Origin: an uncultured beta proteobacterium
Lineage (GTDB): Bacteria > Pseudomonadota > Gammaproteobacteria > Burkholderiales > Burkholderiaceae_C
Length of the DNA stretch: 64,000 bases
Direction: 5' to 3'
Assembly: GCA_903876735.1 (NCBI GenBank)
Contig: CAIRAW010000052.1
Location: 1 to 64,000 of the forward strand
A program made the translations under genes and the position numbers. Positions 1-64,000 of this stretch are shown piece after piece. Numbering within the stretch: position 1 is the first letter of the stretch; the number at the start of each line of letters is the position of its first letter. Under the pieces are notes generated by a model. The model was given only the letters and a program-made list of their open reading frames with translations. It did no database searches and was not told where the DNA came from.

Positions 1-1
1 G

Positions 2-1100
2 GATGCCGACTTCACGAACGTGACGTTTGTCGAGACGCTGCTGCTCTCGGGCACAGGTGCACAGAACGTGACACTGGCCACGTTGTCGGATGCTGCGGGC
101 ATCCGCACTGTGACGGCGACGGCGGGCAACGCATCGACGATCAACATCAGCGGCACGACGACGAACGTGGTGGTAAGCACGAACGCTGGAGCCGACACGA
201 TCACAGCGGGCTCTGGCAACGACAACATCAGCACCGGCACGGGTGATGATCTGATCAAGTTCCTGTCCGCCAACTTTGACCTGAACGACACAGTTGCGGG
301 TGGTACACAAACGGCAACTGACACGATCCAGGTGACAGACAACGCCACAGTGGTGGATGCGGACTTCACGAGCGTGACCTCGGTTGAGACGCTGCTACTC
401 TCGGGCACGGGTGCACAGAGCGTGACGCTGTCAACCCTGTCGGATGCAGCGGGCATCCGCACGGTGACGGCGACGGCGGGCAACGCCTCGACGATCAACA
501 TCAGCGGCACAACAACGAACGTGGCAGTCAGCACGGACGTAGGTAATGACACAATCACAGCGGGCTCTGGCGCAGACAACATCAGCACCGGCGCGAACGA
601 TGACCTCATCAAGTTCCTATCCGCCAACTTCGACCTGAACGACACAGTTGCGGGCAGCACTGGCAGCGATACGATCCAGGTGACGGACAACGCCACGGTG
701 ATAGATTCAAACTTTACGCACGTGACCTTGGTTGAGACGCTGCTACTCTCGGGCACGGGTGCACAAAGCGTGACCTTTGATGGTACAACGGCACAAACAG
801 CAGGGATTCACACGATCACGGCAACTGCCAGTACATTGGGTTCAACAATTGATATCAGTGGAACGAATGCTGGGCTGGTCGTCAGCAGCGGCAGCGGCGC
901 TGACACAATCACGGCGGGCGCTGGCAATGACAACATCAACACCGGTAATGGAGTCAACTTCGTCAAGTTTATTTCCGATAACTTCGACTTAAACGACACG
1001 GTTGCCGGAGGCGCAGGCGTTGACACGATCCAGGTTATTGGTAATGTTGCAACGGGCAACGCGGCTGTGGTGGACGCGGACTTTACGCATGTGAGCAGCG
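2..1100 (+). repeat. Coding tandem repeats of about 350 bp
   Basis: Repeat units begin at 2, 356, 704 and 1073 (spacing 354, 348 and 369 bp). Units 1 and 2 are nearly the same at DNA level over long stretches, while unit 3 diverges and unit 4 is partial. The period is a multiple of three and the unit encodes a 116-123 aa beta-rich module, so this is protein-level repetition that probably expands or contracts by recombination. Confidence 0.85.
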
Positions 1101-1870
1101 TTGAAGTCCTGCAGTTCATGTCGGGTACCAACACAATTACGCTGGGTAACTGGGCCTACACGCATGGCATTACAACTGTGATTGGTGGATCTGGCGATGA
1201 CACAATCACAACCAGCGGGGTGGATGCCGAACGTGGCGCGGTGACAATAAATCTGGCCAGTGGCGGCACCGATACTTTGTATATTCAAAATGACACCATA
1301 GGCAACAATGGCTCAAATACAAGTGCCGGCGGTTTGGGCGGTGCAATTGTCGGGAACCTCAGCAATGCGACGACCATCAACGGTACGATTGCCTTGTGGA
1401 CTGCTGCAGGCAGTAACACTGGCACGTCGGCGGTCACTATCAATGGGTTCACCGCAGGCAACGGTGGCGACCAGATAAGGTATTTGCTTGGTGATACACC
1501 AACCATGATTGGTGGCTATGCGGATAACGTCAGCCTGGTGACCAACGATCTGGCCGGACTGGCAGTGAACTCGGTGATTGAGATTGCAAGTACCTTCCAG
1601 ATCTCGAATCCGTCGAACCTGGGGGCGGTTGCCACCATGCTCGATCGATTGAACAATGTCCAGAACGGTACCTACTACGTCATCATCTATGACGGCACAT
1701 CAGCCAATTCGAACGCCTATTTGTACGTGGCCACTGCCACTGAAGGTAACGGATTCTCATTTGCCGACGCAAACGGTGCTACCAATGGCTACAACACTGA
1801 TACTGTTGAGCTGTTGGCAAAAATCATGGGTGTAGGTGGGGATACCATGACTTCATTGAACTTCATCTGA
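2..1870 (+). CDS. Repeat-rich secreted protein, C-terminal part (5' end outside window)
   Basis: The reading frame is open from base 2 and already inside a repeat, so the true start lies upstream; the GTG at 20 is internal. The visible 622 residues hold three full repeats of about 116-123 aa starting at bases 2, 356 and 704, and a degenerate fourth at 1073. Each runs from a D-A-D-F-T motif through SVETLLLSGTGAQ, then GSGNDNISTG-type turns resembling RTX/beta-roll units, to FDLNDTVAG. The last 200 residues are non-repetitive and Gly/Ser/Thr/Asn-rich, ending in SLNFI, as in type I secretion substrates whose export signal is C-terminal. Very few Cys or Lys. Likely a cell-surface or S-layer-like adhesin exported by the secretion operon at 12.5-18.7 kb; that link is inference. 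Confidence 0.8.
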   Translation, partial: DADFTNVTFVETLLLSGTGAQNVTLATLSDAAGIRTVTATAGNASTINISGTTTNVVVSTNAGADTITAGSGNDNISTGTGDDLIKFLSANFDLNDTVAGGTQTATDTIQVTDNATVVDADFTSVTSVETLLLSGTGAQSVTLSTLSDAAGIRTVTATAGNASTINISGTTTNVAVSTDVGNDTITAGSGADNISTGANDDLIKFLSANFDLNDTVAGSTGSDTIQVTDNATVIDSNFTHVTLVETLLLSGTGAQSVTFDGTTAQTAGIHTITATASTLGSTIDISGTNAGLVVSSGSGADTITAGAGNDNINTGNGVNFVKFISDNFDLNDTVAGGAGVDTIQVIGNVATGNAAVVDADFTHVSSVEVLQFMSGTNTITLGNWAYTHGITTVIGGSGDDTITTSGVDAERGAVTINLASGGTDTLYIQNDTIGNNGSNTSAGGLGGAIVGNLSNATTINGTIALWTAAGSNTGTSAVTINGFTAGNGGDQIRYLLGDTPTMIGGYADNVSLVTNDLAGLAVNSVIEIASTFQISNPSNLGAVATMLDRLNNVQNGTYYVIIYDGTSANSNAYLYVATATEGNGFSFADANGATNGYNTDTVELLAKIMGVGGDTMTSLNFI

Positions 1871-1947
1871 TTGACCGATTGGATATGTCAAGCTGAACTT
1901 GCCGCGCCGGTCTCAACAGACACGGTGCGGCTCAGATCGAGAAAACC

Positions 1948-4900
1948 ATGGCCGTTTATAACTACTCCCCCTATGTCTTCAACATTTACGGCGACGACAC
2001 ACTGATATTTCCCTGGCGGGAAGTTTATGGGGACAGCGGTGTTCGTTTGAACAATCACTGGACAATCACCGCGCTGCCGAACTACCAGGTCAACCAGATC
2101 GCTTATGTCGATATGGGACTGGACACGCCCGTGGTCAGCAACCTCGCACGCGAACTGGATCACCTGACGCTGGCGGAGAACGGTACCTTTGTGCTCAACA
2201 TTAGCGGCGTTGAGTTCCTTGATGCGCCGCTCACAAAGACGGTGGACCTTGAGGTAGTGGGAAAACAAGGTTTCACGACCGATGGCTCGTTCAATTCGAT
2301 CAAGGTCAACGTCGGCAATCACAACATCTATTACACCGGCGCTACCCGGGATTCCACTCTGTTCATGGGGTCTGGCTGGGATGAGGTATTGCTAAAAGAC
2401 CACCCTGACATCCCGGGCGAGCAGTACTGGTCCCTGATCCGACGGGCAGACGGGCAGATGGACGCTTACAGCCTGTTTTCTGGCTACCGGATTCGCATGG
2501 AGGGTGGCGGCACCACCTGGAACAACAACAACGGCACCATTAACTATGGTGAGGTTGACATCATTTCGCTGCGCAATGCGCGCACTGGCACGATCGAGCA
2601 TCCGAGCCCTGGAAACTATATTCCGCTGGACGGCGACAAGTACCTCAACACCAATATCGATCTGCGCACTTGGGAAGGCGCCGTCAACACGCCTTTCAGT
2701 GATTCGTTCAACCTGGCTTACTTCAACTTCATCCGCTACACCTCGGACAACGTCTGGACCGGCGAGGCGACCGTTTACTCCAAATTGGTTGCTGGCAGCT
2801 ACAGCACGCCCGGCGACACCAAGGTGGCTGGCGCTACCTCACTTGATGTGGTGGGGACGAACCGCAACGGCACGCATGATTTGATCGTGGCGCAGCAGGT
2901 AACCCCCATCGTTGGCCAGTTCCGGCTTTATGCGTTCAATGTGGCATCGGGCGAGTACAACACGTTCAACGATGTGTACTTGGGTTCGGCTCTGAACAAT
3001 GTGGCAGATTACTCTGGCAATACCCTGGCGCTCAGACCGACCTATACGCTGGCCGAGTTGCGTGTGGCACTTTATGGGTTTGATGGCAATGACGTCTTGG
3101 ATGGCGGTCAAAGCAGTGACTATATTTTTGGTGGTCAAAGCAGCTATAACCAGTTAGTGGTTGGCGCGATTGGTAATCAGGTAACTGGCGCTGCGGGGGC
3201 CGACTACTTTGGCGTGGGGGATACCAATTCTGCTGGCGCGATTATTCACGCCAGCACCTCATTCGACTACGGTAGCACTGCCTTGGGCACGGGTACGCTG
3301 GGCTATGCCACCGATGTGATCTATGACTGGGATGCCGGGACAGTCACTACCGGCGTAGACACCCTGCGCGTCCTCAGCAACGGCGTGGCGGTGATCGCGG
3401 GTTTGTACGGGTCAGCTGACATGACTGGTGGAGACACCATCGACTTGCGTGACAAGACGGCGACTGCTGTGTCGGACCAGAACCTCTCTGGTGCGCGTGG
3501 CAATGCCGTGTCGGACGTCATCGCTACCAACACCCTGCAAGATGTTTACGACAATCAAAACAGCCGCGATGCGCAGAGCATCAGGAACGAGGCAGACGTC
3601 AGCGTTGTTAACGAAGGCCTGATCGTGGCCCGTGGTCAGGGCGGAAACGATGTGATCTATGACAGCCCCGGCAACGATTACCTGTACGGCAATGCCGGTA
3701 CCAATGTCACCAATATGGACCAGGGCGGCAACGACCGTGTCTTCTTTGACAGCCGGTCAGGCCGGCAGTACGTAGCAGGTTTCGCCCTTTCGTCAGATGC
3801 CTCCGCTACCAATCGTGACAAGGTCTATCTGGCCAAGAACGTGGTCGACGCATTCAGTGGTGGGGAGTCCAAGTCAACTGCTATCTATGACGCCACGGCG
3901 TCGTATTCCCTCACAACGGGACAAAAATACCAGCAGGGCCTGGATTATTTGTATGGCGTGACCTACAGAGCCTACCTCTCCAATGCCTATGGCGCGCAGC
4001 CGTATCACAACTGGCAAAGCGAAACGATGAGTTTTGCCGCCGACGTGACCACCTATGTATCAGGCATTGTCATGATCGGGGTGGGTATTGGCTTGTGCTA
4101 CATCCCGATCGTCGGCCCGGCCCTGGGCGCCCCGCTCATTGCAGCCGGTGCGCTGCTTGAAGCGGGGAAAATCTACTCAGCCGTGGAGAATTGGCAGGGT
4201 TCCAATCCGCATTTCAACCCGGTCTATGATTTGCCTGATGGCGCCAGTTTCGCGTCCAATTACGTGTATGTGCTGCATAACAATGTGCTGCCAAGCACGA
4301 CCCCGGCGAGCGGCGCGTCGGACTATGCCAATAGCGTCAACTTTCTTGACTTCTTTACGGGTACAAACCAGGGCGATGGCTTCACGCCGGTTCTGGAGTT
4401 GAACGCGTACGGTACTCCCAGCGACGGTAGTGCCATTACGGCTACCAAAGCTATCCATGCCTACTTTGCGGTGTGGTCAAGTTCGGAGACTTTTGTCTTT
4501 CTGATTAACTCAAGCGACAACCTGATTGAAAACAACGAGGCTACCAAAGTGGCCGAGGTCAACGGTCATCTGACGGCCTCTGATTTTGTGATCTACGATT
4601 CCAATACCGACCCGTATAACCAGACCGCCGATGTCGCTGTTACGCTCATTACGCCGACCATTACCGCCGTCAATCCTGGAACCGTGCCCAAAGGCGGCGT
4701 TACCAGCGCGGCAACGCTGACGGTATCGGGCACCGCGACCGGCGCTCCCAATGGCACGGTCATCAAGCTTTACGATGGCAACGACACGGAAACCGTAGGC
4801 GACACGGTTGTTCCCAAACTGGTCGCCACCGGCACCGTGTTGAGCAATGCGTTCAGTCTCACCGATACCCGCACCCTGGGGCAGACCATTGTCCAGACGG

Positions 4901-7110
4901 ACATCGATAGTTTTCTCTACCTGGATAACGCTGGCACCACCCGAACCAATGTGGCGACCGGGACCACCTACGCGAACCCGTACAAAGGATTGCCGAGCGA
5001 TCTCAAGTGGGACAACACCTTTGAATACCAGGACACAAAGGTGATCTACTACGCAACCCTGTCGAACGTGGTTGACAGCGGCATGACGCTTGACACCCGA
5101 TCAGGCACCTGGGCCGTGGTCGACAACGGGCCCAGTAATGCCACTATTGATGGGGGGGCCGGTACCGACACGCTGCAACTGGAATCCACGTCTGCGCACC
5201 TGAACCATGCATCCGATGCGCAAATCGTCAGCATCGAAGTCATCAACGTCAAGCCGCCCATGGGGCCGGGTTTGTCATTAACTGTTGCTTCTGGCGCTGT
5301 AACTGGAATCAGTATTCTGGATGCAGGAGCCAATGTTGCTGATGGCACTTACACCCTGACTTTCGCCGACGAAGTCAGTACGAATGAAACCGGTGCAGCG
5401 GGTCAAGTGGTTATATCCGGTGGCAAGGCGGTCTCGGCTACGGTATCTGCTGGGGGCAGCGGGTATACATCCGACGCCTACGCCACCGCAAGCTGGAGTG
5501 CAGTGGGCGTTCTCATCGATCTGCACCAGCAAACCGAGACCGGGGGGTTTAAGGTAATCGGCAACACCGGCAATGACACCATCATTGGTGGGCTAGGCGC
5601 TGACAACATCATGGGTGGTGCTGGCAACGACGTCTTGTCTGGCACTAGCGGCGCTGATACTTTCTCTGGCGGCGCCGGTGCGGATACGATCACTGCAGGC
5701 TCTGGCGCGGACACCATTTACCTGCTGGGTACGGAAAACACCACGGGTGCATCGACCGGCTATGACACGGTCGATAGCTTTGTCAGCGGCTCTGATCACA
5801 TCGACTACGACGCCAGTGTCACTGTCCCTAGCCCCAATCCGACTTACACCCAGACTGTCAACGAGTTTGCCAATCGCGACAGCAACAGCAGTCGCCTGAT
5901 GTATGAAACAGCGACATCGGGCGCGAACAAGGCGCTTTCGTCCGGAACTGAACTCCTTTTTGTCAGCAACTCGTCCGTTGCTGCAGGTGGCAGTCTGACA
6001 ACTGATATTGCGAACGCGATTGGCAGTGCCTACAACCTGACTAACCTGGCTGATGGCTCAGTCTTGTTTGCCGTTCATGACAGCGTGAGCGGCTACTGGT
6101 TTGGCACTTACACCGATGTCGCAGCAGATGACGTCGCTCTCGCCAGCGAGATTACCGTTCTGGCCCATGTCAACTCAACACTGGATGCCAACAGTTTCTG
6201 GTTGTCAGCAACACAGGCGCCGCAGGCGGTTTCAATTGCGCTGAATTCTGATACCGGTTACAGCAGTGGTGACCTGGTGACAAAAGATACGCAGATCAAT
6301 GTTGGTGGCATGGTGGGCGGCGGCGGCATCAGCTATTCGCTTAATAGCGGATCGAGTTGGACAACGACGTCGAATAGTTACTTCAACCTCGCCTCGAATG
6401 GCACTTATGCAGCCGGCCAGATTCAGGTGCGTCAATATGATGCCAATGGAAACTACAGTGCAAGCAACAACACAAACCTTGCAACGCTGAACGGCTCGAC
6501 CATTGTTACGGATAACACTGCGCCAACGGCCAGCTTGGCGCTGAGTAATTACACTTTTGGAAGCAATGGAGTTATTTACTCCACCACGAGTGGCGACGGC
6601 GCGACCACGTCGATTTATCTCACCGCTGGTGTGACTTACACGATTTTCGCCGGAGTTGGAACAATGGTTGATCCGATGCTTGACCTGACGGGCGGGGGCA
6701 TTACTCCGATCCACGACGACGATTCGGGCGGTGCTTTGGCTGCCCAGATTATCTTTACACCGGTCACGTCAGCCACTTATTACATTGTGACCACTCATTG
6801 GAGTACTTCAGCAACAGGAAACTGCGCTTTGTCCGTGTCTGGAATGACGAGTGCCGGATCTGCGACATTGACGGCTACCTTCAGCGAACCGGTCTACTAC
6901 CTTGACGCGTCTGACTTTGTGACGCCAAACGGCTCGCTCGGGGCGATGAGCACTTCTGACAACGTGACTTGGACCGGCACATTCACAACGCCTTCCGGTT
7001 TGAGCGATGCCTCTAACAACATTACGGTGAGCGGGTCGAATAATATCGAGGATCTTGCTGGTGTCGCTTTGGTTGGGTTGGCATCCACACCAAACTACAC
7101 CGTTGGTTAA
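1948..7110 (+). CDS. Large RTX-like type I secreted protein
   Basis: 1720 aa with no N-terminal signal peptide, as usual for type I secretion substrates. Seen in order: a unique N-terminal region (about 1-370); scattered glycine/aspartate turns such as DGNDVLDGG and GGNDVIYDSPGNDYLYG (370-600); a hydrophobic stretch at about 703-737 containing MIGVGIGLCYIPIVGPALGA; an Ig-like region near 910-960; a compact block of RTX nonapeptides with GGAGNDVLSG at about 1206-1262, expected to bind calcium; then Ig-like modules to the C-terminus, the last resembling domains with TATFSEPV. It starts at ATG 1948, 77 bp after the previous repeat protein, so the two probably form a unit. A surface adhesin or toxin-like exoprotein are both possible; the hydrophobic segment is unusual for a plain adhesin. 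Confidence 0.8.
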   Translation: MAVYNYSPYVFNIYGDDTLIFPWREVYGDSGVRLNNHWTITALPNYQVNQIAYVDMGLDTPVVSNLARELDHLTLAENGTFVLNISGVEFLDAPLTKTVDLEVVGKQGFTTDGSFNSIKVNVGNHNIYYTGATRDSTLFMGSGWDEVLLKDHPDIPGEQYWSLIRRADGQMDAYSLFSGYRIRMEGGGTTWNNNNGTINYGEVDIISLRNARTGTIEHPSPGNYIPLDGDKYLNTNIDLRTWEGAVNTPFSDSFNLAYFNFIRYTSDNVWTGEATVYSKLVAGSYSTPGDTKVAGATSLDVVGTNRNGTHDLIVAQQVTPIVGQFRLYAFNVASGEYNTFNDVYLGSALNNVADYSGNTLALRPTYTLAELRVALYGFDGNDVLDGGQSSDYIFGGQSSYNQLVVGAIGNQVTGAAGADYFGVGDTNSAGAIIHASTSFDYGSTALGTGTLGYATDVIYDWDAGTVTTGVDTLRVLSNGVAVIAGLYGSADMTGGDTIDLRDKTATAVSDQNLSGARGNAVSDVIATNTLQDVYDNQNSRDAQSIRNEADVSVVNEGLIVARGQGGNDVIYDSPGNDYLYGNAGTNVTNMDQGGNDRVFFDSRSGRQYVAGFALSSDASATNRDKVYLAKNVVDAFSGGESKSTAIYDATASYSLTTGQKYQQGLDYLYGVTYRAYLSNAYGAQPYHNWQSETMSFAADVTTYVSGIVMIGVGIGLCYIPIVGPALGAPLIAAGALLEAGKIYSAVENWQGSNPHFNPVYDLPDGASFASNYVYVLHNNVLPSTTPASGASDYANSVNFLDFFTGTNQGDGFTPVLELNAYGTPSDGSAITATKAIHAYFAVWSSSETFVFLINSSDNLIENNEATKVAEVNGHLTASDFVIYDSNTDPYNQTADVAVTLITPTITAVNPGTVPKGGVTSAATLTVSGTATGAPNGTVIKLYDGNDTETVGDTVVPKLVATGTVLSNAFSLTDTRTLGQTIVQTDIDSFLYLDNAGTTRTNVATGTTYANPYKGLPSDLKWDNTFEYQDTKVIYYATLSNVVDSGMTLDTRSGTWAVVDNGPSNATIDGGAGTDTLQLESTSAHLNHASDAQIVSIEVINVKPPMGPGLSLTVASGAVTGISILDAGANVADGTYTLTFADEVSTNETGAAGQVVISGGKAVSATVSAGGSGYTSDAYATASWSAVGVLIDLHQQTETGGFKVIGNTGNDTIIGGLGADNIMGGAGNDVLSGTSGADTFSGGAGADTITAGSGADTIYLLGTENTTGASTGYDTVDSFVSGSDHIDYDASVTVPSPNPTYTQTVNEFANRDSNSSRLMYETATSGANKALSSGTELLFVSNSSVAAGGSLTTDIANAIGSAYNLTNLADGSVLFAVHDSVSGYWFGTYTDVAADDVALASEITVLAHVNSTLDANSFWLSATQAPQAVSIALNSDTGYSSGDLVTKDTQINVGGMVGGGGISYSLNSGSSWTTTSNSYFNLASNGTYAAGQIQVRQYDANGNYSASNNTNLATLNGSTIVTDNTAPTASLALSNYTFGSNGVIYSTTSGDGATTSIYLTAGVTYTIFAGVGTMVDPMLDLTGGGITPIHDDDSGGALAAQIIFTPVTSATYYIVTTHWSTSATGNCALSVSGMTSAGSATLTATFSEPVYYLDASDFVTPNGSLGAMSTSDNVTWTGTFTTPSGLSDASNNITVSGSNNIEDLAGVALVGLASTPNYTVG

Positions 7111-7122
7111 CAGGGGAGATTA

Positions 7123-7344
7123 GTGGCAAACCTGATAAAAATCGACAACGTCGAATACGACTTCGACACCCTGCCCGAAGCCATTAAGGCCCAGCTGGCG
7201 CATGTGCGGATGGTGGAGGTGGAAATCGGGCGCCTGCAGGGCCAGATGGCCATTCACCAAACTGCCCGTGCCTCTTACGTCAAGCTCTTGCAGGACGAAC
7301 TGGCCAAACTGGTTTCATCCCCCGCGCCGGTCGACAAGACCTGA
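7123..7344 (+). CDS. Small protein downstream of secreted repeat proteins (DUF6447-like)
   Basis: 73 aa starting with GTG after a good ribosome site (GGGGAG), 12 bp behind the 1720-aa gene. The sequence begins MANLIKIDNVEYDFDTLPE and continues as one amphipathic, probably coiled-coil helix (IKAQLAHVRMVEVEIGRLQ). This matches my memory of the DUF6447 family of short proteins; the family name is recalled, not searched. No signal peptide or membrane segment. The tight position suggests co-transcription with the exported protein and a role such as cytoplasmic partner of the substrate, but that is inference. Confidence 0.7.
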   Translation: MANLIKIDNVEYDFDTLPEAIKAQLAHVRMVEVEIGRLQGQMAIHQTARASYVKLLQDELAKLVSSPAPVDKT

Positions 7345-7401
7345 ACTGGTAGCGCCGCTTCCTTGCAATGGCATGATGCGGGGCAGCGTCCGCCCATTGC
7401 C

Positions 7402-8661
7402 ATGAACATCCTCTTCATCCACCAAAACTTTCCCGGCCAGTTCAAGTTTCTGGCGCCAGCGCTGGTACGCCAGGGGCACCGCGTCGTGGCCATGACGCTG
7501 CAAAAGACTGCTGCCAGCGAGTGGCAGGGGGTGCAGCTGTTGCCCTACGCGGTTACGCGTGGCACTACGCCCAATGTGCACCCCTGGGTTGGCGATTTTG
7601 AGACCAAGACCATCCGCGCCGAGGCCTGCTTTCGCGCCGCGCTGAAGCTGAAGGCGCAGGGCTTTACGCCCGATGTCATCGTGGCGCACCATGGCTGGGG
7701 CGAGAGCCTGTTCTTGAAAGAAGTCTGGCCCGATGCGAAGCTGGGTATCTACTGCGAGTTCTATTACCGACCCGACGGCAGCGATGTCGGTTTTGACCCC
7801 GAATTTCCGCCCAAGGACGCAGCCGGCGATGCCTGCCGCCTGCGCCTGAAGAACCTCAATAACCTGCTGCACTTTGAGGTGGCTGATGCCGGCATGGCGC
7901 CCACGCACTGGCAGGCCAGCACCTTCCCTGAGCCGTTTCGCTCGCGGATTACCGTGGTGCATGACGGCATTGACACGGATGCCATCAGATCGAACCCGGC
8001 GGTCAGCATGACGGTGCAGACACGCGCCGGCGGCCAGTTGCCGTTGACCCGAAACGATGAGCTCATCACCTTCGTCAACCGCAACCTGGAGCCGTACCGG
8101 GGTTACCACGTCTTCATGCGGGCCTTGCCCGAGATTCTGCGGCGCCGGCCCACAGCGCGGGTGTTGATCGTGGGGGCCGACGATGTGAGTTATGGTGCGC
8201 GGCCGGAAGGCGCTCGCAAGTGGCGCAATATTTTTGCCGACGAGGTGCGTCCGCAGATCAGCGATGCCGACTGGAGCCGGGTGCATTTTCTGGGTCATGT
8301 GCCGTATCCGCAATTCATCGCCTTGCTGCAACTCAGCACGGTGCACGTTTACCTCACCTACCCGTTCGTGCTGAGCTGGAGCCTGCTCGAAGCCATGAGC
8401 GCGGGCTGCGCCATAGTGGCCAGCGACACGCAGCCACTGCACGAGGTGATCCGGCACGACGAGACCGGGCGCCTGTTCAACTTCTTCGATGGGGCAGCCC
8501 TGACGAACGAAGTCTGCGCCCTGCTCGATGACCCGGCTGCGCGTGCGCGCCTGGGCGCGGATGCGCGTGAATTTGCACGTGCCAACTACGACCTGAAAAC
8601 GGTTTGCCTGCCCCGCCAGTTGCGCTGGGTGCAGGACCTGGCGGGTAATCAGCCGCCTTGA
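7402..8661 (+). CDS. Glycosyltransferase family 4
   Basis: 419 aa GT-B fold sugar transferase. The N-terminus MNILFIHQNFPGQFKFLAPA is a typical first Rossmann strand, which is why ATG 7402 is preferred over the ATG at 7363 that would add 13 unrelated residues. The C-terminal half holds the donor-binding region, with SWSLLEAMSAGCAIVASD near residue 325-340 giving the E-x7-E element of retaining GT4 enzymes, followed by HEVIRHDETGRLF. It transfers a nucleotide-activated sugar to an unknown acceptor in the cytoplasm. Its place right behind two exported surface proteins suggests a role in glycosylating them or making associated polysaccharide; this is inferred only. Confidence 0.85.
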   Translation: MNILFIHQNFPGQFKFLAPALVRQGHRVVAMTLQKTAASEWQGVQLLPYAVTRGTTPNVHPWVGDFETKTIRAEACFRAALKLKAQGFTPDVIVAHHGWGESLFLKEVWPDAKLGIYCEFYYRPDGSDVGFDPEFPPKDAAGDACRLRLKNLNNLLHFEVADAGMAPTHWQASTFPEPFRSRITVVHDGIDTDAIRSNPAVSMTVQTRAGGQLPLTRNDELITFVNRNLEPYRGYHVFMRALPEILRRRPTARVLIVGADDVSYGARPEGARKWRNIFADEVRPQISDADWSRVHFLGHVPYPQFIALLQLSTVHVYLTYPFVLSWSLLEAMSAGCAIVASDTQPLHEVIRHDETGRLFNFFDGAALTNEVCALLDDPAARARLGADAREFARANYDLKTVCLPRQLRWVQDLAGNQPP

Positions 8662-8719
8662 CGCTGAATATCTTGGGTAACATGTGAACCCTGTTACCTA
8701 TTCTGAATCCAAAGAAAAC

Positions 8720-9532
8720 ATGAAATCCATTGCCACGTTTAGCAGCGTCTTAGCCCTCAGCCTCTTGCTGACGGCCTGCGGAGGAATTGAGCAGACCACC
8801 CTGAGCGCAGGGCCGCTGATGTACGGTCAGTTGGCCCAGTTCACGGTTGAGGGTCCCAACCTGGACAAGGGGATGACACTCACAGCAGCGGGGTGTATTG
8901 GCATTGCCGAAGTCACGGCCAGTGCCACAGCAAGCACCAAGGTCTACACCTGCACCCCGACCGCGACGGGCGCCATGGTGGTCACCGCCAGCGGTGGCGG
9001 CGTGACCTTGCGTTCCATGACGGTTGATATCCCGGTGCCGCAGGTCAGCCTCAAGACCAGCATGGGCGACATCGTGCTGGAGCTTGACCCCGGCAAAGCG
9101 CCCATATCGGCCTTCAATTTCATCCGCTATGTGAACAGCGGCTTTTACACCGACATCATCTTTCACCGCGTCTTGCCCAACGTCATCATTCAGGCCGGCG
9201 GATTCACGACGGGACCGGCAGCAAAGGCACCGACCTACGCCGCGATCGCGCTGGAGTCGAACAACGGGCTGACCAATCTGCGCGGCACCTTGGCCATGGC
9301 GCGTAGCGCCGCAGACGCTTCAGGTACCTCGCAGTTCTACATCAACGTGGCGGACAACCCGGGTTTTGACTATGTCAGCGCCACGCAACCCGGCTACGCG
9401 GTGTTCGGCAAGGTGGCCACTGGTCTGAGCGTGGTGGATGCGATAGGCGCTGTGCCCACCGGCATCGTAGGCACGATGAACGATGTGCCGTTGACCGATG
9501 TGGTGATTCTGTCCGCCACGCAGACGCGCTAG
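8720..9532 (+). CDS. Cyclophilin-type peptidyl-prolyl isomerase, lipoprotein
   Basis: 270 aa. The chosen ATG (8720) gives a clear lipoprotein signal, MKSIATFSSVLALSLLLTAC, with Cys20 as the lipidation site; the upstream GTG at 8684 would add a charged tail in front of it. Residues about 30-105 form a beta-rich Ig/IPT-like linker. Residues about 108-268 are a cyclophilin domain: VSLKTSMGDIVLELD, then FHRVLPNVIIQAGG carrying the catalytic Arg, then GTLAMARS and SQFYINVADN. It catalyses cis-trans isomerisation of X-Pro bonds during folding of exported proteins, here anchored at the envelope. The extra N-terminal domain is not part of standard PpiA. Confidence 0.9.
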   Translation: MKSIATFSSVLALSLLLTACGGIEQTTLSAGPLMYGQLAQFTVEGPNLDKGMTLTAAGCIGIAEVTASATASTKVYTCTPTATGAMVVTASGGGVTLRSMTVDIPVPQVSLKTSMGDIVLELDPGKAPISAFNFIRYVNSGFYTDIIFHRVLPNVIIQAGGFTTGPAAKAPTYAAIALESNNGLTNLRGTLAMARSAADASGTSQFYINVADNPGFDYVSATQPGYAVFGKVATGLSVVDAIGAVPTGIVGTMNDVPLTDVVILSATQTR

Positions 9533-9548
9533 ATTGCCGCAAGCCGGA

Positions 9549-9578
9549 CGGCTTGGGGTCAAGCCGATCCTGTTTTTT
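9549..9578 (+). terminator. Possible intrinsic terminator after the cyclophilin gene
   Basis: Stem CGGCTTG / CAAGCCG with a GGGT loop, then six bases and a run of six T (9573-9578). It lies 17 bp after the stop codon. The gap between stem and T run is longer than ideal, so this is a moderate call. Confidence 0.5.
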
Positions 9579-9637
9579 CGGAAAGCCATACAATTGTCAG
9601 AACTAAAATTGTTCGGCAATTGGAGGGTACGGCAGAA

Positions 9638-10021
9638 GTGGATCATTTCAGGGCGTCAGCGCACCGGTCAATCCTGATCATCCTGATCGGCTGCATCCTG
9701 GCAATCAGGCTGCTGGCCGGGGCGACGCTCGTTTTCAGCGCGATCGAGCAGACCGAGGTTTATGGCGGTGTGTGCTGGTCCATTGACCCCCAATGCACTG
9801 TCACTGAACAACATGAAGTCCAGTTGGGCGACATGCCCAGCAGTGAACTAAACCTGTCTTTCCATTTGATGGGCAGTCTGCTTGCATTTGAAGCCGAACT
9901 GTTCAATCGCGCGGCCGACGCGCAGACCCTGCATGCCTATGAAAAGACACTGCCGCTGTGGGTCTTTTCCACCACTATTTTTAAACCCCCGAGAGACTTT
10001 GCCCCGGTCGCAACGGCTTGA
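9638..10021 (+). CDS. Hypothetical protein with one N-terminal membrane helix
   Basis: 127 aa; I do not recognise the family. GTG 9638 is preferred because GGAGGG (9622-9627) sits at ribosome-site distance in front of it; the TTG at 9620 would lie upstream of that site. The start VDHFRASAHRSI leads into one hydrophobic helix (LIILIGCILAIRLLAGATLVF) and then about 95 residues outside the membrane with two Cys (GGVCWSIDPQCTV) that could form a disulfide. It is followed 70 bp later by another unrecognised gene. Existence as a gene is likely but unproven. Confidence 0.55.
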   Translation: MDHFRASAHRSILIILIGCILAIRLLAGATLVFSAIEQTEVYGGVCWSIDPQCTVTEQHEVQLGDMPSSELNLSFHLMGSLLAFEAELFNRAADAQTLHAYEKTLPLWVFSTTIFKPPRDFAPVATA

Positions 10022-10091
10022 GTGGTGTCTCGGTAAGAGGCGCCGGATCGTGGTTTCTTGCCCGCTGCCGGGCAAGTCTTGGGGATATGAC

Positions 10092-10610
10092 ATGAAAGAA
10101 TTGACTGCTGCGGAGCAGAAAATTCTGGGGACCTTGGGCAATCTGTACTACGAAGTCGTGCCACTGAATCTGCGGACCTTTTGTTCGCTGACCTCGGAAA
10201 TATCGAAAAACGTGCTGGAGCATTTCGGGATGGAATGCGCGCGCATGCCGTGTCAGGTGTGGTGCTCAGTGCCTGATCACAACTACGTCATTGGTTTTGT
10301 GGGTCGCGCACAAAAAGAGGGTAAGTGGGATGGCCATGTGGTCTGCACGGCCGGAAACTGGTTCATCGACGCCGCCCTGCATCACTTCAATATTGAGTTC
10401 AAGCTTGATGTTGCGCCGGTAGCCTATGGCCCGATGTTTGACCTGCCCACGCAGGTTATCGCCCGGATTGACCTGCGTGCCACGGAAAAACTCTGGTGGC
10501 ATCACCCGCCTCAAGGCGCCGATATCAGCATCCCGCAAAATCCACCGGAGCTGGTTGCTCAGTACGCCTCGCAACTGATCAAGCGTGTTGCGGCGGGAGC
10601 AGCCCCTTGA
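10092..10610 (+). CDS. Hypothetical protein, C-terminus altered by a duplicated segment
   Basis: 172 aa from ATG 10092, preceded by GGGGATATG. A longer frame opening at 9882 overlaps the previous gene and is rejected. The sequence has CQVWC followed by a WDGHVVCTAGNWFIDAALHHF stretch; the ordering Cys, then His, then Asp recalls transglutaminase/papain-like folds, but this is only a resemblance. No signal peptide. The last codons (V-A-A-G-A-A-P and stop) fall in a 74-bp block that duplicates, in antisense, the 3' end of the adenosine kinase gene. The native C-terminus has therefore probably been replaced by the rearrangement. Confidence 0.6.
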   Translation: MKELTAAEQKILGTLGNLYYEVVPLNLRTFCSLTSEISKNVLEHFGMECARMPCQVWCSVPDHNYVIGFVGRAQKEGKWDGHVVCTAGNWFIDAALHHFNIEFKLDVAPVAYGPMFDLPTQVIARIDLRATEKLWWHHPPQGADISIPQNPPELVAQYASQLIKRVAAGAAP

Positions 10611-10665
10611 TCGCGCCCATGGCATCCAGGCTGAGCCGGTTGCCGTACTGGTTTACCACCCGCGC
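10592..10665. repeat. Direct repeat copy 1: displaced 3' end of the adenosine kinase gene
   Basis: This block matches 11528-11601 with about six mismatches in 74 bases. On the minus strand it would read VVNQYGNRLSLDAMGAIKG and so on, the end of the adenosine kinase at 11521-12519. Upstream of the match on the minus strand no kinase sequence follows, so it is an isolated gene-end fragment. It lies in the same orientation as the intact copy and on the far side of vapBC. Confidence 0.85.
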
Positions 10666-10790
10666 GTGGCGGCATCGTACCGAGCGGCCAGCAGAACGGC
10701 GCTGGCGCAGGTTCTTGGGGCGTCTCTGCCAATTCATAACCATGCCGGCGTACGTGCCTGAGGGCAGTGGTTTGCAGGGGAATAGTCGAC

Positions 10791-11201
10791 TCAGTTCTGC
10801 GGGAGCGTCCAGTTTTCAACTTGCAGGCCCGGCACCCTGGCGAATTCAGCGGTGTTATTGGTCACCACGATGAGACCTTCGCTGCGCGCATGGGCGGCAA
10901 TATGCAGGTCGTTAACGCCAATGGGTTGGCCGCTTCTTTCGAGCGCGGCGCGAATTGCACCATAGTGCTGAGAAACCTTTGCGCCGTACGGCAGTACTTC
11001 GAGCCGACTGCAAAAATCCTCAATTGCCAGCAGGTTTTGACTGATCTTTGTACTTTTTTCTGCGCCGTGGAACAGTTCCGACAGTGTGATGGCAGAAACA
11101 GCCATGCGACTGGCGTTCTGGTTGAAAACGTCCAACACTTCCAGCGGACGCCTCTTCATCACGTAAATGACAATGTTGGTGTCGAGCAGGTATTTCAGCA
11201 T
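10791..11201 (-). CDS. vapC: VapC-type PIN-domain ribonuclease toxin
   Basis: 136 aa. The start ATG at 11201 overlaps the antitoxin stop (TAATG), the usual translational coupling; a longer frame to 11294 is inside vapB and rejected. PIN-domain acidic residues are visible: the D of LLDTNIVIYVMK at the N-terminus, E of TLSELFHGAE, D of GVNDLHIAAHA, and the VTNNTAEFARVPGLQVENW end. Family members cleave tRNA (initiator tRNA in enteric VapC) when freed from VapB. All expected acidic residues are present, so it looks functional. The module is probably acquired. Confidence 0.92.
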   Translation of the reverse strand: MLKYLLDTNIVIYVMKRRPLEVLDVFNQNASRMAVSAITLSELFHGAEKSTKISQNLLAIEDFCSRLEVLPYGAKVSQHYGAIRAALERSGQPIGVNDLHIAAHARSEGLIVVTNNTAEFARVPGLQVENWTLPQN

Positions 11202-11434
11202 TAGAGTGCTTCTCTCTCTGCTTGGCTCTGGGATGCACGCTCCGGCATAAAGTCGTCGCTCACAACGGGACCATCCAGAAAGAAACTGTCCCATGTCTGG
11301 CCAAGCGGGGCAATGATTCGCTCATTGCCTTTTGCCCGAACATCAACTTTGCGCGTGCCTTCCGGCAGGCGCAATTCAACCGGCAGTCTGACGGCCTGAG
11401 TGCGGTTGTTGGTAAAAACGGAACTGATTGCCAT
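11201..11434 (-). CDS. vapB: VapB-type antitoxin (AbrB/SpoVT fold)
   Basis: 77 aa. The N-terminus MAISSVFTNNRTQAVRLP followed by basic and hydrophobic residues is the swapped-hairpin AbrB/MazE DNA-binding domain of VapB antitoxins; the acidic C-terminal tail (WDSFFLDGPVVSDDFMPER) is the part that wraps the toxin. It precedes vapC with a one-base overlap. A GGAAGG ribosome site stands just before the ATG. Family members repress their own promoter together with VapC. Confidence 0.92.
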   Translation of the reverse strand: MAISSVFTNNRTQAVRLPVELRLPEGTRKVDVRAKGNERIIAPLGQTWDSFFLDGPVVSDDFMPERASQSQAEREAL

Positions 11435-11452
11435 TGAAGCCTTCCGCGGCTG

Positions 11453-11480
11453 TATATAGCAGTAGTATATTGCAAATCAA
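11453..11480 (-). promoter_or_regulatory. Probable vapBC promoter and operator
   Basis: On the minus strand TTGATT (11480-11475) and TATATA (11458-11453) are separated by 16 bp, and the implied start is about 12 bp before the vapB ATG. Two GTATAT hexamers (11452-11457 and 11465-11470) overlap the -10 region, a plausible binding site for VapBC autoregulation. Confidence 0.55.
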
Positions 11481-11520
11481 GGTGAAACGCGTCGCATATG
11501 GATGCGGCCGGCTATTGACC

Positions 11521-12519
11521 TTAATTGGGCGGGAGCAGTCCCTTGATCGCGCCCATGGCGTCCAGGCTGAGCCGGTTGCCGTACTGGCTCACCACCTGCG
11601 CCGCAGCCTGATTGGCCAGCCAGGCCGCTTGCGCGTGGCTGTGGCCGTGCGTGGCCGCGTACATGAAGACTCCGGCAAACATGTCGCCTGCGCCGTTGGT
11701 GTCAAGCGCCTTGACGCTGGCAGCGGGCACTGTGGTTTGCTGTGCGCCTTCGAGCACCACACAGCCCTGCGGCCCGCGCGTCAGGCAGACCGTGCGCGCC
11801 AACTCGCTCATCCGGCGGCAGATCGTCTGCCAGTCCTTTGAGCCGCACCAGACCTGGGCCTCCTCCTCGTTGCAGAAAAGGTAGTCCAGGCCCTGGCCGA
11901 CGATGGCATCCAGACCCGGGCGGCAAAAATTGATCATGCTGACATCGCTCAGGGTGGTGGCCAGTTGCACACCCGCGTCGCGCGCGATCTGGCGCCCCTG
12001 CAGCGCGGCCTGCAAACCCGTGGGCGAGGCCGCCAGATAGCCCTCCATGTAATAGATTCTGGACTTGACGATGTCTTTCTCGTGCAGTGCGCTGTGATCC
12101 AGTTCGGCTGTGGCACCCAGAAAGGTGCTCATGCTGCGCTCGGCGTCGGGCGTCACCATCACCATGCAACTGCCGGTCTGGCCTGGCGCGGGTTTGGTGT
12201 GGGTGAGGTTGGTGGCCACGCCATTGGCGATCAGGTCTTGCGTGTAAAAGGCGCCCAGTTCGTCATCGGCCACGCGGCAGGAGTAAAACGCCTTGCCGCC
12301 GAGTTGGGCCAGTGCCACCACGGTGTTGCCGGCCGAGCCGCCACCGGTGCGCCGCACATGGACCGCGTCCAGATGGCCGAGCAGTTCGGTACGCCGCGCG
12401 GCATCGATCAGGGTCATGTGGCGCTTGTCCACACCCATGGTGGCGAGGTGGTCGTCAGAGACTTCGTATTCGGAGTCGACCAGGGCGTTGCCGATGGCGT
12501 AGAGGTCGTAAGTGTTCAT
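11521..12519 (-). CDS. PfkB-family adenosine kinase
   Basis: 332 aa ribokinase-fold sugar kinase. Visible: the N-terminal YAIGNALVDSEYEV strand, the substrate-site motif RRTGGGSAGNTVVALAQLGG, and the catalytic signature DTNGAGDMFAGVF with the general-base Asp near residue 280. This pattern belongs to the adenosine kinase branch of PfkB, which phosphorylates adenosine to AMP with ATP. The ATG overlaps the TolC-family stop by four bases (ATGA), so it is the last gene of the secretion operon. A fragment of its 3' end is repeated beyond vapBC. Confidence 0.88.
   Translation of the reverse strand: MNTYDLYAIGNALVDSEYEVSDDHLATMGVDKRHMTLIDAARRTELLGHLDAVHVRRTGGGSAGNTVVALAQLGGKAFYSCRVADDELGAFYTQDLIANGVATNLTHTKPAPGQTGSCMVMVTPDAERSMSTFLGATAELDHSALHEKDIVKSRIYYMEGYLAASPTGLQAALQGRQIARDAGVQLATTLSDVSMINFCRPGLDAIVGQGLDYLFCNEEEAQVWCGSKDWQTICRRMSELARTVCLTRGPQGCVVLEGAQQTTVPAASVKALDTNGAGDMFAGVFMYAATHGHSHAQAAWLANQAAAQVVSQYGNRLSLDAMGAIKGLLPPN
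11528..11601. repeat. Direct repeat copy 2: native 3' end of the adenosine kinase gene
   Basis: Partner of 10592-10665, offset 936 bp, same orientation. Here the sequence is part of the intact gene, so this copy is the source. The segment bounded by the two copies holds vapBC plus about 125 bp (10666-10790) in which I recognise nothing. Confidence 0.85.
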
Positions 12520-13856
12520 GGCATCAGCACCTGGTTGATGCTGGCAACTGCGTCGGTGTCGGCGCCGCCGACCAGCGCCAGCAAGCGGATTCTGGAGATC
12601 AGGTACATGAAGCGGGCCTGCGCCAGGTCACGCAGCGTCACCATGCGTTGCTGCTCGGCGTTCATGACGTCAACCAGGGTGCGGCTGCCGGCCTGCAGCG
12701 ATTTCCGGTTGGACAGTACCAGTTGGTCGGCTGATCGCAGTGCCTGCTCCAGTGCGCGGATTTTTGCCATGTTCTCGGTTACGCCGCGAAACTCCTTGTG
12801 CACATTGACGGCCAGGTCGCGCCGGGCGCCTTCCAGCAATTGCTCGGCGCGTTCGAGCCCGGCCAGCGCCTGGCGCACCGTGGAGTTGACATAGCCGCCA
12901 GAGTAGATTGGAACATTGAGTTGCAGACCAACGGCCTTGTTGGTATAGCTTGATTGCACGTTGAGCACGTTTTCGCTTTGGCTGCGCGACCACTGCACCA
13001 CCGCATCGAGCGTGGGTGCGTGGCCGGATTGTGCCTTGTCCACTTCGAGGCGGGCAGCCTGCACTTGTGCTTTTGTCGACTGCAGATGACGGTTGTTTAG
13101 TTCGACGCGCTCGATCCAGTCCTCGACTTGATTGGGTTGCAGCTCTGAAAGCGTGAATTTGGCAAGGTCGATTTTGGCCAGGCCGTTGATGGGCTGGTTG
13201 ATCAGCGTCTGCAATTGGCGCAGGGTGTAGTCGATGCTCTGGCGCGCCTCGATCTCGCTGGCCACGTTCATGTCGAGCCGTGCCTGGGCCTCGTCAACAT
13301 CGGTACGGGTGCCAGAGCCGCCGGCCAGTGCCTTGCTTGCGGCAGCCAGTTGGGTGCTGTAAGCCGCACGCTGCGCCAGCACCAAAGCCAGTTGCTCATG
13401 TGTCAGCATGGCCTCGAAGTAGGCGCCGCAGACGCGCACCGCCAGGTCCTGCTCGTCCTGCGCGAGCGCGGCTTCGGCGTCATCAACCTGGGCTTGGGCT
13501 TGCCGGAACTGTGCCATCTGGTAGGTGCGAAACAGGGGCTGGCGTAGGGATAGCGTTCGGTTGCTGCTGGGGTAACTGGTGTCGCTGCTTTGGATCTGTC
13601 CGAGCGAGTTGGGCACGCCGCTGGCCAACTGGTTGCGGTTTTGCCCCATGCTGGCACTCAGACTCGGCAATAGCTGCGAGCGTGCCTGCGGCAGGCGTTC
13701 GCGCCCGGCGTCGGCGGCGGCGCGTGAGGCCCGAATGGTGGCGTCGTTGATTTTCGCCGCCTCGTAGGCCTGCAGCAGGTCCATTGACCAGCCGGCCGTG
13801 GAGCCCGACAGCAGGGCGAGCGTGAGCAGGGTAGGTTTGAAGAGACTGCGCATCAT
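12516..13856 (-). CDS. TolC-family outer-membrane channel of the type I secretion system
   Basis: 446 aa with signal peptide MMRSLFKPTLLTLALLSGSTAGWS. The mature protein shows the two-fold repeated outer membrane efflux architecture: DLLQAYEAAKINDATIRASR at the start, a long helical coiled coil with ARVCGAYFEAMLTHEQLALV, a beta strand, and the second half with VGLQLNVPIYSGGYVNSTVRQALAG, then TLVDVMNAEQQ. It forms the trimeric tunnel across the outer membrane that docks on the HlyD adaptor. It starts four bases after the adaptor stop, so the pair is surely co-transcribed. Confidence 0.93.
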   Translation of the reverse strand: MMRSLFKPTLLTLALLSGSTAGWSMDLLQAYEAAKINDATIRASRAAADAGRERLPQARSQLLPSLSASMGQNRNQLASGVPNSLGQIQSSDTSYPSSNRTLSLRQPLFRTYQMAQFRQAQAQVDDAEAALAQDEQDLAVRVCGAYFEAMLTHEQLALVLAQRAAYSTQLAAASKALAGGSGTRTDVDEAQARLDMNVASEIEARQSIDYTLRQLQTLINQPINGLAKIDLAKFTLSELQPNQVEDWIERVELNNRHLQSTKAQVQAARLEVDKAQSGHAPTLDAVVQWSRSQSENVLNVQSSYTNKAVGLQLNVPIYSGGYVNSTVRQALAGLERAEQLLEGARRDLAVNVHKEFRGVTENMAKIRALEQALRSADQLVLSNRKSLQAGSRTLVDVMNAEQQRMVTLRDLAQARFMYLISRIRLLALVGGADTDAVASINQVLMP

Positions 13857-13860
13857 GTGC

Positions 13861-15228
13861 TCACTCCTCTTTCATGGACGCGGCCAGGCGCCGGGTCAGC
13901 GGGTGCAGCAGATAGGTCAGCATCGAGCGCTCGCCGGTCAGGAAGATCACCTCCACCGGCATGCCCGGCTGCATCTGGCGTTTGCCCAGTTTCTTCAGGC
14001 CTTCGGGCGTTACGGCCACGCGCGCAAGGTAGTAGCCGGCGCCGTTGCGGTTGTCGACCAGCAGGTCGCCGGAGACCGATGCCACCTTGCCTTCGACCAC
14101 CAATTGCGGTGAGTTGGCAAACGAGGAAAAGCGCACGTCCACCGGCAGATTGGCATGCACGCGGTCGATCAGGTGCGGGCTGATGCGTGCTTCAAGCATC
14201 AGGGCCTGGCCGGCCGGCACGATGTCCATCAGTTTTTGTCCGGGGCCGATCACGCCGCCCACGGTCTGGAACGCCAGACCCACCACCTGTCCGTCGGCCG
14301 GCGACTTGATGTCGATACGGGCCAGGTCGTCCCAGACGGCCTGGTATTTCTGGGCATCGACTTCGACTTCACGCCCGACCTCGGCCAGTTGCGACTCGAC
14401 GTCCTTGCGGTACTCCTGCTGGCGCGCGATGGCGCGCTGGCGCATCTCGCTGATGGCGCGCTGGGCGCGTGTGCTGTTGCCCGTCAGTTCGGCGATGGAT
14501 GCATTGGACTCGGCCAGCATGCGCTCAAGTTCCAACTGGCGGTTGCGTGGCGCGTAGCCTTCCTTCACCAGTTCGCTGGTGTTCTTGTGCTCCTCGCTGA
14601 GCAGCGCAAGTTGGTTGCGCCGGTTGCCCAGCATGGCGCTGTAGGCTTGCAGCAGTGCTTGCTGGCCCTGGACGCTTTCCTCGATCGCCTGCAGGTCTGC
14701 CTGCAGACTGCTGCGGCGTGACAGGTAGAGTTGTTCCTGCGTCAGCGCCACGCGCGCAATCTGCGGGTCGTCCAGCGCTTCGCGCACGTCCTGGTGCCAG
14801 GTGATTTTGGCCAGACCCTGTTGCTCGGCCAGCAGGCGCCCTTCCATGGCGCGCAGGCCCAGGTAGCGTTGCCGCGCCGCCTCAAAATTGGCGCGCGTGG
14901 CGCCGTCATCGAGCTTGAGCAGCAACTGCCCTTCCTTGACGATCTGCCCTTCCTTGACCAGCACCTCCTTGACGATGCCGCCCGACAGGTGCTGCACCGC
15001 CTTGCTCTTGGTGTCGATGGTGACCGTGCCCTGGCCCGGCACGCCTTCGTCCAGCGGCGCCAGGGCAGCCCACAGCAGGAAGCCGCCCAGCCCCAGGCCG
15101 AGCGCCCACAGGCCGATGCGGCCGGGGTTCACCTTGGGTTCGGGCTTGGCGATCACGTCGGTGATGCTGGCCAGCGTCTGCGCTGTCGTGTCGGATTGGG
15201 GAGCGTTGAAATTTTTGGGTTGGGCCAT
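13861..15228 (-). CDS. HlyD-family periplasmic adaptor of the type I secretion system
   Basis: 455 aa membrane-fusion protein. A cytoplasmic tail of about 40 residues precedes one membrane helix (IGLWALGLGLGGFLLWAALA). Then come the lipoyl half-motif GTVTIDTKSKAVQHLSGGIV, long coiled coils (residues about 110-290), the second lipoyl half DIKSPADGQVVGLAFQTVGG, and the C-terminal beta barrel ending in GMPVEVIFLTGERSMLTYLLHP, the characteristic PrtE/HlyD end. It bridges the ABC exporter and the outer-membrane channel. Thirty bases separate it from the second ABC gene upstream. Confidence 0.95.
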   Translation of the reverse strand: MAQPKNFNAPQSDTTAQTLASITDVIAKPEPKVNPGRIGLWALGLGLGGFLLWAALAPLDEGVPGQGTVTIDTKSKAVQHLSGGIVKEVLVKEGQIVKEGQLLLKLDDGATRANFEAARQRYLGLRAMEGRLLAEQQGLAKITWHQDVREALDDPQIARVALTQEQLYLSRRSSLQADLQAIEESVQGQQALLQAYSAMLGNRRNQLALLSEEHKNTSELVKEGYAPRNRQLELERMLAESNASIAELTGNSTRAQRAISEMRQRAIARQQEYRKDVESQLAEVGREVEVDAQKYQAVWDDLARIDIKSPADGQVVGLAFQTVGGVIGPGQKLMDIVPAGQALMLEARISPHLIDRVHANLPVDVRFSSFANSPQLVVEGKVASVSGDLLVDNRNGAGYYLARVAVTPEGLKKLGKRQMQPGMPVEVIFLTGERSMLTYLLHPLTRRLAASMKEE

Positions 15229-15258
15229 GACAGACTCGATTCGATGAAATGGGTAAAA

Positions 15259-16992
15259 CTAGGCGGGAACGGCCACGGCACTTGCCGGGCCCGGGTTGGC
15301 GGGTTTGGCGGCCGCCTGCAGGGCTGCCAGCACGGCGTCGCGCGGTCCTTCGGCCTGGACGCGGCCGTCGATCAGCAGCAGCACGCGGTCGGCCACGGCC
15401 AGAACGCCGGGGCGGTGCGTGATCAGCACCACGGTCTTGCCCTTGGCTTTCATGGTCTGCACCGTCTTGACCAGCGCGGCTTCACCGGCTTCGTCCAGGT
15501 TGGCGTTGGGTTCGTCCAGCACGATCAGCGCCGGGTTGCCATAAATGGCGCGGGCCAGGCCGATGCGCTGGCGTTGGCCGCCTGAGAGCAGGGCGCCGGC
15601 TTCGCCGATCGGCGTGTCGTAACCTTTGGGAAAACGCAGGATCATGTCGTGCAGACCGGCGCAGCGCGCCGCCTCGATTACCTGCGCTGAGTCGACCTTG
15701 CCGAAGCGCGCGATGTTCTCGGCCAGCGTGCCCTCGAACAATTCGATGTCCTGCGGCAGGTAGCCCAGATGCGGGCCGAGTTCGCCGCGGTCCCAGCTCG
15801 ACAGCGGCAGGCCGTCGAGCAGGACGTTGCCCGACACATCAGGCCAGATGCCCATGATGACCCGTGCCAGCGTCGATTTGCCGGAACCCGACGGCCCCAG
15901 TACCACCAGCACGGTGCCGCTGGCCAGCGTCAGGCTGACGTTCTTGAGGATGGGTGTGCTGCGTCCCGACGCGCTGGCCACCACGTCACGCACCTCGAGC
16001 TGGCCCTGCGGCGCCACGCGTGACAGCGCGGCGTCGCGCGGCGGAAAGCCGAGCAGCAGTTTTTCCAGCCGGCCAAAGGCGGCCGCCGCACCGATGAAGC
16101 CGCGCCAGCCGCTGACGATCTGGTCGATCGGGCCCAGGGCGCGGTTCATCAGCACGTTGGCGGCGATCATGCCGCCGGGCGAGAGCTGGCCGTCGATCAC
16201 CAGCAGCGCGCCAGCGCCCAGCGCGAGCGACTGCTGGCTGTAGCGGATGAACTTGCTCCAGGCCACCACGCGCTGCGTCAGCGCCTGTGCCGCCGTGCCC
16301 TGTACCAGCGCGTCGGCATGGCGTTTGGCCCAGCGCTGGCGCAGGTTGTCGAGCATGCCCATGGACTCGATCACCTCGGAGTTGCGCAGCTTGCTTTGCA
16401 GAAAACTGCCGGCTTCCGAGTTGGCGGCCACGGCGGCCTCGGACGGCGCCAGTGTGTGGCGGTGCCCGACCCAGGCCAGCAGCACCTGGATCGCCGCGAA
16501 GAACAACCCCAGCACGCCAAGCCAGGGGTGCAGCATGAACAGCACGGCCATGTAGATCGGCGCCCAGGGCGCGTCGAAGAAGGCAAAAATGCCGTTGCCG
16601 GTGAGGAACTGGCGCACCTGCAGCAGGTCGCCAAAAGAGCGCGCCGGCGAACTGCCGGTCTGGCTCAGGTGCGACTCAAAACTGGCATTGAAGACCTGTG
16701 TGCCCAGGCGCTCGTCCAGGCGCACGCCGGCGCGCACCAGCACGCGCGAGCGCAGCCACTCGGCAAAGGCCATGACGCCGAACAGCGCCAGCGCCAGCAG
16801 CGACATCGCCAGCAGTGTGAGCTCGCTCTGGCTGGCGATGACGCGGTCATAGACCTGCAGCATGTACAGGGTGGGCGTGAGCATCAGCACATTGGCCAGC
16901 ATGCTGAACAGGCCGACCATCAGAAACTCGTTGCGAAAGGTCCACAGCGTGGCTGTGAGTTCGCTGCGCTTGAAAAATTCAGGTGTTTTCAT
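15259..16992 (-). CDS. Type I secretion ABC exporter (PrtD-like), second of two
   Basis: 577 aa half-transporter: six membrane helices in residues about 20-300, then a nucleotide-binding domain with Walker A GPSGSGKST, signature LLSGGQRQRIGLARA, Walker B LIVLDEPNANLDE and the H-loop VLITHRPG. All catalytic residues are intact. No N-terminal C39 peptidase or C39-like domain, so it is of the PrtD type that exports proteins with uncleaved C-terminal signals. It follows its paralogue by 14 bp. Two adjacent intact exporters suggest a heterodimer or two substrate classes; which is not decided by sequence. Confidence 0.94.
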   Translation of the reverse strand: MKTPEFFKRSELTATLWTFRNEFLMVGLFSMLANVLMLTPTLYMLQVYDRVIASQSELTLLAMSLLALALFGVMAFAEWLRSRVLVRAGVRLDERLGTQVFNASFESHLSQTGSSPARSFGDLLQVRQFLTGNGIFAFFDAPWAPIYMAVLFMLHPWLGVLGLFFAAIQVLLAWVGHRHTLAPSEAAVAANSEAGSFLQSKLRNSEVIESMGMLDNLRQRWAKRHADALVQGTAAQALTQRVVAWSKFIRYSQQSLALGAGALLVIDGQLSPGGMIAANVLMNRALGPIDQIVSGWRGFIGAAAAFGRLEKLLLGFPPRDAALSRVAPQGQLEVRDVVASASGRSTPILKNVSLTLASGTVLVVLGPSGSGKSTLARVIMGIWPDVSGNVLLDGLPLSSWDRGELGPHLGYLPQDIELFEGTLAENIARFGKVDSAQVIEAARCAGLHDMILRFPKGYDTPIGEAGALLSGGQRQRIGLARAIYGNPALIVLDEPNANLDEAGEAALVKTVQTMKAKGKTVVLITHRPGVLAVADRVLLLIDGRVQAEGPRDAVLAALQAAAKPANPGPASAVAVPA

Positions 16993-17006
16993 ATCGATTG
17001 CTTTGC

Positions 17007-18734
17007 TCAGGCGTGTGCTGCCGCAGCGGCGGGGTTTTGCGCTTGTGCGCTGGCCTTGGCGAGCGCCGCCAGCACTTCGTCTCTGGGGCCAAAGGCGCGG
17101 GTCTGGCCCTCTTGCAGTACCAGCATCTTGTCGGCCACCGCCAGCACGCTGGCGCGGTGCGTCATGATGACCAGGGTGGTGCCGCGTGCCTTGAGTTGCA
17201 GGATGGCGCTGGCCAGGGCCGCGTCGCCGGCTTCGTCGAGGCTGGAGTTGGGCTCATCGAGCACCACAAACATCGGGTCGCCGTAGAGCGCGCGGGCCAG
17301 GCCGACGCGCTGGCGCTGGCCGCCCGAGAGCATGGCGCCTTCGCGCCCGACCGGGCTGTCGTAGCCTTGCGGCAGGGCCAGTATGGTTTCGTGCAGGCCG
17401 ACGGCGCGGGCGGCGGCTTCGACCTTGTGCATTTCGACCGTGCCAAAGCGCGCAATGTTTTCCGCCAGCGTGCCGTCAAACAGCTCCACACCCTGCGGCA
17501 GATAGCCCAGGTGCGGACCGAGTTCGCTCTTGTCCCAGGTGAAGACGTCGACGCCGTCGAGCCGCACCTTGCCGCTGGCTGCCGGCCACAAACCCACCAG
17601 CAGGCGCGCCAGCGTGGTCTTGCCCGAAGCCGAAGGGCCAACCACGGCCAGCACCTCGCCGGCGTTCAGGGCAAAAGCAACGCCGCGCAGGATCGGCAAC
17701 TGCGAACCCGGCGCAGCGGCGACCAGGGCTTCGACGGTGAGGCTGCCGTGCGGGACTGGCAAGGCCATGGTCGGTGCGCGCACCGGCAGGGCGCTTAGCA
17801 ACTGGTCCAGGCGCGACCAAGCGTCGCGCACGTTCACCACGCCTTGCCACTGCGTCACGATCTGAACCAGCGGCGCCAGCACGCGCCCGCCAAGCACGGA
17901 GGCGATGATCATCATGGCCGAGCCGCCATTGAGTTCGTTGCGCAGCAGCAGCCAGGCACCCAGGCCCAGCAGCATGGAACTGGTCACGTTCTGCAGGAAC
18001 TTGGAGGCAGCCTGAAAGGCGCCGCCGGCGTCCGATGCCGTGGCCTGCAGGTTCAGGAACTCGCGCTGCTTTTCCATCCAGCGGCGGTGAATGTCGCGCA
18101 GCATGCCCATGGATTCGATCACCTGCGCATTGCGCAGCGAACCGTCGGCGTACTGCTGCGCGGCGATGGCGCTGCGGTTGGCTGCCAACAGCGGTGGCTG
18201 CGTGCTGCGCTGGTTGAGCCAGGCAATGAAGGTTTGCAGGATGGCAGCTACCACGGCCGACCAGCCCAGCATCGGGCTCATGGCGAAAATCAGCACCAGA
18301 AACACCAGCGACACGGGGGCTTCCATGCAGGCGATCAGCACCGGGTTGTTGAGAAATTCGCGCACGGTGCGGAAATCGTTCATCGGCTGCGTAGTGCCGC
18401 CGGCCACACGCTTGCGGTTGGCTTCGAAGATGGCGTTGAAGATGCGCTTGCTCAGACTCTGGTCAAGCGCCAGCGAGGCCTGGTGCATCAACTGGCCACG
18501 GGCCCAGTCCAGCACCTCCATCACGACAAACATCACCAGCACCAGCAGCGTCAGCATGGCCAGCGTCATGTGGCTGCGGCTGTTGACGACGCGGTCATAG
18601 ACCTCAAGCATGTAGGCCGACGGCATCAGCACCAGCAGACTGGCCACCAGACTGAGCCAGGCGGCGTTCACAAAATAGGGTTTGAGTTCGCCCATTGCCT
18701 GGCGCAGCTCCGAGGTGTTTTTTGCGGGATTCAT
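17007..18734 (-). CDS. Type I secretion ABC exporter (PrtD-like), first of two
   Basis: 575 aa half-transporter with a short N-terminal tail, transmembrane domain (residues about 20-300, beginning VNAAWLSLVASLLVLMPSAY) and nucleotide-binding domain: Walker A GPSASGKTT, signature MLSGGQRQRVGLARA, Walker B FVVLDEPNSSLDE, H-loop VIMTHRAS. It is clearly paralogous to the next gene but not nearly identical, so the duplication is old. Its ATG overlaps the stop of the TnpB-like gene by four bases (ATGA), meaning translation of the two is likely coupled. Confidence 0.94.
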   Translation of the reverse strand: MNPAKNTSELRQAMGELKPYFVNAAWLSLVASLLVLMPSAYMLEVYDRVVNSRSHMTLAMLTLLVLVMFVVMEVLDWARGQLMHQASLALDQSLSKRIFNAIFEANRKRVAGGTTQPMNDFRTVREFLNNPVLIACMEAPVSLVFLVLIFAMSPMLGWSAVVAAILQTFIAWLNQRSTQPPLLAANRSAIAAQQYADGSLRNAQVIESMGMLRDIHRRWMEKQREFLNLQATASDAGGAFQAASKFLQNVTSSMLLGLGAWLLLRNELNGGSAMMIIASVLGGRVLAPLVQIVTQWQGVVNVRDAWSRLDQLLSALPVRAPTMALPVPHGSLTVEALVAAAPGSQLPILRGVAFALNAGEVLAVVGPSASGKTTLARLLVGLWPAASGKVRLDGVDVFTWDKSELGPHLGYLPQGVELFDGTLAENIARFGTVEMHKVEAAARAVGLHETILALPQGYDSPVGREGAMLSGGQRQRVGLARALYGDPMFVVLDEPNSSLDEAGDAALASAILQLKARGTTLVIMTHRASVLAVADKMLVLQEGQTRAFGPRDEVLAALAKASAQAQNPAAAAAHA

Positions 18735-19408
18735 GCGGCCTCCTCGACCATCAGATATTCGGGTAAAGCCAGAGGCGCTTGCGCTCCGGCAACAGCTTGA
18801 TTCAGGCTCAGTTCCTGCGGCCCGGTCTGCGTCAGCGCCAGTTCGGGCCCATCGTCCTGTGACACGCTGGCGTCTGCCGGCGCGTTATCGACAAAACTGA
18901 AGCGCAGTTCAAAGGAGCCGTCCACGCGCCGCGAGAGCACGATCTCCTGCAGCTTGAGGTCGTGAAACATGGCCTCCTGCTCGGGCTGTAGGGCCAGCTC
19001 GAAGCGCATGCGGCCGTCCAGCGTGTACATCGAGAGCTGGCGCTCCTTCACACTCAGGGTGTGGCGGTCAAAGTAGACCGGGCAGTTGTCGCTGAAGCGC
19101 AGCAGCGGCAGCGGCCGTTCGCCCAAACGCGTCAGGTTGAAAGGGCTGCCCGGGCTTTGAAAAACCAGGCGACTGGTGCGCGAGACGGAATAAATGGCGT
19201 TGCACACCATCTGCGAGCCCAGCGCCGGAAACTGGGTGCGCAAGGACTTGTAAACCATGTGGTGCAGGGCGACCCGGTTCCAGCAGCGCGTTTGCTGAAC
19301 AATCGGGCTCAGGGCATTGCAGACCTGCGCAAACGCAGATTGCAGGGCCTGGAGCCGCGCCTGTTGCTCTGGCGTCGCGGTCAGGGGAATGCTGATCACA
19401 AAGTTCAT
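18731..19408 (-). CDS. TnpB N-terminal-half-like protein without nuclease domain, first gene of secretion operon
   Basis: 225 aa. Residues 1-80 (ATPEQQARLQALQSAFAQVC, then LHHMVYKSLRTQFPALGSQM and a VSRTSRL helix) follow the opening of IS605-type TnpB proteins. Residues about 105-170 (PVYFDRHTLSVKERQLSMYT, LDGRMRFELALQPEQEAMF, then ELRFSFV) follow the TnpB wedge-domain strands that come just before RuvC. The RuvC and zinc-finger parts are absent: after RFSFV there are about 55 low-complexity Ala/Gln/Leu/Glu residues and a stop. It heads the secretion operon, overlaps the first ABC gene by four bases, and its start codon lies in a perfect 18-bp dyad. A regulator or RNA-binding protein derived from a transposon is the simplest idea. 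Family assignment comes from motif memory only. Confidence 0.7.
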   Translation of the reverse strand: MNFVISIPLTATPEQQARLQALQSAFAQVCNALSPIVQQTRCWNRVALHHMVYKSLRTQFPALGSQMVCNAIYSVSRTSRLVFQSPGSPFNLTRLGERPLPLLRFSDNCPVYFDRHTLSVKERQLSMYTLDGRMRFELALQPEQEAMFHDLKLQEIVLSRRVDGSFELRFSFVDNAPADASVSQDDGPELALTQTGPQELSLNQAVAGAQAPLALPEYLMVEEAA

Positions 19409-19445
19409 ATAGGAAGCGAGTGTAACAGCTTCCTATATGAACTTT
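19400..19445. promoter_or_regulatory. Perfect 18-bp inverted repeat spanning start codon and -10 region of the TnpB-like gene
   Basis: Arms AAAGTTCATATAGGAAGC (19400-19417) and GCTTCCTATATGAACTTT (19428-19445) with a 10-base spacer. The left arm contains the minus-strand ATG at 19408. A possible minus-strand promoter, TTGATC (19459-19454) and TATAGG (19437-19432) with 16-bp spacing, puts the -10 in the right arm and the transcript start in the spacer. That arrangement fits an operator better than an mRNA hairpin. No good ribosome site precedes the gene. Confidence 0.75.
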
Positions 19446-19523
19446 TTGTCCAAGATCAAGCTTCTGCAATGTCGGCCTTGACCCCACGCTTGAGCCTTCA
19501 GGATTAGTGTTTAAGATAGCCCC

Positions 19524-20195
19524 ATGCCCCAATCCCTGCAGCACCTGCTCGACAACAACCGCGTCTGGGCGGCCCGCATGGAGCGCGAGCGCCCTGGCTT
19601 CTTCAGCCTGCTGGCGCAGCAGCAGACCCCCAAATACCTCTGGATTGGCTGCTCCGACAGCCGCGTGCCGGCCAACGAGATCACCGGGCTTGATCCGGGC
19701 GAGGTCTTTGTGCACCGCAACGTGGCCAACGTGGTGGTGCACTCCGACCTCAACGCCCTGTCGGTGATCCAGTTTGCGGTGGACCACCTCAAGGTTGAGC
19801 ACATCATGGTGGTGGGCCATTACGGCTGCGGCGGCGTGCTGGCGGCTTTGCGCGGCACGCGCGTCGGCCTGGCCGACAACTGGCTGCGCCATGTGCACGA
19901 TGTCAAGCTGCGCCACCGCCGGCGCATCGAGCACCTGACGGCGCGCGAGCAGGAAGACGTGCTGTGCGAGATGAATGTGATCGAGCAGGTTGGCAACGTC
20001 GCCATGTCCAACGTGCTGCAGGACGCCTGGCGGCGCGGCCAGAAGGTTGCTGTGCACGGCTGGTGCTATGGCCTGAAGGACGGTCTGGTTCAGGACATGC
20101 AGGTCAGCATGCAGTCGCCGCAGGACGTGGTGGGCGTTTTCCGCAACGCGCTCAAGCGCTACCCTCGTGGGAGCGCCCTGCCTTCGACAGACTAG
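19524..20195 (+). CDS. can: Beta-class carbonic anhydrase
   Basis: 223 aa. The zinc ligands are in place: Cys43 and the Asp45/Arg47 dyad in CSDSRVPANE, and His99 and Cys102 in VVGHYGCGGV. Length matches E. coli Can. It interconverts CO2 and bicarbonate in the cytoplasm, supplying bicarbonate for carboxylations. ATG 19524 has no clear ribosome site; a TTGAGC/TAAGAT promoter-like pair ends only about eight bases before it, so leaderless translation is possible. It is divergent from the secretion operon. Confidence 0.96.
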   Translation: MPQSLQHLLDNNRVWAARMERERPGFFSLLAQQQTPKYLWIGCSDSRVPANEITGLDPGEVFVHRNVANVVVHSDLNALSVIQFAVDHLKVEHIMVVGHYGCGGVLAALRGTRVGLADNWLRHVHDVKLRHRRRIEHLTAREQEDVLCEMNVIEQVGNVAMSNVLQDAWRRGQKVAVHGWCYGLKDGLVQDMQVSMQSPQDVVGVFRNALKRYPRGSALPSTD

Positions 20196-20343
20196 AGGCG
20201 GCACGAGGCCTTCCGTGTACCCGCAACGTATTCATGAAACACCCTGCGACCGCGACAAGCGCCATGTCTCAAGCAGGACCAATGAAACCAGTTTTGCCGG
20301 ATAACGGCTATTTTTTCAAACCACTTCAAAGGAGAACCACACC

Positions 20344-21525
20344 ATGACCGATTCCATTGTTATTGTTGGTGCCGCCCGCACCCCGATGGGCAGCTTCCAG
20401 GGCGATTTTTCTGCGCTGGCCGCGCATGACCTCGGTGGTGCCGCCATCAAGGCCGCTGTGCAGCGCGCCGGCGTGAAGGGCGAGCAGGTTGACGAAGTGC
20501 TGTTTGGCAACTGCCTGATGGCCGGCCAAGGCCAGGCACCGGCACGCCAGGCCGCGTTCAAGGGCGGTCTGCCGATCAGCGCAGGCGCGGTGACCTTGTC
20601 CAAGATGTGCGGCTCCGGCATGCGCGCGGCCATGTTCGGCCACGACATGCTGCTGGCCGGCAGCGCCGATGTGGTGGTGGCCGGTGGCATGGAGAGCATG
20701 ACCAATGCGCCTTATCTGCTGCCCAAGGCGCGCGGTGGTTACCGCATCGGGCACGACCGCATTTTTGACCACATGATGCTCGACGGTCTGGAAGATGCCT
20801 ACGAGGCCGGGCGCTCGATGGGCACTTTCGGCGAGGACTGCGCCGCCAAGTACAGCTTCACGCGCGAGCAGCAGGACGCTTTTGCCATTGCCAGCGTGCA
20901 GCGCGCGCAGGCCGCTACCAAGTCGGGCGCCTTTGCGGCGGAGATCACGCCGGTGACGGTCAAGGGCCGCGCCGGTGACGTGGTGATTTCGGTGGACGAA
21001 GGTCCGGGCAAGGTCAAGCTCGACAAGATCCCGGCGCTCAAACCGGCTTTCAAGAAAGACGGCACCATCACCGCCGCCAGCAGCTCCAGCATCAATGACG
21101 GCGCCGCTGCCATGGTGCTGATGCGCGCCTCGACCGCCGCCAAGCTCGGCCTCAAGCCGCTGGCGCGCATCGTCAGCCACGCCGTGCACGCGCAGGAGCC
21201 GAACTGGTTTGCCACGGCGCCGGTCGGTGCCGTGAAGAAGGCGCTGGCCAAGGCCGGCTGGAGCGTCAAGGACGTTGACCTGTGGGAAGTCAACGAAGCC
21301 TTCGCCGTTGTGCCGATGGCCTTGATGAGCGACCTGGGCCTGAGCCACGACATCGTCAACGTCAATGGCGGCGCCTGCGCGCTGGGCCATCCGATTGGCG
21401 CCTCTGGTGCGCGCATCATGGTGACGCTGATGTACGCATTGCAGGCGCGCGGCCTGAAAAAAGGCGTTGCCACGCTGTGCATCGGTGGCGGCGAAGGAAC
21501 CGCTGTGGCGATTGAAATGCTTTGA
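20344..21525 (+). CDS. Acetyl-CoA C-acyltransferase (thiolase)
   Basis: 393 aa, the usual thiolase length. Catalytic residues are Cys89 in LSKMCGSGMRA, His349 in GGACALGHPIGASGAR and Cys379 in LCIGGGEGTA. It condenses two acetyl-CoA to acetoacetyl-CoA or cleaves 3-ketoacyl-CoA in fatty acid breakdown. A strong ribosome site (AAGGAG) precedes the ATG. It stands 152 bp before an acyl-CoA dehydrogenase, which favours a degradative or short-chain acyl-CoA role, although PHB synthesis cannot be excluded. Confidence 0.93.
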   Translation: MTDSIVIVGAARTPMGSFQGDFSALAAHDLGGAAIKAAVQRAGVKGEQVDEVLFGNCLMAGQGQAPARQAAFKGGLPISAGAVTLSKMCGSGMRAAMFGHDMLLAGSADVVVAGGMESMTNAPYLLPKARGGYRIGHDRIFDHMMLDGLEDAYEAGRSMGTFGEDCAAKYSFTREQQDAFAIASVQRAQAATKSGAFAAEITPVTVKGRAGDVVISVDEGPGKVKLDKIPALKPAFKKDGTITAASSSSINDGAAAMVLMRASTAAKLGLKPLARIVSHAVHAQEPNWFATAPVGAVKKALAKAGWSVKDVDLWEVNEAFAVVPMALMSDLGLSHDIVNVNGGACALGHPIGASGARIMVTLMYALQARGLKKGVATLCIGGGEGTAVAIEML

Positions 21526-21554
21526 GTTTGTGCCCCGGCCTGGCATCGCGGTTT

Positions 21555-21635
21555 GTCATCCCGGGCCTGACCCGGGATCCATGCCATCTGACAGTGCCAC
21601 GCGCACCATGGATTGCGGATCAGGTCCGCAATGAC
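21555..21635. repeat. Dispersed palindromic element (REP/MITE-like), double hairpin
   Basis: Bounded by GTCAT at the left and ATGAC at the right, with two self-complementary halves: CCCGGG-CCTGA-CCCGGG and TTGCGG-ATCAGGT-CCGCAA. It fills the gap between thiolase and acyl-CoA dehydrogenase. The ends resemble those of the elements at 59192 and 61748. Confidence 0.65.
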
Positions 21636-21677
21636 AAGGAAGTGAAGTTGTTTGCTCGATACGGGAGATAGAGACTC

Positions 21678-22805
21678 ATGTTGCTAAGCCAAGACCAGGA
21701 AATGATCCGCGACGCGGTGCGCGACTTTGCCCAAGCGGAGTTGTGGCCCAACGCCGCGCGCTGGGACAAGGAGCACTGCTTCCCCAAAGAGGCGCACCAG
21801 GGGCTGGCGGCGCTCGGAGCCTATGGCATCTGCGTGCCCGAGGAATTTGGCGGCGCCAATCTGGACTACCTGACGCTGGCGCTGGTGCTTGAAGAAATCG
21901 CGGCTGGCGATGGCGGCACCAGCACGGCGATCAGCGTCACCAATTGCCCGGTCAACGCCATTCTGATGCGCTACGGCAACCTGGCGCAAAAGCGCCAGTG
22001 GCTCGAGCCGCTGGCGCAAGGCCAGATGCTGGGGGCCTTTTGCCTGACCGAGCCGCATGTGGGGTCCGATGCGTCGGCGCTGCGCACCACGGCGGTGAAG
22101 GACGGCGACAGCTATGTGCTCAACGGTGTCAAGCAGTTCATCACCAGCGGCAAGTACGGCCATGTGGCGATCGTGATTGCGGTGACTGACAAGGGCGCCG
22201 GCAAGCGCGGCATGAGCGCATTTCTGGTGCCGACCAACGCGCCCGGTTACGTGGTGGCGCGCATCGAGGACAAACTGGGACAGCACTCCAGCGACACGGC
22301 GCAGATCAACTTTGACAACTGCCGCATTCCGGAAGAAAACCTGATCGGCGCCGAAGGCGCGGGTTACGGCATCGCGCTCGGCGGTCTGGAAGGCGGGCGC
22401 ATCGGCATCGCCGCGCAAAGCGTGGGCATGGCGCGCAGCGCGCTCGACTGCGCCATTGGCTACGCCAAGGAGCGCGAGAGTTTTGGCACGGCCATCTTCA
22501 ACCACCAGGCGGTGGGTTTCCGTCTGGCCGAGTGCGCCACAAAAATCGAGGCAGCACGCCAGTTGATCTGGCACGCGGCCTCATTGCGCGATGCTGGCAA
22601 GCCCTGCCTGAAGGAGGCCGCCATGGCCAAGCTGTTTGCCAGCGAGATGGCCGAGCAGGTTTGCAGCGTGGCCATTCAGACGCTGGGCGGTTACGGCTAT
22701 GTGAGCGACTTCCCGGTCGAGCGCATCTACCGCGATGTGCGCGTCTGCCAGATCTACGAGGGCACGAGCGACGTGCAGAAGATCATCATCCAGCGCGCGC
22801 TGTAA
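21678..22805 (+). CDS. Acyl-CoA dehydrogenase
   Basis: 375 aa flavoenzyme with the three-domain layout. FCLTEPHVGSDASALRTTAV is the FAD/substrate signature, QFITSGKYG follows, and IYEGTSDVQKIIIQRAL at the C-terminus contains the predicted catalytic Glu361. It oxidises acyl-CoA to trans-2-enoyl-CoA and passes electrons to ETF. The C-terminal Glu position is that of short- and medium-chain enzymes rather than isovaleryl-CoA dehydrogenase. Follows the thiolase on the same strand. Confidence 0.93.
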   Translation: MLLSQDQEMIRDAVRDFAQAELWPNAARWDKEHCFPKEAHQGLAALGAYGICVPEEFGGANLDYLTLALVLEEIAAGDGGTSTAISVTNCPVNAILMRYGNLAQKRQWLEPLAQGQMLGAFCLTEPHVGSDASALRTTAVKDGDSYVLNGVKQFITSGKYGHVAIVIAVTDKGAGKRGMSAFLVPTNAPGYVVARIEDKLGQHSSDTAQINFDNCRIPEENLIGAEGAGYGIALGGLEGGRIGIAAQSVGMARSALDCAIGYAKERESFGTAIFNHQAVGFRLAECATKIEAARQLIWHAASLRDAGKPCLKEAAMAKLFASEMAEQVCSVAIQTLGGYGYVSDFPVERIYRDVRVCQIYEGTSDVQKIIIQRAL

Positions 22806-22827
22806 ACCGGTTAGCGACCGTGCGCGC

Positions 22828-23931
22828 TCAGGCGCGGGCATCGCCCCAGCGCAACTGCGCTGTGTCGTCGCCCCGGTACAGGGTTTCGCCATGGCGGTCG
22901 ACACAGTAGTCGGGCGAAACAATCATTTCCGAAAAACGCATGTCGGCGGCGATGCGCGTGTACTCGAACAGGATGCTGCGCACCACCTTGGCGCCGGTGC
23001 GGATATGGCAGCCGTGGCCGATCCAGGCCGGCCCGGTGATGCTGGCGCCGGGTTCGATGCGCACGCTCGAACCGATGTAGACCGGTCCTTCAATCTTGAC
23101 CTTGTCCCATGGAATTGAAGTGTTAAGGCCAACCCAGACGCCGGGCTTGATCTGTTTGCCAGGCATTTTCATTTCGGCCACTTCGCCGCGCAGCACGCGT
23201 TGCAGCACAGACCAGTAGTCGCTGACGCGGCCGATGTCGATCCAGTTGAAGGGGCGGTTCTGCACAAAGAACGGCAGTTTCTGCGCGACCAGTTGCGGGA
23301 ACAGTTGTGAGCCGATGTCATAGACCGTGCCGGAGGGCACCAGGTTCAGCACCTCAGGCTCGAAGATATAGATGCCGGTGCTGGCCAGGGTCGATCTGGC
23401 CTCGGCCGGACTGGGTTTTTCCTGAAAGGACTCAATGTGGCCATCGGCTGCGGCCACCACAATGCCGTAATTCTGGACGTCGGCCAAGGGCACGTCGAGC
23501 GCCACGACGCTTGCGATGGCGCCTTTGGCTTTGTGTTCCGCCAACGCCGCTGTGATGTCGAGGTCGATCAGCGCGTCGCCGCACAGGACCAGCGTGGTTT
23601 CATCGAAGAAGCCGCCGAAGTCCTGGATGCGGCGCATGCCGCCTGCCGAGCCCATCGGGCGCGGCAGGATGTCGCCGTGGTCACGCACCCCTTCGTAGGC
23701 GTAACCGATCTGCACGCCCCAGCGCCGACCGTCGCCAAAATACTCCTCGATCTTTTGATGATGCCAGGCGACGTTGACCATGATCTCGGTGATACCGTGG
23801 CGCGCCAGGTGCTCGATCAGGTATTCCATTACCGGTTTGCCCAGAATCGGCACCATCGGTTTGGGCAGGTCGCGCGTCAGCGGCCGCACCCTTGTGCCTT
23901 GGCCGGCCGCCAGAATCATTCCCTTAGCCAT
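22828..23931 (-). CDS. Sugar-phosphate nucleotidyltransferase (NDP-sugar pyrophosphorylase)
   Basis: 367 aa. The N-terminal Rossmann-like domain starts MAKGMILAAGQGTRVRPLTR, with the pyrophosphorylase signature and the LPKPMVPILGKP metal/nucleotide loop, and has LVLCGDALIDLD at the metal site. From about residue 260 it has a left-handed beta-helix with hexapeptide repeats (GPVYIGSSVRIEPGASITGP). This layout matches mannose-1-phosphate guanylyltransferase-like and glucose-1-phosphate transferases; the nucleotide and sugar are not decided. It feeds polysaccharide or glycoconjugate synthesis. Convergent with acyl-CoA dehydrogenase. Confidence 0.85.
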   Translation of the reverse strand: MAKGMILAAGQGTRVRPLTRDLPKPMVPILGKPVMEYLIEHLARHGITEIMVNVAWHHQKIEEYFGDGRRWGVQIGYAYEGVRDHGDILPRPMGSAGGMRRIQDFGGFFDETTLVLCGDALIDLDITAALAEHKAKGAIASVVALDVPLADVQNYGIVVAAADGHIESFQEKPSPAEARSTLASTGIYIFEPEVLNLVPSGTVYDIGSQLFPQLVAQKLPFFVQNRPFNWIDIGRVSDYWSVLQRVLRGEVAEMKMPGKQIKPGVWVGLNTSIPWDKVKIEGPVYIGSSVRIEPGASITGPAWIGHGCHIRTGAKVVRSILFEYTRIAADMRFSEMIVSPDYCVDRHGETLYRGDDTAQLRWGDARA

Positions 23932-23999
23932 GTGTAACCCTCTTGGTGGTGTTCATGTTGCATCCCCCTCCCGCGACGGCGTCAGCGTAAGCGGTTCAC

Positions 24000-24956
24000 T
24001 CAACTCCCGGAATCAACGGTGAAGGCCGCGTGCTGGTCCTGCCCCAGCAGGCTGACCAGTTGGGGCAGCGCCAACTGGAGCGCGGCCTTGAGTGTATGGG
24101 GCGGATTGATGATGAACATGCCGCTGGCGGGCAGGCCGGGGCGGATCACCTCGCCGGCCTCGTCGGCGGTCAACTTGCTGGATTTGACGGTCAGGGTGGC
24201 GTTGAGCCAGCTCTTGCCGGACTTGGTGGCCAGGGTCTTGAGCTTGCGCGGCACATCATGCGCTTCGGGGCGCGGAATCAGGGGGTACCAGACAACATAG
24301 GTGCCGGTGGCAAAGCGCAGCATCGAATCAGCGACCATCGCCACCACGCGGGCGTAGTCGGTCTTGATCTCGTAGCTGGGGTCGCACAGCAGCAGGGCGC
24401 GGCGCGACGGTGGTGGCAGAAATTTCTTGACGCCTTCAAAACCGTCCTCGCGCAGCACCGCCACCTGGCGACCGGCTTCAAGTTGGGCAATATTGGCCGA
24501 AAGGGTTTTGGCGTCGGTCGGGTGCAATTCAAACAGTTTGAGCTTGTCGCGTTCGCCCAGCAGGCCCTGGATGATGAAGGGCGAGCCGGGGTAGATGCGG
24601 TGGCTGTCGGCCTTGTTGAAACCGGCGACCAGTTCCAGGTAGTCCTGCAGCAGTGGCGCCAGACCGGCCGCAAACGCCTTGGTCGATGCGGCCGCCTTGC
24701 TGCCGGGTTGTGCCTTGGCGGCGGCGCCCAGCAGCTTGTCTTTTTCGGCCAGCAGGCGCAAAAAGCCGTTCGCGGCTTCGCCGCTGGTCTCGGCATAGTC
24801 TCCATCGAGCCGGTACAAGCCGGCCCCGGCATGGGTATCGAACACGGTGAGCGCCGTGTCTTTTTGGCGCAAATGCCGCAAAACGGCAATCAGGATCGTG
24901 TGTTTGAGCACGTCGGCGTGGTTGCCGGCATGAAAGGCGTGGCGGTAACTGAACAT
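24000..24956 (-). CDS. rlmJ: 23S rRNA (adenine-2030-N6)-methyltransferase
   Basis: 318 aa from ATG 24956, where the family's standard N-terminus MFSYRHAFHAGNHADVLKH begins; the longer frame to 25058 adds unrelated residues overlapping the rplM promoter. The family's catalytic DPSYE motif is seen in LLCDPSYEIKTDYARV, and VFDTHAGAGLYRLDGDY is the AdoMet-site start. It methylates A2030 of 23S rRNA. It is about 40 residues longer than E. coli RlmJ owing to an Ala/Lys-rich insertion (GAAAKAQPGSKAAAST). Confidence 0.93.
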   Translation of the reverse strand: MFSYRHAFHAGNHADVLKHTILIAVLRHLRQKDTALTVFDTHAGAGLYRLDGDYAETSGEAANGFLRLLAEKDKLLGAAAKAQPGSKAAASTKAFAAGLAPLLQDYLELVAGFNKADSHRIYPGSPFIIQGLLGERDKLKLFELHPTDAKTLSANIAQLEAGRQVAVLREDGFEGVKKFLPPPSRRALLLCDPSYEIKTDYARVVAMVADSMLRFATGTYVVWYPLIPRPEAHDVPRKLKTLATKSGKSWLNATLTVKSSKLTADEAGEVIRPGLPASGMFIINPPHTLKAALQLALPQLVSLLGQDQHAAFTVDSGS

Positions 24957-24979
24957 CCCAGCATGGTAACCGGCAAAAT

Positions 24980-25008
24980 CTGGCGCTGCAGCCGAAATTT
25001 CGTATAAT
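24980..25008 (+). promoter_or_regulatory. Probable rplM-rpsI promoter
   Basis: A consensus -10 TATAAT (25003-25008) with a weak -35 CTGGCG (24980-24985) at 17-bp spacing. The transcript would have a leader of about 115 bases. Within it GGCTTCGC (25013-25020) and GCGAAGCC (25041-25048) can pair as an 8-bp stem. Confidence 0.6.
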
Positions 25009-25130
25009 GCCCGGCTTCGCAGCGCTTTTGTGGCTCCGCGGCGAAGCCTGTCCCCCACCTAAGAGATTCCCGTTAGAGGAACGCCGACCGTGGAAAAGAG
25101 CCCGCCAAACCCTCTCCAAAGAGAAAACTC

Positions 25131-25562
25131 ATGACCAAAACTTTCAGCGCCAAACCCGCTGACGTGGTGCACGAGTGGTTTGTGATTGACGCGACCGACA
25201 AGGTCCTCGGACGAGTAGCCAGCGAAGTTGCTCTCCGTTTGCGCGGCAAACACAAGGCCATTTATACGCCTCACGTCGATACCGGTGACTTCATCGTCAT
25301 CATCAATGCAGCCCAGCTGCGCGTCACCGGCGCCAAGTCGATTGACAAGGTGTACTACCGCCATTCGGGTTACCCCGGCGGAATTACTGCCACCAACTTC
25401 CGTGACATGCAAGCCAAGCATCCGGGCCGCGCTTTGGAAAAAGCCGTCAAGGGCATGCTGCCCAAGGGCCCGCTCGGCTACGCCATGATCAAGAAGCTCA
25501 AGGTGTACGGTGGTGCTGAGCACCCGCACACTGCCCAGCAACCCAAAGTGTTGGAACTTTAA
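25131..25562 (+). CDS. rplM: 50S ribosomal protein L13
   Basis: 143 aa, standard length. [40 protein letters not shown] and the C-terminal [20 protein letters not shown] are the canonical L13 blocks. It is an early assembly protein of the large subunit. It is followed 10 bp later by rpsI, the conserved bacterial pair. A long leader with a hairpin precedes it. Confidence 0.99.
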
Positions 25563-25572
25563 GGAGCCTTGA

Positions 25573-25965
25573 ATGATTGGTGAATGGAACAATGGAACCG
25601 GCCGTCGCAAATCCAGCGTCGCCCGTGTTTTCCTGAAAAAGGGCTCCGGCCAGATCGTCGTTAACGGCAAAGACATCGAAAAATTCTTCGGTCGTCAAAC
25701 CTCGATCATGATCTGCAAGCAGCCGCTGTTTTTGACGAACCACGCCCAGACCTTTGACATCATGGTCAATGTCGCCGGTGGTGGTGAGTCCGGTCAGGCT
25801 GGCGCGGTGCGCCACGGCATTACCCGTGCCCTGATTGATTACGATGCAACACTCAAATCCGAGTTGAGCAAAGCAGGTTTCGTGACCCGCGATGCCCGCG
25901 AAGTTGAACGCAAGAAGGTCGGCTTCCACGGTGCGCGTCGTCGCAAGCAGTTCAGCAAGCGCTAA
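25573..25965 (+). CDS. rpsI: 30S ribosomal protein S9
   Basis: 130 aa. [19 protein letters not shown] and [14 protein letters not shown] at the start and the basic tail [17 protein letters not shown], whose last residues reach the P-site tRNA, define S9. Second gene of the rplM operon. Confidence 0.99.
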
Positions 25966-26203
25966 TTTCACCAGAGATTACGCTGGCAATTGCTGCCAGA
26001 CAACGGCCATCGGGATGCAAATTCCGGTGGCTGTTTTCATTGCGGTTGGCGGCAAAGGCCACACTGAGACGAACGTCAAATGCTGTTTTGCTGAATTCCT
26101 GAGCGAATTGCTGTAGTATTGAGCCATTGATATTGAAAAAGCCGGGTACAGGCCGCAGTTTGCTCAGCAGAGCCCGCTTGTTTCCAACCATCCAGGAGTA
26201 GCC

Positions 26204-26569
26204 ATGAGTGCTGTCGCAGAATCCATCCAGACTGAAGAAATGCCAAGCCCCATCCTTTTCACGGACAGTGCTGCCGCAAAAGTGGCCGATCTGATCGCTG
26301 AAGAGGGAAACCCCGACCTGAAATTGCGCGTCTTCGTGCAAGGCGGCGGCTGTTCGGGCTTTCAGTATGGTTTCACCTTCGATGAAATCACCAACGAGGA
26401 TGACACCACCATGACCAAGAATGGTGTGTCGCTGTTGATCGACGCCATGAGCTACCAGTACCTGGTCGGTGCCGAGATCGACTACAAGGAAGATCTGCAG
26501 GGCGCGCAGTTTGTCATCAAGAACCCCAATGCCACCACAACCTGCGGTTGTGGTTCGAGCTTCTCCTAA
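26204..26569 (+). CDS. erpA: Iron-sulfur cluster insertion protein ErpA
   Basis: 121 aa A-type carrier. The three cluster-binding cysteines are in [12 protein letters not shown] and [10 protein letters not shown] at the C-terminus, and the middle [20 protein letters not shown] is the ErpA/IscA core. It delivers Fe-S clusters to apoproteins. A good ribosome site (CAGGAG) precedes the ATG. Its stop overlaps the convergent anmK stop by four bases. Confidence 0.97.
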
Positions 26570-27690
26570 TCGGTAAAGCCCGGGTAGATTGCACCGAGTA
26601 TGCGGGCGCCCTTGGCGCCCGTTACTTTTTGCAGACTACCCGTCCGGCGCAAGACCGCTTGTCGCGCCAGCCAGGCAAAGGCCGCGGCTTCCACTTGCAA
26701 GGGTGGCAAACCATGGGCCTGCGATGAGCTGACCAGCACTCCAGGCAGATGGGCTTGCAAGCGGCGCATCACATGGCCATTGAAGGCGCCGCCACCACAG
26801 ACGATCAATTCCTTGCTTGCCACGCCGTAGCCTTGCAGGCTGGCTGCGCAGCTGCTGGCGGTCAGTTCCGCCAGGGTGGCCTGCACATCCACTGGCGTCA
26901 GAGACGGGAAGTTTTCAAGTCGGGTGGCCAGCCAGTCCGGATTGAAGAGGTCGCGCCCGGTGCTTTTGGGTGCTGCCAGCGCAAAGTAGGGGTCGGCCAG
27001 AAGGTTTGCCAGCAAATCAGGCACTACCCGCCCTGACGCCGCCCAGGCGCCATCGGCGTCAAAGGGGGCTCCGAGGTGGCGCTGACACCAGGCGTCCATC
27101 AAGGCGTTACCGGGGCCGCAGTCAAAACCCAGGACATCGTCTGTCAGGTCCGGACCCAGGACCGTGAGGTTTGAAATGCCGCCGATGTTGAGTGCAGCTA
27201 CGGTCTCGCCGGCCCGTCCGAACACCGACTGGTGAAAGGCCGGAACCAGGGGCGCGCCCTGGCCACCAGCGGCCACATCGCGGCTGCGAAAGTCGGCTAC
27301 AACGTCAATGCCGGTCAATTCAGCCAGCAGGGCCGGGTTGTTGAGTTGCAGGCTGTAACCCGTGCCATCGAAGAATTGGGGCCGGTGCCGCACGGTCTGG
27401 CCATGCGCGCCAATCGCCTTGACAAGGTCTCTCGCGACGCCTGACTTTTCCAGGAGGTGAGTAACCACTTGCGCATAGATGCGCATCAGTGCATTGGCAG
27501 CCAGTGCGCTGCGGTGCAGCTCGTTGGCGCCGGGGCTGTTCAGCGCCAGCAGTTCCTGCTTCAAAGAGGCAGACAGAGGCGCACTGGCATGGGCCAGTAC
27601 CGTCAGCGGTGTGGTGGAAAAATCTGCCAGTACCCCGTCGACGCCGTCCAGCGAGGTGCCGGACATCAGGCCGAGGTAGTACTCAGACAC
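26566..27690 (-). CDS. anmK: Anhydro-N-acetylmuramic acid kinase
   Basis: 374 aa. The ASKHA-fold ATP site begins [20 protein letters not shown], the family signature. [25 protein letters not shown] and [13 protein letters not shown] follow in order, and [11 protein letters not shown] is the second nucleotide-binding motif. It phosphorylates anhydro-MurNAc with ring opening to MurNAc-6-phosphate in cell-wall recycling. It lies 26 bp downstream of a murein peptidase gene, a sensible functional pair. Confidence 0.97.
26603..26630 (+). terminator. Intrinsic terminator for erpA, inside the antisense end of anmK
   Basis: An 8-bp stem CGGGCGCC / GGCGCCCG with a CTT loop, followed by TTACTTTTT. It starts about 33 bp after the erpA stop on the plus strand and lies within the coding end of anmK. 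Confidence 0.6.
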
Positions 27691-27716
27691 GCGCGTCGTG
27701 CCGCTGGTCAGCCGGC

Positions 27717-29099
27717 TTATTGGGCGCTTGTTTGCTGCACCAGGGCAGCGGCGGCCAGCGCCACGCGGTTTTCAGCAGCGAGCTTGCTGAAGATCGGTTT
27801 GGCAGCGGCCGAGACCGGCACCGACTCGCTCTGGCGGGCAATCATGATCGGGTCACGGTAGACGCCATTGACGCGGAATTCGAAATGCAGATGCGGACCC
27901 GTGGCCCAGCCGGTTGCGCCAACAGCGCCGATGGTCTGACCCTGGCTTACGCTCTGGCCTTTGCGCACATTCATGCGGCTCAGGTGGGCATAGACCGTGT
28001 TGTGGTTGTTGCGGTGCTTCAGGATGATGATGTTGCCATAGCCGTTCTGGACGCCGGCAAATTCAACCACGCCATCACCGACGCTGCGCACCGGCGTTCC
28101 CTTGGGCGCGCCGTAGTCAACCCCTTGATGGGCGCGCAGGGTCTGCAGAATCGGATGCATGCGCATCTTGAAACCGCTGGTGATTCTGGAGAACTCCATT
28201 GGCGAGGCGAGGAAGGCGCGACGCAGGCTTTGTCCGTCCAGCGTGTAGTAGCCGCCTTTGCTGCCAGCCTGGGCGGTAGCCGTGGCTGCGGCGCCCGTAA
28301 CGGGTTCCTGGAACCACATGGCCTGGAAGCTCTTGCCGCCGTTGACAAACTCGGCGCTCAGCACGCGTCCGGCACGCAGCGGTTCGCCGTCGCCTTCGAG
28401 CGTTTCATAGACCACGGAAAAGCGGTCGCCTTTGCGCAAGGCACGGTGAAAGTCGATGTTGCTCGAGAAAATCTCGGCCAACTGGGTTGCCACGCTGTCC
28501 GGAATCCTGGCTTCGTCGGTGGCAGCAAAAAGGGAGCTTTCGATCACGCCACTGGCCAGTCGGTTCGACGCGCTCAGGGGCGCGGTTTCAAGGCGCGATT
28601 GAAAACCCTGCGCGGTCTTCTCGATCACCAGGCGCTTGAAGTTGCCGTCGTTGTCGGTCGTCCAGCGTGCGCTGAGCTTGTGCAGGCTGTTGTTGGCAGC
28701 GGTTTCGGCGGTGACGCTGCGACCGCTGCGCCCCAGCAGCAGGCGGGCGATGGCATCGGTGCGCAGGAAAGCTGCAGCAGAGGCATCGTCCACACCCAGA
28801 CGGCTGAGCAAGGTGTCGGCGGTGTCGCTCGAGCGCGTGACTTCGGAGCGGAATAGCTTGAATGCCTGAAGATCGAGGTCGGCGGGTACGCTTACGTTTG
28901 CGGCGATGACGGTCTCAACGACCTGGCGAACCGGCAACTCCGACGCATCCGGCGCCAGCGTGGCAACGGCCAGTGCGCCGCCGCCAGCTCCCAGCATCAG
29001 CGCGGCAATGACGGCGCTGATTTGCTTGGGGTATTGGGTGATGGTGCGGCGGGAGAAAGCCAACAAGGCGTTTCCGGCTGCAACAAGGCTGTTTGTCAA
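27717..29099 (-). CDS. M23-family murein endopeptidase (MepM-like)
   Basis: 460 aa. I choose TTG 29099 because GGAAG stands seven bases before it and the protein then begins with a short tail and one membrane helix (ISAVIAALMLGAGGGALAVA); the frame is open to ATG 29225, which would add 42 residues overlapping the tyrS promoter region. A LysM/OapA-like middle is followed by the M23 domain with zinc ligands in HQGVDYGAPKGTPVRS (H and D) and GPHLHFEFRVNG (HxH). It cleaves cross-links in murein from the periplasm. Family members need no activator. Confidence 0.9.
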   Translation of the reverse strand: MTNSLVAAGNALLAFSRRTITQYPKQISAVIAALMLGAGGGALAVATLAPDASELPVRQVVETVIAANVSVPADLDLQAFKLFRSEVTRSSDTADTLLSRLGVDDASAAAFLRTDAIARLLLGRSGRSVTAETAANNSLHKLSARWTTDNDGNFKRLVIEKTAQGFQSRLETAPLSASNRLASGVIESSLFAATDEARIPDSVATQLAEIFSSNIDFHRALRKGDRFSVVYETLEGDGEPLRAGRVLSAEFVNGGKSFQAMWFQEPVTGAAATATAQAGSKGGYYTLDGQSLRRAFLASPMEFSRITSGFKMRMHPILQTLRAHQGVDYGAPKGTPVRSVGDGVVEFAGVQNGYGNIIILKHRNNHNTVYAHLSRMNVRKGQSVSQGQTIGAVGATGWATGPHLHFEFRVNGVYRDPIMIARQSESVPVSAAAKPIFSKLAAENRVALAAAALVQQTSAQ

Positions 29100-29239
29100 A
29101 AGAAAGCTTCCAAGTGAGGGTTGATGGGTGGTCAACCGAACAGACAATAAGAAAGCGCAGGCGGTCGAATTAAAATCGGCCGCTTGAGCAGTAGCAGAGT
29201 ATAACTTCGCCGCACCCCGTCGCATAGAGAAAAACCCTT

Positions 29240-30484
29240 ATGAATCAAGCCCTGGCCCCCGAGTTTCCGATTACAGACCGTGTCCGCGAGGCGCTGGCCG
29301 TCTCTTTGCGGGGCTGTGAAGAGCTGATTCCGCAGGAAGACTGGGTCAAAAAACTCGCCCGCTCCGAAACCAGCGGCATACCGCTGCGCATCAAACTGGG
29401 GCTGGACCCGACCGCGCCAGACATCCACATCGGGCACACCGTGGTGCTCAACAAGATGCGCCAGTTGCAGGATCTGGGTCACACGGTCATCTTCCTGATT
29501 GGTGACTTCACCACGCTGATTGGCGACCCGTCCGGGCGCAACAGCACGCGCCCGCCCTTGACCCGCGAGCAGATTGAGGTCAACGCCCAGACCTACTACC
29601 GCCAGGCCTCGATGGTGCTTGATCCGTCCAAAACCGAGATCCGCTACAACAGCGAATGGGGCGACACCCTGGGTTCGCGCGGCATGATCGAGCTCGCAGC
29701 ACGCTACACCGTGGCGCGCATGATGGAGCGCAATGATTTTCACGACCGCTTCAAGGCCGGCCAGCCGATCAGCGTGCATGAGTTCCTGTACCCGCTGATG
29801 CAGGGCTATGACAGCGTGGCCCTGCGCAGCGACCTGGAACTCGGCGGTACCGACCAGAAGTTCAACCTGCTGATGGGCCGCCACCTGCAGGCCGAATACG
29901 GGCAGGAGCCGCAGTGCATCCTGACCATGCCGCTGCTCGAAGGGCTCGACGGCGTCGAGAAGATGTCCAAGAGCAAGAACAACTACATCGGGATTTCCGA
30001 AGACGCCAACACCATGTTCGCCAAGGTGCTGAGCATTTCCGACACGCTGATGTGGCGTTGGTACACCCTGCTGAGCTTCAAGAGCGAAGCCCATATTTCG
30101 GCTCTGAAGGCCGCAGTAGAGGCTGGCGCCAACCCGAAAGACGCCAAGGTGGCGCTGGCCAAGGAGATCGCCACGCGCTTTCACTCAGGCGCGGCGGCGG
30201 ATGCGGCCGAGCAGGACTTCATCAACCGCAGCCGCGGTGGCGTGCCCGATGAAATCGTCGAAATCTCGGTGCCGCTGGGCGAAGGCGGCGCTGCGCTGGG
30301 CATTGGCGCCCTGCTCAAGCTGGCAGGGCTGGCCGCATCGGCCGGCGAGGGCAATCGCCTGATCGATGGCGGTGGCGTGCGCATTGATTCCGCCGTGGTC
30401 AGCGACAAGGGCCTCAAGCTTGGCGCCGGCTGCTATGTGCTGCAGGTCGGCAAGCGCAAGTTTGCCCGCGTCACGCTCGGTTGA
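29240..30484 (+). CDS. tyrS: Tyrosyl-tRNA synthetase
   Basis: 414 aa class I synthetase. HIGH motif at residues 63-66 (HIGHTVVLNKM), KMSKS at 241-246 (EKMSKSKNNY), and a C-terminal S4-like domain (GGVRIDSAVVSDKGLKL). Length and the KMSKSKNNYIGI sequence match the TyrZ-type enzyme common in betaproteobacteria. It charges tRNA-Tyr. Divergent from the M23 gene, with about 140 bp shared between them. Confidence 0.98.
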   Translation: MNQALAPEFPITDRVREALAVSLRGCEELIPQEDWVKKLARSETSGIPLRIKLGLDPTAPDIHIGHTVVLNKMRQLQDLGHTVIFLIGDFTTLIGDPSGRNSTRPPLTREQIEVNAQTYYRQASMVLDPSKTEIRYNSEWGDTLGSRGMIELAARYTVARMMERNDFHDRFKAGQPISVHEFLYPLMQGYDSVALRSDLELGGTDQKFNLLMGRHLQAEYGQEPQCILTMPLLEGLDGVEKMSKSKNNYIGISEDANTMFAKVLSISDTLMWRWYTLLSFKSEAHISALKAAVEAGANPKDAKVALAKEIATRFHSGAAADAAEQDFINRSRGGVPDEIVEISVPLGEGGAALGIGALLKLAGLAASAGEGNRLIDGGGVRIDSAVVSDKGLKLGAGCYVLQVGKRKFARVTLG

Positions 30485-30490
30485 GCCGGC

Positions 30491-31408
30491 ATGCTGCACC
30501 TCCTGCCAGCGCGTTTTCTGACGCCGCCGCGCCTGCTTTGGGCGTCGATCGTGGTGGCCCTGATCACCATCACGCTCAAGACCCTGGCCTGGTACATCAC
30601 GGACTCGGTCGGCTTGCTCTCGGACGCGATGGAGTCGCTGGTGAATCTGGCCAGCGCCATTTTTGCCCTGATGATGGTGACGATTGCGCAGCGACCGGCA
30701 GACGAGGAGCATCCCTACGGCCACCACAAGGCCGAATACTTTTCCAGCGGCTTCGAAGGTGTTCTGATCATTGCCGCCGCCATGGGCATCGTCTGGGCGG
30801 CCGGGCATCGCCTGCTGGACCCGCAGCCGATTCAGGCGGTGGGATGGGGCCTGGCACTGTCGGTTCTGAGTTCGGCGCTCAATGGCTTGCTGGCCTGGGT
30901 CATGTTCAGTGCGGCCAAAACACATCGCTCAATCGCACTGGACGCTGACGCCCGGCATTTGGTGACGGACGTCTGGACCTCAGCGGGTGTCGTCGTGGGT
31001 ATCGCGGCCGTGGCCCTGACCGGCTGGCTCTGGCTCGATCCGGTGGTGGCGATTGGCGTGGCGTTGAATATTCTGTGGGAAGGCGCGCACCTGATGTGGC
31101 GCGCCTCGCAAGGGCTGATGGACGAGGCCGTGGAGCCCGATGTGCTGCGCGCAATCCAGAAAGCGCTCGTCCATTTCGACCATGACACGATCCGTTTTGA
31201 CCATGTCACCACGCGCCGCTCCGGTCAGCGGCGCTTTGTTGACCTGCACATGCACATGCCGGCGAACTGGTCGCTGGGGCGGGCCGCGGCGGTGCGCACC
31301 AGCGTCGAACAGTCGCTGATGAGCGCAGTGCCGGGCCTGCGTGCCACCATTCAACTGCTGCCCAGCGACGTCGAAGCGCATTTTGACGACCCCCGGGACC
31401 GCGCATGA
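30491..31408 (+). CDS. Cation diffusion facilitator (FieF-like metal exporter)
   Basis: 305 aa. Six membrane helices are expected in residues about 15-210. Metal sites are the conserved [15 protein letters not shown] in helix 2 and the [20 protein letters not shown] segment in helix 5 (D-x3-D-type motif with His). A cytoplasmic ferredoxin-like domain follows ([21 protein letters not shown]). It exports Zn, Fe or related divalent ions by proton antiport. It is six bases after tyrS and overlaps dtd by four, so the three genes probably form an operon. Confidence 0.92.
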
Positions 31409-31863
31409 TTGCGCTGCTGCAGCGGGTCACGCAGGCGCGGGTGCTGATCGACGCCCAGGTGGTGGGCGAGATCGGCGCCGGACTGCTGGTGCTGCTGTGC
31501 GCCGAGCGCGGTGACACCGAGGTCCAGTGCGACAAGATGCTGGCCAAGATCCTCAAGCTGCGCATCTTTAGCGACGAGGCAGGCAAGATGAACCGCAGCG
31601 TGCAGGACATCGACGGTCTGGGCGCCTGCGGCGGCCTGCTGGTGGTCAGCCAGTTCACGCTGGCAGCGGATGCAACGGGGGGCAACCGGCCAAGTTTCAC
31701 GGCAGCCGCCAGTCCGCAGGATGGGCGGCGTTTGTACGACTACTTTGTGACGCAGTCCAGGCGCGTGCACAGCGATGTGCAGACCGGGCAGTTTGCTGCC
31801 AGCATGCAGGTCCATCTGGTCAACGACGGGCCGGTGACGATTCCCCTGCGCATTGCACCTTAA
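31405..31863 (+). CDS. dtd: D-aminoacyl-tRNA deacylase
   Basis: 152 aa. Dtd motifs [17 protein letters not shown] and the C-terminal NDGPVTIPL (cross-subunit Gly-cisPro motif) are both visible. It hydrolyses D-Tyr- and other D-aminoacyl- or glycyl-tRNA mischarged products, fitting its position behind tyrS. Its ATG overlaps the upstream stop (ATGA). Confidence 0.97.
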
Positions 31864-31950
31864 TCCAGCGCAAACCGAGGCTGTTTAAGGCCAGTCCAGC
31901 GCCAAGGCGATGTCATAATCCGCGCAGTGCAGTCCGGGTTGACTCGCCAA

Positions 31951-33573
31951 ATGCCAAAAAATAGCCTCAAGCTCAAAATCAGCGCCTCCCTGATCATCGT
32001 TTTGTCGACGGCGATGGTTCTCTTCACGCTGCTGATTCTCAAGCAACGCCAGGAAGACATGCAAAGTGTGGTGGCGCGCCATGTGACCCAGATTTCGGAA
32101 ATGGTGGTTGCCAGCACGCGCTACACCATGCTTGTGAACAAGCGCGACATTGTCGAAAAAATCATTGAGGACATCGGCAAGCAAAAAGGCATTGAGCGCA
32201 TCCGTGTCATCAGCAAAGACGGCACCATCATCCACTCCAACCACAAGTCCGAAGTCGGCTACTCGGTTGACCAGAAAGACGACTCCTGCATCAGCTGCCA
32301 CCAGACCAGTCAGCCCTTGCAACGTGTGCCGGATGACAAGCGCTGGAAGATTGTCGAGACGGCCGGTGGTCACCGGGTGCTGGGCTCCATGCACGCGATA
32401 CGCAACGAGACTTCCTGCTCGTCGGCCTCGTGCCACGAGCATCGGAGCAACCAGTCGGTGCTGGGCATTGTCGATGTGGCCTATTCCCTCGACGAGATGG
32501 ACGAGTCGCTGCGCTCCCATGCCGTCTATGTGATCGGCATGTCGATCGGCTTCATTCTTCTTTTTGCCCTCACCATCGGATTCCTGCTGCAGCGCCTGAT
32601 CTACCTGCCCTTGAAGGACCTTGAGTCCGGTGCGCAACGGGTGACTTCCGGCGAACTTGATCACGACATTCCCGTGCGCAGCAACGATGAGTTTGGCCGC
32701 GTTGCCGGCTCCTTCAACCACATGACCTCGGCGCTCAATGCCTCACGCGGCGAGATGGAGCAATTGGTGCAGACGCTGGAGACCAAGGTTGCGGACCGAA
32801 CCAAGGAACTGCTGGCGGCCAAGGCTGAAGTGGCACAAGGCGAAAAACTGGCCTCGATCGGTGTGCTGGCGTCCGGCATTGCGCATGAACTGAACAATCC
32901 GCTCACGGGTGTGTTGACCTTCACCTCCCTGATGCGCAAGAAGGCGCCTGAAGGCAGCGAGGACGCCGAGGATCTGGACCTGGTGATCCGAGAGACCAAG
33001 CGCTGCGCCAGCATCATCAAGCGCCTGCTTGATTTTGCGCGCGAGAAAGTTCCGGTCAAAGGGTTCTACAACCTGAACCAGGTGATTGAAGACACGGTGC
33101 GTTTTGTCGAGCGACCCGCGTCGCTGCAACAGGTCGAAATCAAAACTGAACTCGACCCCGCACTGCCGCAGGCCTGGGGCGATGCCGACCTGGTCAAACA
33201 GGTTATTCTGAATCTGCTGGTCAATGCGCAGCAGGCGATCGAGGGCAAGGGCAGTGTTACGGTGCAAACCCATCCGCTTGCCGCCAAGGCTGATGCGGCG
33301 GGCGTGCCAATGCTGGAGGTGGTGGTCACCGACACCGGGTGTGGCATTCCGCAGGCCAATCTGCAGCGGATCTTTGACCCGTTTTTTACCTCCAAGGAAG
33401 TTGGCAAGGGGACTGGATTGGGCTTGTCAGTCAGTTATGGCATCGTCAAGGCCCATGGCGGCAGGATCAGCGTCGAGAGCGTGGTCGGCGTCGGCACCAC
33501 GTTCCGTGTCTGTCTGCCGGTTACGCCGCCTTCAAATGAAACTTTACCCAATGCAGATGAGAGCAAACAATGA
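31951..33573 (+). CDS. Sensor histidine kinase with haem-c motifs in its periplasmic domain
   Basis: 540 aa from ATG 31951 (GTG 31927 is an alternative). Membrane helix 1 at about 10-30; a periplasmic sensor of about 160 residues; helix 2 (VIGMSIGFILLFALTIGFLL); HAMP; HisKA with His312 in IAHELNNPLTGVL; and HATPase with DTGCGIP and GKGTGLGLS. The sensor carries C113-I-S-C-H117 and a second C156-x4-C-H162, potential covalent haem-c sites. It would autophosphorylate and pass phosphate to the activator that overlaps it by four bases. Given the cytochrome genes close by, it probably senses redox potential, oxygen, NO or an electron acceptor through haem; the ligand is unknown. Confidence 0.9.
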   Translation: MPKNSLKLKISASLIIVLSTAMVLFTLLILKQRQEDMQSVVARHVTQISEMVVASTRYTMLVNKRDIVEKIIEDIGKQKGIERIRVISKDGTIIHSNHKSEVGYSVDQKDDSCISCHQTSQPLQRVPDDKRWKIVETAGGHRVLGSMHAIRNETSCSSASCHEHRSNQSVLGIVDVAYSLDEMDESLRSHAVYVIGMSIGFILLFALTIGFLLQRLIYLPLKDLESGAQRVTSGELDHDIPVRSNDEFGRVAGSFNHMTSALNASRGEMEQLVQTLETKVADRTKELLAAKAEVAQGEKLASIGVLASGIAHELNNPLTGVLTFTSLMRKKAPEGSEDAEDLDLVIRETKRCASIIKRLLDFAREKVPVKGFYNLNQVIEDTVRFVERPASLQQVEIKTELDPALPQAWGDADLVKQVILNLLVNAQQAIEGKGSVTVQTHPLAAKADAAGVPMLEVVVTDTGCGIPQANLQRIFDPFFTSKEVGKGTGLGLSVSYGIVKAHGGRISVESVVGVGTTFRVCLPVTPPSNETLPNADESKQ

Positions 33574-34997
33574 GCGCCAGAGTCCTGATCGTTGACGACG
33601 AGGAGATTGTGATTCGGAGCTGCCGGCGCATCCTGAGCGACAAGCAGTTGTATTCGGTCGACTCGACGCAGGACGGCATGGATGCCCTGCGCAAGGTCGA
33701 CGAGAGCGAGTACGACTTGCTGGTGCTCGACATCATGATGCCCGGCATGGATGGCCTGGAGGTCCTGCAGCAGGTCAAGGAGCGTCATCCCGACGTGGAC
33801 GTGATCATGGTCACCGGTTTGTCGCAGATCCAGACCGCCGTCAAGGCCATGAAACTGGGCGCTTTTGACTACCTGTCCAAACCCTTTGACCCCGATGAAC
33901 TCAAGCATGTGGTGGACCGCGCGCTGGAGCGCCGCCGTTTGCTGCAGGAGAATCGCAACCTCAAGAGCGAGGTCGGCTCCAAATACCGGTTCGAGAACAT
34001 CATTGGCTCCAGCGCCCCGATGCAGGCGGTCTTTGGGCTGATCGCCAAGTGCGCGCCGACCAACACGACGGTCATGATCACCGGCGAGAGCGGAACCGGC
34101 AAGGAAGTGATTGCCCGCGCCATTCACTACAACAGTCTGCGCAAGGATCAGCCTTTCGTCACGGTTGACTGCAACACATTGAGCGAGAACCTGCTCGAGA
34201 GCGAATTGTTCGGGCACACCAAGGGCTCGTTTACCGGCGCGGTGGCGAACAAGCGCGGCATGTTCGAGATTGCCAACAACGGCACGCTGTTTCTGGACGA
34301 GTTCGGCAATATTCCCCTGTCAACGCAGGCCAAGTTGCTGCGCGTGATTCAGGAGCGCGAATTCCGGCCGGTTGGCAGCACCGTGACGCAAAAGACCAAC
34401 GTCCGGCTGGTGACAGCAACCAACAAGGACCTCAAGGCGATGGTTGCCGAAGGCACGTTTCGCGAGGATCTGTATTACCGTATCAATGTTTTTCCGATTC
34501 ATGCGCCCGCCCTGCGTGAGCGGCGCGACGACATTCCGGCGCTGGCTTTCCATTTTCTGAAGGCGTTCTGTGCCGAGATGGAGAAGCCGGTGCCCGAGAT
34601 ATCCGAAGCGGCCATGAGCACGCTGGTCAACTACGATTGGCCCGGCAATGTGCGCGAACTTGAAAACACCATGCACCGAGCCCTGATCCTGGCCTCGGAC
34701 AAGGCGATTCACCAGGCGCATCTGGTCAACATCATCGATAACACGCCGCGCTCGGACCTGGAAGTGCCCCGAACCGGCGAAGACCTCAAGCGTCTTAAAA
34801 AGATCGCGCGGGAGAAATCGGTTGAAGACGTCGAGAAACTGTTTATCCAGGAGACGCTCAAGCGCAACGGATCCAACGTGACCAAGAGCGCAGAGGAAAC
34901 CGGCATGCAGCGCTCCAACTTCCAGGCCTTGATGAAGAAGTACAACATCCGGGTTCGCGATACCGACTACGACCAGGACGAATCGGATTCCTCCTGA
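33570..34997 (+). CDS. Sigma-54-dependent response regulator (NtrC family)
   Basis: 475 aa. Receiver domain 1-120 with phospho-acceptor Asp54 in [15 protein letters not shown]+ domain with Walker A GESGTGKE (172-179), the sigma-54 contact loop GSFTGA (219-224), [12 protein letters not shown] and an arginine-finger region. A Fis-type helix-turn-helix at the end ([20 protein letters not shown]). On phosphorylation by the upstream kinase it should assemble and open sigma-54 promoters. A consensus -24/-12 site lies at 38310-38325 in the same locus. Confidence 0.96.
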
Positions 34998-35010
34998 AAG
35001 AGGGGATCAA

Positions 35011-35040
35011 AAAAAAGAGGCGCCAGGCGCCTCTTTTTTT
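35011..35040. terminator. Bidirectional terminator
   Basis: Stem GAGGCGCC / GGCGCCTC (35017-35033) with one central base, flanked by a run of A on the left and a run of T on the right. It serves both the kinase/regulator operon (plus) and the cytochrome b gene (minus), whose stop is at 35045. Confidence 0.88.
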
Positions 35041-35044
35041 ATTC

Positions 35045-35677
35045 TCAATGCTTGGGTTCGTCCTCGACTTCTTCGTAGCCTGTGATCATGGCCTTGAAGT
35101 GAGCGGAGGCGGTATGGCCCAGGCTGGCCAGATAAACGTGCACAACGATGAAGCCGCAGAACACGATGAACAGCAGCACATGGATCGTGTCGATGACGCG
35201 AACGCCGCCGAGCGCCTCAACGATGGATGAGAAGCGACCCACATCCCACAGCAGCAGTCCGGTGAAGAACATGATCGGCACCAGCAGCATCATGATGATC
35301 TGGTAGAGCATGCTTTGCAGGGCGTTGAACTTCTTGTAAGCGCTCGGATGGTGCGGGTTCGGGTCACCGCGGAAGATGCCGTAACCGTAGAACTGCATTT
35401 GGCGGAAACTCGCCTCGAAGTACTTCCTCGGACTCAGCTCAGGGTGATAGACCTTGATCTTGTCGCTGAACAGGTAATAGCCGAGCCAGACAAAGAAGTT
35501 GGCGATCAGAACAAAGCCAATCCAGTTATGGGCAACGACGGCTGTCCGAAACGGTATCAATTGAAAAAGGTCGAGGTATCTGATCTGCAGGCCGGTTGCA
35601 ATCAGCAATACAAAGCCGAAGGCGTTGGTCCAGTGCCAGAGTCGAACCGGCAGGGGGTGGATATAAAGTTTTTCCAT
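35045..35677 (-). CDS. Di-haem cytochrome b (b561/formate dehydrogenase gamma-like)
   Basis: 210 aa integral membrane protein with four to five helices. LPVRLWHWTNAFGFVLLIAT in helix 1, VVAHNWIGFVLI in helix 2 and TIHVLLFIVFCGFIVVHVYL near the end supply the histidines expected to bind two b haems. Such subunits exchange electrons between the quinone pool and periplasmic redox partners. It begins 12 bp after the nine-haem cytochrome, so the two likely form a quinol-to-cytochrome membrane module. Direction of electron flow is not visible. Confidence 0.9.
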   Translation of the reverse strand: MEKLYIHPLPVRLWHWTNAFGFVLLIATGLQIRYLDLFQLIPFRTAVVAHNWIGFVLIANFFVWLGYYLFSDKIKVYHPELSPRKYFEASFRQMQFYGYGIFRGDPNPHHPSAYKKFNALQSMLYQIIMMLLVPIMFFTGLLLWDVGRFSSIVEALGGVRVIDTIHVLLFIVFCGFIVVHVYLASLGHTASAHFKAMITGYEEVEDEPKH

Positions 35678-35689
35678 GGCGGTTTCCTG

Positions 35690-37090
35690 CTATTTTGAGG
35701 CTTCGTCACCATGACGATTGCCGGTTGAAGCCTGTTGGTCAGCATTCTGCGCGGCGGCGAGCCGTTCTGCTTCCAGTTTTTCACGCACACCCTTGAACAG
35801 GCGCTTGACCGTCATGTGGGCCAGCGGCACGCTCAGAGCACCGAAGAAGACCAGTATCAGCAGGTAGTCCAGCAACTTGATGCGGGTGCTGCCGATGGCA
35901 TAGAAGCCGCGCACCGATTCCATCGAGGTCAGGGAATTGAGCACTTCATTCTGGACGCCATGGCGCAGGGGCCGGCCATCCGGACCAGCGATCGTCAGCG
36001 TTACGCTTTCAAAGGCGGCTGCTCCCTGCTTGTGGCATGTGTTGCAGTCCTTGATGGCCTTGGATTTCTCGCTCAACTGGTGGGCTTCGACGCCCGAGCT
36101 GACTTCAAGCCGGCCGCGCAGCAACATCTTGCCGTCGCCGCCGTCCTGATTGAATTCCTTGAGCAGGCTCCACAACGCCCGTTCGTCCAGGCCCATGGCC
36201 TTGCTGTCGGCAGCGTCGGTTCGTTGCTCAAATTTTGGCACACCGGTCTTTTCTGCCACCTGGCGCTTCGCTGTGCTGTCATAGAGCCTGAGGTTGACGC
36301 GGCGCTTCGCATCCGGTGCATGGCAGACAGGGCAGGAGATGGCCTCGAAATGCCGCACCGTATTGGGTAGCCAGTCCTTGTGCTGATTGACGGCGTCCTT
36401 GTGGCAGACCAGGCACGCGTCCTTGACGCCTTCACCCAAGGATGCGGCCTTGACCGCGTGGGCCTGGTGGCAACCCGCGCACAGCGGTGCACTGATACCC
36501 TTGGCAATGCGCTCGTGGCCATGAACATCCTTGGCGTAGGCCTTGAAGATGGCTTCGTGGCATTGGGCGCAAGGTGTCTCGGTGATCGGCGTGACGATCT
36601 TGGTTGAGCGAACCGTGTGCGGATTGTGGCAATCCGAGCACAGTGGTGCTTTCTTGTTGCCAGCCTTGATCAGCGCCGCATGAACGCTGTCGTCGTATTC
36701 GGTGGCTTTCTTTTTGTGGCAGTCGCGGCAGGATTCGCGCATGCCCAGAGTGAATTCGCGCTTGCTCTTGATGGCGGTCTTGACCTTGCCATGTGTTTTG
36801 GAGTCAAGGTTTGAATGACAGTCTTCGCAGTCGGTCTTCTTGTGCATCGACTCCTGATAAGCCTTGGTCGAGACGTTCAATGAAAGAACCTCGCCGCTCT
36901 CAAGTGTCTTGGTCACACCTTCCTTGTCATGGCAACTCAGGCAGGCTTTGCTTTCTTTTGACAGTTCGCCTTCCGCCGCGTGGGCAGTCAGGCCGACAAA
37001 GGACAGGGCAAATGCAAGCATGCCTGCCCATATCAAGTTCTTTGGGCGTGATGACAGGATCGTGGTGCCCGCAGCGCAGGAGCTATTCAT
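35690..37090 (-). CDS. Nine-haem membrane-anchored cytochrome c
   Basis: 466 aa with a signal peptide (LIWAGMLAFALSFVGLTAHA) and nine CXXCH motifs, in order CLSCH, CEDCH, CRDCH, CSDCH, CAQCH, CAGCH, CLVCH, CPVCH and CNTCH. A C-terminal membrane helix (LLDYLLILVFFGALSVPLAHM) is followed by a charged cytoplasmic tail, so the haem domain is periplasmic and tethered. Multi-haem proteins of this kind carry electrons from quinol oxidation to terminal reductases or outer-membrane conduits. Ribosome site GGGGA before the ATG. Paired with the cytochrome b gene downstream. No specific terminal reductase is encoded in the window. Confidence 0.93.
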   Translation of the reverse strand: MNSSCAAGTTILSSRPKNLIWAGMLAFALSFVGLTAHAAEGELSKESKACLSCHDKEGVTKTLESGEVLSLNVSTKAYQESMHKKTDCEDCHSNLDSKTHGKVKTAIKSKREFTLGMRESCRDCHKKKATEYDDSVHAALIKAGNKKAPLCSDCHNPHTVRSTKIVTPITETPCAQCHEAIFKAYAKDVHGHERIAKGISAPLCAGCHQAHAVKAASLGEGVKDACLVCHKDAVNQHKDWLPNTVRHFEAISCPVCHAPDAKRRVNLRLYDSTAKRQVAEKTGVPKFEQRTDAADSKAMGLDERALWSLLKEFNQDGGDGKMLLRGRLEVSSGVEAHQLSEKSKAIKDCNTCHKQGAAAFESVTLTIAGPDGRPLRHGVQNEVLNSLTSMESVRGFYAIGSTRIKLLDYLLILVFFGALSVPLAHMTVKRLFKGVREKLEAERLAAAQNADQQASTGNRHGDEASK

Positions 37091-37120
37091 TCAGTATCCC
37101 CTATATGGGTTCTTAACGGC

Positions 37121-37155
37121 AAAAACCATCAGGGACGAATTGTCGTCCCTGATGG
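37121..37155 (-). terminator. Intrinsic terminator or attenuator between response regulator and cytochrome genes
   Basis: A 13-bp perfect stem CCATCAGGGACGA / TCGTCCCTGATGG (37126-37138 and 37143-37155) with a four-base loop. On the minus strand it is followed by TTTTT (37125-37121). It lies between the regulator stop at 37214 and the cytochrome start at 37090, so it should cut or reduce read-through into the cytochrome genes. Confidence 0.8.
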
Positions 37156-37213
37156 AGTTTGCGTATTGTCTTTGGGTCAATTGATTGCGAAATTCGTGAT
37201 GTAGCTCAAGGCT

Positions 37214-37777
37214 TTATTTCTTTGCGCTTTTTGTCTTCCAGGCCTGACTGCCAATTTTGGCCAGCATGACCATGCCAACCACGGGCAGCATCACCGCATA
37301 GACCAGACCGATGAAGGGAGCGGCCAGGAACAGGGCAATGTTCTTGACGCGGCTTTCCTTGGCCTGCACCTGTTCGACCGGCGCTGCAAGCACTTCGGGG
37401 GCTGCAGCCGGTGCCAGCGCGTGCGCTGCGCTTTCTTCGATCATCTCGGGTGACAGCGGCTTGCGCATGAACTCCGTCACGCCAGCGGCCTTGGCCCTGA
37501 CTTCATTCTCTGTCGTGCCATAGCCGGTGATGATGACCACTGGCGTCCAGGGCTGGCTGGCCTTGACCTTTTCAGCGAGTTCAACACCGTCCATGCCGGG
37601 CATTTTGATGTCGGTGAAAACGACATCGAAGGACTGCTCCCGGATTTGTTTCAGCGCCTCATGGGCGTTCTCGACGGTGGTGACGATGTAACCCTTTTTT
37701 TCCGACAGGACGCGGTTGAAACTCTTGCCAACCACGGCATCGTCATCGACCACCAAAACTTTACGCAGTGCACTCAT
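37214..37777 (-). CDS. Response regulator receiver with C-terminal membrane hairpin
   Basis: 187 aa from ATG 37777, which has an excellent AAGGAG site. Residues 1-125 are a full receiver: VLVVDDDAVV acid pair, VVFTDIKMPGMDG phospho-acceptor, VVIITGYGT and FMRKPLSPE with the conserved Lys. An Ala/Pro-rich linker follows and then LFLAAPFIGLVYAVMLPVVGMVMLAKI, long enough for one or two membrane passes, ending in a basic tail. No DNA-binding output domain. It would bring a phosphorylation signal to the inner membrane, perhaps to the cytochromes or the kinase; the function is unknown. Confidence 0.85.
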   Translation of the reverse strand: MSALRKVLVVDDDAVVGKSFNRVLSEKKGYIVTTVENAHEALKQIREQSFDVVFTDIKMPGMDGVELAEKVKASQPWTPVVIITGYGTTENEVRAKAAGVTEFMRKPLSPEMIEESAAHALAPAAAPEVLAAPVEQVQAKESRVKNIALFLAAPFIGLVYAVMLPVVGMVMLAKIGSQAWKTKSAKK

Positions 37778-37848
37778 GGTATTTCTCCTTAACAATCAAC
37801 CAGCAATATTGCTGAAATTTCCAACACATTTCTTCGGCCGTTCAGGCC

Positions 37849-38268
37849 TTAATGAACCGCAGCGTGTTGCGCTTGTTGGTCGCAGCGCAGCATCCATTTC
37901 TTATGCATCATGGCGCCGTCAGCGGCATGAACAACATCGTCCGGTCCGATCGGTTTGGCGAGGTAGTCATAGGCGCCCAAGGTCACAGCCTCTTTGGCCG
38001 ATTCGATCGCGGGGTAGCCGGTAATCATGATCACTTCGCTTTCGGGCCATTTTTCCTTGATGGCCTTGAGCACCTCCATGCCATCCATGCCCGGCATGCG
38101 CTGGTCCAGCAACACGACATCAAAGGAATGCTCGCCCATCAACTGCAGGGCATCCTTGCCATTCCTCACCAGTTCCACCTTGCGACTTACACCCGACAGG
38201 GCTCGCAGATAGCTCAGGCGAACAACTTCTTCATCGTCTATCACCAGAATTTTGGTTGCTTGATTCAT
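37849..38268 (-). CDS. Single-domain response regulator (CheY-like)
   Basis: 139 aa from ATG 38268, preceded by AGAGGG; the frame open to 38361 crosses the sigma-54 promoter and is rejected. A receiver with ILVIDDEEVV, VLLDQRMPGMDG and DYLAKPIGPDD, then about 15 residues (MMHKKWMLRCDQQAQH) and no output domain. It probably acts as a phosphate shuttle or sink in the pathway of the kinase at 31.9 kb. First gene of the minus-strand group led by a sigma-54 promoter. Confidence 0.9.
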   Translation of the reverse strand: MNQATKILVIDDEEVVRLSYLRALSGVSRKVELVRNGKDALQLMGEHSFDVVLLDQRMPGMDGMEVLKAIKEKWPESEVIMITGYPAIESAKEAVTLGAYDYLAKPIGPDDVVHAADGAMMHKKWMLRCDQQAQHAAVH

Positions 38269-38765
38269 TTGGATACCCTCTACTTTCATGTGCTTGCTGG
38301 TTTGTTCTATGCAAGCCCTGTGCCAGGTCCTTAGATAATGAACTTTCATGTTTGTTTTCAATGGTTTACATGAGTTCGAGGTGCTGTGGCGAGCGTCTTT
38401 TTCGGGTTTGATGGACTCTCAAGGTACATTTTTTTTATACATTTTTTGGAGGCAAAACCGGAATTGCCAGGGCAATCAGGGTGGCAGCACGCAACAGGCG
38501 GCGAATATTTTTTATGTGCAGTTTGGTTCGTTCTTGCTCGTCAGGAGAAGAAATCCAGAGTCGGGCCTTGCCGCCGAGCCTGTCCAATGCCTTACAGCTT
38601 GAGTTTTGATACAGATCAGAGACACCGCATCTGCGGTCTGGGATCGTCGCGCAATCAGCGCCAAAATGCCGATGTGTTTGTGAGCCGCATGCGGATCCAC
38701 AGGCTCTTGTCGGTGTACCTATCCGGCAACTGGAAACAATTGGAACCAAGAAGGGAATATTTCCA
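38269..38765. other. 497-bp intergenic control region
   Basis: This is the only gene-free stretch over 300 bp. It separates the minus-strand response regulator from the plus-strand cytochrome c. It holds a sigma-54 promoter (38310-38325, minus), a T-rich tract with two TACATTTTTT-like repeats near 38424-38447, and two related palindromes, ACCGCA-TC-TGCGGT (38624-38637) and CCGCATGCGG (38685-38694). These lie about 300-370 bp upstream of the sigma-54 promoter and could bind the activator. No convincing promoter for the plus-strand cytochrome was found. Confidence 0.6.
38310..38325 (-). promoter_or_regulatory. Sigma-54 (-24/-12) promoter
   Basis: On the minus strand the sequence reads TGGCAC-AGGGC-TTGCA, a full match to the RpoN consensus with correct GG-to-GC spacing. 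The expected start is near 38299, giving a leader of about 30 bases before the response-regulator ATG at 38268. A matching NtrC-type activator is encoded at 33570-34997. Confidence 0.85.
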
Positions 38766-39119
38766 ATGAAACTTTCGACTCCTCAAAAACTGTTCACGAT
38801 GTCGGTCCTGGGTGCTGCTGCCCTCGCGTTTTCTGGCGCGGCCAGCGCTGCCGTCAATGCCGATGCGGCTCAAGCCCTGGCGAAGAAGAGTGACTGCCTG
38901 AAATGCCATGCCATCGACAAGGACAAGAAGGCCTCTTCGTACAAGAAGATCGCCGCCAAGTGGCACGGCAAGGCCGATGCCGAAGCAAAACTGACCGACG
39001 CCCTGACCAAGGCGCCCAAGGTCAAAATGGCAGACGGTACGGAAGAAGAGCACAAGGTCATTGCGACCAAGGATGCTGCCGAGATCAAGAACCTGATTGG
39101 CTGGATTCTGGCTCAGTAA
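38766..39119 (+). CDS. Small periplasmic mono-haem cytochrome c
   Basis: 117 aa with signal peptide (MKLSTPQKLFTMSVLGAAAL, cleaved near ASA-AV). The mature protein of about 88 residues has a single haem site, DCLKCHAIDKD, and a Lys-rich middle. VKMADGTEEEHK contains the only Met placed to act as sixth ligand. The class I fold of cytochrome c-551/552 type is likely. It could be the soluble electron carrier for the nine-haem cytochrome. Divergent from the response-regulator operon. Confidence 0.9.
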   Translation: MKLSTPQKLFTMSVLGAAALAFSGAASAAVNADAAQALAKKSDCLKCHAIDKDKKASSYKKIAAKWHGKADAEAKLTDALTKAPKVKMADGTEEEHKVIATKDAAEIKNLIGWILAQ

Positions 39120-39167
39120 AGCCCATCAATGCCGCCGCTTGATGCACAGGCATCGGGTGACGGCAGT

Positions 39168-39623
39168 TCAGCTTCGGTAGGGATCAACAAACCCCAGGCC
39201 GGTCATGATTTGCGTCTCGTGCGCTTCCATGGCCAGGGCCTCGTCTTCACTGGTTTCGTGGTCCCAGCCCTGCGCGTGAAGAAGCCCGTGCACCAGCAGG
39301 TGCGCGTAGTGTGCCTGCAGTGTCTTTTCATTCTCGCGCGCTTCCTTTGACACGACGGGTGCGCACAGTACCAGGTCGGCGACGACCAGTGGCGTTTGCG
39401 CGTAGTCGAATGTCAGCACGTTGGTGGCGTAGTCTTTATGCCGGTAGTCGCGATTGAGCGTGCGGCCTTCCTCGGCGTCCACAATGCGCACCGTGATTTC
39501 TGCGTCACATTGCAGCGCATGGCGAATCCAGCGGGCCACCTTGTGGCGCGGCAGGGCAGCGCGGTGGTTGGCAGCATCATCAATCTTGCCGAATTGCAGC
39601 GACAGTGTCAGTTGATGGCTCAT
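39168..39623 (-). CDS. ybeY: Endoribonuclease YbeY
   Basis: 151 aa. The zinc motif HxxxHxxxxDH is present as [12 protein letters not shown] near the C-terminus. [20 protein letters not shown] is the other conserved block. It functions in 16S rRNA maturation and ribosome quality control. Its start overlaps the phoH stop by four bases, the usual phoH-ybeY pair. Confidence 0.97.
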
Positions 39624-40561
39624 GCTGCGCTGCTTCGTTTGCGCGGTGCGTCGTAGGCGTCCACGATGCGCGCCACCAGCGGGTGGCGCACCACGTCGGC
39701 ACTGGTGAAGCGGCAGATCGAGATGCCCTCGACACGCTTGAGGATGCGCTCCGCGTCGATCAGGCCGCTGAGCTGGGTCTTGGGCAGATCGATCTGGCTC
39801 ACATCGCCCGTCACCACGGCCTTGGAGCCAAAGCCGATGCGCGTCAGGAACATCTTCATCTGCTCCGGCGTGGTGTTTTGCGCCTCGTCCAGAATCACAA
39901 ACGCGGTGTTGATCGTGCGCCCGCGCATGAAAGCCAGCGGCGCAATCTCGATCGTCTGGCGTTCCAGTGCCTTTTGCACCTGCTCGAAGCCCATCAGGTC
40001 GTACAGCGCGTCGTACAGCGGGCGCAGATAGGGATCGATCTTCTGCGCCAGGTCGCCGGGCAGATAGCCGAGTCGCTCACCCGCTTCGACCGCCGGGCGT
40101 GTCAGCACGATGCGCTGCACTGCGCCACGTTGCAAGGCGTCGACGGCACAGGCGACGGCGAGGTAGGTCTTGCCGGTGCCGGCCGGGCCGATGCCAAAGG
40201 TGATGTCGTGACTGGCAATATTGTCCAGGTAGCTGGCCTGGTTCATGGTGCGCGGTTTCAGGTCGCTGCGCTTGGTCTTGAGCGCCGGGCTGTCCGTATC
40301 GTCCATGTCGGCGTCCCCCGCGAGCATCAGCTGCACCGTGGCCGGCTCGATCGGGCGCGCCGCCATCTCGTACAAAGCCTGCAGCATTTCCATGCCGCGC
40401 TTGGCGTTGGCCTTGGTGCCGTCGACCTTGAACTGCTCGTGCCGGTGGGCGATCTTGACCTGCAAGGCGACTTCGATGCTGCGCAGATGCGCGTCCATCG
40501 GCCCGCACAGGTGTGACAGCCGGGTGTTGTTGGGCGGGGAAAAGAGGTGTCGGAGAATCAA
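39620..40561 (-). CDS. ybeZ: PhoH family ATPase
   Basis: 313 aa. Walker [17 protein letters not shown], Walker B with [17 protein letters not shown], and [17 protein letters not shown] between them; GDVSQIDLP follows. The N-terminal KH-like part (residues about 25-100) is typical of YbeZ. An RNA-associated P-loop NTPase acting with YbeY. Divergent from ruvA with a 41-bp gap. Confidence 0.95.
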
Positions 40562-40602
40562 GTTGATAATTCCTCAAATGGGTCACCAATGATAGGCAAG
40601 AA

Positions 40603-41175
40603 ATGATCGGCAAACTGACAGGCACGCTCGAAGACAAGAATCCACCCCAGGTTCTGCTCGATTGCCATGGCGTGGGCTACGAGGTCCACGTGCCCATGAG
40701 CACCTTCTACAACCTGCCCGAGCTGGGCAGCAAAGTCAGCCTGCTAACCCATTTTGTGGTGCGGGAAGACGCGCAGATTTTGTATGGCTTTGCCAGCGCG
40801 CCCGAGCGCGAGGCTTTTCGCCAACTGATCAAGATTTCCGGCGTCGGGCCGCGTACCGCCCTGTCGGTGCTGTCGGGCATGAGCGTGACCGAACTGGCGC
40901 AAGCCGTGACGCTGCAGGAGGCGGGGCGACTGATCAAGGTGCCCGGCATTGGCAAGAAAACGGCGGAACGCCTGCTGCTCGAACTCAAAGGCAAGCTCGG
41001 CGCCGACATCGGTGCCAGCGCCAACCTCTCCAGCGCGGCCCAGGCCGACATCCTTCAGGCATTGGTGGCGCTGGGCTACAGTGACAAGGAGGCGGCCGTG
41101 GCGCTCAAAGCCCTGCCGGCCGACGTCGGTGTCAGCGAGGGCATCAAGCTCGCGCTCAGGGCCTTGGCGAAGTAG
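40603..41175 (+). CDS. ruvA: Holliday junction protein RuvA
   Basis: 190 aa. [20 protein letters not shown] starts the OB domain, two helix-hairpin-helix motifs are seen ([18 protein letters not shown] and [19 protein letters not shown]), and the C-terminal domain III ending in [10 protein letters not shown] binds RuvB. It holds Holliday junctions during branch migration. Confidence 0.98.
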
Positions 41176-41222
41176 CCCTCAGGCATGGCCTATAGTCAGA
41201 CATCTTTTCCGACTGAAGCCCC

Positions 41223-42281
41223 GTGAGTATCCAGACCGACGATTTCGCCCCCTCGCCCGCGCGCCGCATGGTGTCGGCGGGACCGGCCTCGCCCAACGAG
41301 GAGGCGGTGGAGCGCGCGCTGCGGCCCAAACTGCTCGATGAGTACGTCGGTCAGATCAAGGTGCGCGAGCAGCTTGAGATCTTCATCAGCGCCGCCAAGA
41401 TGCGCGGCGAGGCGCTCGACCATGTGCTGCTGTTCGGCCCGCCGGGGCTGGGCAAGACCACGCTGTCGCACATCATCGCGCACGAACTCGGCGTCAATTT
41501 GCGCCAGACCAGTGGCCCGGTGCTGGAAAAGCCGAAAGACCTGGCGGCGCTGCTGACCAATCTGGAGAAGAACGACGTTCTCTTCATCGACGAAATTCAC
41601 CGCCTGAGCCCGGTGGTGGAGGAAATCCTCTACCCGGCGCTGGAAGACTACAAGATCGACATCATGATCGGAGAAGGGCCGGCGGCGCGCTCCATCAAGC
41701 TCGATCTGCAACCTTTTACCCTGGTGGGCGCCACGACGCGCGCCGGCATGCTGACCAACCCGCTGCGCGACCGTTTCGGCATCGTCTCTCGGCTCGAGTT
41801 CTACACGTCGGAAGAACTGGCGCGCATCGTCAAGCGCAGTGCCGGCTTGCTCAATGTGCCGGCCGACGAAGAAGGCGGTTTCGAAATTGCGCGCCGGGCA
41901 CGCGGCACGCCGCGAATTGCCAACCGCTTGCTGCGCCGGGTGCGCGACTACGCGGACGTCAAGGGCATTGGCAAGATCACGCTCGATATTGCCAACCGGG
42001 CGCTGGCCATGCTCGACGTCGATCCGCAGGGCTTTGACCTGATGGACCGCAAACTGCTCGAAGCCGTGATCCACCGCTTTGACGGTGGTCCGGTCGGCCT
42101 CGACAACATCGCCGCCAGTATTGGCGAAGAGCGCGAAACCATTGAAGACGTGATCGAGCCCTATCTGATCCAGCAAGGCTATCTGCAACGCACGCCGCGC
42201 GGGCGCATCGCCACGCTGGCCGCCTACCGGCATCTCGGCGTCACGCCGCCGAACCGTGATACCGATATGTTCGGCAGCTAG
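41223..42281 (+). CDS. ruvB: Holliday junction helicase RuvB
   Basis: 352 aa starting with GTG. AAA+ motor with Walker [15 protein letters not shown], Walker [13 protein letters not shown], sensor 1 [10 protein letters not shown] and a winged-helix C-terminus ([13 protein letters not shown]). The [12 protein letters not shown] box at the start is diagnostic. It drives branch migration with RuvA. 47 bp after ruvA; ruvC is not in the window. Confidence 0.98.
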
Positions 42282-42294
42282 TCCTGCGGCGGGT

Positions 42295-42993
42295 TCAGTC
42301 GGCTACGGATTTCGCGTTGCGCACCATCAGAATCTGCGCCAGGTAGTAGCTGCTCAGCACCCACAGCGGCACCAGCGGCAGCGGCTGCACAAAGCGGTTG
42401 ATGGCAATCAGCGAGTCGCTCAGCATGAAGCAGCAGGCGCCCAGCGCCACGGCCCGTGCGGCCCGGTTTTGCTGCACGCTGGCGCGGCCAATCGCTTGGC
42501 CGACCATCAGCGCAATGACCGTGACGTAGGCGGCCACCGCCACTTTCAACACCGGGTCGCCGAGACCGCCCCAGACCCAGGCGTACATGGCAGCGCCAGC
42601 GGCCAGCGTCCCGAGCAGCGCGCGGCGGTTGGCAAACCAGGGCACGTTCTGGCGGAACAGGGCGATGTAGAAAAGATGCGCCACCAGAAACGAGGCCAGT
42701 CCCGGCAGAAAGTAGTTGCCCGGCAGCATCAGGAACACATCGCCGGCGAGGGAGGCCAGTAGCGCCAGTAGCAGCAGGATGTCAAACCGTGCCAGCGTCC
42801 CCCGGCTTTGTGCGCGCAGCAGAACCAGGCCAACGGCCAGCAGCATGGTCAGGGGTTTAAAGACGTAATGCAGGGTCAGCAGGCCCAGCGTGCTGCTGAG
42901 GGTGGCCAGCACGGCGCTGGCGATCAGCAGCCATTCCAGCACCCGCGTGCCTGCAGCGGGCGCGTGGCGCGCGGGCTCAGGTGAAGCTTTCAT
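42295..42993 (-). CDS. Lysoplasmalogenase (YhhN family)
   Basis: 232 aa with about eight membrane helices. ATG 42993 is chosen because GAGG stands six bases in front of it, with a 17-base overlap with the gene upstream; earlier starts at 43008 and 43038 are possible. Conserved YhhN features: FKPLTMLLAVGL, LLLALLASLAGDVFLMLPGN (charged residue in a helix) and GACCFMLSDSLIAINRF. Family members hydrolyse the vinyl-ether bond of lysoplasmalogens; the bacterial role is not well defined. Confidence 0.88.
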   Translation of the reverse strand: MKASPEPARHAPAAGTRVLEWLLIASAVLATLSSTLGLLTLHYVFKPLTMLLAVGLVLLRAQSRGTLARFDILLLLALLASLAGDVFLMLPGNYFLPGLASFLVAHLFYIALFRQNVPWFANRRALLGTLAAGAAMYAWVWGGLGDPVLKVAVAAYVTVIALMVGQAIGRASVQQNRAARAVALGACCFMLSDSLIAINRFVQPLPLVPLWVLSSYYLAQILMVRNAKSVAD

Positions 42994-43618
42994 CCAGCGC
43001 CTCGTCATTTTCCAGGTGCCGGGTATCGGCCCAGCCAATCAGGGTCAGGCCCTGCGGCGTCCAGAGAAGGCGGTTGATGGTGGCGTTGCCCAGATTCCAG
43101 CTGCGTGCGGTCTCCAGATCCTGTCCGGTGGCGCTGCGGTACAGCATGTCCATGACGCCGCCATGTGCCACCAGCACAATTTGCTCGCCCGCGTGGCGCT
43201 GAGCCAATTCGGAGGTGGTTTGCACAATGCGCTGACGCAACTGCGCCAGCGATTCGCCGCCTGCGGGCGCCCAATCCGGCTCGCGTCGGCGCCAGCGCAG
43301 CGCCTGCTCCGGCCAGGCGGCTTCAATTTCCACAAAGGTGCTGCCCTGGAAAACCCCAAAGCTGCGCTCGCGCAAGTCTGCACAGGCTTGCGGTTCGAGT
43401 CCGGTGCTGCTGCCAATAACGCGTGCCGTTTCCCAGGCGCGCAGCAAATGGCTGGAGTAAATGGCGCTGATCGGCTCATCGGCCAGGGCCTGCGCCACGC
43501 GGCTGGCCTGCCAGCGGCCGGTTGCGTTGAGTTCAATATCGAGTTCGCCCTGGATACGCGCGTCCACGTTCCAGGCGGTCTCGCCGTGGCGGATGGCAAT
43601 GATGCGGGTGGCTTGCAT
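42977..43618 (-). CDS. Histidine phosphatase family protein (GpmB/CobC-like)
   Basis: 213 aa. The RHG motif IIAIRHGETAWNVDARIQGE holds the phospho-His. Further conserved residues are the Arg of SSHLLRAWETA, Glu of LRERSFGVFQG and the second catalytic His in VLVAHGGVMDML. The substrate cannot be assigned among phosphoglycerate mutase-like and alpha-ribazole-phosphatase-like members. Overlaps the YhhN gene start. Confidence 0.9.
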   Translation of the reverse strand: MQATRIIAIRHGETAWNVDARIQGELDIELNATGRWQASRVAQALADEPISAIYSSHLLRAWETARVIGSSTGLEPQACADLRERSFGVFQGSTFVEIEAAWPEQALRWRRREPDWAPAGGESLAQLRQRIVQTTSELAQRHAGEQIVLVAHGGVMDMLYRSATGQDLETARSWNLGNATINRLLWTPQGLTLIGWADTRHLENDEALDESFT

Positions 43619-43721
43619 GAGCTTCGATTGTATTTCCAGCAGGGCGCTGGCGTGATCCGAAAATGCTTCAAACTATGGCCCTCAAGGCGGGCCGCTGTGG
43701 CCTGTGTTTCAAGGTGACACC

Positions 43722-45441
43722 GTGACCACTGTTCTTCGCCTGGCGTCTGTTCGCCGCTTTCTTGCACTGGCGCTGCTCGGCGCTTGTGCCGTCCTGCAGG
43801 CTTGCAGCACGGCGGGCGGTTACCAACTGGCTGTCGCGCACCTCAACGACAGCCACTCGCACCTGGAGGCGACGCCCTTGACGCTCACGCTCGATGGCCA
43901 GAAGACCACCGTCCAGGCCGGCGGCTTTGCCCGCTTGCAGACGCTGCTTGACGAGATGCGTGCCGCCGACCCCGATCTGCGTGCTGCTGCACGCCGGGGA
44001 CGCCTTGCAGGGCACGCTTTACTTCACGCTGTTCAACGGCCAACCCGAATTCGAGTTTCTGAACCGCCTGGGCGTCACGGCCATGGCGTTGGGTAACCAC
44101 GAGTTCGATCGCGGCACGGCGGCGATTCCGCCCTATCTGCAGTGGTCGAATTTTCCGCTCATTTCAGCAAACATCGATTTCTCCGGTGAACCCGTCATGG
44201 CAGCGCGTCGCGTGCCAAGCAGCATCGTCAAGGAGATCAAGGGCGAGCGCGTTGGCATCATCGGGTTGACCACCGAATCGACGCCGCAGACCACGCTTGA
44301 TGTTGGCCAGGTCAGATTCCTCGATGCCAGGACCAGCGTCGAGCGCGAGCTGGCGGCGCTGACGGCGCAGGGCGTCAACAAGATCGTGCTGCTGTCGCAC
44401 CTGGGCTATCGCGAAGACCTGAAGCTGGCCGCGGCGGTCAGCGGCATCGACATCATCGTGGGCGGTCACAGTCACACCCAGCTTGGCTCAAAGGCCGGTC
44501 TGGCAGCGATTGGCCTGGTGCCCGACGGGCCTTATCCGACCGAGGTGTTGGCGCCAGATGGCGGGCGCGTGCTGGTGCTGCAGGCCTGGAAGTGGGGCCA
44601 GATGCTGGGCCGGCTCAACGCCAGTTTCGACGCCGACGGCCGCATTACCGGCTATGCCGCCAACCCCGTGATTCCGGTGGCCAAGCGCTTTGTGCGCGAC
44701 GCAGTCGAGGTGCCACTTGAAAGCCCGGCCTACGCGCAGATCGTGCAGACTTTTAAACAGGGCGGCCTGGTGCAACAGATCGAGGAGGATGCGCCGGCCG
44801 CTGCGGCGCTGGCACCGTACACGGCGCAACTGGAAACTTTTCGCAAGACCAGCGTGGCCAACGCAGCGCAGGATCTGCTGCGCGGACTCAACAGCGGCCC
44901 GGGACCGCTGGTGGCCGACTCGATGCTGGCGGCCATGCCCCGGGCGCAGGTCGCCATTCTCAACAACGGTGGCGTGCGCAAGGACCTGCTGGCCGGCAGC
45001 ATTTCGGTTGGCGACGTGCTGGAACTGCTGCCGTTTGCCAACACGCTGGTACTGCTGGACCTGAGTGGCGCTGAGTTGAAAGACGCGCTGGAGCAGGACA
45101 TTGATTTCCTGATCGGCAAGAAATACCCGGCGCCCTACCCCTATGTCGCCGGCATCCGTTTCACAGTGGCGCCGCAGGCTGTCCGTGGTCGGCGTGTGAC
45201 AGCGCTGGAAGTCAGGGACGCTGCTGGTGTTTACCAGGCCGTGCGGGGCGATGCGACCTACCGCTGCGTCGTCAGCAACTTCGTCGCCAGCGGCGGTGAT
45301 GGTTTCACCCCCATCCGAAATGCCAGGGGTTTTCGTTCGGACAGTGGCATTGTCGACAGCGACGCCCTGCGCACGCACCTGAAGGCGCTGGGCAACGTGC
45401 GCCAGAGCACCGAGCAGCGCGTGCGGGTGCTGGCGCCGTAG
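43722..45441 (+). pseudogene. 5'-nucleotidase/UshA-like lipoprotein with a frameshift
   Basis: The first frame (GTG 43722, good AAGGTG site) codes a lipoprotein signal ending ALLGACAVLQAC and the first metal motif HLNDSHSHLE. At about 43980 one extra base shifts the frame: D-L then a stray C, after which VLLHAGDALQGTLYFTLFNG continues in frame to 45441. Downstream the domain is complete: GNHEFDRG, GGHSHTQLG, then the 5'-nucleotidase C-terminal domain with NNGGVRKDLLAGSISVGDV and SGGDGF. Intact, it would hydrolyse nucleotides or UDP-sugars at the envelope. Both halves look well conserved, so a recent mutation or a sequence error are both possible. Confidence 0.85.
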
Positions 45442-45444
45442 CTA

Positions 45445-46380
45445 TCAAAGCGAAAGGCTGATCACCTGCGAGCCGGGCAGGGCAGCGCTGGGAAATTCCT
45501 CTTCGTCAAACACCTTGTCGCCGTCGGCGCTGGGCACACCCGTGGTCTGGATGTCCTTGAAGTTGTGGCGCTTGGCGTCCATCAGGTGCGAGGGCACAAC
45601 GTTGTGCAGGGCCGTGAACATGCTCTCGATGCGTCCCGGGTATTTCTTTTCCCATTCGCGCAGCATGTTGCCGATCTGCTGGCGCTGCAGGTTTTCCTGG
45701 CTGCCGCACAGCGAGCACGGAATGATGGGGAACTGGCGGTGCGCAGCCCAGCGCGTCAGATCTTTCTCGGCCACGTTGGCCAGCGGCCGGATCACGATGT
45801 GGCCGCCGTCGTCGCTGACCAGTTTGGGCGGCATGCCCTTGAGCTTGCCGGCGAAGAACATGTTGAGGAAAAAAGTCTGCAGCATGTCGTCGCGGTGGTG
45901 TCCCAGCGCGATTTTGGTGATTTTCAACTCGTCGGCCACCCGGTACAGGATGCCGCGGCGCAAGCGGCTGCACAGGCTGCACATGGTCTTGCCTTCGGGG
46001 ATCACCTTTTTGACGATGTTGTAGGTGTCCTGCGTTTCAATGTGAAACGGCACGCCGAGTTGCTTGAGATAGGCAGGCAGGATGTGCGCTGGAAAACCGG
46101 GCTGCTTCTGGTCCAGGTTGACGGCGATCAGTTCGAAATGGATGGGCGCCCGGGCCTGCAGTTTGAGCAGTATATCGAGCAGGCCATAGCTATCCTTGCC
46201 GCCCGAGACGCAGACCATCACGCGGTCGCCCTCCTCGATCATGTTGAAGTCCATGATCGCCTGTCCGACCTGGCGGCACAGACGCTTCTCCAACTTGTGC
46301 GTCTCGCGCTCGATCTTGGGCTGCGGCCGGGTTTCGGCCTCAGTCAGGGGCTCTTGCTTGTCAATCCAGACGGCACTCAT
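45445..46380 (-). CDS. ttcA: tRNA 2-thiocytidine(32) synthetase
   Basis: 311 aa. PP-loop [14 protein letters not shown] activates the tRNA, and two CXXC motifs ([10 protein letters not shown] and PCSLCGSQ) bind the Fe-S cluster. DHRHR-like features such as [18 protein letters not shown] are present. It thiolates C32 of certain tRNAs. Convergent with the frameshifted nucleotidase gene, four bases apart. Confidence 0.97.
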
Positions 46381-46423
46381 GCGTATTCCTTGTGTTCCAT
46401 GGGCGTCGATTTTCCCTCAAAGC

Positions 46424-46795
46424 TCACCAGTCCCCGGTCTCAACCCGAATCGCCACTTCGCAGTCGTCGAAGATCTCCAGTTTGGCAATTTTGACGCGCA
46501 CGCCCTGGACCCCGGGCAGTTGCAGCAGGCGGTTGGCGAGCTTGCCGATCAGCGTTTCGAGCAGGTTCACGTGTTCGGCCGTGCATTCGCTGATGATCAT
46601 CTGGCGCACCTTGCGGTAGTCGAGCACGCGGTGGATGTCATCGTCGTGCGGCAGCAGCGCCTGCTCACCGAGGTTGAGTTCCGCGTCGACCTGAATCGGC
46701 TGCGGCGCGGTTTTCTCAAACTCCAGAATCCCCAGGCTGGCGTCGAAACGCAGACCAGTGAGCGTGAGGGTCTGTCGACCGAGAGTTTGTGCCAT
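46424..46795 (-). CDS. folB: Dihydroneopterin aldolase
   Basis: 123 aa from ATG 46795, which gives the usual FolB length; a GTG at 46837 overlapping the upstream stop would add 14 residues. FDASLGILEFEKTAPQPIQV is the conserved N-terminal block, LLETLIGKLANRLLQLPGV contains the active-site Glu region, and VRVKIAKLE the last strand. It converts dihydroneopterin to hydroxymethyl-dihydropterin in folate synthesis. Adjacent to a pteridine-reductase-like SDR. Confidence 0.93.
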   Translation of the reverse strand: MAQTLGRQTLTLTGLRFDASLGILEFEKTAPQPIQVDAELNLGEQALLPHDDDIHRVLDYRKVRQMIISECTAEHVNLLETLIGKLANRLLQLPGVQGVRVKIAKLEIFDDCEVAIRVETGDW

Positions 46796-46833
46796 GGTGG
46801 GGACCGGTTGAATGGGGAAAGTGCTGCCGCGCG

Positions 46834-47628
46834 TCACAGCATGGAGAAATCACGCTCGAACTTCATCAGGTGCTGACCGCCGTCGACCAGCAGCGTGGTA
46901 CCGGTGATGGACTGGTTGTCGATCGCGAATTTCACCGTGGCGGCAACATCCGCCGCGGTCGAGGAACGGCCCAGGGGTGACAACTGGTGCAAGGCCTCGA
47001 ACTTTTCCTTGCTCAGCAGATGGCTGGTCAGGGTCAGGCCTGGCGCCACACCGACGACGCGCAGTTGCGGGCTCAGCGCCATGGCCAGCATGGTGGTGGC
47101 CGCTTCCAGTGCCGCCTTGGACAGGGTGTAGCTGAAAAAATCGGGGTTCTGATTCCAGAGTTTCTGGTCCAGCAGATTCACCACGACGCCAAGCGGTCGG
47201 CGCGCGTGCGCACTGGCCGAGCCGTCGCGCCCCAGCACGTGGCTGTGCAGCGCCTGCGCCAGGATGATGGCAGCACCGGCGTTGCTGCGCATGTGCTTGT
47301 CCATGGCGCCAAAGCTGAAGTTGCTGGCGGTATCGTGCTCGAAGGTGGAGGCGCTGTTGACGATGGCGTCGACGCGGCCGAACTGCGCGATCACCTTGGG
47401 CAGCAGATTGCGCACCGCCGTTTCATTGGTCAGGTTCGCGCGAAAGGCGGCGCTGGCGCCGGCCAGCCGGCTGCAGTCGGCGACCGTCCGGGTCGCCTCT
47501 TCGAGCGAATCGCGGTAATGCACGGCCACCTGCCAGCCGTCCTTGGCCAGCGCAAGCGCAATTTCGCGGCCCAGGCGCTTGGCAGCGCCGGTGACAAGAA
47601 CGGTTCGTGCGGGAGGCGGACTCGACAT
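46834..47628 (-). CDS. SDR oxidoreductase, pteridine reductase-like
   Basis: 264 aa. Nucleotide motif VLVTGAAKRLGREIAL, in which the Arg in place of the usual Gly (T-G-x3-R-x-G) marks pteridine reductases; NSAS is seen at the second motif; the catalytic Tyr and Lys are in FFSYTLSKAALEAAT. The C-terminus reads TGTTLLVDGGQHL. Its place beside folB supports a dihydromonapterin/dihydrofolate reductase (FolM-like) role. Divergent from the methyltransferase gene, with only 20 bp between start codons. Confidence 0.9.
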   Translation of the reverse strand: MSSPPPARTVLVTGAAKRLGREIALALAKDGWQVAVHYRDSLEEATRTVADCSRLAGASAAFRANLTNETAVRNLLPKVIAQFGRVDAIVNSASTFEHDTASNFSFGAMDKHMRSNAGAAIILAQALHSHVLGRDGSASAHARRPLGVVVNLLDQKLWNQNPDFFSYTLSKAALEAATTMLAMALSPQLRVVGVAPGLTLTSHLLSKEKFEALHQLSPLGRSSTAADVAATVKFAIDNQSITGTTLLVDGGQHLMKFERDFSML

Positions 47629-47648
47629 TGGTGGACAATCCGGGCGTT

Positions 47649-48803
47649 ATGACAACAGCCTACAGTTTAACGAGCGCTCTGACGCGCCATATTTCCCAGA
47701 CCATCAGCGACAGCGGTGGCTGGATCGGTTTTGACGCCTTCATGGCGCTCGCTCTGTACACGCCGGGCCTGGGCTACTACGCCAACGACAGTGCCAAATT
47801 CGGCAGCCTGCCTTATGCCACCCAGGGCGACAACCCCACACCGGGCAGCGACTTCGTCACCGCGCCGGAGATGACGCCGCTGTTTGGCCAGACCCTGGCG
47901 GCCCAGGTGGCACAGGCGCTGCAGGTCACGCAGACCACGGAGGTTTGGGAGTTTGGCGCGGGCTCCGGCGCCCTGGCCTTGCAGGTGCTGGACCGGTTGG
48001 CGGCGCTGGGTCAGCCACTGGTGCGCTACTCCATCGTCGATCTGTCGGGCAGCCTGCGCGCGCGCCAGCAGAAGACGCTGGAAAAGTATTCAGATGCCGT
48101 GCGCTGGGTCAGCGAATTGCCTGACACGCTGCAGGGCGTGGTTATCGGCAACGAGGTGCTCGACGCCATGCCGGTCAAACTGCTGGCGCGAACCCGGGGT
48201 GTCTGGCACGAGCGCGGCGTGGCCCTGCCCGCCCCAGGAGAAGCGCCGCTGGACGCAGCGGCTGCTGCCTTTGCCTGGCGTGATGTGCCGACCGACTTGC
48301 GCCCGCCACTGGAGCCGCAGGGTGAGCACGATTACCTGACCGAGATCCATGCGCAGGCCGAGTCCTTTGTCCGCACACTGGGCGACAAGCTCAGCGCCGG
48401 CGCGCTGTTCTTCATCGACTATGGTTTCCCTGAAGCGGAGTACTACCACGCGCAGCGCCACATGGGCACGGTGATGTGCCACCGCGCGCACCGCTCCGAT
48501 ACCGACCCGCTGACCGATGTCGGCTTGAAGGACATCACGGCCCACGTCAACTTCACCGGCATCGCGCTGGCGGCGCAGGAGGCTGATATGGGCGTGCTGG
48601 GCTACTGCACGCAAGCGCGCTTTCTGATGAACTGCGGCCTGTTCGAGCGGCTCGAGGATGCTTCCACGGTGCAGCGGGTGCAGGCGCAAAAGCTCATCAT
48701 GGAGCACGAAATGGGCGAACTGTTCAAGGTCATCGGCCTGTTCAAGGGTGAGCCCTGGGATGCCATCGGTTTTGCCCACGGCGACCGCACCGACCGCCTT
48801 TAA
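47649..48803 (+). CDS. MidA-family SAM-dependent methyltransferase
   Basis: 384 aa from ATG 47649; the frame is open upstream to 47607 but that would overlap the divergent gene's start. MALALYTPGLGYYANDSAKFG and SDFVTAPEMTPLFGQTLAAQ form the family's N-terminal signature. EVWEFGAGSGALALQVLD is the AdoMet motif I, GNEVLDAMPVKL and FIDYGFPEAEYYH follow. Mitochondrial relatives (NDUFAF7) methylate a complex I arginine; the bacterial target is not known. Confidence 0.92.
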   Translation: MTTAYSLTSALTRHISQTISDSGGWIGFDAFMALALYTPGLGYYANDSAKFGSLPYATQGDNPTPGSDFVTAPEMTPLFGQTLAAQVAQALQVTQTTEVWEFGAGSGALALQVLDRLAALGQPLVRYSIVDLSGSLRARQQKTLEKYSDAVRWVSELPDTLQGVVIGNEVLDAMPVKLLARTRGVWHERGVALPAPGEAPLDAAAAAFAWRDVPTDLRPPLEPQGEHDYLTEIHAQAESFVRTLGDKLSAGALFFIDYGFPEAEYYHAQRHMGTVMCHRAHRSDTDPLTDVGLKDITAHVNFTGIALAAQEADMGVLGYCTQARFLMNCGLFERLEDASTVQRVQAQKLIMEHEMGELFKVIGLFKGEPWDAIGFAHGDRTDRL

Positions 48804-48903
48804 TTCCGTCTCCAAACCATCCCTGTCGTTGTTGCTTCGCCTTGCCGTGCTGGAGCACTGTCTGCGGCTTCGCGCCTAGACAGAAATGATTTGGAGACGG
48901 AAT
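48803..48903. repeat. Inverted-repeat element of about 101 bp between convergent genes
   Basis: Perfect 14-bp ends ATTCCGTCTCCAAA (48803-48816) and TTTGGAGACGGAAT (48890-48903). Inside, CTGTC (48822-48826) and GACAG (48879-48883) continue the pairing. It fills the gap between the methyltransferase and cca stops. It looks like a small palindromic mobile repeat that could also work as a bidirectional terminator; no coding capacity. Confidence 0.7.
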
Positions 48904-48907
48904 CGAA

Positions 48908-50158
48908 TTACAACGCGGCGCGTACGGCTTCGACGCGCGCCTGTTCTATCAGTTCACCAATCTCTTTACCGCTGACACCATCGGCCAGCGCGCTGGCTGA
49001 GATGGCATTCGTGGCCACCGCCTGCGTTGCCGCCAATGCCGCCAGCAGGCGCTGCGTCGGCGCGTAAACGGCTTCACTCGATCCGAGTCGTCCACGCGAA
49101 TCGCATTCGCAGGCCAGCAGTATTTGGGCAAAGCGCTCGGGTTTGCGAAAAGCATCGCAACGCTGCAGCAGGCGCACCAAAGCCGCCGCATTCAGGTCGC
49201 CACTGCGGTGGATGTTGCCGTGTTCGCGCGCCACCACATCGGCCAGTTCGCGGCATTCGGTTGGAACGCGCAGTCGCTCGCAGATGCCCGAGAGCAGTCG
49301 GGCGCTGCGCTCCTCATGGCCGTGGTGTTTGGGCAGCAAGGCGGTTGGTGTCGTGGCCTTGCCCAGGTCGTGGAACAAACAGGCCAGGCGCACCGGCAAC
49401 GGCGCTTGCAGGCGCGCGCTCATGTCGAGCACCAGCATCAGGTGCACGCCGCAGTCGATCTCGGGGTGGTAGTCGGCGCGTTGCGGCACGCCCCAGAGCC
49501 GGTCCACTTCGGGCAACAGTCGCGCCAGCGCGCCGCAGTCGCGCAGCACCTCGAGCATGCGTGAAGGCGTGTTCTCCATCAGGCCCTTGGCCAGTTCCTG
49601 CCAGACACGCTCGGCCACCAGATGGTCGGCTTCGCCGCAGGCCACCATCTCGCGCATCAGCCCCATGGTTTCATTCGCCACCGTGAAATCGGCAAAGCGC
49701 GCCGCCAGGCGCGCCACACGCAGGATGCGAACCGGGTCTTCACGGAAAGCGGCGGTGACATGGCGCAGCACCCTGGCAGCCAGGTCCTTGCGACCGCCGT
49801 AGGGATCAACCAGTACCCCTGGCTCGCCCCACAGCGCCGGGTCGCTCGCATCGGCGCCGACCGCCATCGCATTAACCGTCAGGTCGCGTCGCGCCAGATC
49901 TTCTTCGAGCGTCACATCGGGCGCCGCATGCACCGCAAAGCCGTGGTAGCCGGGACCGGTCTTGCGCTCGGTGCGCGCCAGCGCGTATTCGTCCCTGGTC
50001 TGCGGGTGAAGAAACACGGGAAAGTCTTTGCCCACCGGCAGGAAGCCCTGCGCGATCAGCGCCTGCGGCGTAGCGCCCACCACGACCCAGTCGCGGTCGG
50101 TCACGGGTAGGCCCAGCAGCGCATCGCGCACCGCGCCACCGACCAGGTAGATCTGCAT
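48908..50158 (-). CDS. cca: Multifunctional CCA tRNA nucleotidyltransferase
   Basis: 416 aa. Class II nucleotidyltransferase core with VGGAVRDALLGLPVTDRDWV, and the catalytic Asp pair in the DRDW motif. EEDLARRDLTVNAMA and the RVLRVARLAARF block (written R-I-L-R-V-A-R-L-A-A-R-F in this protein) define the tRNA-binding neck. A C-terminal HD domain (LFHDLGKATTP) gives the phosphohydrolase activities of the proteobacterial long form. It adds or repairs the tRNA 3' CCA end. Confidence 0.97.
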   Translation of the reverse strand: MQIYLVGGAVRDALLGLPVTDRDWVVVGATPQALIAQGFLPVGKDFPVFLHPQTRDEYALARTERKTGPGYHGFAVHAAPDVTLEEDLARRDLTVNAMAVGADASDPALWGEPGVLVDPYGGRKDLAARVLRHVTAAFREDPVRILRVARLAARFADFTVANETMGLMREMVACGEADHLVAERVWQELAKGLMENTPSRMLEVLRDCGALARLLPEVDRLWGVPQRADYHPEIDCGVHLMLVLDMSARLQAPLPVRLACLFHDLGKATTPTALLPKHHGHEERSARLLSGICERLRVPTECRELADVVAREHGNIHRSGDLNAAALVRLLQRCDAFRKPERFAQILLACECDSRGRLGSSEAVYAPTQRLLAALAATQAVATNAISASALADGVSGKEIGELIEQARVEAVRAAL

Positions 50159-50159
50159 C

Positions 50160-50864
50160 TCAGCGTGCCGGCGCAGCGGCGCTCAGGCGGTAGGGCTCTT
50201 CGAAATCCAGAAAGTCTTTTTCGGCCCGCGCCTCGTTCATCCACTGCTTCACGCCACTCAGGGCGCAGACGCGATCCACATAAGCGGCAATGGGCGCGGG
50301 CAGCGGCAACGCATAGCACTTCAGTCGCATGCAGACCGGGGCGTAGTAGGCGTCCGCAATGCTGAACTCGCCAAACAGCAGCGGTCCGCCGTGCTCGTCC
50401 AGTAAAGCCTGCCACATGGTGACCAGGCGCGCGACATCGGCGCGCACGGCCGGTTTGTCGCGCCAGATCAGGGCGCCGACTTGAGGCAACGACGCTTCGA
50501 TGTTCATCGGACAATTGCCGCGCAGCGCGGTAAATCCTGCGTGCATCTCGGCGCAGATGCTGCGCGCCCGGGCCCGTGCTGCTTTCGCGCGTGGCCACAG
50601 CGCTTGGTCCGGGAACTGCTCGGCCAGGTATTCGGCAATCGCCAGCGTGTCCCACACCACCAGATCACCGTCCACCAGCACGGGCACCTTGCCGGTTGGC
50701 GACAGGGGCTTGACGGTGTTCTTGAAAGTGGAGTGGCCATCGTCGGCGAAGGAGTCAAACCGGACCATGATTTCATCAAACTCGATGCCGGCCTGGCGCA
50801 GCAGCACCCAGGGTCGCATCGACCAGGACGAGTAGTTTTTGTTGCCGATGTAGAGCTTGAGCAT
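50160..50864 (-). CDS. Glutathione S-transferase family protein
   Basis: 234 aa from ATG 50864 (GGAGAT site), the start of the thioredoxin-like domain MLKLYIGNKNYSSWSMRPWV; the frame open to 50909 adds residues with no family match. Ser residues in NYSSWS are the likely catalytic position. GKVPVLVDGDLVVWDTLAIAEYL is the glutathione gamma-Glu site. An all-helical domain follows. Substrate unknown. One base after cca, so possibly co-transcribed. Confidence 0.92.
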   Translation of the reverse strand: MLKLYIGNKNYSSWSMRPWVLLRQAGIEFDEIMVRFDSFADDGHSTFKNTVKPLSPTGKVPVLVDGDLVVWDTLAIAEYLAEQFPDQALWPRAKAARARARSICAEMHAGFTALRGNCPMNIEASLPQVGALIWRDKPAVRADVARLVTMWQALLDEHGGPLLFGEFSIADAYYAPVCMRLKCYALPLPAPIAAYVDRVCALSGVKQWMNEARAEKDFLDFEEPYRLSAAAPAR

Positions 50865-50927
50865 GGGGATCTCCTGATGGACACGTTCTAAGTCGATAAT
50901 TCTAGGCATATCAAGCGGAGTGCTCTC

Positions 50928-51101
50928 ATGTCAGGAACTGGAAAAAGCGCAGCCCTTTTGCTGCTCGCGATCGGCTTGCTGCCGATCAGCGGCTGCGCCG
51001 TCGTGGCCGTGGCAGACGCGGTCGTGACCACGGCCGCCGTGGTCGTCAAGACCGGGGTCAAGGCCACCGGCGCCGTGATTGGCGCCGTGATTCCCGACTA
51101 G
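50928..51101 (+). CDS. Small lipoprotein
   Basis: 57 aa. A GGAG site lies nine bases ahead of ATG 50928. The signal peptide MSGTGKSAALLLLAIGLLPI runs to an ISGC lipobox (Cys23), after which the mature part of 35 residues is almost only Val, Ala, Thr, Gly and Lys, in a repeated pattern (VAVADAVVTTAAVVVKTGVK). No known domain. The lipobox and codon composition make it a credible gene; envelope location is expected, function unknown. Confidence 0.7.
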   Translation: MSGTGKSAALLLLAIGLLPISGCAVVAVADAVVTTAAVVVKTGVKATGAVIGAVIPD

Positions 51102-51110
51102 TTTTCCTTG

Positions 51111-53114
51111 TCATGGCAGGTCGAGCGCGGGCTCCGGTGCGCTGGCGTCACGCGGACCGACCAGGCCCAGGCGTTGTTTGAGTGACTGCGGCTGGCCGCT
51201 GATCAGCGCAGCGTAGTTGGTGGTGTTGGACAAGACTTTTTTCACATAGTCGCGGGTCTCGGCAAACGGCACGTTCTCGGCCCAGATCGCCGCCTCCAGC
51301 ATCGGCGCGCCGCTCTGGCCGCGCCAACTGCGGGGACGGCTCGGTCCCGCGTTATAGGCCGCTGCCGCCATCGGCATGGAGCCGTCAAAATTGTCCAGCA
51401 CCAGCTTGAGGTAGGCCGTGCCGATCACGATATTGGTGTCGCGGTCGTTGATCTGGTTCGGCTTGAAACTGGTCAGGCCGATCTTCTTGGCGGTCCAGCG
51501 TGCGGTGGGCGGCATCACTTGCATCAGCCCGGCCGCGCCGACGCCCGATTGCGCGTCCATGATGAAACGGCTTTCCTGGCGGATCAGGCCGTAGACGTAG
51601 GCCGGATCGAGGCCGATCTGCGCCGCGCGTTGCAGCACGGCGGTCTTGTGCGGCATCGGAAAACGCTGCTCGAAGTCGATCACGCCCTTGGTTCTATCAC
51701 TGGTGTTGATGCAGCGATCCCAGACCTCGTTCTGGCAGGCCAGATCGGCCGCGGCCAGGAGTTCGCGGTCGTTCATGCCGCCCGGCGCGTGCAGGTTGGT
51801 GCTGTAGTTCCACTCACGCACGCCGTCGCTGCGCAAGCCGATCCGGATCGCGTACAGGCTGCGTTGCAGGCCGGCATTGCGGCGTGCGCCTTCCTGCTCT
51901 TCGGCGCTCAGGGCGGCGGGTGGCGCCGGCGTCGTGATGCTCTGACCGAGTTCTTCAAGTGCCAGTTGTTCGTAGAAGCCGCGCACGCTGGCGATGCCCT
52001 CGAACAAGCTTCTGGCTGCGGCGCGGTCAGCGTCGGTTTTGGCCAGTTTGGCCATGGCGCGCGCGCGCCAGTAAACCCAGACTGACTCCTGGCGCACCTC
52101 AGGGCTCATGGCCTGGGTGGCCGACAGCACCTCCTTCCACTGCGCTTGGCGCAGGGCGGCGCGAACTTTCCAGCCAAGCTGGCTGTCGCTGAGTTCGCTC
52201 TCGATGGCCTTGGCGAAATACGGCAATGCATCGCCGGACAGGCGCTGCGCCACGTGCTTGCCGATCACGCCCCAGACCCAGGAGCGCTGCTCCGGGCTCA
52301 GGTGCACGGTCCAGTGATTTTCCATGACGCTGGCGGCGGCTTCGGGGTCATTGGTGGCCATGCGAATCAACGCCAGCACCACGGTTTCCTTGGTGGTACG
52401 CGCCAGGGCGACGGCGCGTTTTTTGAGGAAACGGGCCGGGTTGTTGCTGATCTCGTCAACCGATGCGCCCGCCGCCGGGGCGATGATTTCGGCCGCCTGG
52501 CGGGCCAGTCGGGGCCGGTTGCCCTCCATCGCCAGCCGCGCCTTGCGCCAGATGTCGGCTTCGCTCAGGCGCTTGGCCGCAAACAGGCGCTTGGCGGCGT
52601 AGTGGCAGGCATCGTCGGTGTCTTTCTGTCCATACCACTGGCGTTTGAACTCGGTGCTCAACTCGTTGCCACCCGGCAGAGGCTCCAGCGCCAGGCTGTA
52701 GCAGCGTACTTCGCGGTCATCGTTCATGCGAAACGGCACCAGAGCGTCAGCAAAGTCGCTCCAGTAGCGGCGCTGACCGAGCAGCAGCAGCCAGTCGTTG
52801 CGCAGGCGGTCTTCCTGGTAGCTGCCGGCAAAGCGCGTGAAAAAATCCTGCACCTCGGCCGGCGCCGCCGTGTCGAGCCTTGCGCGCAGTTCCCAGTAGG
52901 CAGCCCACGGCTCCAGCGTATGGCCGTGCGTTTGCGGCAGCAGGGCGCTCAGGCGTTTGCTGTTGCCTTTCTTGAAGGCCTGGCTCATTTCCAGAATCAC
53001 GTCGTCCGATTGGGGTGGGGTTGTGGCCGTGCTTTGCGCCCGCACCGGCGAGACCGCTGTCAGTGCCAGGCAGGCCGAGACGGCAATCGATGTCAAAATA
53101 GTGTGAAACTGCAT
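51111..53114 (-). CDS. Soluble lytic murein transglycosylase (Slt-like)
   Basis: 667 aa from ATG 53114, which opens a signal peptide (MQFHTILTSIAVSACLALTA, cut after VRA); the frame to 53189 overlaps the divergent gene. A long helical superhelical region (residues about 40-480) precedes the catalytic domain: GLIRQESRFIMDAQSGVGAAGLMQVMP with the catalytic Glu, then AYNAGPSRPRSWRG and ETRDYVKKVL. It cleaves glycan strands to anhydro-MurNAc products, which anmK at 26.6 kb would help recycle. Confidence 0.94.
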   Translation of the reverse strand: MQFHTILTSIAVSACLALTAVSPVRAQSTATTPPQSDDVILEMSQAFKKGNSKRLSALLPQTHGHTLEPWAAYWELRARLDTAAPAEVQDFFTRFAGSYQEDRLRNDWLLLLGQRRYWSDFADALVPFRMNDDREVRCYSLALEPLPGGNELSTEFKRQWYGQKDTDDACHYAAKRLFAAKRLSEADIWRKARLAMEGNRPRLARQAAEIIAPAAGASVDEISNNPARFLKKRAVALARTTKETVVLALIRMATNDPEAAASVMENHWTVHLSPEQRSWVWGVIGKHVAQRLSGDALPYFAKAIESELSDSQLGWKVRAALRQAQWKEVLSATQAMSPEVRQESVWVYWRARAMAKLAKTDADRAAARSLFEGIASVRGFYEQLALEELGQSITTPAPPAALSAEEQEGARRNAGLQRSLYAIRIGLRSDGVREWNYSTNLHAPGGMNDRELLAAADLACQNEVWDRCINTSDRTKGVIDFEQRFPMPHKTAVLQRAAQIGLDPAYVYGLIRQESRFIMDAQSGVGAAGLMQVMPPTARWTAKKIGLTSFKPNQINDRDTNIVIGTAYLKLVLDNFDGSMPMAAAAYNAGPSRPRSWRGQSGAPMLEAAIWAENVPFAETRDYVKKVLSNTTNYAALISGQPQSLKQRLGLVGPRDASAPEPALDLP

Positions 53115-53123
53115 GGTGGGATT

Positions 53124-53723
53124 ATGGATACATCGGCGAACAACAAGAAACTGGAAAAGAAGGCGTTGCGCGAGCAACTGATTGATCAACGCCTGAACCT
53201 GCCCGATCGCCTACAGCGTGCCGATCTTTTGCAGCGCGTCATGCGCATCTGGCTGGTCAATCGGCCCGATACCGTGATTGGCGCCTACTGGCCGATCAAG
53301 GGCGAGTTTGATCCGCTGCCGGCGCTGCACCGCTGGAAGGAAGACGGCGAGCTGGTCGAACAGTCGCGTTTGCGCAAGATTGGCCTGCCGGTGGTCGACA
53401 AGGTGCACAAGACCATGACCTTCCACGCCTGGTACCCTGGCTGTCCGATGGAAGAAGACGCTTACGGCATCCCCAAGCCGAAAGACACCGAGGTGATTGT
53501 CCCCACGCTGCTGTTTGTGGCCTGTGTCGGCTACGCGCCGGGTGGCTACCGTCTGGGTTACGGCGGCGGTTTTTATGACCGCATGCTGGCCACGCTGCAG
53601 CCGCGCCCGGTCACGGTCGGGCTTGGCTTTGCGCCGGCATTCCTGCCCGATTTTGAGCCCGAGGCGCATGACATGCCGCTCGACGCCATCCTGAACGACA
53701 ACGGCGTGGTCTGGCCGGTCTAG
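53124..53723 (+). CDS. 5-formyltetrahydrofolate cyclo-ligase
   Basis: 199 aa from ATG 53124; a much longer open frame upstream (to 52146) is only antisense of the transglycosylase. KKALREQLIDQRLNL at the start, IGAYWPIKGEFDPLPAL in the middle, and the ATP/Mg signature GYRLGYGGGFYDRML. It converts 5-formyl-THF to methenyl-THF. The start codon is nine bases from that of the divergent transglycosylase gene. Confidence 0.95.
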   Translation: MDTSANNKKLEKKALREQLIDQRLNLPDRLQRADLLQRVMRIWLVNRPDTVIGAYWPIKGEFDPLPALHRWKEDGELVEQSRLRKIGLPVVDKVHKTMTFHAWYPGCPMEEDAYGIPKPKDTEVIVPTLLFVACVGYAPGGYRLGYGGGFYDRMLATLQPRPVTVGLGFAPAFLPDFEPEAHDMPLDAILNDNGVVWPV

Positions 53724-53725
53724 CC

Positions 53726-55009
53726 ATGGCCGCAGACGATTTTCTCGACCCCTGGATCGACGCTTCCCAAAAGGGTTTCCCGCACCACAGTGCGCCCCTG
53801 CGCCGCTCGCAGATTGGCGCGCAGGGCTGGAACGTGCTGGCCGGCGACCTGCCGCTGCCGCTGGCCGTCATCAAGCGCGCTGTGCTGCAGCACAACCTGG
53901 CATGGATGCAGGACTTTGCAAAAGGGCAGGGCCTGGGCCTGGCGCCGCATGGCAAGACCAGCATGTCGCCGCAGTTGTTTCGCCTGCAACTCGACGCCGG
54001 CGCCTGGGGCATGACCTTTGCCACGGTGACGCAGATGCGCGTTGGTTTGGCCGCCGGTGCCCGGCGCTGCCTGATTGCGAACCAGGTGCTTGCGGACATT
54101 GATCTCGATTGCATTGCCGCCTTGCTGCGCAGCCAACCGGACTTGCGGCTGATTTTCCTGGTCGATTCGCTGGCGCAACTGGGACTGATCGAAGCCTGGC
54201 ATGCAAGACAGGCGCAGCCTGCTGCGTTCGAGGTGCTGCTTGAGATCGGCGTGCCGGGCGGGCGCACCGGTTGCCGTGATCTGGACAGTGCATTGCTGCT
54301 GGCGCAGCGCTTGCACGCCAGCGCTGCGGTGCAACTGGTGGGCGTCGAGTGCTACGAGGCGCTGGCCGCCAGCGGCGACACAGCGCTGGACCAGGCCTAC
54401 GTGCGGCCTCTGATGGAGCGGATGCAGACGGTCGTGCAGGCCTGTGACGCGCAGAATTTGTTTGACAGCGATGAAGTGCTGATCAGTGCTGGCGGCTCGG
54501 CCATTTTCGATCTGGTTGTCCCGGGGCTCCAGACCAGGCTGCGCCGGCGCGTGCAGGGCCTGCTGCGCTCGGGCTGCTACGTCACGCATGACCAGGGCAA
54601 CTACAAGCGCATGATGAGCGCCGTGGCACAGCGCACCGGTTGTGGCGCGGGGCTTGAGGCGGCGATGGAGGTCTGGGCCCGCGTGCAGTCGTGTCCGGAG
54701 CCAGGGCTGGCGATTCTGGCAGCGGGCAAGCGTGACCTCTCGTATGACATGGAGATGCCGATCCCGTTGGCGGTATGCGCGCGCGGGACACGGGACTTGC
54801 GCGCAGCGCCGGCAGACTGGAAGATCAGCAAGCTCAACGACCAGCATGCCTATTTGCGCGGTGCGGACGCACAGCATCAGGCACTGCAGGTCGGTGACCT
54901 CGTTTGCCTGGGTATTTCGCACCCTTGCACCACCTTCGACAAATGGCGCTGGATGCCCTTGGTGGACGCCGACTACAACCTGGTCGACGCCATCGTCACC
55001 TGCTTCTGA
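53726..55009 (+). CDS. PLP-dependent amino acid deaminase (D-serine dehydratase/D-threonine aldolase family)
   Basis: 427 aa with an alanine-racemase-type barrel. LGLAPHGKTSMSPQLFRLQ carries the PLP Lys. GVPGGRTGCRD and SDEVLISAGGSAIFDL are phosphate-site loops. The C-terminal SHPCTTFDKWRWMPLVD is the metal-binding end of DSD1-type D-serine dehydratases. It probably deaminates or cleaves a hydroxy D-amino acid; the exact substrate cannot be read. It starts two bases after the cyclo-ligase stop. Confidence 0.88.
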   Translation: MAADDFLDPWIDASQKGFPHHSAPLRRSQIGAQGWNVLAGDLPLPLAVIKRAVLQHNLAWMQDFAKGQGLGLAPHGKTSMSPQLFRLQLDAGAWGMTFATVTQMRVGLAAGARRCLIANQVLADIDLDCIAALLRSQPDLRLIFLVDSLAQLGLIEAWHARQAQPAAFEVLLEIGVPGGRTGCRDLDSALLLAQRLHASAAVQLVGVECYEALAASGDTALDQAYVRPLMERMQTVVQACDAQNLFDSDEVLISAGGSAIFDLVVPGLQTRLRRRVQGLLRSGCYVTHDQGNYKRMMSAVAQRTGCGAGLEAAMEVWARVQSCPEPGLAILAAGKRDLSYDMEMPIPLAVCARGTRDLRAAPADWKISKLNDQHAYLRGADAQHQALQVGDLVCLGISHPCTTFDKWRWMPLVDADYNLVDAIVTCF

Positions 55010-55405
55010 TCAGGTCTTGCGGGCTTTCGGTTTGGTCGCCAGTTTCTTGGCTGGTTTGGCCTGTTGCGTCTTGAGTGCGGCTTCTAGCGCCAAGCGAGCC
55101 CAGGGCGCCATCAGTTGCGGCGATTCCATGGCCTCTTCAGGTGCGCTGTAGTAGTTCATGCTCATGGGCTTGCCTTTTGCCTGGTAGACAAAGCGTTCGC
55201 AACCTGCCGCCTCAAACCTGACCTGTGATGTGGCGTCGGCCTTGAGCCAGAGTTTTTCCCCGCTGCCCAGATCGGCCAGGATGGCCAGCGTGAGACCCTC
55301 GGTGCTGATGCCCCAGGCGCCAAACATGCGTCGCGCTACGCACGGCCCAACGCTGCCGAGCAAGTCGCAGCAGTATTCGACAAATTCATTTCGGGCTGAT
55401 GGCAT
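55010..55405 (-). CDS. TfoX N-terminal domain protein
   Basis: 131 aa. EYCCDLLGSVGPCVARRMFGAWGIS is the conserved opening of TfoX/Sxy N-terminal domains, followed by LWLKADATSQVRFEAAG and the MSMNYYSAPEE strand. The C-terminal TfoX half is absent, replaced by a Lys/Ala/Pro-rich tail (KPAKKLATKPKARKT). Full TfoX proteins regulate competence; stand-alone N domains are of unknown role. Convergent with the deaminase gene, with adjacent stops. Confidence 0.88.
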   Translation of the reverse strand: MPSARNEFVEYCCDLLGSVGPCVARRMFGAWGISTEGLTLAILADLGSGEKLWLKADATSQVRFEAAGCERFVYQAKGKPMSMNYYSAPEEAMESPQLMAPWARLALEAALKTQQAKPAKKLATKPKARKT

Positions 55406-55414
55406 CTGCTCCTC

Positions 55415-56815
<1,401 letters not shown>

Positions 56816-56834
56816 GCTGCCATCTTAGGGGTTT

Positions 56835-57740
56835 TCAGCGCCCGTTGGCCATCAGTGCGCGCACATCGCTGGCGTAATCCTTGAAGCTGTCGGTCAATTG
56901 GCGCCGCTGTGCCGTGCTGGTGCTGTTGTGCAGTGCGGCCAGGGTGGCGCAGTTTTCCAGGTTCAAACGGTCTGCGTAAAGCTGGTAATCGATTTCGGGC
57001 GAACGCAGGCTGCGCGCCAGCAGCGCGTGTACCTGGGCCTGGAGCTGCGGGCCGGTGACGCCGCCGCCCTGCAACTGGCGCAGCGTCTGCAGCGTGTCAC
57101 GGTAGCGGCGCTGCAATTCGCGGTGGCTCAGGCTGGCGTCGAACACCGAGTTGGCCACGCTGGTTTGCAGAACCGCCAGTTGCGCTTCTTCAAGCCGGCC
57201 ATAAAAGCTCTCGGCGCGCGCTGTCCATTGCGTCAGGCGGCGCGCCTGGCGTTCCAGGGTGGTGCCGGCCAGCCACTCGTCAAGCCACTTCTGCTGGCGC
57301 TTGTCGAACTGGCGTGCCAGGTGTTCGAGTTGGGGCGGCGTCAGTGTTGGCGCCACTGCGGCGATGCCGGGCTCAAGCCGGTCGAGCAGGACCTGCAAGC
57401 GCGGTCGCAGTTCGTCGATCCGGGCGCAGACCTGCGCCGCGTTCACATTGGCGGGCGCCAGACGCTGCAGTTTGTCCAGCGCCCTGGCGTAAAGCGGCAG
57501 TTCGGCCTGGCGGTGCCAGGCCTGCAGCGCCGCCAGTTCGGCGCGCACTTGCAGCGACTGCGCGTCGTTGAAGTCGAGGTAGCTGTCGAGCCACCAGTAG
57601 CTCAGCTCGGGTGCGTTCTGGTAGCCCAGCTTGACCGTGCTGCAGCCCGGTAAACCCAGCAGCAGCAGCGCGCTCAACAGGGCGCCGATAATGTGGCGCA
57701 GTGGCAGGACCAGACAGGGGAAGCGATTGAACACAGGCAT
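56835..57740 (-). CDS. Putative lipoprotein (DUF6279-like)
   Basis: 301 aa from ATG 57740 with a GGAAA site. The signal peptide includes LLSALLLLGLPGCSTVKLGYQNA, giving a lipobox LPGC. The mature part is helical with YWWLDSYLDFNDAQSLQVR and many Leu/Gln heptads. It matches my memory of the DUF6279 lipoprotein family of Gammaproteobacteria and Betaproteobacteria; function unknown. Its ATG overlaps the glmU ATG on the other strand within CATG. Confidence 0.8.
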   Translation of the reverse strand: MPVFNRFPCLVLPLRHIIGALLSALLLLGLPGCSTVKLGYQNAPELSYWWLDSYLDFNDAQSLQVRAELAALQAWHRQAELPLYARALDKLQRLAPANVNAAQVCARIDELRPRLQVLLDRLEPGIAAVAPTLTPPQLEHLARQFDKRQQKWLDEWLAGTTLERQARRLTQWTARAESFYGRLEEAQLAVLQTSVANSVFDASLSHRELQRRYRDTLQTLRQLQGGGVTGPQLQAQVHALLARSLRSPEIDYQLYADRLNLENCATLAALHNSTSTAQRRQLTDSFKDYASDVRALMANGR

Positions 57741-59178
57741 GACGGATATTTCCAAAAACAGTTCCAGGCCAGGCGCCGTGGATGTGGTGATCATGGCGGC
57801 CGGCAAGGGCACGCGCATGAAGAGCCGATTGCCCAAAGTGTTGCATCTTTTGGCCGGTCGCGCACTGCTGGCGCATGTAGTGGACACGGCAGCGCAGTTA
57901 TCGGCGCGCCAGGTGGTCGTGATCAGCGGTCACGGTGCCGCCGAAGTGGAGTCTGCGCTGGCGCCTTTGAGCGGGGCTGGCGCTGCTTTTGATCTGCGCT
58001 TCGTGCGCCAGGAGCCGCAACTCGGAACCGGACACGCCGTGCAGCAGGCCGTGCCCGTGCTGGCCGATGACGGTGTCGTGGTCGTGCTCTCGGGCGATGT
58101 GCCGCTGATCCGTGCCGAGACGCTGCGTGAGTTGATCGCGACCTGCGGCGGCGACAAACTGGCGCTGCTGACGATCGATTTTGCCGACCCCACCGGCTAT
58201 GGCCGCATCGTGCGCCAGGGCGATGCGGTGCAGGCCATCGTTGAGCAGAAAGACGCCAGCGCTGAACAGCGCGCCATCACCGAGGTCTACAGCGGCATCA
58301 TGGCGCTGCCGGCGCGCCAGCTCAAGCGCTGGCTGGCGCGGCTCGACAAGAACAACGCCCAGGGCGAGTACTACCTGACCGACATCGTCAAGTCCGCCGT
58401 TGCCGATGGCATGCCGGTGCTGGGCCACCGGATCAGCGACCCCTTGCAGGTGGCCGGCATCAACAGCCCGCTGCAACTGGCTGAACTTGAGCGCGCGTGG
58501 CAACTGCGTACGGCGCGTGAGTTGATGGAGCAGGGGGTGCGCCTGGCCGATCCGGCGCGGCTCGATGTGCGGGGCATCCTGCGCTGCGCGCAGGACGTTT
58601 CAATCGACGTCAACTGCGTCTTCGAGGGCGAGGTCACGCTGGGCGAAGGCGTGAAGGTTGGCGCCAATTGCGTGATCGCCAACGCCACGATTGGTGCGGC
58701 GGCCGTGATCCATCCGTTTACCCACATTGAAGGCGGCAAGCCGGGCTCCAAGGATTTCATCGAGGTTGGCGCCGGCGCCCTGGTCGGACCGTTTGCCCGC
58801 CTGCGCCCGGGTGCGCGGTTGGGCGCCGAGGTGCACATCGGCAATTTTGTCGAGGTCAAGAATTCGACGCTGGCCAAGGGCGCCAAGGCCAACCACCTGG
58901 CTTATCTGGGCGACGCCACGGTGGGCGAGCGCGTCAATTTTGGTGCCGGCAGCATCACGGCCAATTACGACGGCGCCTTCAAGCACCGCACCGTGATCGA
59001 AGCCGACGCGCACATTGGCAGCAACTGCGTGCTGGTGGCGCCGGTCACGATTGGCGCCGGCGGCACGGTGGGTGGCGGCTCCACCATCACCAAGGATACG
59101 CCCGCCGGCGCTCTGAGCGTGGCACGCGGCAAACAGGTCAGCATTGCGAACTGGAAACGCCCATCTAAACCAAGATAG
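57739..59178 (+). CDS. glmU: Bifunctional UDP-GlcNAc pyrophosphorylase / GlcN-1-P acetyltransferase
   Basis: 479 aa. Uridyltransferase domain with VVIMAAGKGTRMKSRLPKVL, VVLSGDVPLIRAETL and the linker, then the left-handed beta helix acetyltransferase with RPGARLGAEVHIGNFVEVKN, KANHLAYLGDATVG and GAGSITANYDGAFKHRT. It makes UDP-GlcNAc for murein and LPS. ATG 57739 gives the short N-terminal extension common in this order; GTG 57778 is a second possibility. Confidence 0.97.
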   Translation: MTDISKNSSRPGAVDVVIMAAGKGTRMKSRLPKVLHLLAGRALLAHVVDTAAQLSARQVVVISGHGAAEVESALAPLSGAGAAFDLRFVRQEPQLGTGHAVQQAVPVLADDGVVVVLSGDVPLIRAETLRELIATCGGDKLALLTIDFADPTGYGRIVRQGDAVQAIVEQKDASAEQRAITEVYSGIMALPARQLKRWLARLDKNNAQGEYYLTDIVKSAVADGMPVLGHRISDPLQVAGINSPLQLAELERAWQLRTARELMEQGVRLADPARLDVRGILRCAQDVSIDVNCVFEGEVTLGEGVKVGANCVIANATIGAAAVIHPFTHIEGGKPGSKDFIEVGAGALVGPFARLRPGARLGAEVHIGNFVEVKNSTLAKGAKANHLAYLGDATVGERVNFGAGSITANYDGAFKHRTVIEADAHIGSNCVLVAPVTIGAGGTVGGGSTITKDTPAGALSVARGKQVSIANWKRPSKPR

Positions 59179-59191
59179 TCAAATTTGCCTC

Positions 59192-59268
59192 GTCACTGCG
59201 AGGAGCGAAGCGACGCGGCAGTCCATGCAGTTTGAATTCATGGATTGCCGCGCTGCGCTCGCAATGAC
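59192..59268. repeat. Dispersed palindromic element (REP/MITE-like)
   Basis: A 77-bp imperfect inverted repeat running from GTCACTGCGAGGAGCGAAGC to GCGCTCGCAATGAC. It is a near copy of 61748-61823. A partial copy of its right end (GCGAAGCGCGGCAATCGCAA, then TGAC) follows at about 59280-59302. It lies between glmU and the Lrp-type regulator. Confidence 0.8.
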
Positions 59269-59332
59269 AGCCGGGTATAGCGAAGCGCGGCAATCGCAAT
59301 GACGCTCGGGATTAGCCTGACTTCTGGAAGTC

Positions 59333-59821
59333 TCAAGAACCTGGCAGCACGACACGGGCGCCGAACTTGCTGCGCTTGACGCTGAAGAAGGCCTTTACGT
59401 TGCGCACGTTGGCATCCGACGTGAACAGCCGCTGCGCCAGCGCCAGGTAGTCCGGCATGTGGGCGGCGTGCACCACCAGACAAAAGTCAGGGCCTGGTGA
59501 GACGCGGTAGCACTGCTGCACCGCATCCTCGGTCAGCACACGCTTCTCGAAGGCTTGCAGCGCCTCGTTATCCTGCCGGTCCAGCGTGATCTCGACGATG
59601 GCGCACAGGCCATGACCGATCAGCGTAGCCAGTCGGTCGATGCTGAGGACGGCAATTTCGCGTTCGATCAGACCGGCGTCGCGCAGCCGTTTGACGCGGC
59701 GCAGACAGGTTGGAGGCGATATGTGAACCAGCGCGGCCAGGTCCTGGTTGCTGCGCGATGCGTCGGTCTGCAACTGGTCCAGCAGCAGCCGATCGGTTGC
59801 ATCGAGGGCAATGGCGTCCAT
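59333..59821 (-). CDS. Lrp/AsnC family transcriptional regulator
   Basis: 162 aa. N-terminal helix-turn-helix (LDATDRLLLDQLQTDASRSN, then LAALVHISPPTCLRRVKRLR) and a C-terminal RAM ligand-binding domain (YRVSPGPDFCLVVHAAHMPD). Family members bind amino acids and act as octamers. It stands 35 bp upstream of nothing on its own strand but downstream of the liv genes, so it may be read through from them or act on them. Confidence 0.93.
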   Translation of the reverse strand: MDAIALDATDRLLLDQLQTDASRSNQDLAALVHISPPTCLRRVKRLRDAGLIEREIAVLSIDRLATLIGHGLCAIVEITLDRQDNEALQAFEKRVLTEDAVQQCYRVSPGPDFCLVVHAAHMPDYLALAQRLFTSDANVRNVKAFFSVKRSKFGARVVLPGS

Positions 59822-59856
59822 GGTTGCGGCAATTCTCCAGGGTTTCCGAATGCCGC

Positions 59857-60819
59857 TCAGGCCTCAGGCGCGTTTGCGGCGCGCCGGCGGCGTTCCAGCC
59901 AGGCCTGCAGTTCGCCGACCACCCCCTTGCGAAAGGCCAGCACGCACAGCACAAAGATCACGCCGATGATGACGTTCACCCAGGAGCCCACCTTGTCGGC
60001 CAGCATGTCCTGCAGCGAGATCACGATGCCGGCGCCAAACACCGGGCCGAAGAAGGTGCCGACACCGCCCAGCAGCGTCATCAGGATGACCTCGCCCGAC
60101 ATCGTCCAGTGCACGTCCGACAGCGTGGCAAAGCCCATCACCAGGGTCTTGAGCGAGCCGGCCAGCCCGGCCAGCGCGGCAGACAGCACAAAGGCCAGCA
60201 GCTTGTAGCGGTCGACCTGGTAGCCCAGAGAAACAGCGCGCGGCTCGTTCTCGCGAATCATCTTGAGCACCTGGCCGAATGGCGAATGCACGATGCGCGA
60301 GATGAACAGAAAGCAGGCCACGAAGACCGCAACCACCAGGTAGTACATGGCGGTGTCGGTTGCCAGCGGGAACAGGCCAAACAGGGCGCCGCGCGGTACA
60401 CCTTGCAGGCCGTCTTCACCGCCGGTAAAGGACGCTTGCAGGCAGCCAAAATACACCATTTGCGCCAGCGCCATTGTGATCATGGCGAAGTAAATGCCCT
60501 GGCGCCGAATGGCCACCAGCCCGACGACGGCACCGATCAGGCCGGAGCCAATGACACCGGCCAGGATGGCCAGTTCGGGCGAGAGGTTGTGCGCCTTGAT
60601 GAGCCAGCCCGTGATGTAGGCGGCAGAGCCGAAGAAGGCCGCGTGGCCGAAGGACAGCAGACCGGTGAAGCCCAGCAGCAGGTTGAAGGCGCTGGCAAAA
60701 ATGGCGAAGCATAAAAGCTTCATGACAAACACCGGATAGAGACCGAGCATGGGCGCCAGCAGCGCCAGCAACAGCAAGCCGATGTAGGTCACGCGTATGA
60801 GTTTTTGGGCGCTTGTCAT
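59857..60819 (-). CDS. livM: Branched-chain amino acid ABC transporter permease LivM
   Basis: 320 aa with eight to ten membrane helices. FNLLLGFTGLLSFGHAAFFG is the LivM signature near the start, and the cytoplasmic EAA-like loop REDEP-type sequence (IRENEPRAVSLGYQVDRYKL) contacts the ATPases. GVGTFFGPVFGAGIVI is the second conserved block. The start is adjacent to the livH stop (60820), so they are co-transcribed. Confidence 0.95.
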   Translation of the reverse strand: MTSAQKLIRVTYIGLLLLALLAPMLGLYPVFVMKLLCFAIFASAFNLLLGFTGLLSFGHAAFFGSAAYITGWLIKAHNLSPELAILAGVIGSGLIGAVVGLVAIRRQGIYFAMITMALAQMVYFGCLQASFTGGEDGLQGVPRGALFGLFPLATDTAMYYLVVAVFVACFLFISRIVHSPFGQVLKMIRENEPRAVSLGYQVDRYKLLAFVLSAALAGLAGSLKTLVMGFATLSDVHWTMSGEVILMTLLGGVGTFFGPVFGAGIVISLQDMLADKVGSWVNVIIGVIFVLCVLAFRKGVVGELQAWLERRRRAANAPEA

Positions 60820-61704
60820 TCAGGCTTCTTTCCCAAAAAGGCCGGCAGGCCGGAACATCAGGACGATGACCATGATGACGAATACCACGATGCTTGAGGC
60901 CTCCGGGTAGAACACGCGGGTCAGACCCTCGACGATGCCCAGGCCCAGACCTGTCAGGATCGAGCCCATGATGGATCCCATGCCGCCGATCACGACCACG
61001 GCGAATACGACGATGATCAGGTTCGAGCCCATCAGCGGATTGACCTGGATGATGGGGGCGGCCAGCACGCCGGCCAGTGCCGCCAGCGCGGCACCCGCGC
61101 CGTAGGTCAGCATTACCATCAAGGGAACGTTGATACCAAAGGCCTGCACCAGCGCGGCATTTTCAGTGCCGGCGCGCAGGTAGGCGCCAAGCCGCGTGCG
61201 CTCGATCAGATACCAGGTGCCCAGGCAAACCAGCAGCGAAACCAGCACGACCCAGGCGCGGTAGTTTGGCAGCACCATGAAACCCAGGTTGGTGGCACCC
61301 GACAACAGCTCGGGCACATCGTAATTCTGGCCGGACGCGCCGTACAGCTCACGGAAAATGCCTTCGAAAATCAGCGCCAGGCCAAAGGTCAGCAACAGGC
61401 CGTACAAGGGGTCAAGCTTGTACAGGTGCTTGAGGAACAGCCGTTCAATCAGGACGCCAAGCAGGCCTACTGTCAGCGGCGCCAGCAGCAGTGCAAACCA
61501 GTAGTTGATGCCGAACTTGTCGAGCATGATCCAGGCTGCGAACGCGCCCAGCATGTAGAGTGCGCCGTGCGCAAAATTCACCACGCCGAGCAGGCCGAAG
61601 ATGACCGCCAAGCCGAGGCTGAGCATGGCGTAAAACGCGCCATTGACCAGGCCTAGCAGCAGCTGGCCCAGGAAAGCTTGAAGAGGGATGCCGAAAATTT
61701 CCAT
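60820..61704 (-). CDS. livH: Branched-chain amino acid ABC transporter permease LivH
   Basis: 294 aa membrane protein. LGLVNGAFYAMLSLGLAVIF and GVVNFAHGALYMLGAF are LivH hallmarks, and VVIGGMGSIMGSILTGLGLG is the late conserved loop. It forms the translocation pore with LivM. A palindromic repeat separates it from the binding-protein gene upstream. Confidence 0.95.
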   Translation of the reverse strand: MEIFGIPLQAFLGQLLLGLVNGAFYAMLSLGLAVIFGLLGVVNFAHGALYMLGAFAAWIMLDKFGINYWFALLLAPLTVGLLGVLIERLFLKHLYKLDPLYGLLLTFGLALIFEGIFRELYGASGQNYDVPELLSGATNLGFMVLPNYRAWVVLVSLLVCLGTWYLIERTRLGAYLRAGTENAALVQAFGINVPLMVMLTYGAGAALAALAGVLAAPIIQVNPLMGSNLIIVVFAVVVIGGMGSIMGSILTGLGLGIVEGLTRVFYPEASSIVVFVIMVIVLMFRPAGLFGKEA

Positions 61705-61747
61705 GAAGACCCGTTAGTTCCTACCCTGAAATGCCATGCCTGTTCTC

Positions 61748-61823
61748 GTCATTGCGAGGAGCGAAGCGACGCGGCAATCCAGGAAGTCCGGTTCATGGAT
61801 TGCCACGCTTCGCTCGCAATGAC
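61748..61823. repeat. Dispersed palindromic element (REP/MITE-like)
   Basis: A 76-bp imperfect inverted repeat, GTCATTGCGAGGAGCGAAGC to GCTTCGCTCGCAATGAC, nearly the same as 59192-59268. It lies between the binding-protein gene and livH, inside the probable liv operon, where its hairpin could protect mRNA or lower downstream expression. Confidence 0.85.
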
Positions 61824-61854
61824 GAATGAGGTGTCGACAAAGTTGCAGGTCAAA

Positions 61855-63048
61855 TTACTTCTTGAGCAGCGCGCACTTGGACTCGGCCACCGTGGTGAAG
61901 GCCTGCTCGCCCGGGATCTTGGCGACGGTCTTGTAATAGTCCCACGGTGTGCTGGAGTCTTTGCTTGACTTGACCTGGAACAGGTACATGTCGTGGATCA
62001 TGCGACCATCGGCGCGGATCTGGCCCTTGCTGTAGAAGTCGTCGAACTTCATCGTCTTGAGGGTGCTCATGACCTTGTCGGCATCGGTTGTGCCGGCGGT
62101 CTGCACGGCCTTGAGGTAATTGGCAGCGGCGGAGTAGTCCGCGGCCTGCAGGCTCGACGGCATGCGCTTGTATTTCTCGAAGAAGCGCTTGGCAAACTTG
62201 CGCGAGGCGTCGTCCTGGTTCCAGTACCAGCTGTCGGCCAGTTGCAGGCCTTCGGTATTGGTCAGACCCAGGCTGTGCACGTCATTGATGAAGACAAGCA
62301 GGCCGGCCACTTTCATGGTCTTGGTGATGCCGAATTCCTTGGCCGCCTTCATGGCGTTGGTAAAGTCGCCGCCGGCATTGGCCAGGCCCAAAATCTGTGC
62401 CTTGGAAGCCTGGGCCTGCAGCAGGAAGGCCGAGAAGTCCGATGCATTAAGCGGATGGCGCGCGGCGCCGGCGACGGTGCCGCCATTGGCTTTGACGACG
62501 TTGGCGGCGTCGCCTTCGAGCGAGTAGCCAAAGGCGTAGTCGGCCGTCAGGAAGTACCAGCTCTTGTTGCCGGCCTTCACCAGTGCCGTGCCGGCGACCT
62601 TGGCCAGGGACACGGTGTCGTAGGCATAGTGCACGGTATAGGGCGTGCAGTCTTCATTGGTCAGGCGCGCCGAGCCGGCGCCGATGGCGATGAAGGGCCG
62701 CTTCTTCTCGACTGCCACTTTGCTCATGGCCAGTGAGGTCCCGGAATTGGTGCCACCGATCAACAAGGACAGGCCTTCCTTGTCCATCCATTCGCGCGCC
62801 TTGGAACTGGCGACGTCGGCCTTGTTCTGGTGGTCGGCGGTCAGCACCTCGATCGGACGGTTGAGCACCTTGCCGCCAAAGTCCTGCGCCGCCCACTTGA
62901 TCATTTCACCGCCAGCCGGGCCGTCGATGTCGGCATACAGGCTGGACATGTCGGTGATGAATCCGATCTTGACCGGGCCGGTATTTTGGGCAAAGGCGCC
63001 GGCACCAAAGCCAACGGCCAGGGCGGCGACGAGAGCGTTAAGTTTCAT
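61855..63048 (-). CDS. Periplasmic branched-chain amino acid-type binding protein
   Basis: 397 aa. Signal peptide MKLNALVAALAVGFGAGAFA, then a two-lobed type I periplasmic binding fold: VKIGFITDMSSLYADIDGPA, IEVLTADHQNKADVASSKAR, and LIGGTNSGTSLAMSKVA. It starts after a strong AAGGAGATAAC site, fitting high expression. It delivers the ligand to LivHM. The family takes branched-chain amino acids, amides or aromatic acids, so the ligand is uncertain. Confidence 0.93.
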   Translation of the reverse strand: MKLNALVAALAVGFGAGAFAQNTGPVKIGFITDMSSLYADIDGPAGGEMIKWAAQDFGGKVLNRPIEVLTADHQNKADVASSKAREWMDKEGLSLLIGGTNSGTSLAMSKVAVEKKRPFIAIGAGSARLTNEDCTPYTVHYAYDTVSLAKVAGTALVKAGNKSWYFLTADYAFGYSLEGDAANVVKANGGTVAGAARHPLNASDFSAFLLQAQASKAQILGLANAGGDFTNAMKAAKEFGITKTMKVAGLLVFINDVHSLGLTNTEGLQLADSWYWNQDDASRKFAKRFFEKYKRMPSSLQAADYSAAANYLKAVQTAGTTDADKVMSTLKTMKFDDFYSKGQIRADGRMIHDMYLFQVKSSKDSSTPWDYYKTVAKIPGEQAFTTVAESKCALLKK

Positions 63049-63119
63049 GTTATCTCCTTGTTACTTGGGTCAAAAAAACAGTGTCGAAATCAAATGATCG
63101 GTTTGGCGCCACAGGTGTT

Positions 63120-63824
63120 TCAAACACCGAGGTATTCCTGCAACAGGCCCATGTTCTGGCTGAGTTCATTCTGCGCAAACTGTTTTACGATGGTGCCGTG
63201 CTCCATGACGTAAAAACGGTCTGCCAGCGGCGCGGCAAAGCGGAAGTTCTGCTCCACCAGCACGATGGTGTAGCCCTTGGCCTTGAGCGTGAGAATCATC
63301 TCGGCAAGCTTTTGCACGATGACCGGCGCCAGGCCTTCCGAGATTTCGTCCAGCAGCAGCAAGCGCGCGCCGGTGCGCAGGATGCGCGCCACGGCCAGCA
63401 TCTGCTGCTCTCCCCCTGACAGGCGTGTTCCCGGGCTGGCGGCGCGTTCCTGCAAATTGGGAAACATGGCATAGATTTCTGCCACGCTCATGCCACCCGG
63501 CGCCAGGGTTGGCGGCAGCATCAGGTTTTCTTCTGCCGACAGGCTGGCAAAAATACCGCGCTCTTCCGGGCAGTAGCCCAGCCCCAGATGCGCCACCTTG
63601 TGCGGCGCCATTTTGATGGTCTCGACGCCGTTGATCTTGATAGAGCCTTTGCGCGCGCCGGTCAGGCCGACGATGGCGCGCAGCGTGGTGGTGCGCCCGG
63701 CGCCGTTGCGCCCGAGCAGGGTCACCACTTCGCCCTCGTGCACCGACAGATCGACGCCGTGCAGGATGTGCGATTCGCCATACCAGGCGTGCAGCCCCTC
63801 GATGCGCAGTAATTCTTTGGCCAT
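63120..63824 (-). CDS. livF: Branched-chain amino acid ABC transporter ATPase LivF
   Basis: 234 aa. Walker A LGRNGAGRTTTLRAI has Arg in place of the canonical Lys, so the last part reads GAGRTT instead of GAGKTT. Signature RLSGGEQQMLAVARIL, Walker B LLLLDEISEGLAP and the H-loop region LVEQNFRFA are standard LivF. The Lys-to-Arg change at the ATP phosphate loop is unusual. Its ATG shares one base with the livG stop. Confidence 0.94.
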   Translation of the reverse strand: MAKELLRIEGLHAWYGESHILHGVDLSVHEGEVVTLLGRNGAGRTTTLRAIVGLTGARKGSIKINGVETIKMAPHKVAHLGLGYCPEERGIFASLSAEENLMLPPTLAPGGMSVAEIYAMFPNLQERAASPGTRLSGGEQQMLAVARILRTGARLLLLDEISEGLAPVIVQKLAEMILTLKAKGYTIVLVEQNFRFAAPLADRFYVMEHGTIVKQFAQNELSQNMGLLQEYLGV

Positions 63825-64000
63825 CAGTGCGCACCTGCCAGTTCTGTGTTGGCGCTGCCCATGTAGGCCTCGATGACCAGCGGGTCGCGTGAGACCTCGG
63901 CATAGGGGCCGTCGGCGATGATGCTGCCGCGCTGCAGGACCGTGATGCGGTCGGCAATGGACGCCACCACGTTCATGTTGTGTTCTACCATCAGGATGGT
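63824..64000 (-). CDS. livG: Branched-chain amino acid ABC transporter ATPase LivG, C-terminal end (partial)
   Basis: The last 58 residues of an ABC ATPase, running off the window edge. TILMVEHNMNVVASIADRIT is the H-loop, and VLQRGSIIADGPYAEVSRDP with VIEAYMGS is the characteristic LivG end. The stop overlaps the livF start by one base (TGATG). Confidence 0.9.
   Translation of the reverse strand, partial: TILMVEHNMNVVASIADRITVLQRGSIIADGPYAEVSRDPLVIEAYMGSANTELAGAH

Follow-up and report, generated by a model that had tools for sequence, protein, structure and literature searches.

The window, i.e., the whole stretch of 64,000 nucleotides analysed here, carries a type I secretion operon on the minus strand with the gene order THP, ABC1, ABC2, HlyD, TolC. 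The first gene (18731..19408) encodes THP (TnpB-half protein), a protein of 225 aa that corresponds to the REC and WED part of TnpB without RuvC; its ORF has an ATG start and 225 codons, and is intact, with no internal stops. ABC1 (17007..18734; TIGR01842, 645 bits) is a type I secretion permease/ATPase of the PrtD type, and ABC2 (15259..16992; TIGR01842, 681 bits) is a second one. They are followed, also on the minus strand, by a HlyD-type periplasmic adaptor (13861..15228; TIGR01843) and a TolC-type outer membrane channel (12516..13856; TIGR01844). All four exceed the curated NCBIfam cut-offs for type I secretion, and the ABC, HlyD and TolC genes of a PrtD-type type I secretion operon are present, with two ABC genes. 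The THP stop and the ABC1 start share four bases, ATGA (18731..18734, minus strand, read in the sequence), and ATGA forms the gene end in 66 of 78 homologous THP loci. The original prediction of an intact gene that overlaps the first ABC gene by four bases and heads a five-gene operon is confirmed by ORF reading and the NCBIfam matches. In the predicted structure model, pLDDT is below 50 over residues 177-212, and the next gene, ABC1, follows at once. The conserved C-terminal VEEA of THP, written GTCGAGGAGGCC (18734-18748, minus strand), is at the same time a Shine-Dalgarno-like stretch for ABC1, and one of this kind occurs within the last 20 nt of the THP gene in 42 of the 78 loci.

Searches with the single THP sequence gave no Pfam or NCBIfam family above cut-off, and against PDB sequences, Pfam and NCBIfam they returned sub-threshold noise or nothing. 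The kinship appears in comparisons with individual TnpBs, in profiles and in structure. Residues 13-155 are 36% identical (E 2.7e-17) to the TnpB present in seven copies in genome G054, and the THP family profile retrieves a full TnpB in genome G083 (E 1.3e-37), the C-terminal part of which matches Pfam OrfB_IS605 and Cas12f1-like_TNB. Cas12f chains are the best structural matches of the THP model. RCWNRVALHH- and GSQMxC-type motifs are common to THP and the nearest TnpBs, and the stretch PVYFDRHTLSV...SMYT lies in predicted strands of the WED part, a domain assigned by comparison and not computed residue by residue. The N-terminal REC and WED region of TnpB is present in THP by both sequence and structure comparison; the RuvC catalytic and zinc/TNB domains are absent, and the ORF ends after WED. 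OrfB_IS605 and TNB have no match in four THPs (P0001, P0066, P0079, P0107), and both are found in three full TnpBs. The tree sample comprised 24 of 120 listed THPs and 28 TnpBs. The 24 aligned THPs have many invariant residues in common. The N-terminal halves of 24 THPs are less basic than those of TnpBs (mean charge +7.5 versus +11.25); full-length THP of the window has a net charge of -3. The TAM-contact residues of ISDra2 TnpB are named in a figure legend of PMC11844463, but could not be carried over to THP: REC is unaligned and WED unsupported (hhalign probability 0.4%). Profile and structure comparison thus agree with the proposal that THP is the N-terminal half of TnpB, with wedge and REC similarity, and that it stops where RuvC should begin, the next gene overlapping its end. 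As judged from sequence and model, the unannotated THP family would correspond to that half of a CRISPR-ancestor transposon nuclease which reads DNA, and has lost the half that cuts.

Of 5585 candidate proteins, 5039 match THP with an E-value of at most 1e-3. The best 120 of these 5039 matches have 196-252 aa and no precomputed Pfam domain; the remainder may include TnpBs. Among contigs representing one genome per species, a THP relative is encoded in 237 of 252 stretches found by pattern. ABC1 lies directly downstream of THP in 78 of 80 kept loci, and the other two (L032 and L090) are contig ends, stopping 75 bases or less from the THP gene. ABC2, HlyD and TolC then follow in order in the 78 loci as far as the contigs reach. 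The exception is L041, where the TolC match is absent although the contig continues; other short loci end before TolC. At the level of the order, a short THP protein was found in 10 of 399 sampled genomes. The nine besides that of the window belong to seven families, are 52-68% identical, and all nine have an adjoining ABC1 homologue. Homologues were thus found beside type I secretion genes wherever the contig extends, in agreement with the predicted link. There is one THP copy per genome in 15 genomes having THP. The conserved operon context speaks against THP being part of a mobile element bounded by a left and a right end.

Around the THP start codon there is a perfect inverted repeat with arms of 18 bp (19400..19445; arms 19400-19417 and 19428-19445, spacer 10 bp; found by eye and by folding), a feature on which the original prediction did not remark. 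The arm length of 18 bp was also found by script in L023. The unit conserved across homologues is the 11-mer TTCATATAGGA. One half-site (19404..19414, plus strand) overlaps the start codon and reads TCCTATATGAA on the gene's strand, and the other (19431..19441, minus strand) forms the upstream arm and lies on the gene's strand. With one mismatch or less, TTCATATAGGA is present in 75 of 75 promoters examined, versus 0.125 in mononucleotide shuffles, the loci being related and the counts therefore not independent; the five other loci of the 80 had no anchor motif or not enough upstream sequence. The half-sites occur in several arrangements. Facing pairs are found in 53 of the 75 loci with spacers of 9-27 bp (15-17 bp in 39 of the 53). 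In 13 loci the pairs are back to back, one base apart; 5 loci have both arrangements, and the remaining 14 have single or same-direction half-sites. For example, L068, L074, L059, L079 and L101 have back-to-back half-sites one base apart (TCCTATATGaacTTCATATAGGA-like), and L068 combines a back-to-back with a facing pair into three half-sites. Beyond the core, complementarity of the arms exceeds that of re-paired arms at two outer positions (1 and 4) and two inner ones (1 and 3). This signal is weak, kinship being uncontrolled in the comparison, and was set aside.

The site appears dedicated to THP. Exact TTCATATAGGA occurs twice in this genome, both times at the THP promoter; the THP promoter accounts for 16 of 18 exact copies in 15 genomes and for 31 of 32 in 17 further THP-carrying genomes. 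The three stray copies are single, have no partner site, and are at background level given that a reversed-pattern control gave 1 and 2 matches in the two sets, respectively. Exact TTCATATAGGA is absent from five of six genomes of the genus that lack THP, the sixth (G035) having one copy, and both THP and the half-site are missing from four more distant type I exporter loci of the genus (L177-L180). Seven of the nine order-level homologues have a half-site (one mismatch or less) near THP. None was found near THP in G168 and G129, where longer stretches give the gene order TolC-THP-ABC1-ABC2-HlyD; with tolC upstream of THP, tolC might be the first gene of the operon. The tolC frame of G129 is closely preceded by two exact half-sites in tandem, and no further one occurs at up to two mismatches within 11.5 kb. 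In G168, only TTCATATATGC, with two mismatches, precedes tolC, and the 14 kb contain two more sites with two mismatches at other places, so that this genome offers weak support at best. The dedicated operator supports the suggestion that THP serves the secretion operon.

Within the genus, 16 of 19 loci with ABC1 of at least 66% identity carry THP. Two of the three without whole THP (L162, L175) are contig edges, and the third, L166 of genome G441, has an apparent 3' end only: the apparent last THP codons remain upstream of ABC1, and no operator was found. At L174 of genome G440, ABC1 has 58% identity, the operator is kept with one mismatch per arm, and THP is gone. The locus looks like a natural deletion of the putative regulator with the exporter kept. 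Apparent first THP codons are seen there between the degenerate operator and ABC1, at about 3312-3348. Profile searches revealed no other THP copy in G440 or G441, hence the THP gene can be lost while the exporter stays.

A -10-like hexamer, TACACT (19419..19424, minus strand, by eye), preceded by TGT as in extended -10 elements, is located 10 nt before the ATG, between the forward and reverse half-sites. A TAnnnT hexamer with at least four of six matches to TATAAT precedes the ATG in 73 of 75 loci (72 at 6-12 nt, one at 21), shuffles giving a mean of 28 and a maximum of 42. A Shine-Dalgarno-like motif precedes the THP start in 1 of 75 loci, and the THP mRNA is likely leaderless or nearly so, with a predicted start. 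A sigma-70 scan of the window promoter found no -35/-10 pair and no -35-like partner. Exact forward half-sites begin at -34 to -28, just upstream of -10, in 51 of 55 cases, and 57 of 71 exact reverse half-sites begin at -6, over the start codon, covering the predicted start point. Proteins bound around the -10 element or the start point usually block transcription. Repression is therefore favoured, as occupation of both half-sites should block transcription around -10.

The half-site may also be linked to the target motif of related transposons. IS200/IS605 elements insert 3' of a short target, which for ISDra2 is the transposon-associated motif (TAM) of its TnpB, as described for that element (PMC8612924). 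At the left junctions, TTCAT precedes the G054 element in six cases and the G127 element in three; among three related single elements on viral contigs, L227 has TTCAT, and L229 and L236 have TCAT. TCAT is thus present at 12 of 12 junctions and TTCAT at 10 of 12, counted without L122, the left end of which is cut, and without the single-copy inferences G083, L221, L222, L224 and L230. A search for the empty site of one G054 insertion in 10 genomes was uninformative, returning only the insertion's own two flanks in G054 and, in G463, a match that is short and weak. The half-site TTCATATAGGA begins with TTCAT, and TTCAT is the likely TAM of the related TnpB. The downstream arm proves little in this respect, because TTCAT is the complement of ATGAA and the coding constraint overlaps; no such constraint applies to the upstream arm or to the sites before tolC.

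Certain TnpB genes have the same site at their own start codon. TCCTATATGAA with one mismatch or less was found in 7 of 16 readable TnpB representatives (of 18 in total; L233 lacks the anchor, and for L121 the stretch searched contains no start codon); the start codon chosen for tnpB of L139 and L141 is possibly not the real one. The nine without it include G083 (three mismatches), L219 and three readable outgroup TnpBs. The L219 element, from Methylomarinovum, has an annotated tnpA upstream and no readable left end. The tnpB genes of L221, L222, L223, L224, L227, L228 and L229 start in TCCTATATGAA or its one-mismatch form, most of them with an A/T-rich, -10-like stretch just upstream; that of L222 is cut by the contig end. 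The start-codon TCCTATATGAA is possibly an autoregulatory site of tnpB itself, and its presence in seven of 16 TnpBs implies that the site may predate the loss of RuvC. Viral contigs contain no match to the exact pattern of the paired operator. The exact motif combined with MKRT was rejected as a tnpB marker for being unspecific: 18 viral stretches comprised 4 tnpB, all of them known beforehand, 2 other long ORFs and 12 with no long ORF. In 369 genomes, a class-wide search for TnpB of the G083 type at E 1e-60 returned no match; no positive control was included, so this result carries no weight.

THP is proposed to be a transcriptional autoregulator derived from the DNA-reading half of TnpB, repressing its own secretion operon via TTCATATAGGA, with a probability of roughly 0.7. 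The proposal builds on homology, fold, RuvC absence, synteny, a conserved dedicated site, the place of this site at the operon head in one rearranged operon, and the -10-like hexamer. The ancestor would have been a TnpB recognising the (T)TCAT motif, part of whose relatives have their own start codon within TCCTATATGAA, the complementary-strand form of TTCATATAGGA. The RuvC/zinc half would then have been lost in a betaproteobacterial lineage and the REC and WED half kept, usually as the first gene of a type I secretion operon. THP would read the 11-bp TTCATATAGGA as double-stranded DNA, as protein alone and with no guide RNA, usually at a pair of half-sites on both sides of the -10 element. 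When both are occupied, the -10 element and the start point would be blocked, and the genes of THP, two PrtD-type ABC proteins, HlyD and TolC would stay repressed until THP is titrated or switched by a signal. The RNA- or DNA-binding role first suggested is in this way narrowed to DNA, by inference only. The fuller version, in which a nuclease- and guide-free TAM/PAM-reading half recognises a fixed 11-bp site that begins with the ancestral TAM, controls its own operon, and has inherited self-binding from a tnpB autoregulatory site, has a somewhat better than even chance of being right. THP is probably a new sort of gene switch, and the core of the original prediction is supported and gains a specific mechanism.

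Activation of the operon by THP through the same sites is conceivable though doubtful; the missing -35-like partner at the window promoter is as in activator-dependent promoters, but one arm usually lies over the predicted start point and the other just upstream of -10. It is rather improbable that the operator belongs to another host regulator and that THP has an unrelated secretion task, e.g., binding the exporter or a substrate. Synteny alone fits any task in an exporter operon, and G440 keeps a degenerate site without THP; however, the exact site is missing from most genus genomes without THP, L177-L180 lack both, and the 11-mer marks start codons of related tnpB on viral contigs, so that it seems to travel with the protein family. 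THP as a decayed, functionless remnant of a transposon is practically negligible. TnpB genes decay often, but the 237 related stretches, the length of 196-252 aa of the best 120 of 5039 matches, the shared invariant residues, and the conserved position and operator contradict such decay, in line with the earlier view that THP is not a random remnant.

Two further possibilities involve RNA. THP could still be RNA-guided like TldR, the half-site being a TAM plus a short seed, which is unlikely. TnpB and TldR are described as binding a guide RNA (PMC13418256, PMC8612924), and the half-site could consist of TTCAT as TAM and ATAGGA as seed. Against this, no RuvC part is left, the ATGA overlap with the next start in most loci leaves little room for a downstream guide RNA, and one and the same 11-mer persists from genus to genus, both orientations and tandem copies included; Rfam, which may lack TnpB guide RNAs, gave no match with an E-value of 1 or lower in positions 17000-20500. 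Very little likelihood attaches to an RNA hairpin in the 5' leader that THP binds to block translation. The window repeat does fold as an 18-bp hairpin (z -3.4), the arms show the weak complementarity beyond the core at some positions, and AGGA occurs in one arm. Single, same-direction and tandem half-sites cannot form a hairpin around the start codon, and this reading is set aside because of these layouts; moreover, in nearly all loci a -10-like hexamer stands either between the arms or immediately ahead of the ATG, and transcripts should start after it.

The autorepressor proposed here resembles several known systems in part. With TnpB of IS200/IS605, an RNA-guided nuclease, THP has the REC and WED fold and motifs in common; (T)TCAT stands at the left ends of these elements, and TCCTATATGAA at the start codon of part of the relatives. 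It differs by having no RuvC and no zinc domain, by exporter genes downstream instead of a transposase, and by one copy per genome. TldR proteins are described as TnpB-like, nuclease-dead repressors with mutated RuvC and a guide RNA that target other genes (PMC13418256). THP may work like TldR as a TnpB-derived regulator, being likewise tied to non-transposon genes and a probable transcriptional repressor, whereas RuvC is absent from it and not mutated, as the original prediction held, there is no evident guide RNA, and the fixed 11-bp site lies at its own operon. THP is assigned neither to TnpB nor to TldR, since RuvC, which defines both, was tested and is absent. Among the type V effectors Cas12f, Cas12k and Cas12m, Cas12f provides the closest model matches, but THP is a stand-alone half without RuvC. 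Classical operon autorepressors have the regulator as first gene and paired inverted-repeat half-sites around -10. THP is alike in both respects, and differs by its TnpB fold instead of a helix-turn-helix and by half-sites in several orientations. Among the open-licence titles and abstract openings listed, none describes a TnpB regulator that lacks RuvC or places a TnpB gene within an operon for type I secretion.

If the proposal is true, the TAM/PAM-reading part of TnpB and Cas12 works alone as a sequence-specific DNA-binding protein, which bears on how CRISPR effectors arose and on the design or use of small DNA binders. A family encoded at hundreds of genome loci (237 stretches), and perhaps comprising thousands of mostly unnamed or hypothetical proteins if database matches are counted, would also receive a likely function and a DNA site, and TnpB domestication would be linked to protein secretion. 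The proposal predicts that some tnpB genes control themselves via a TAM-containing site at the start codon.

Other genes of the window may be connected to the operon. A PfkB-type sugar/nucleoside kinase gene (11521..12519, minus strand) overlaps TolC by 4 bp and may be the sixth operon gene; all its matches are below curated cut-offs. Two calcium-repeat/RTX-like proteins (20-1870 and 1948-7110, plus strand; weak matches below cut-offs) are candidate substrates of the exporter. The ORF at 10791-11294 (minus strand) resembles by eye a VapC/PIN-type toxin (LLDTNIVIYVMK).
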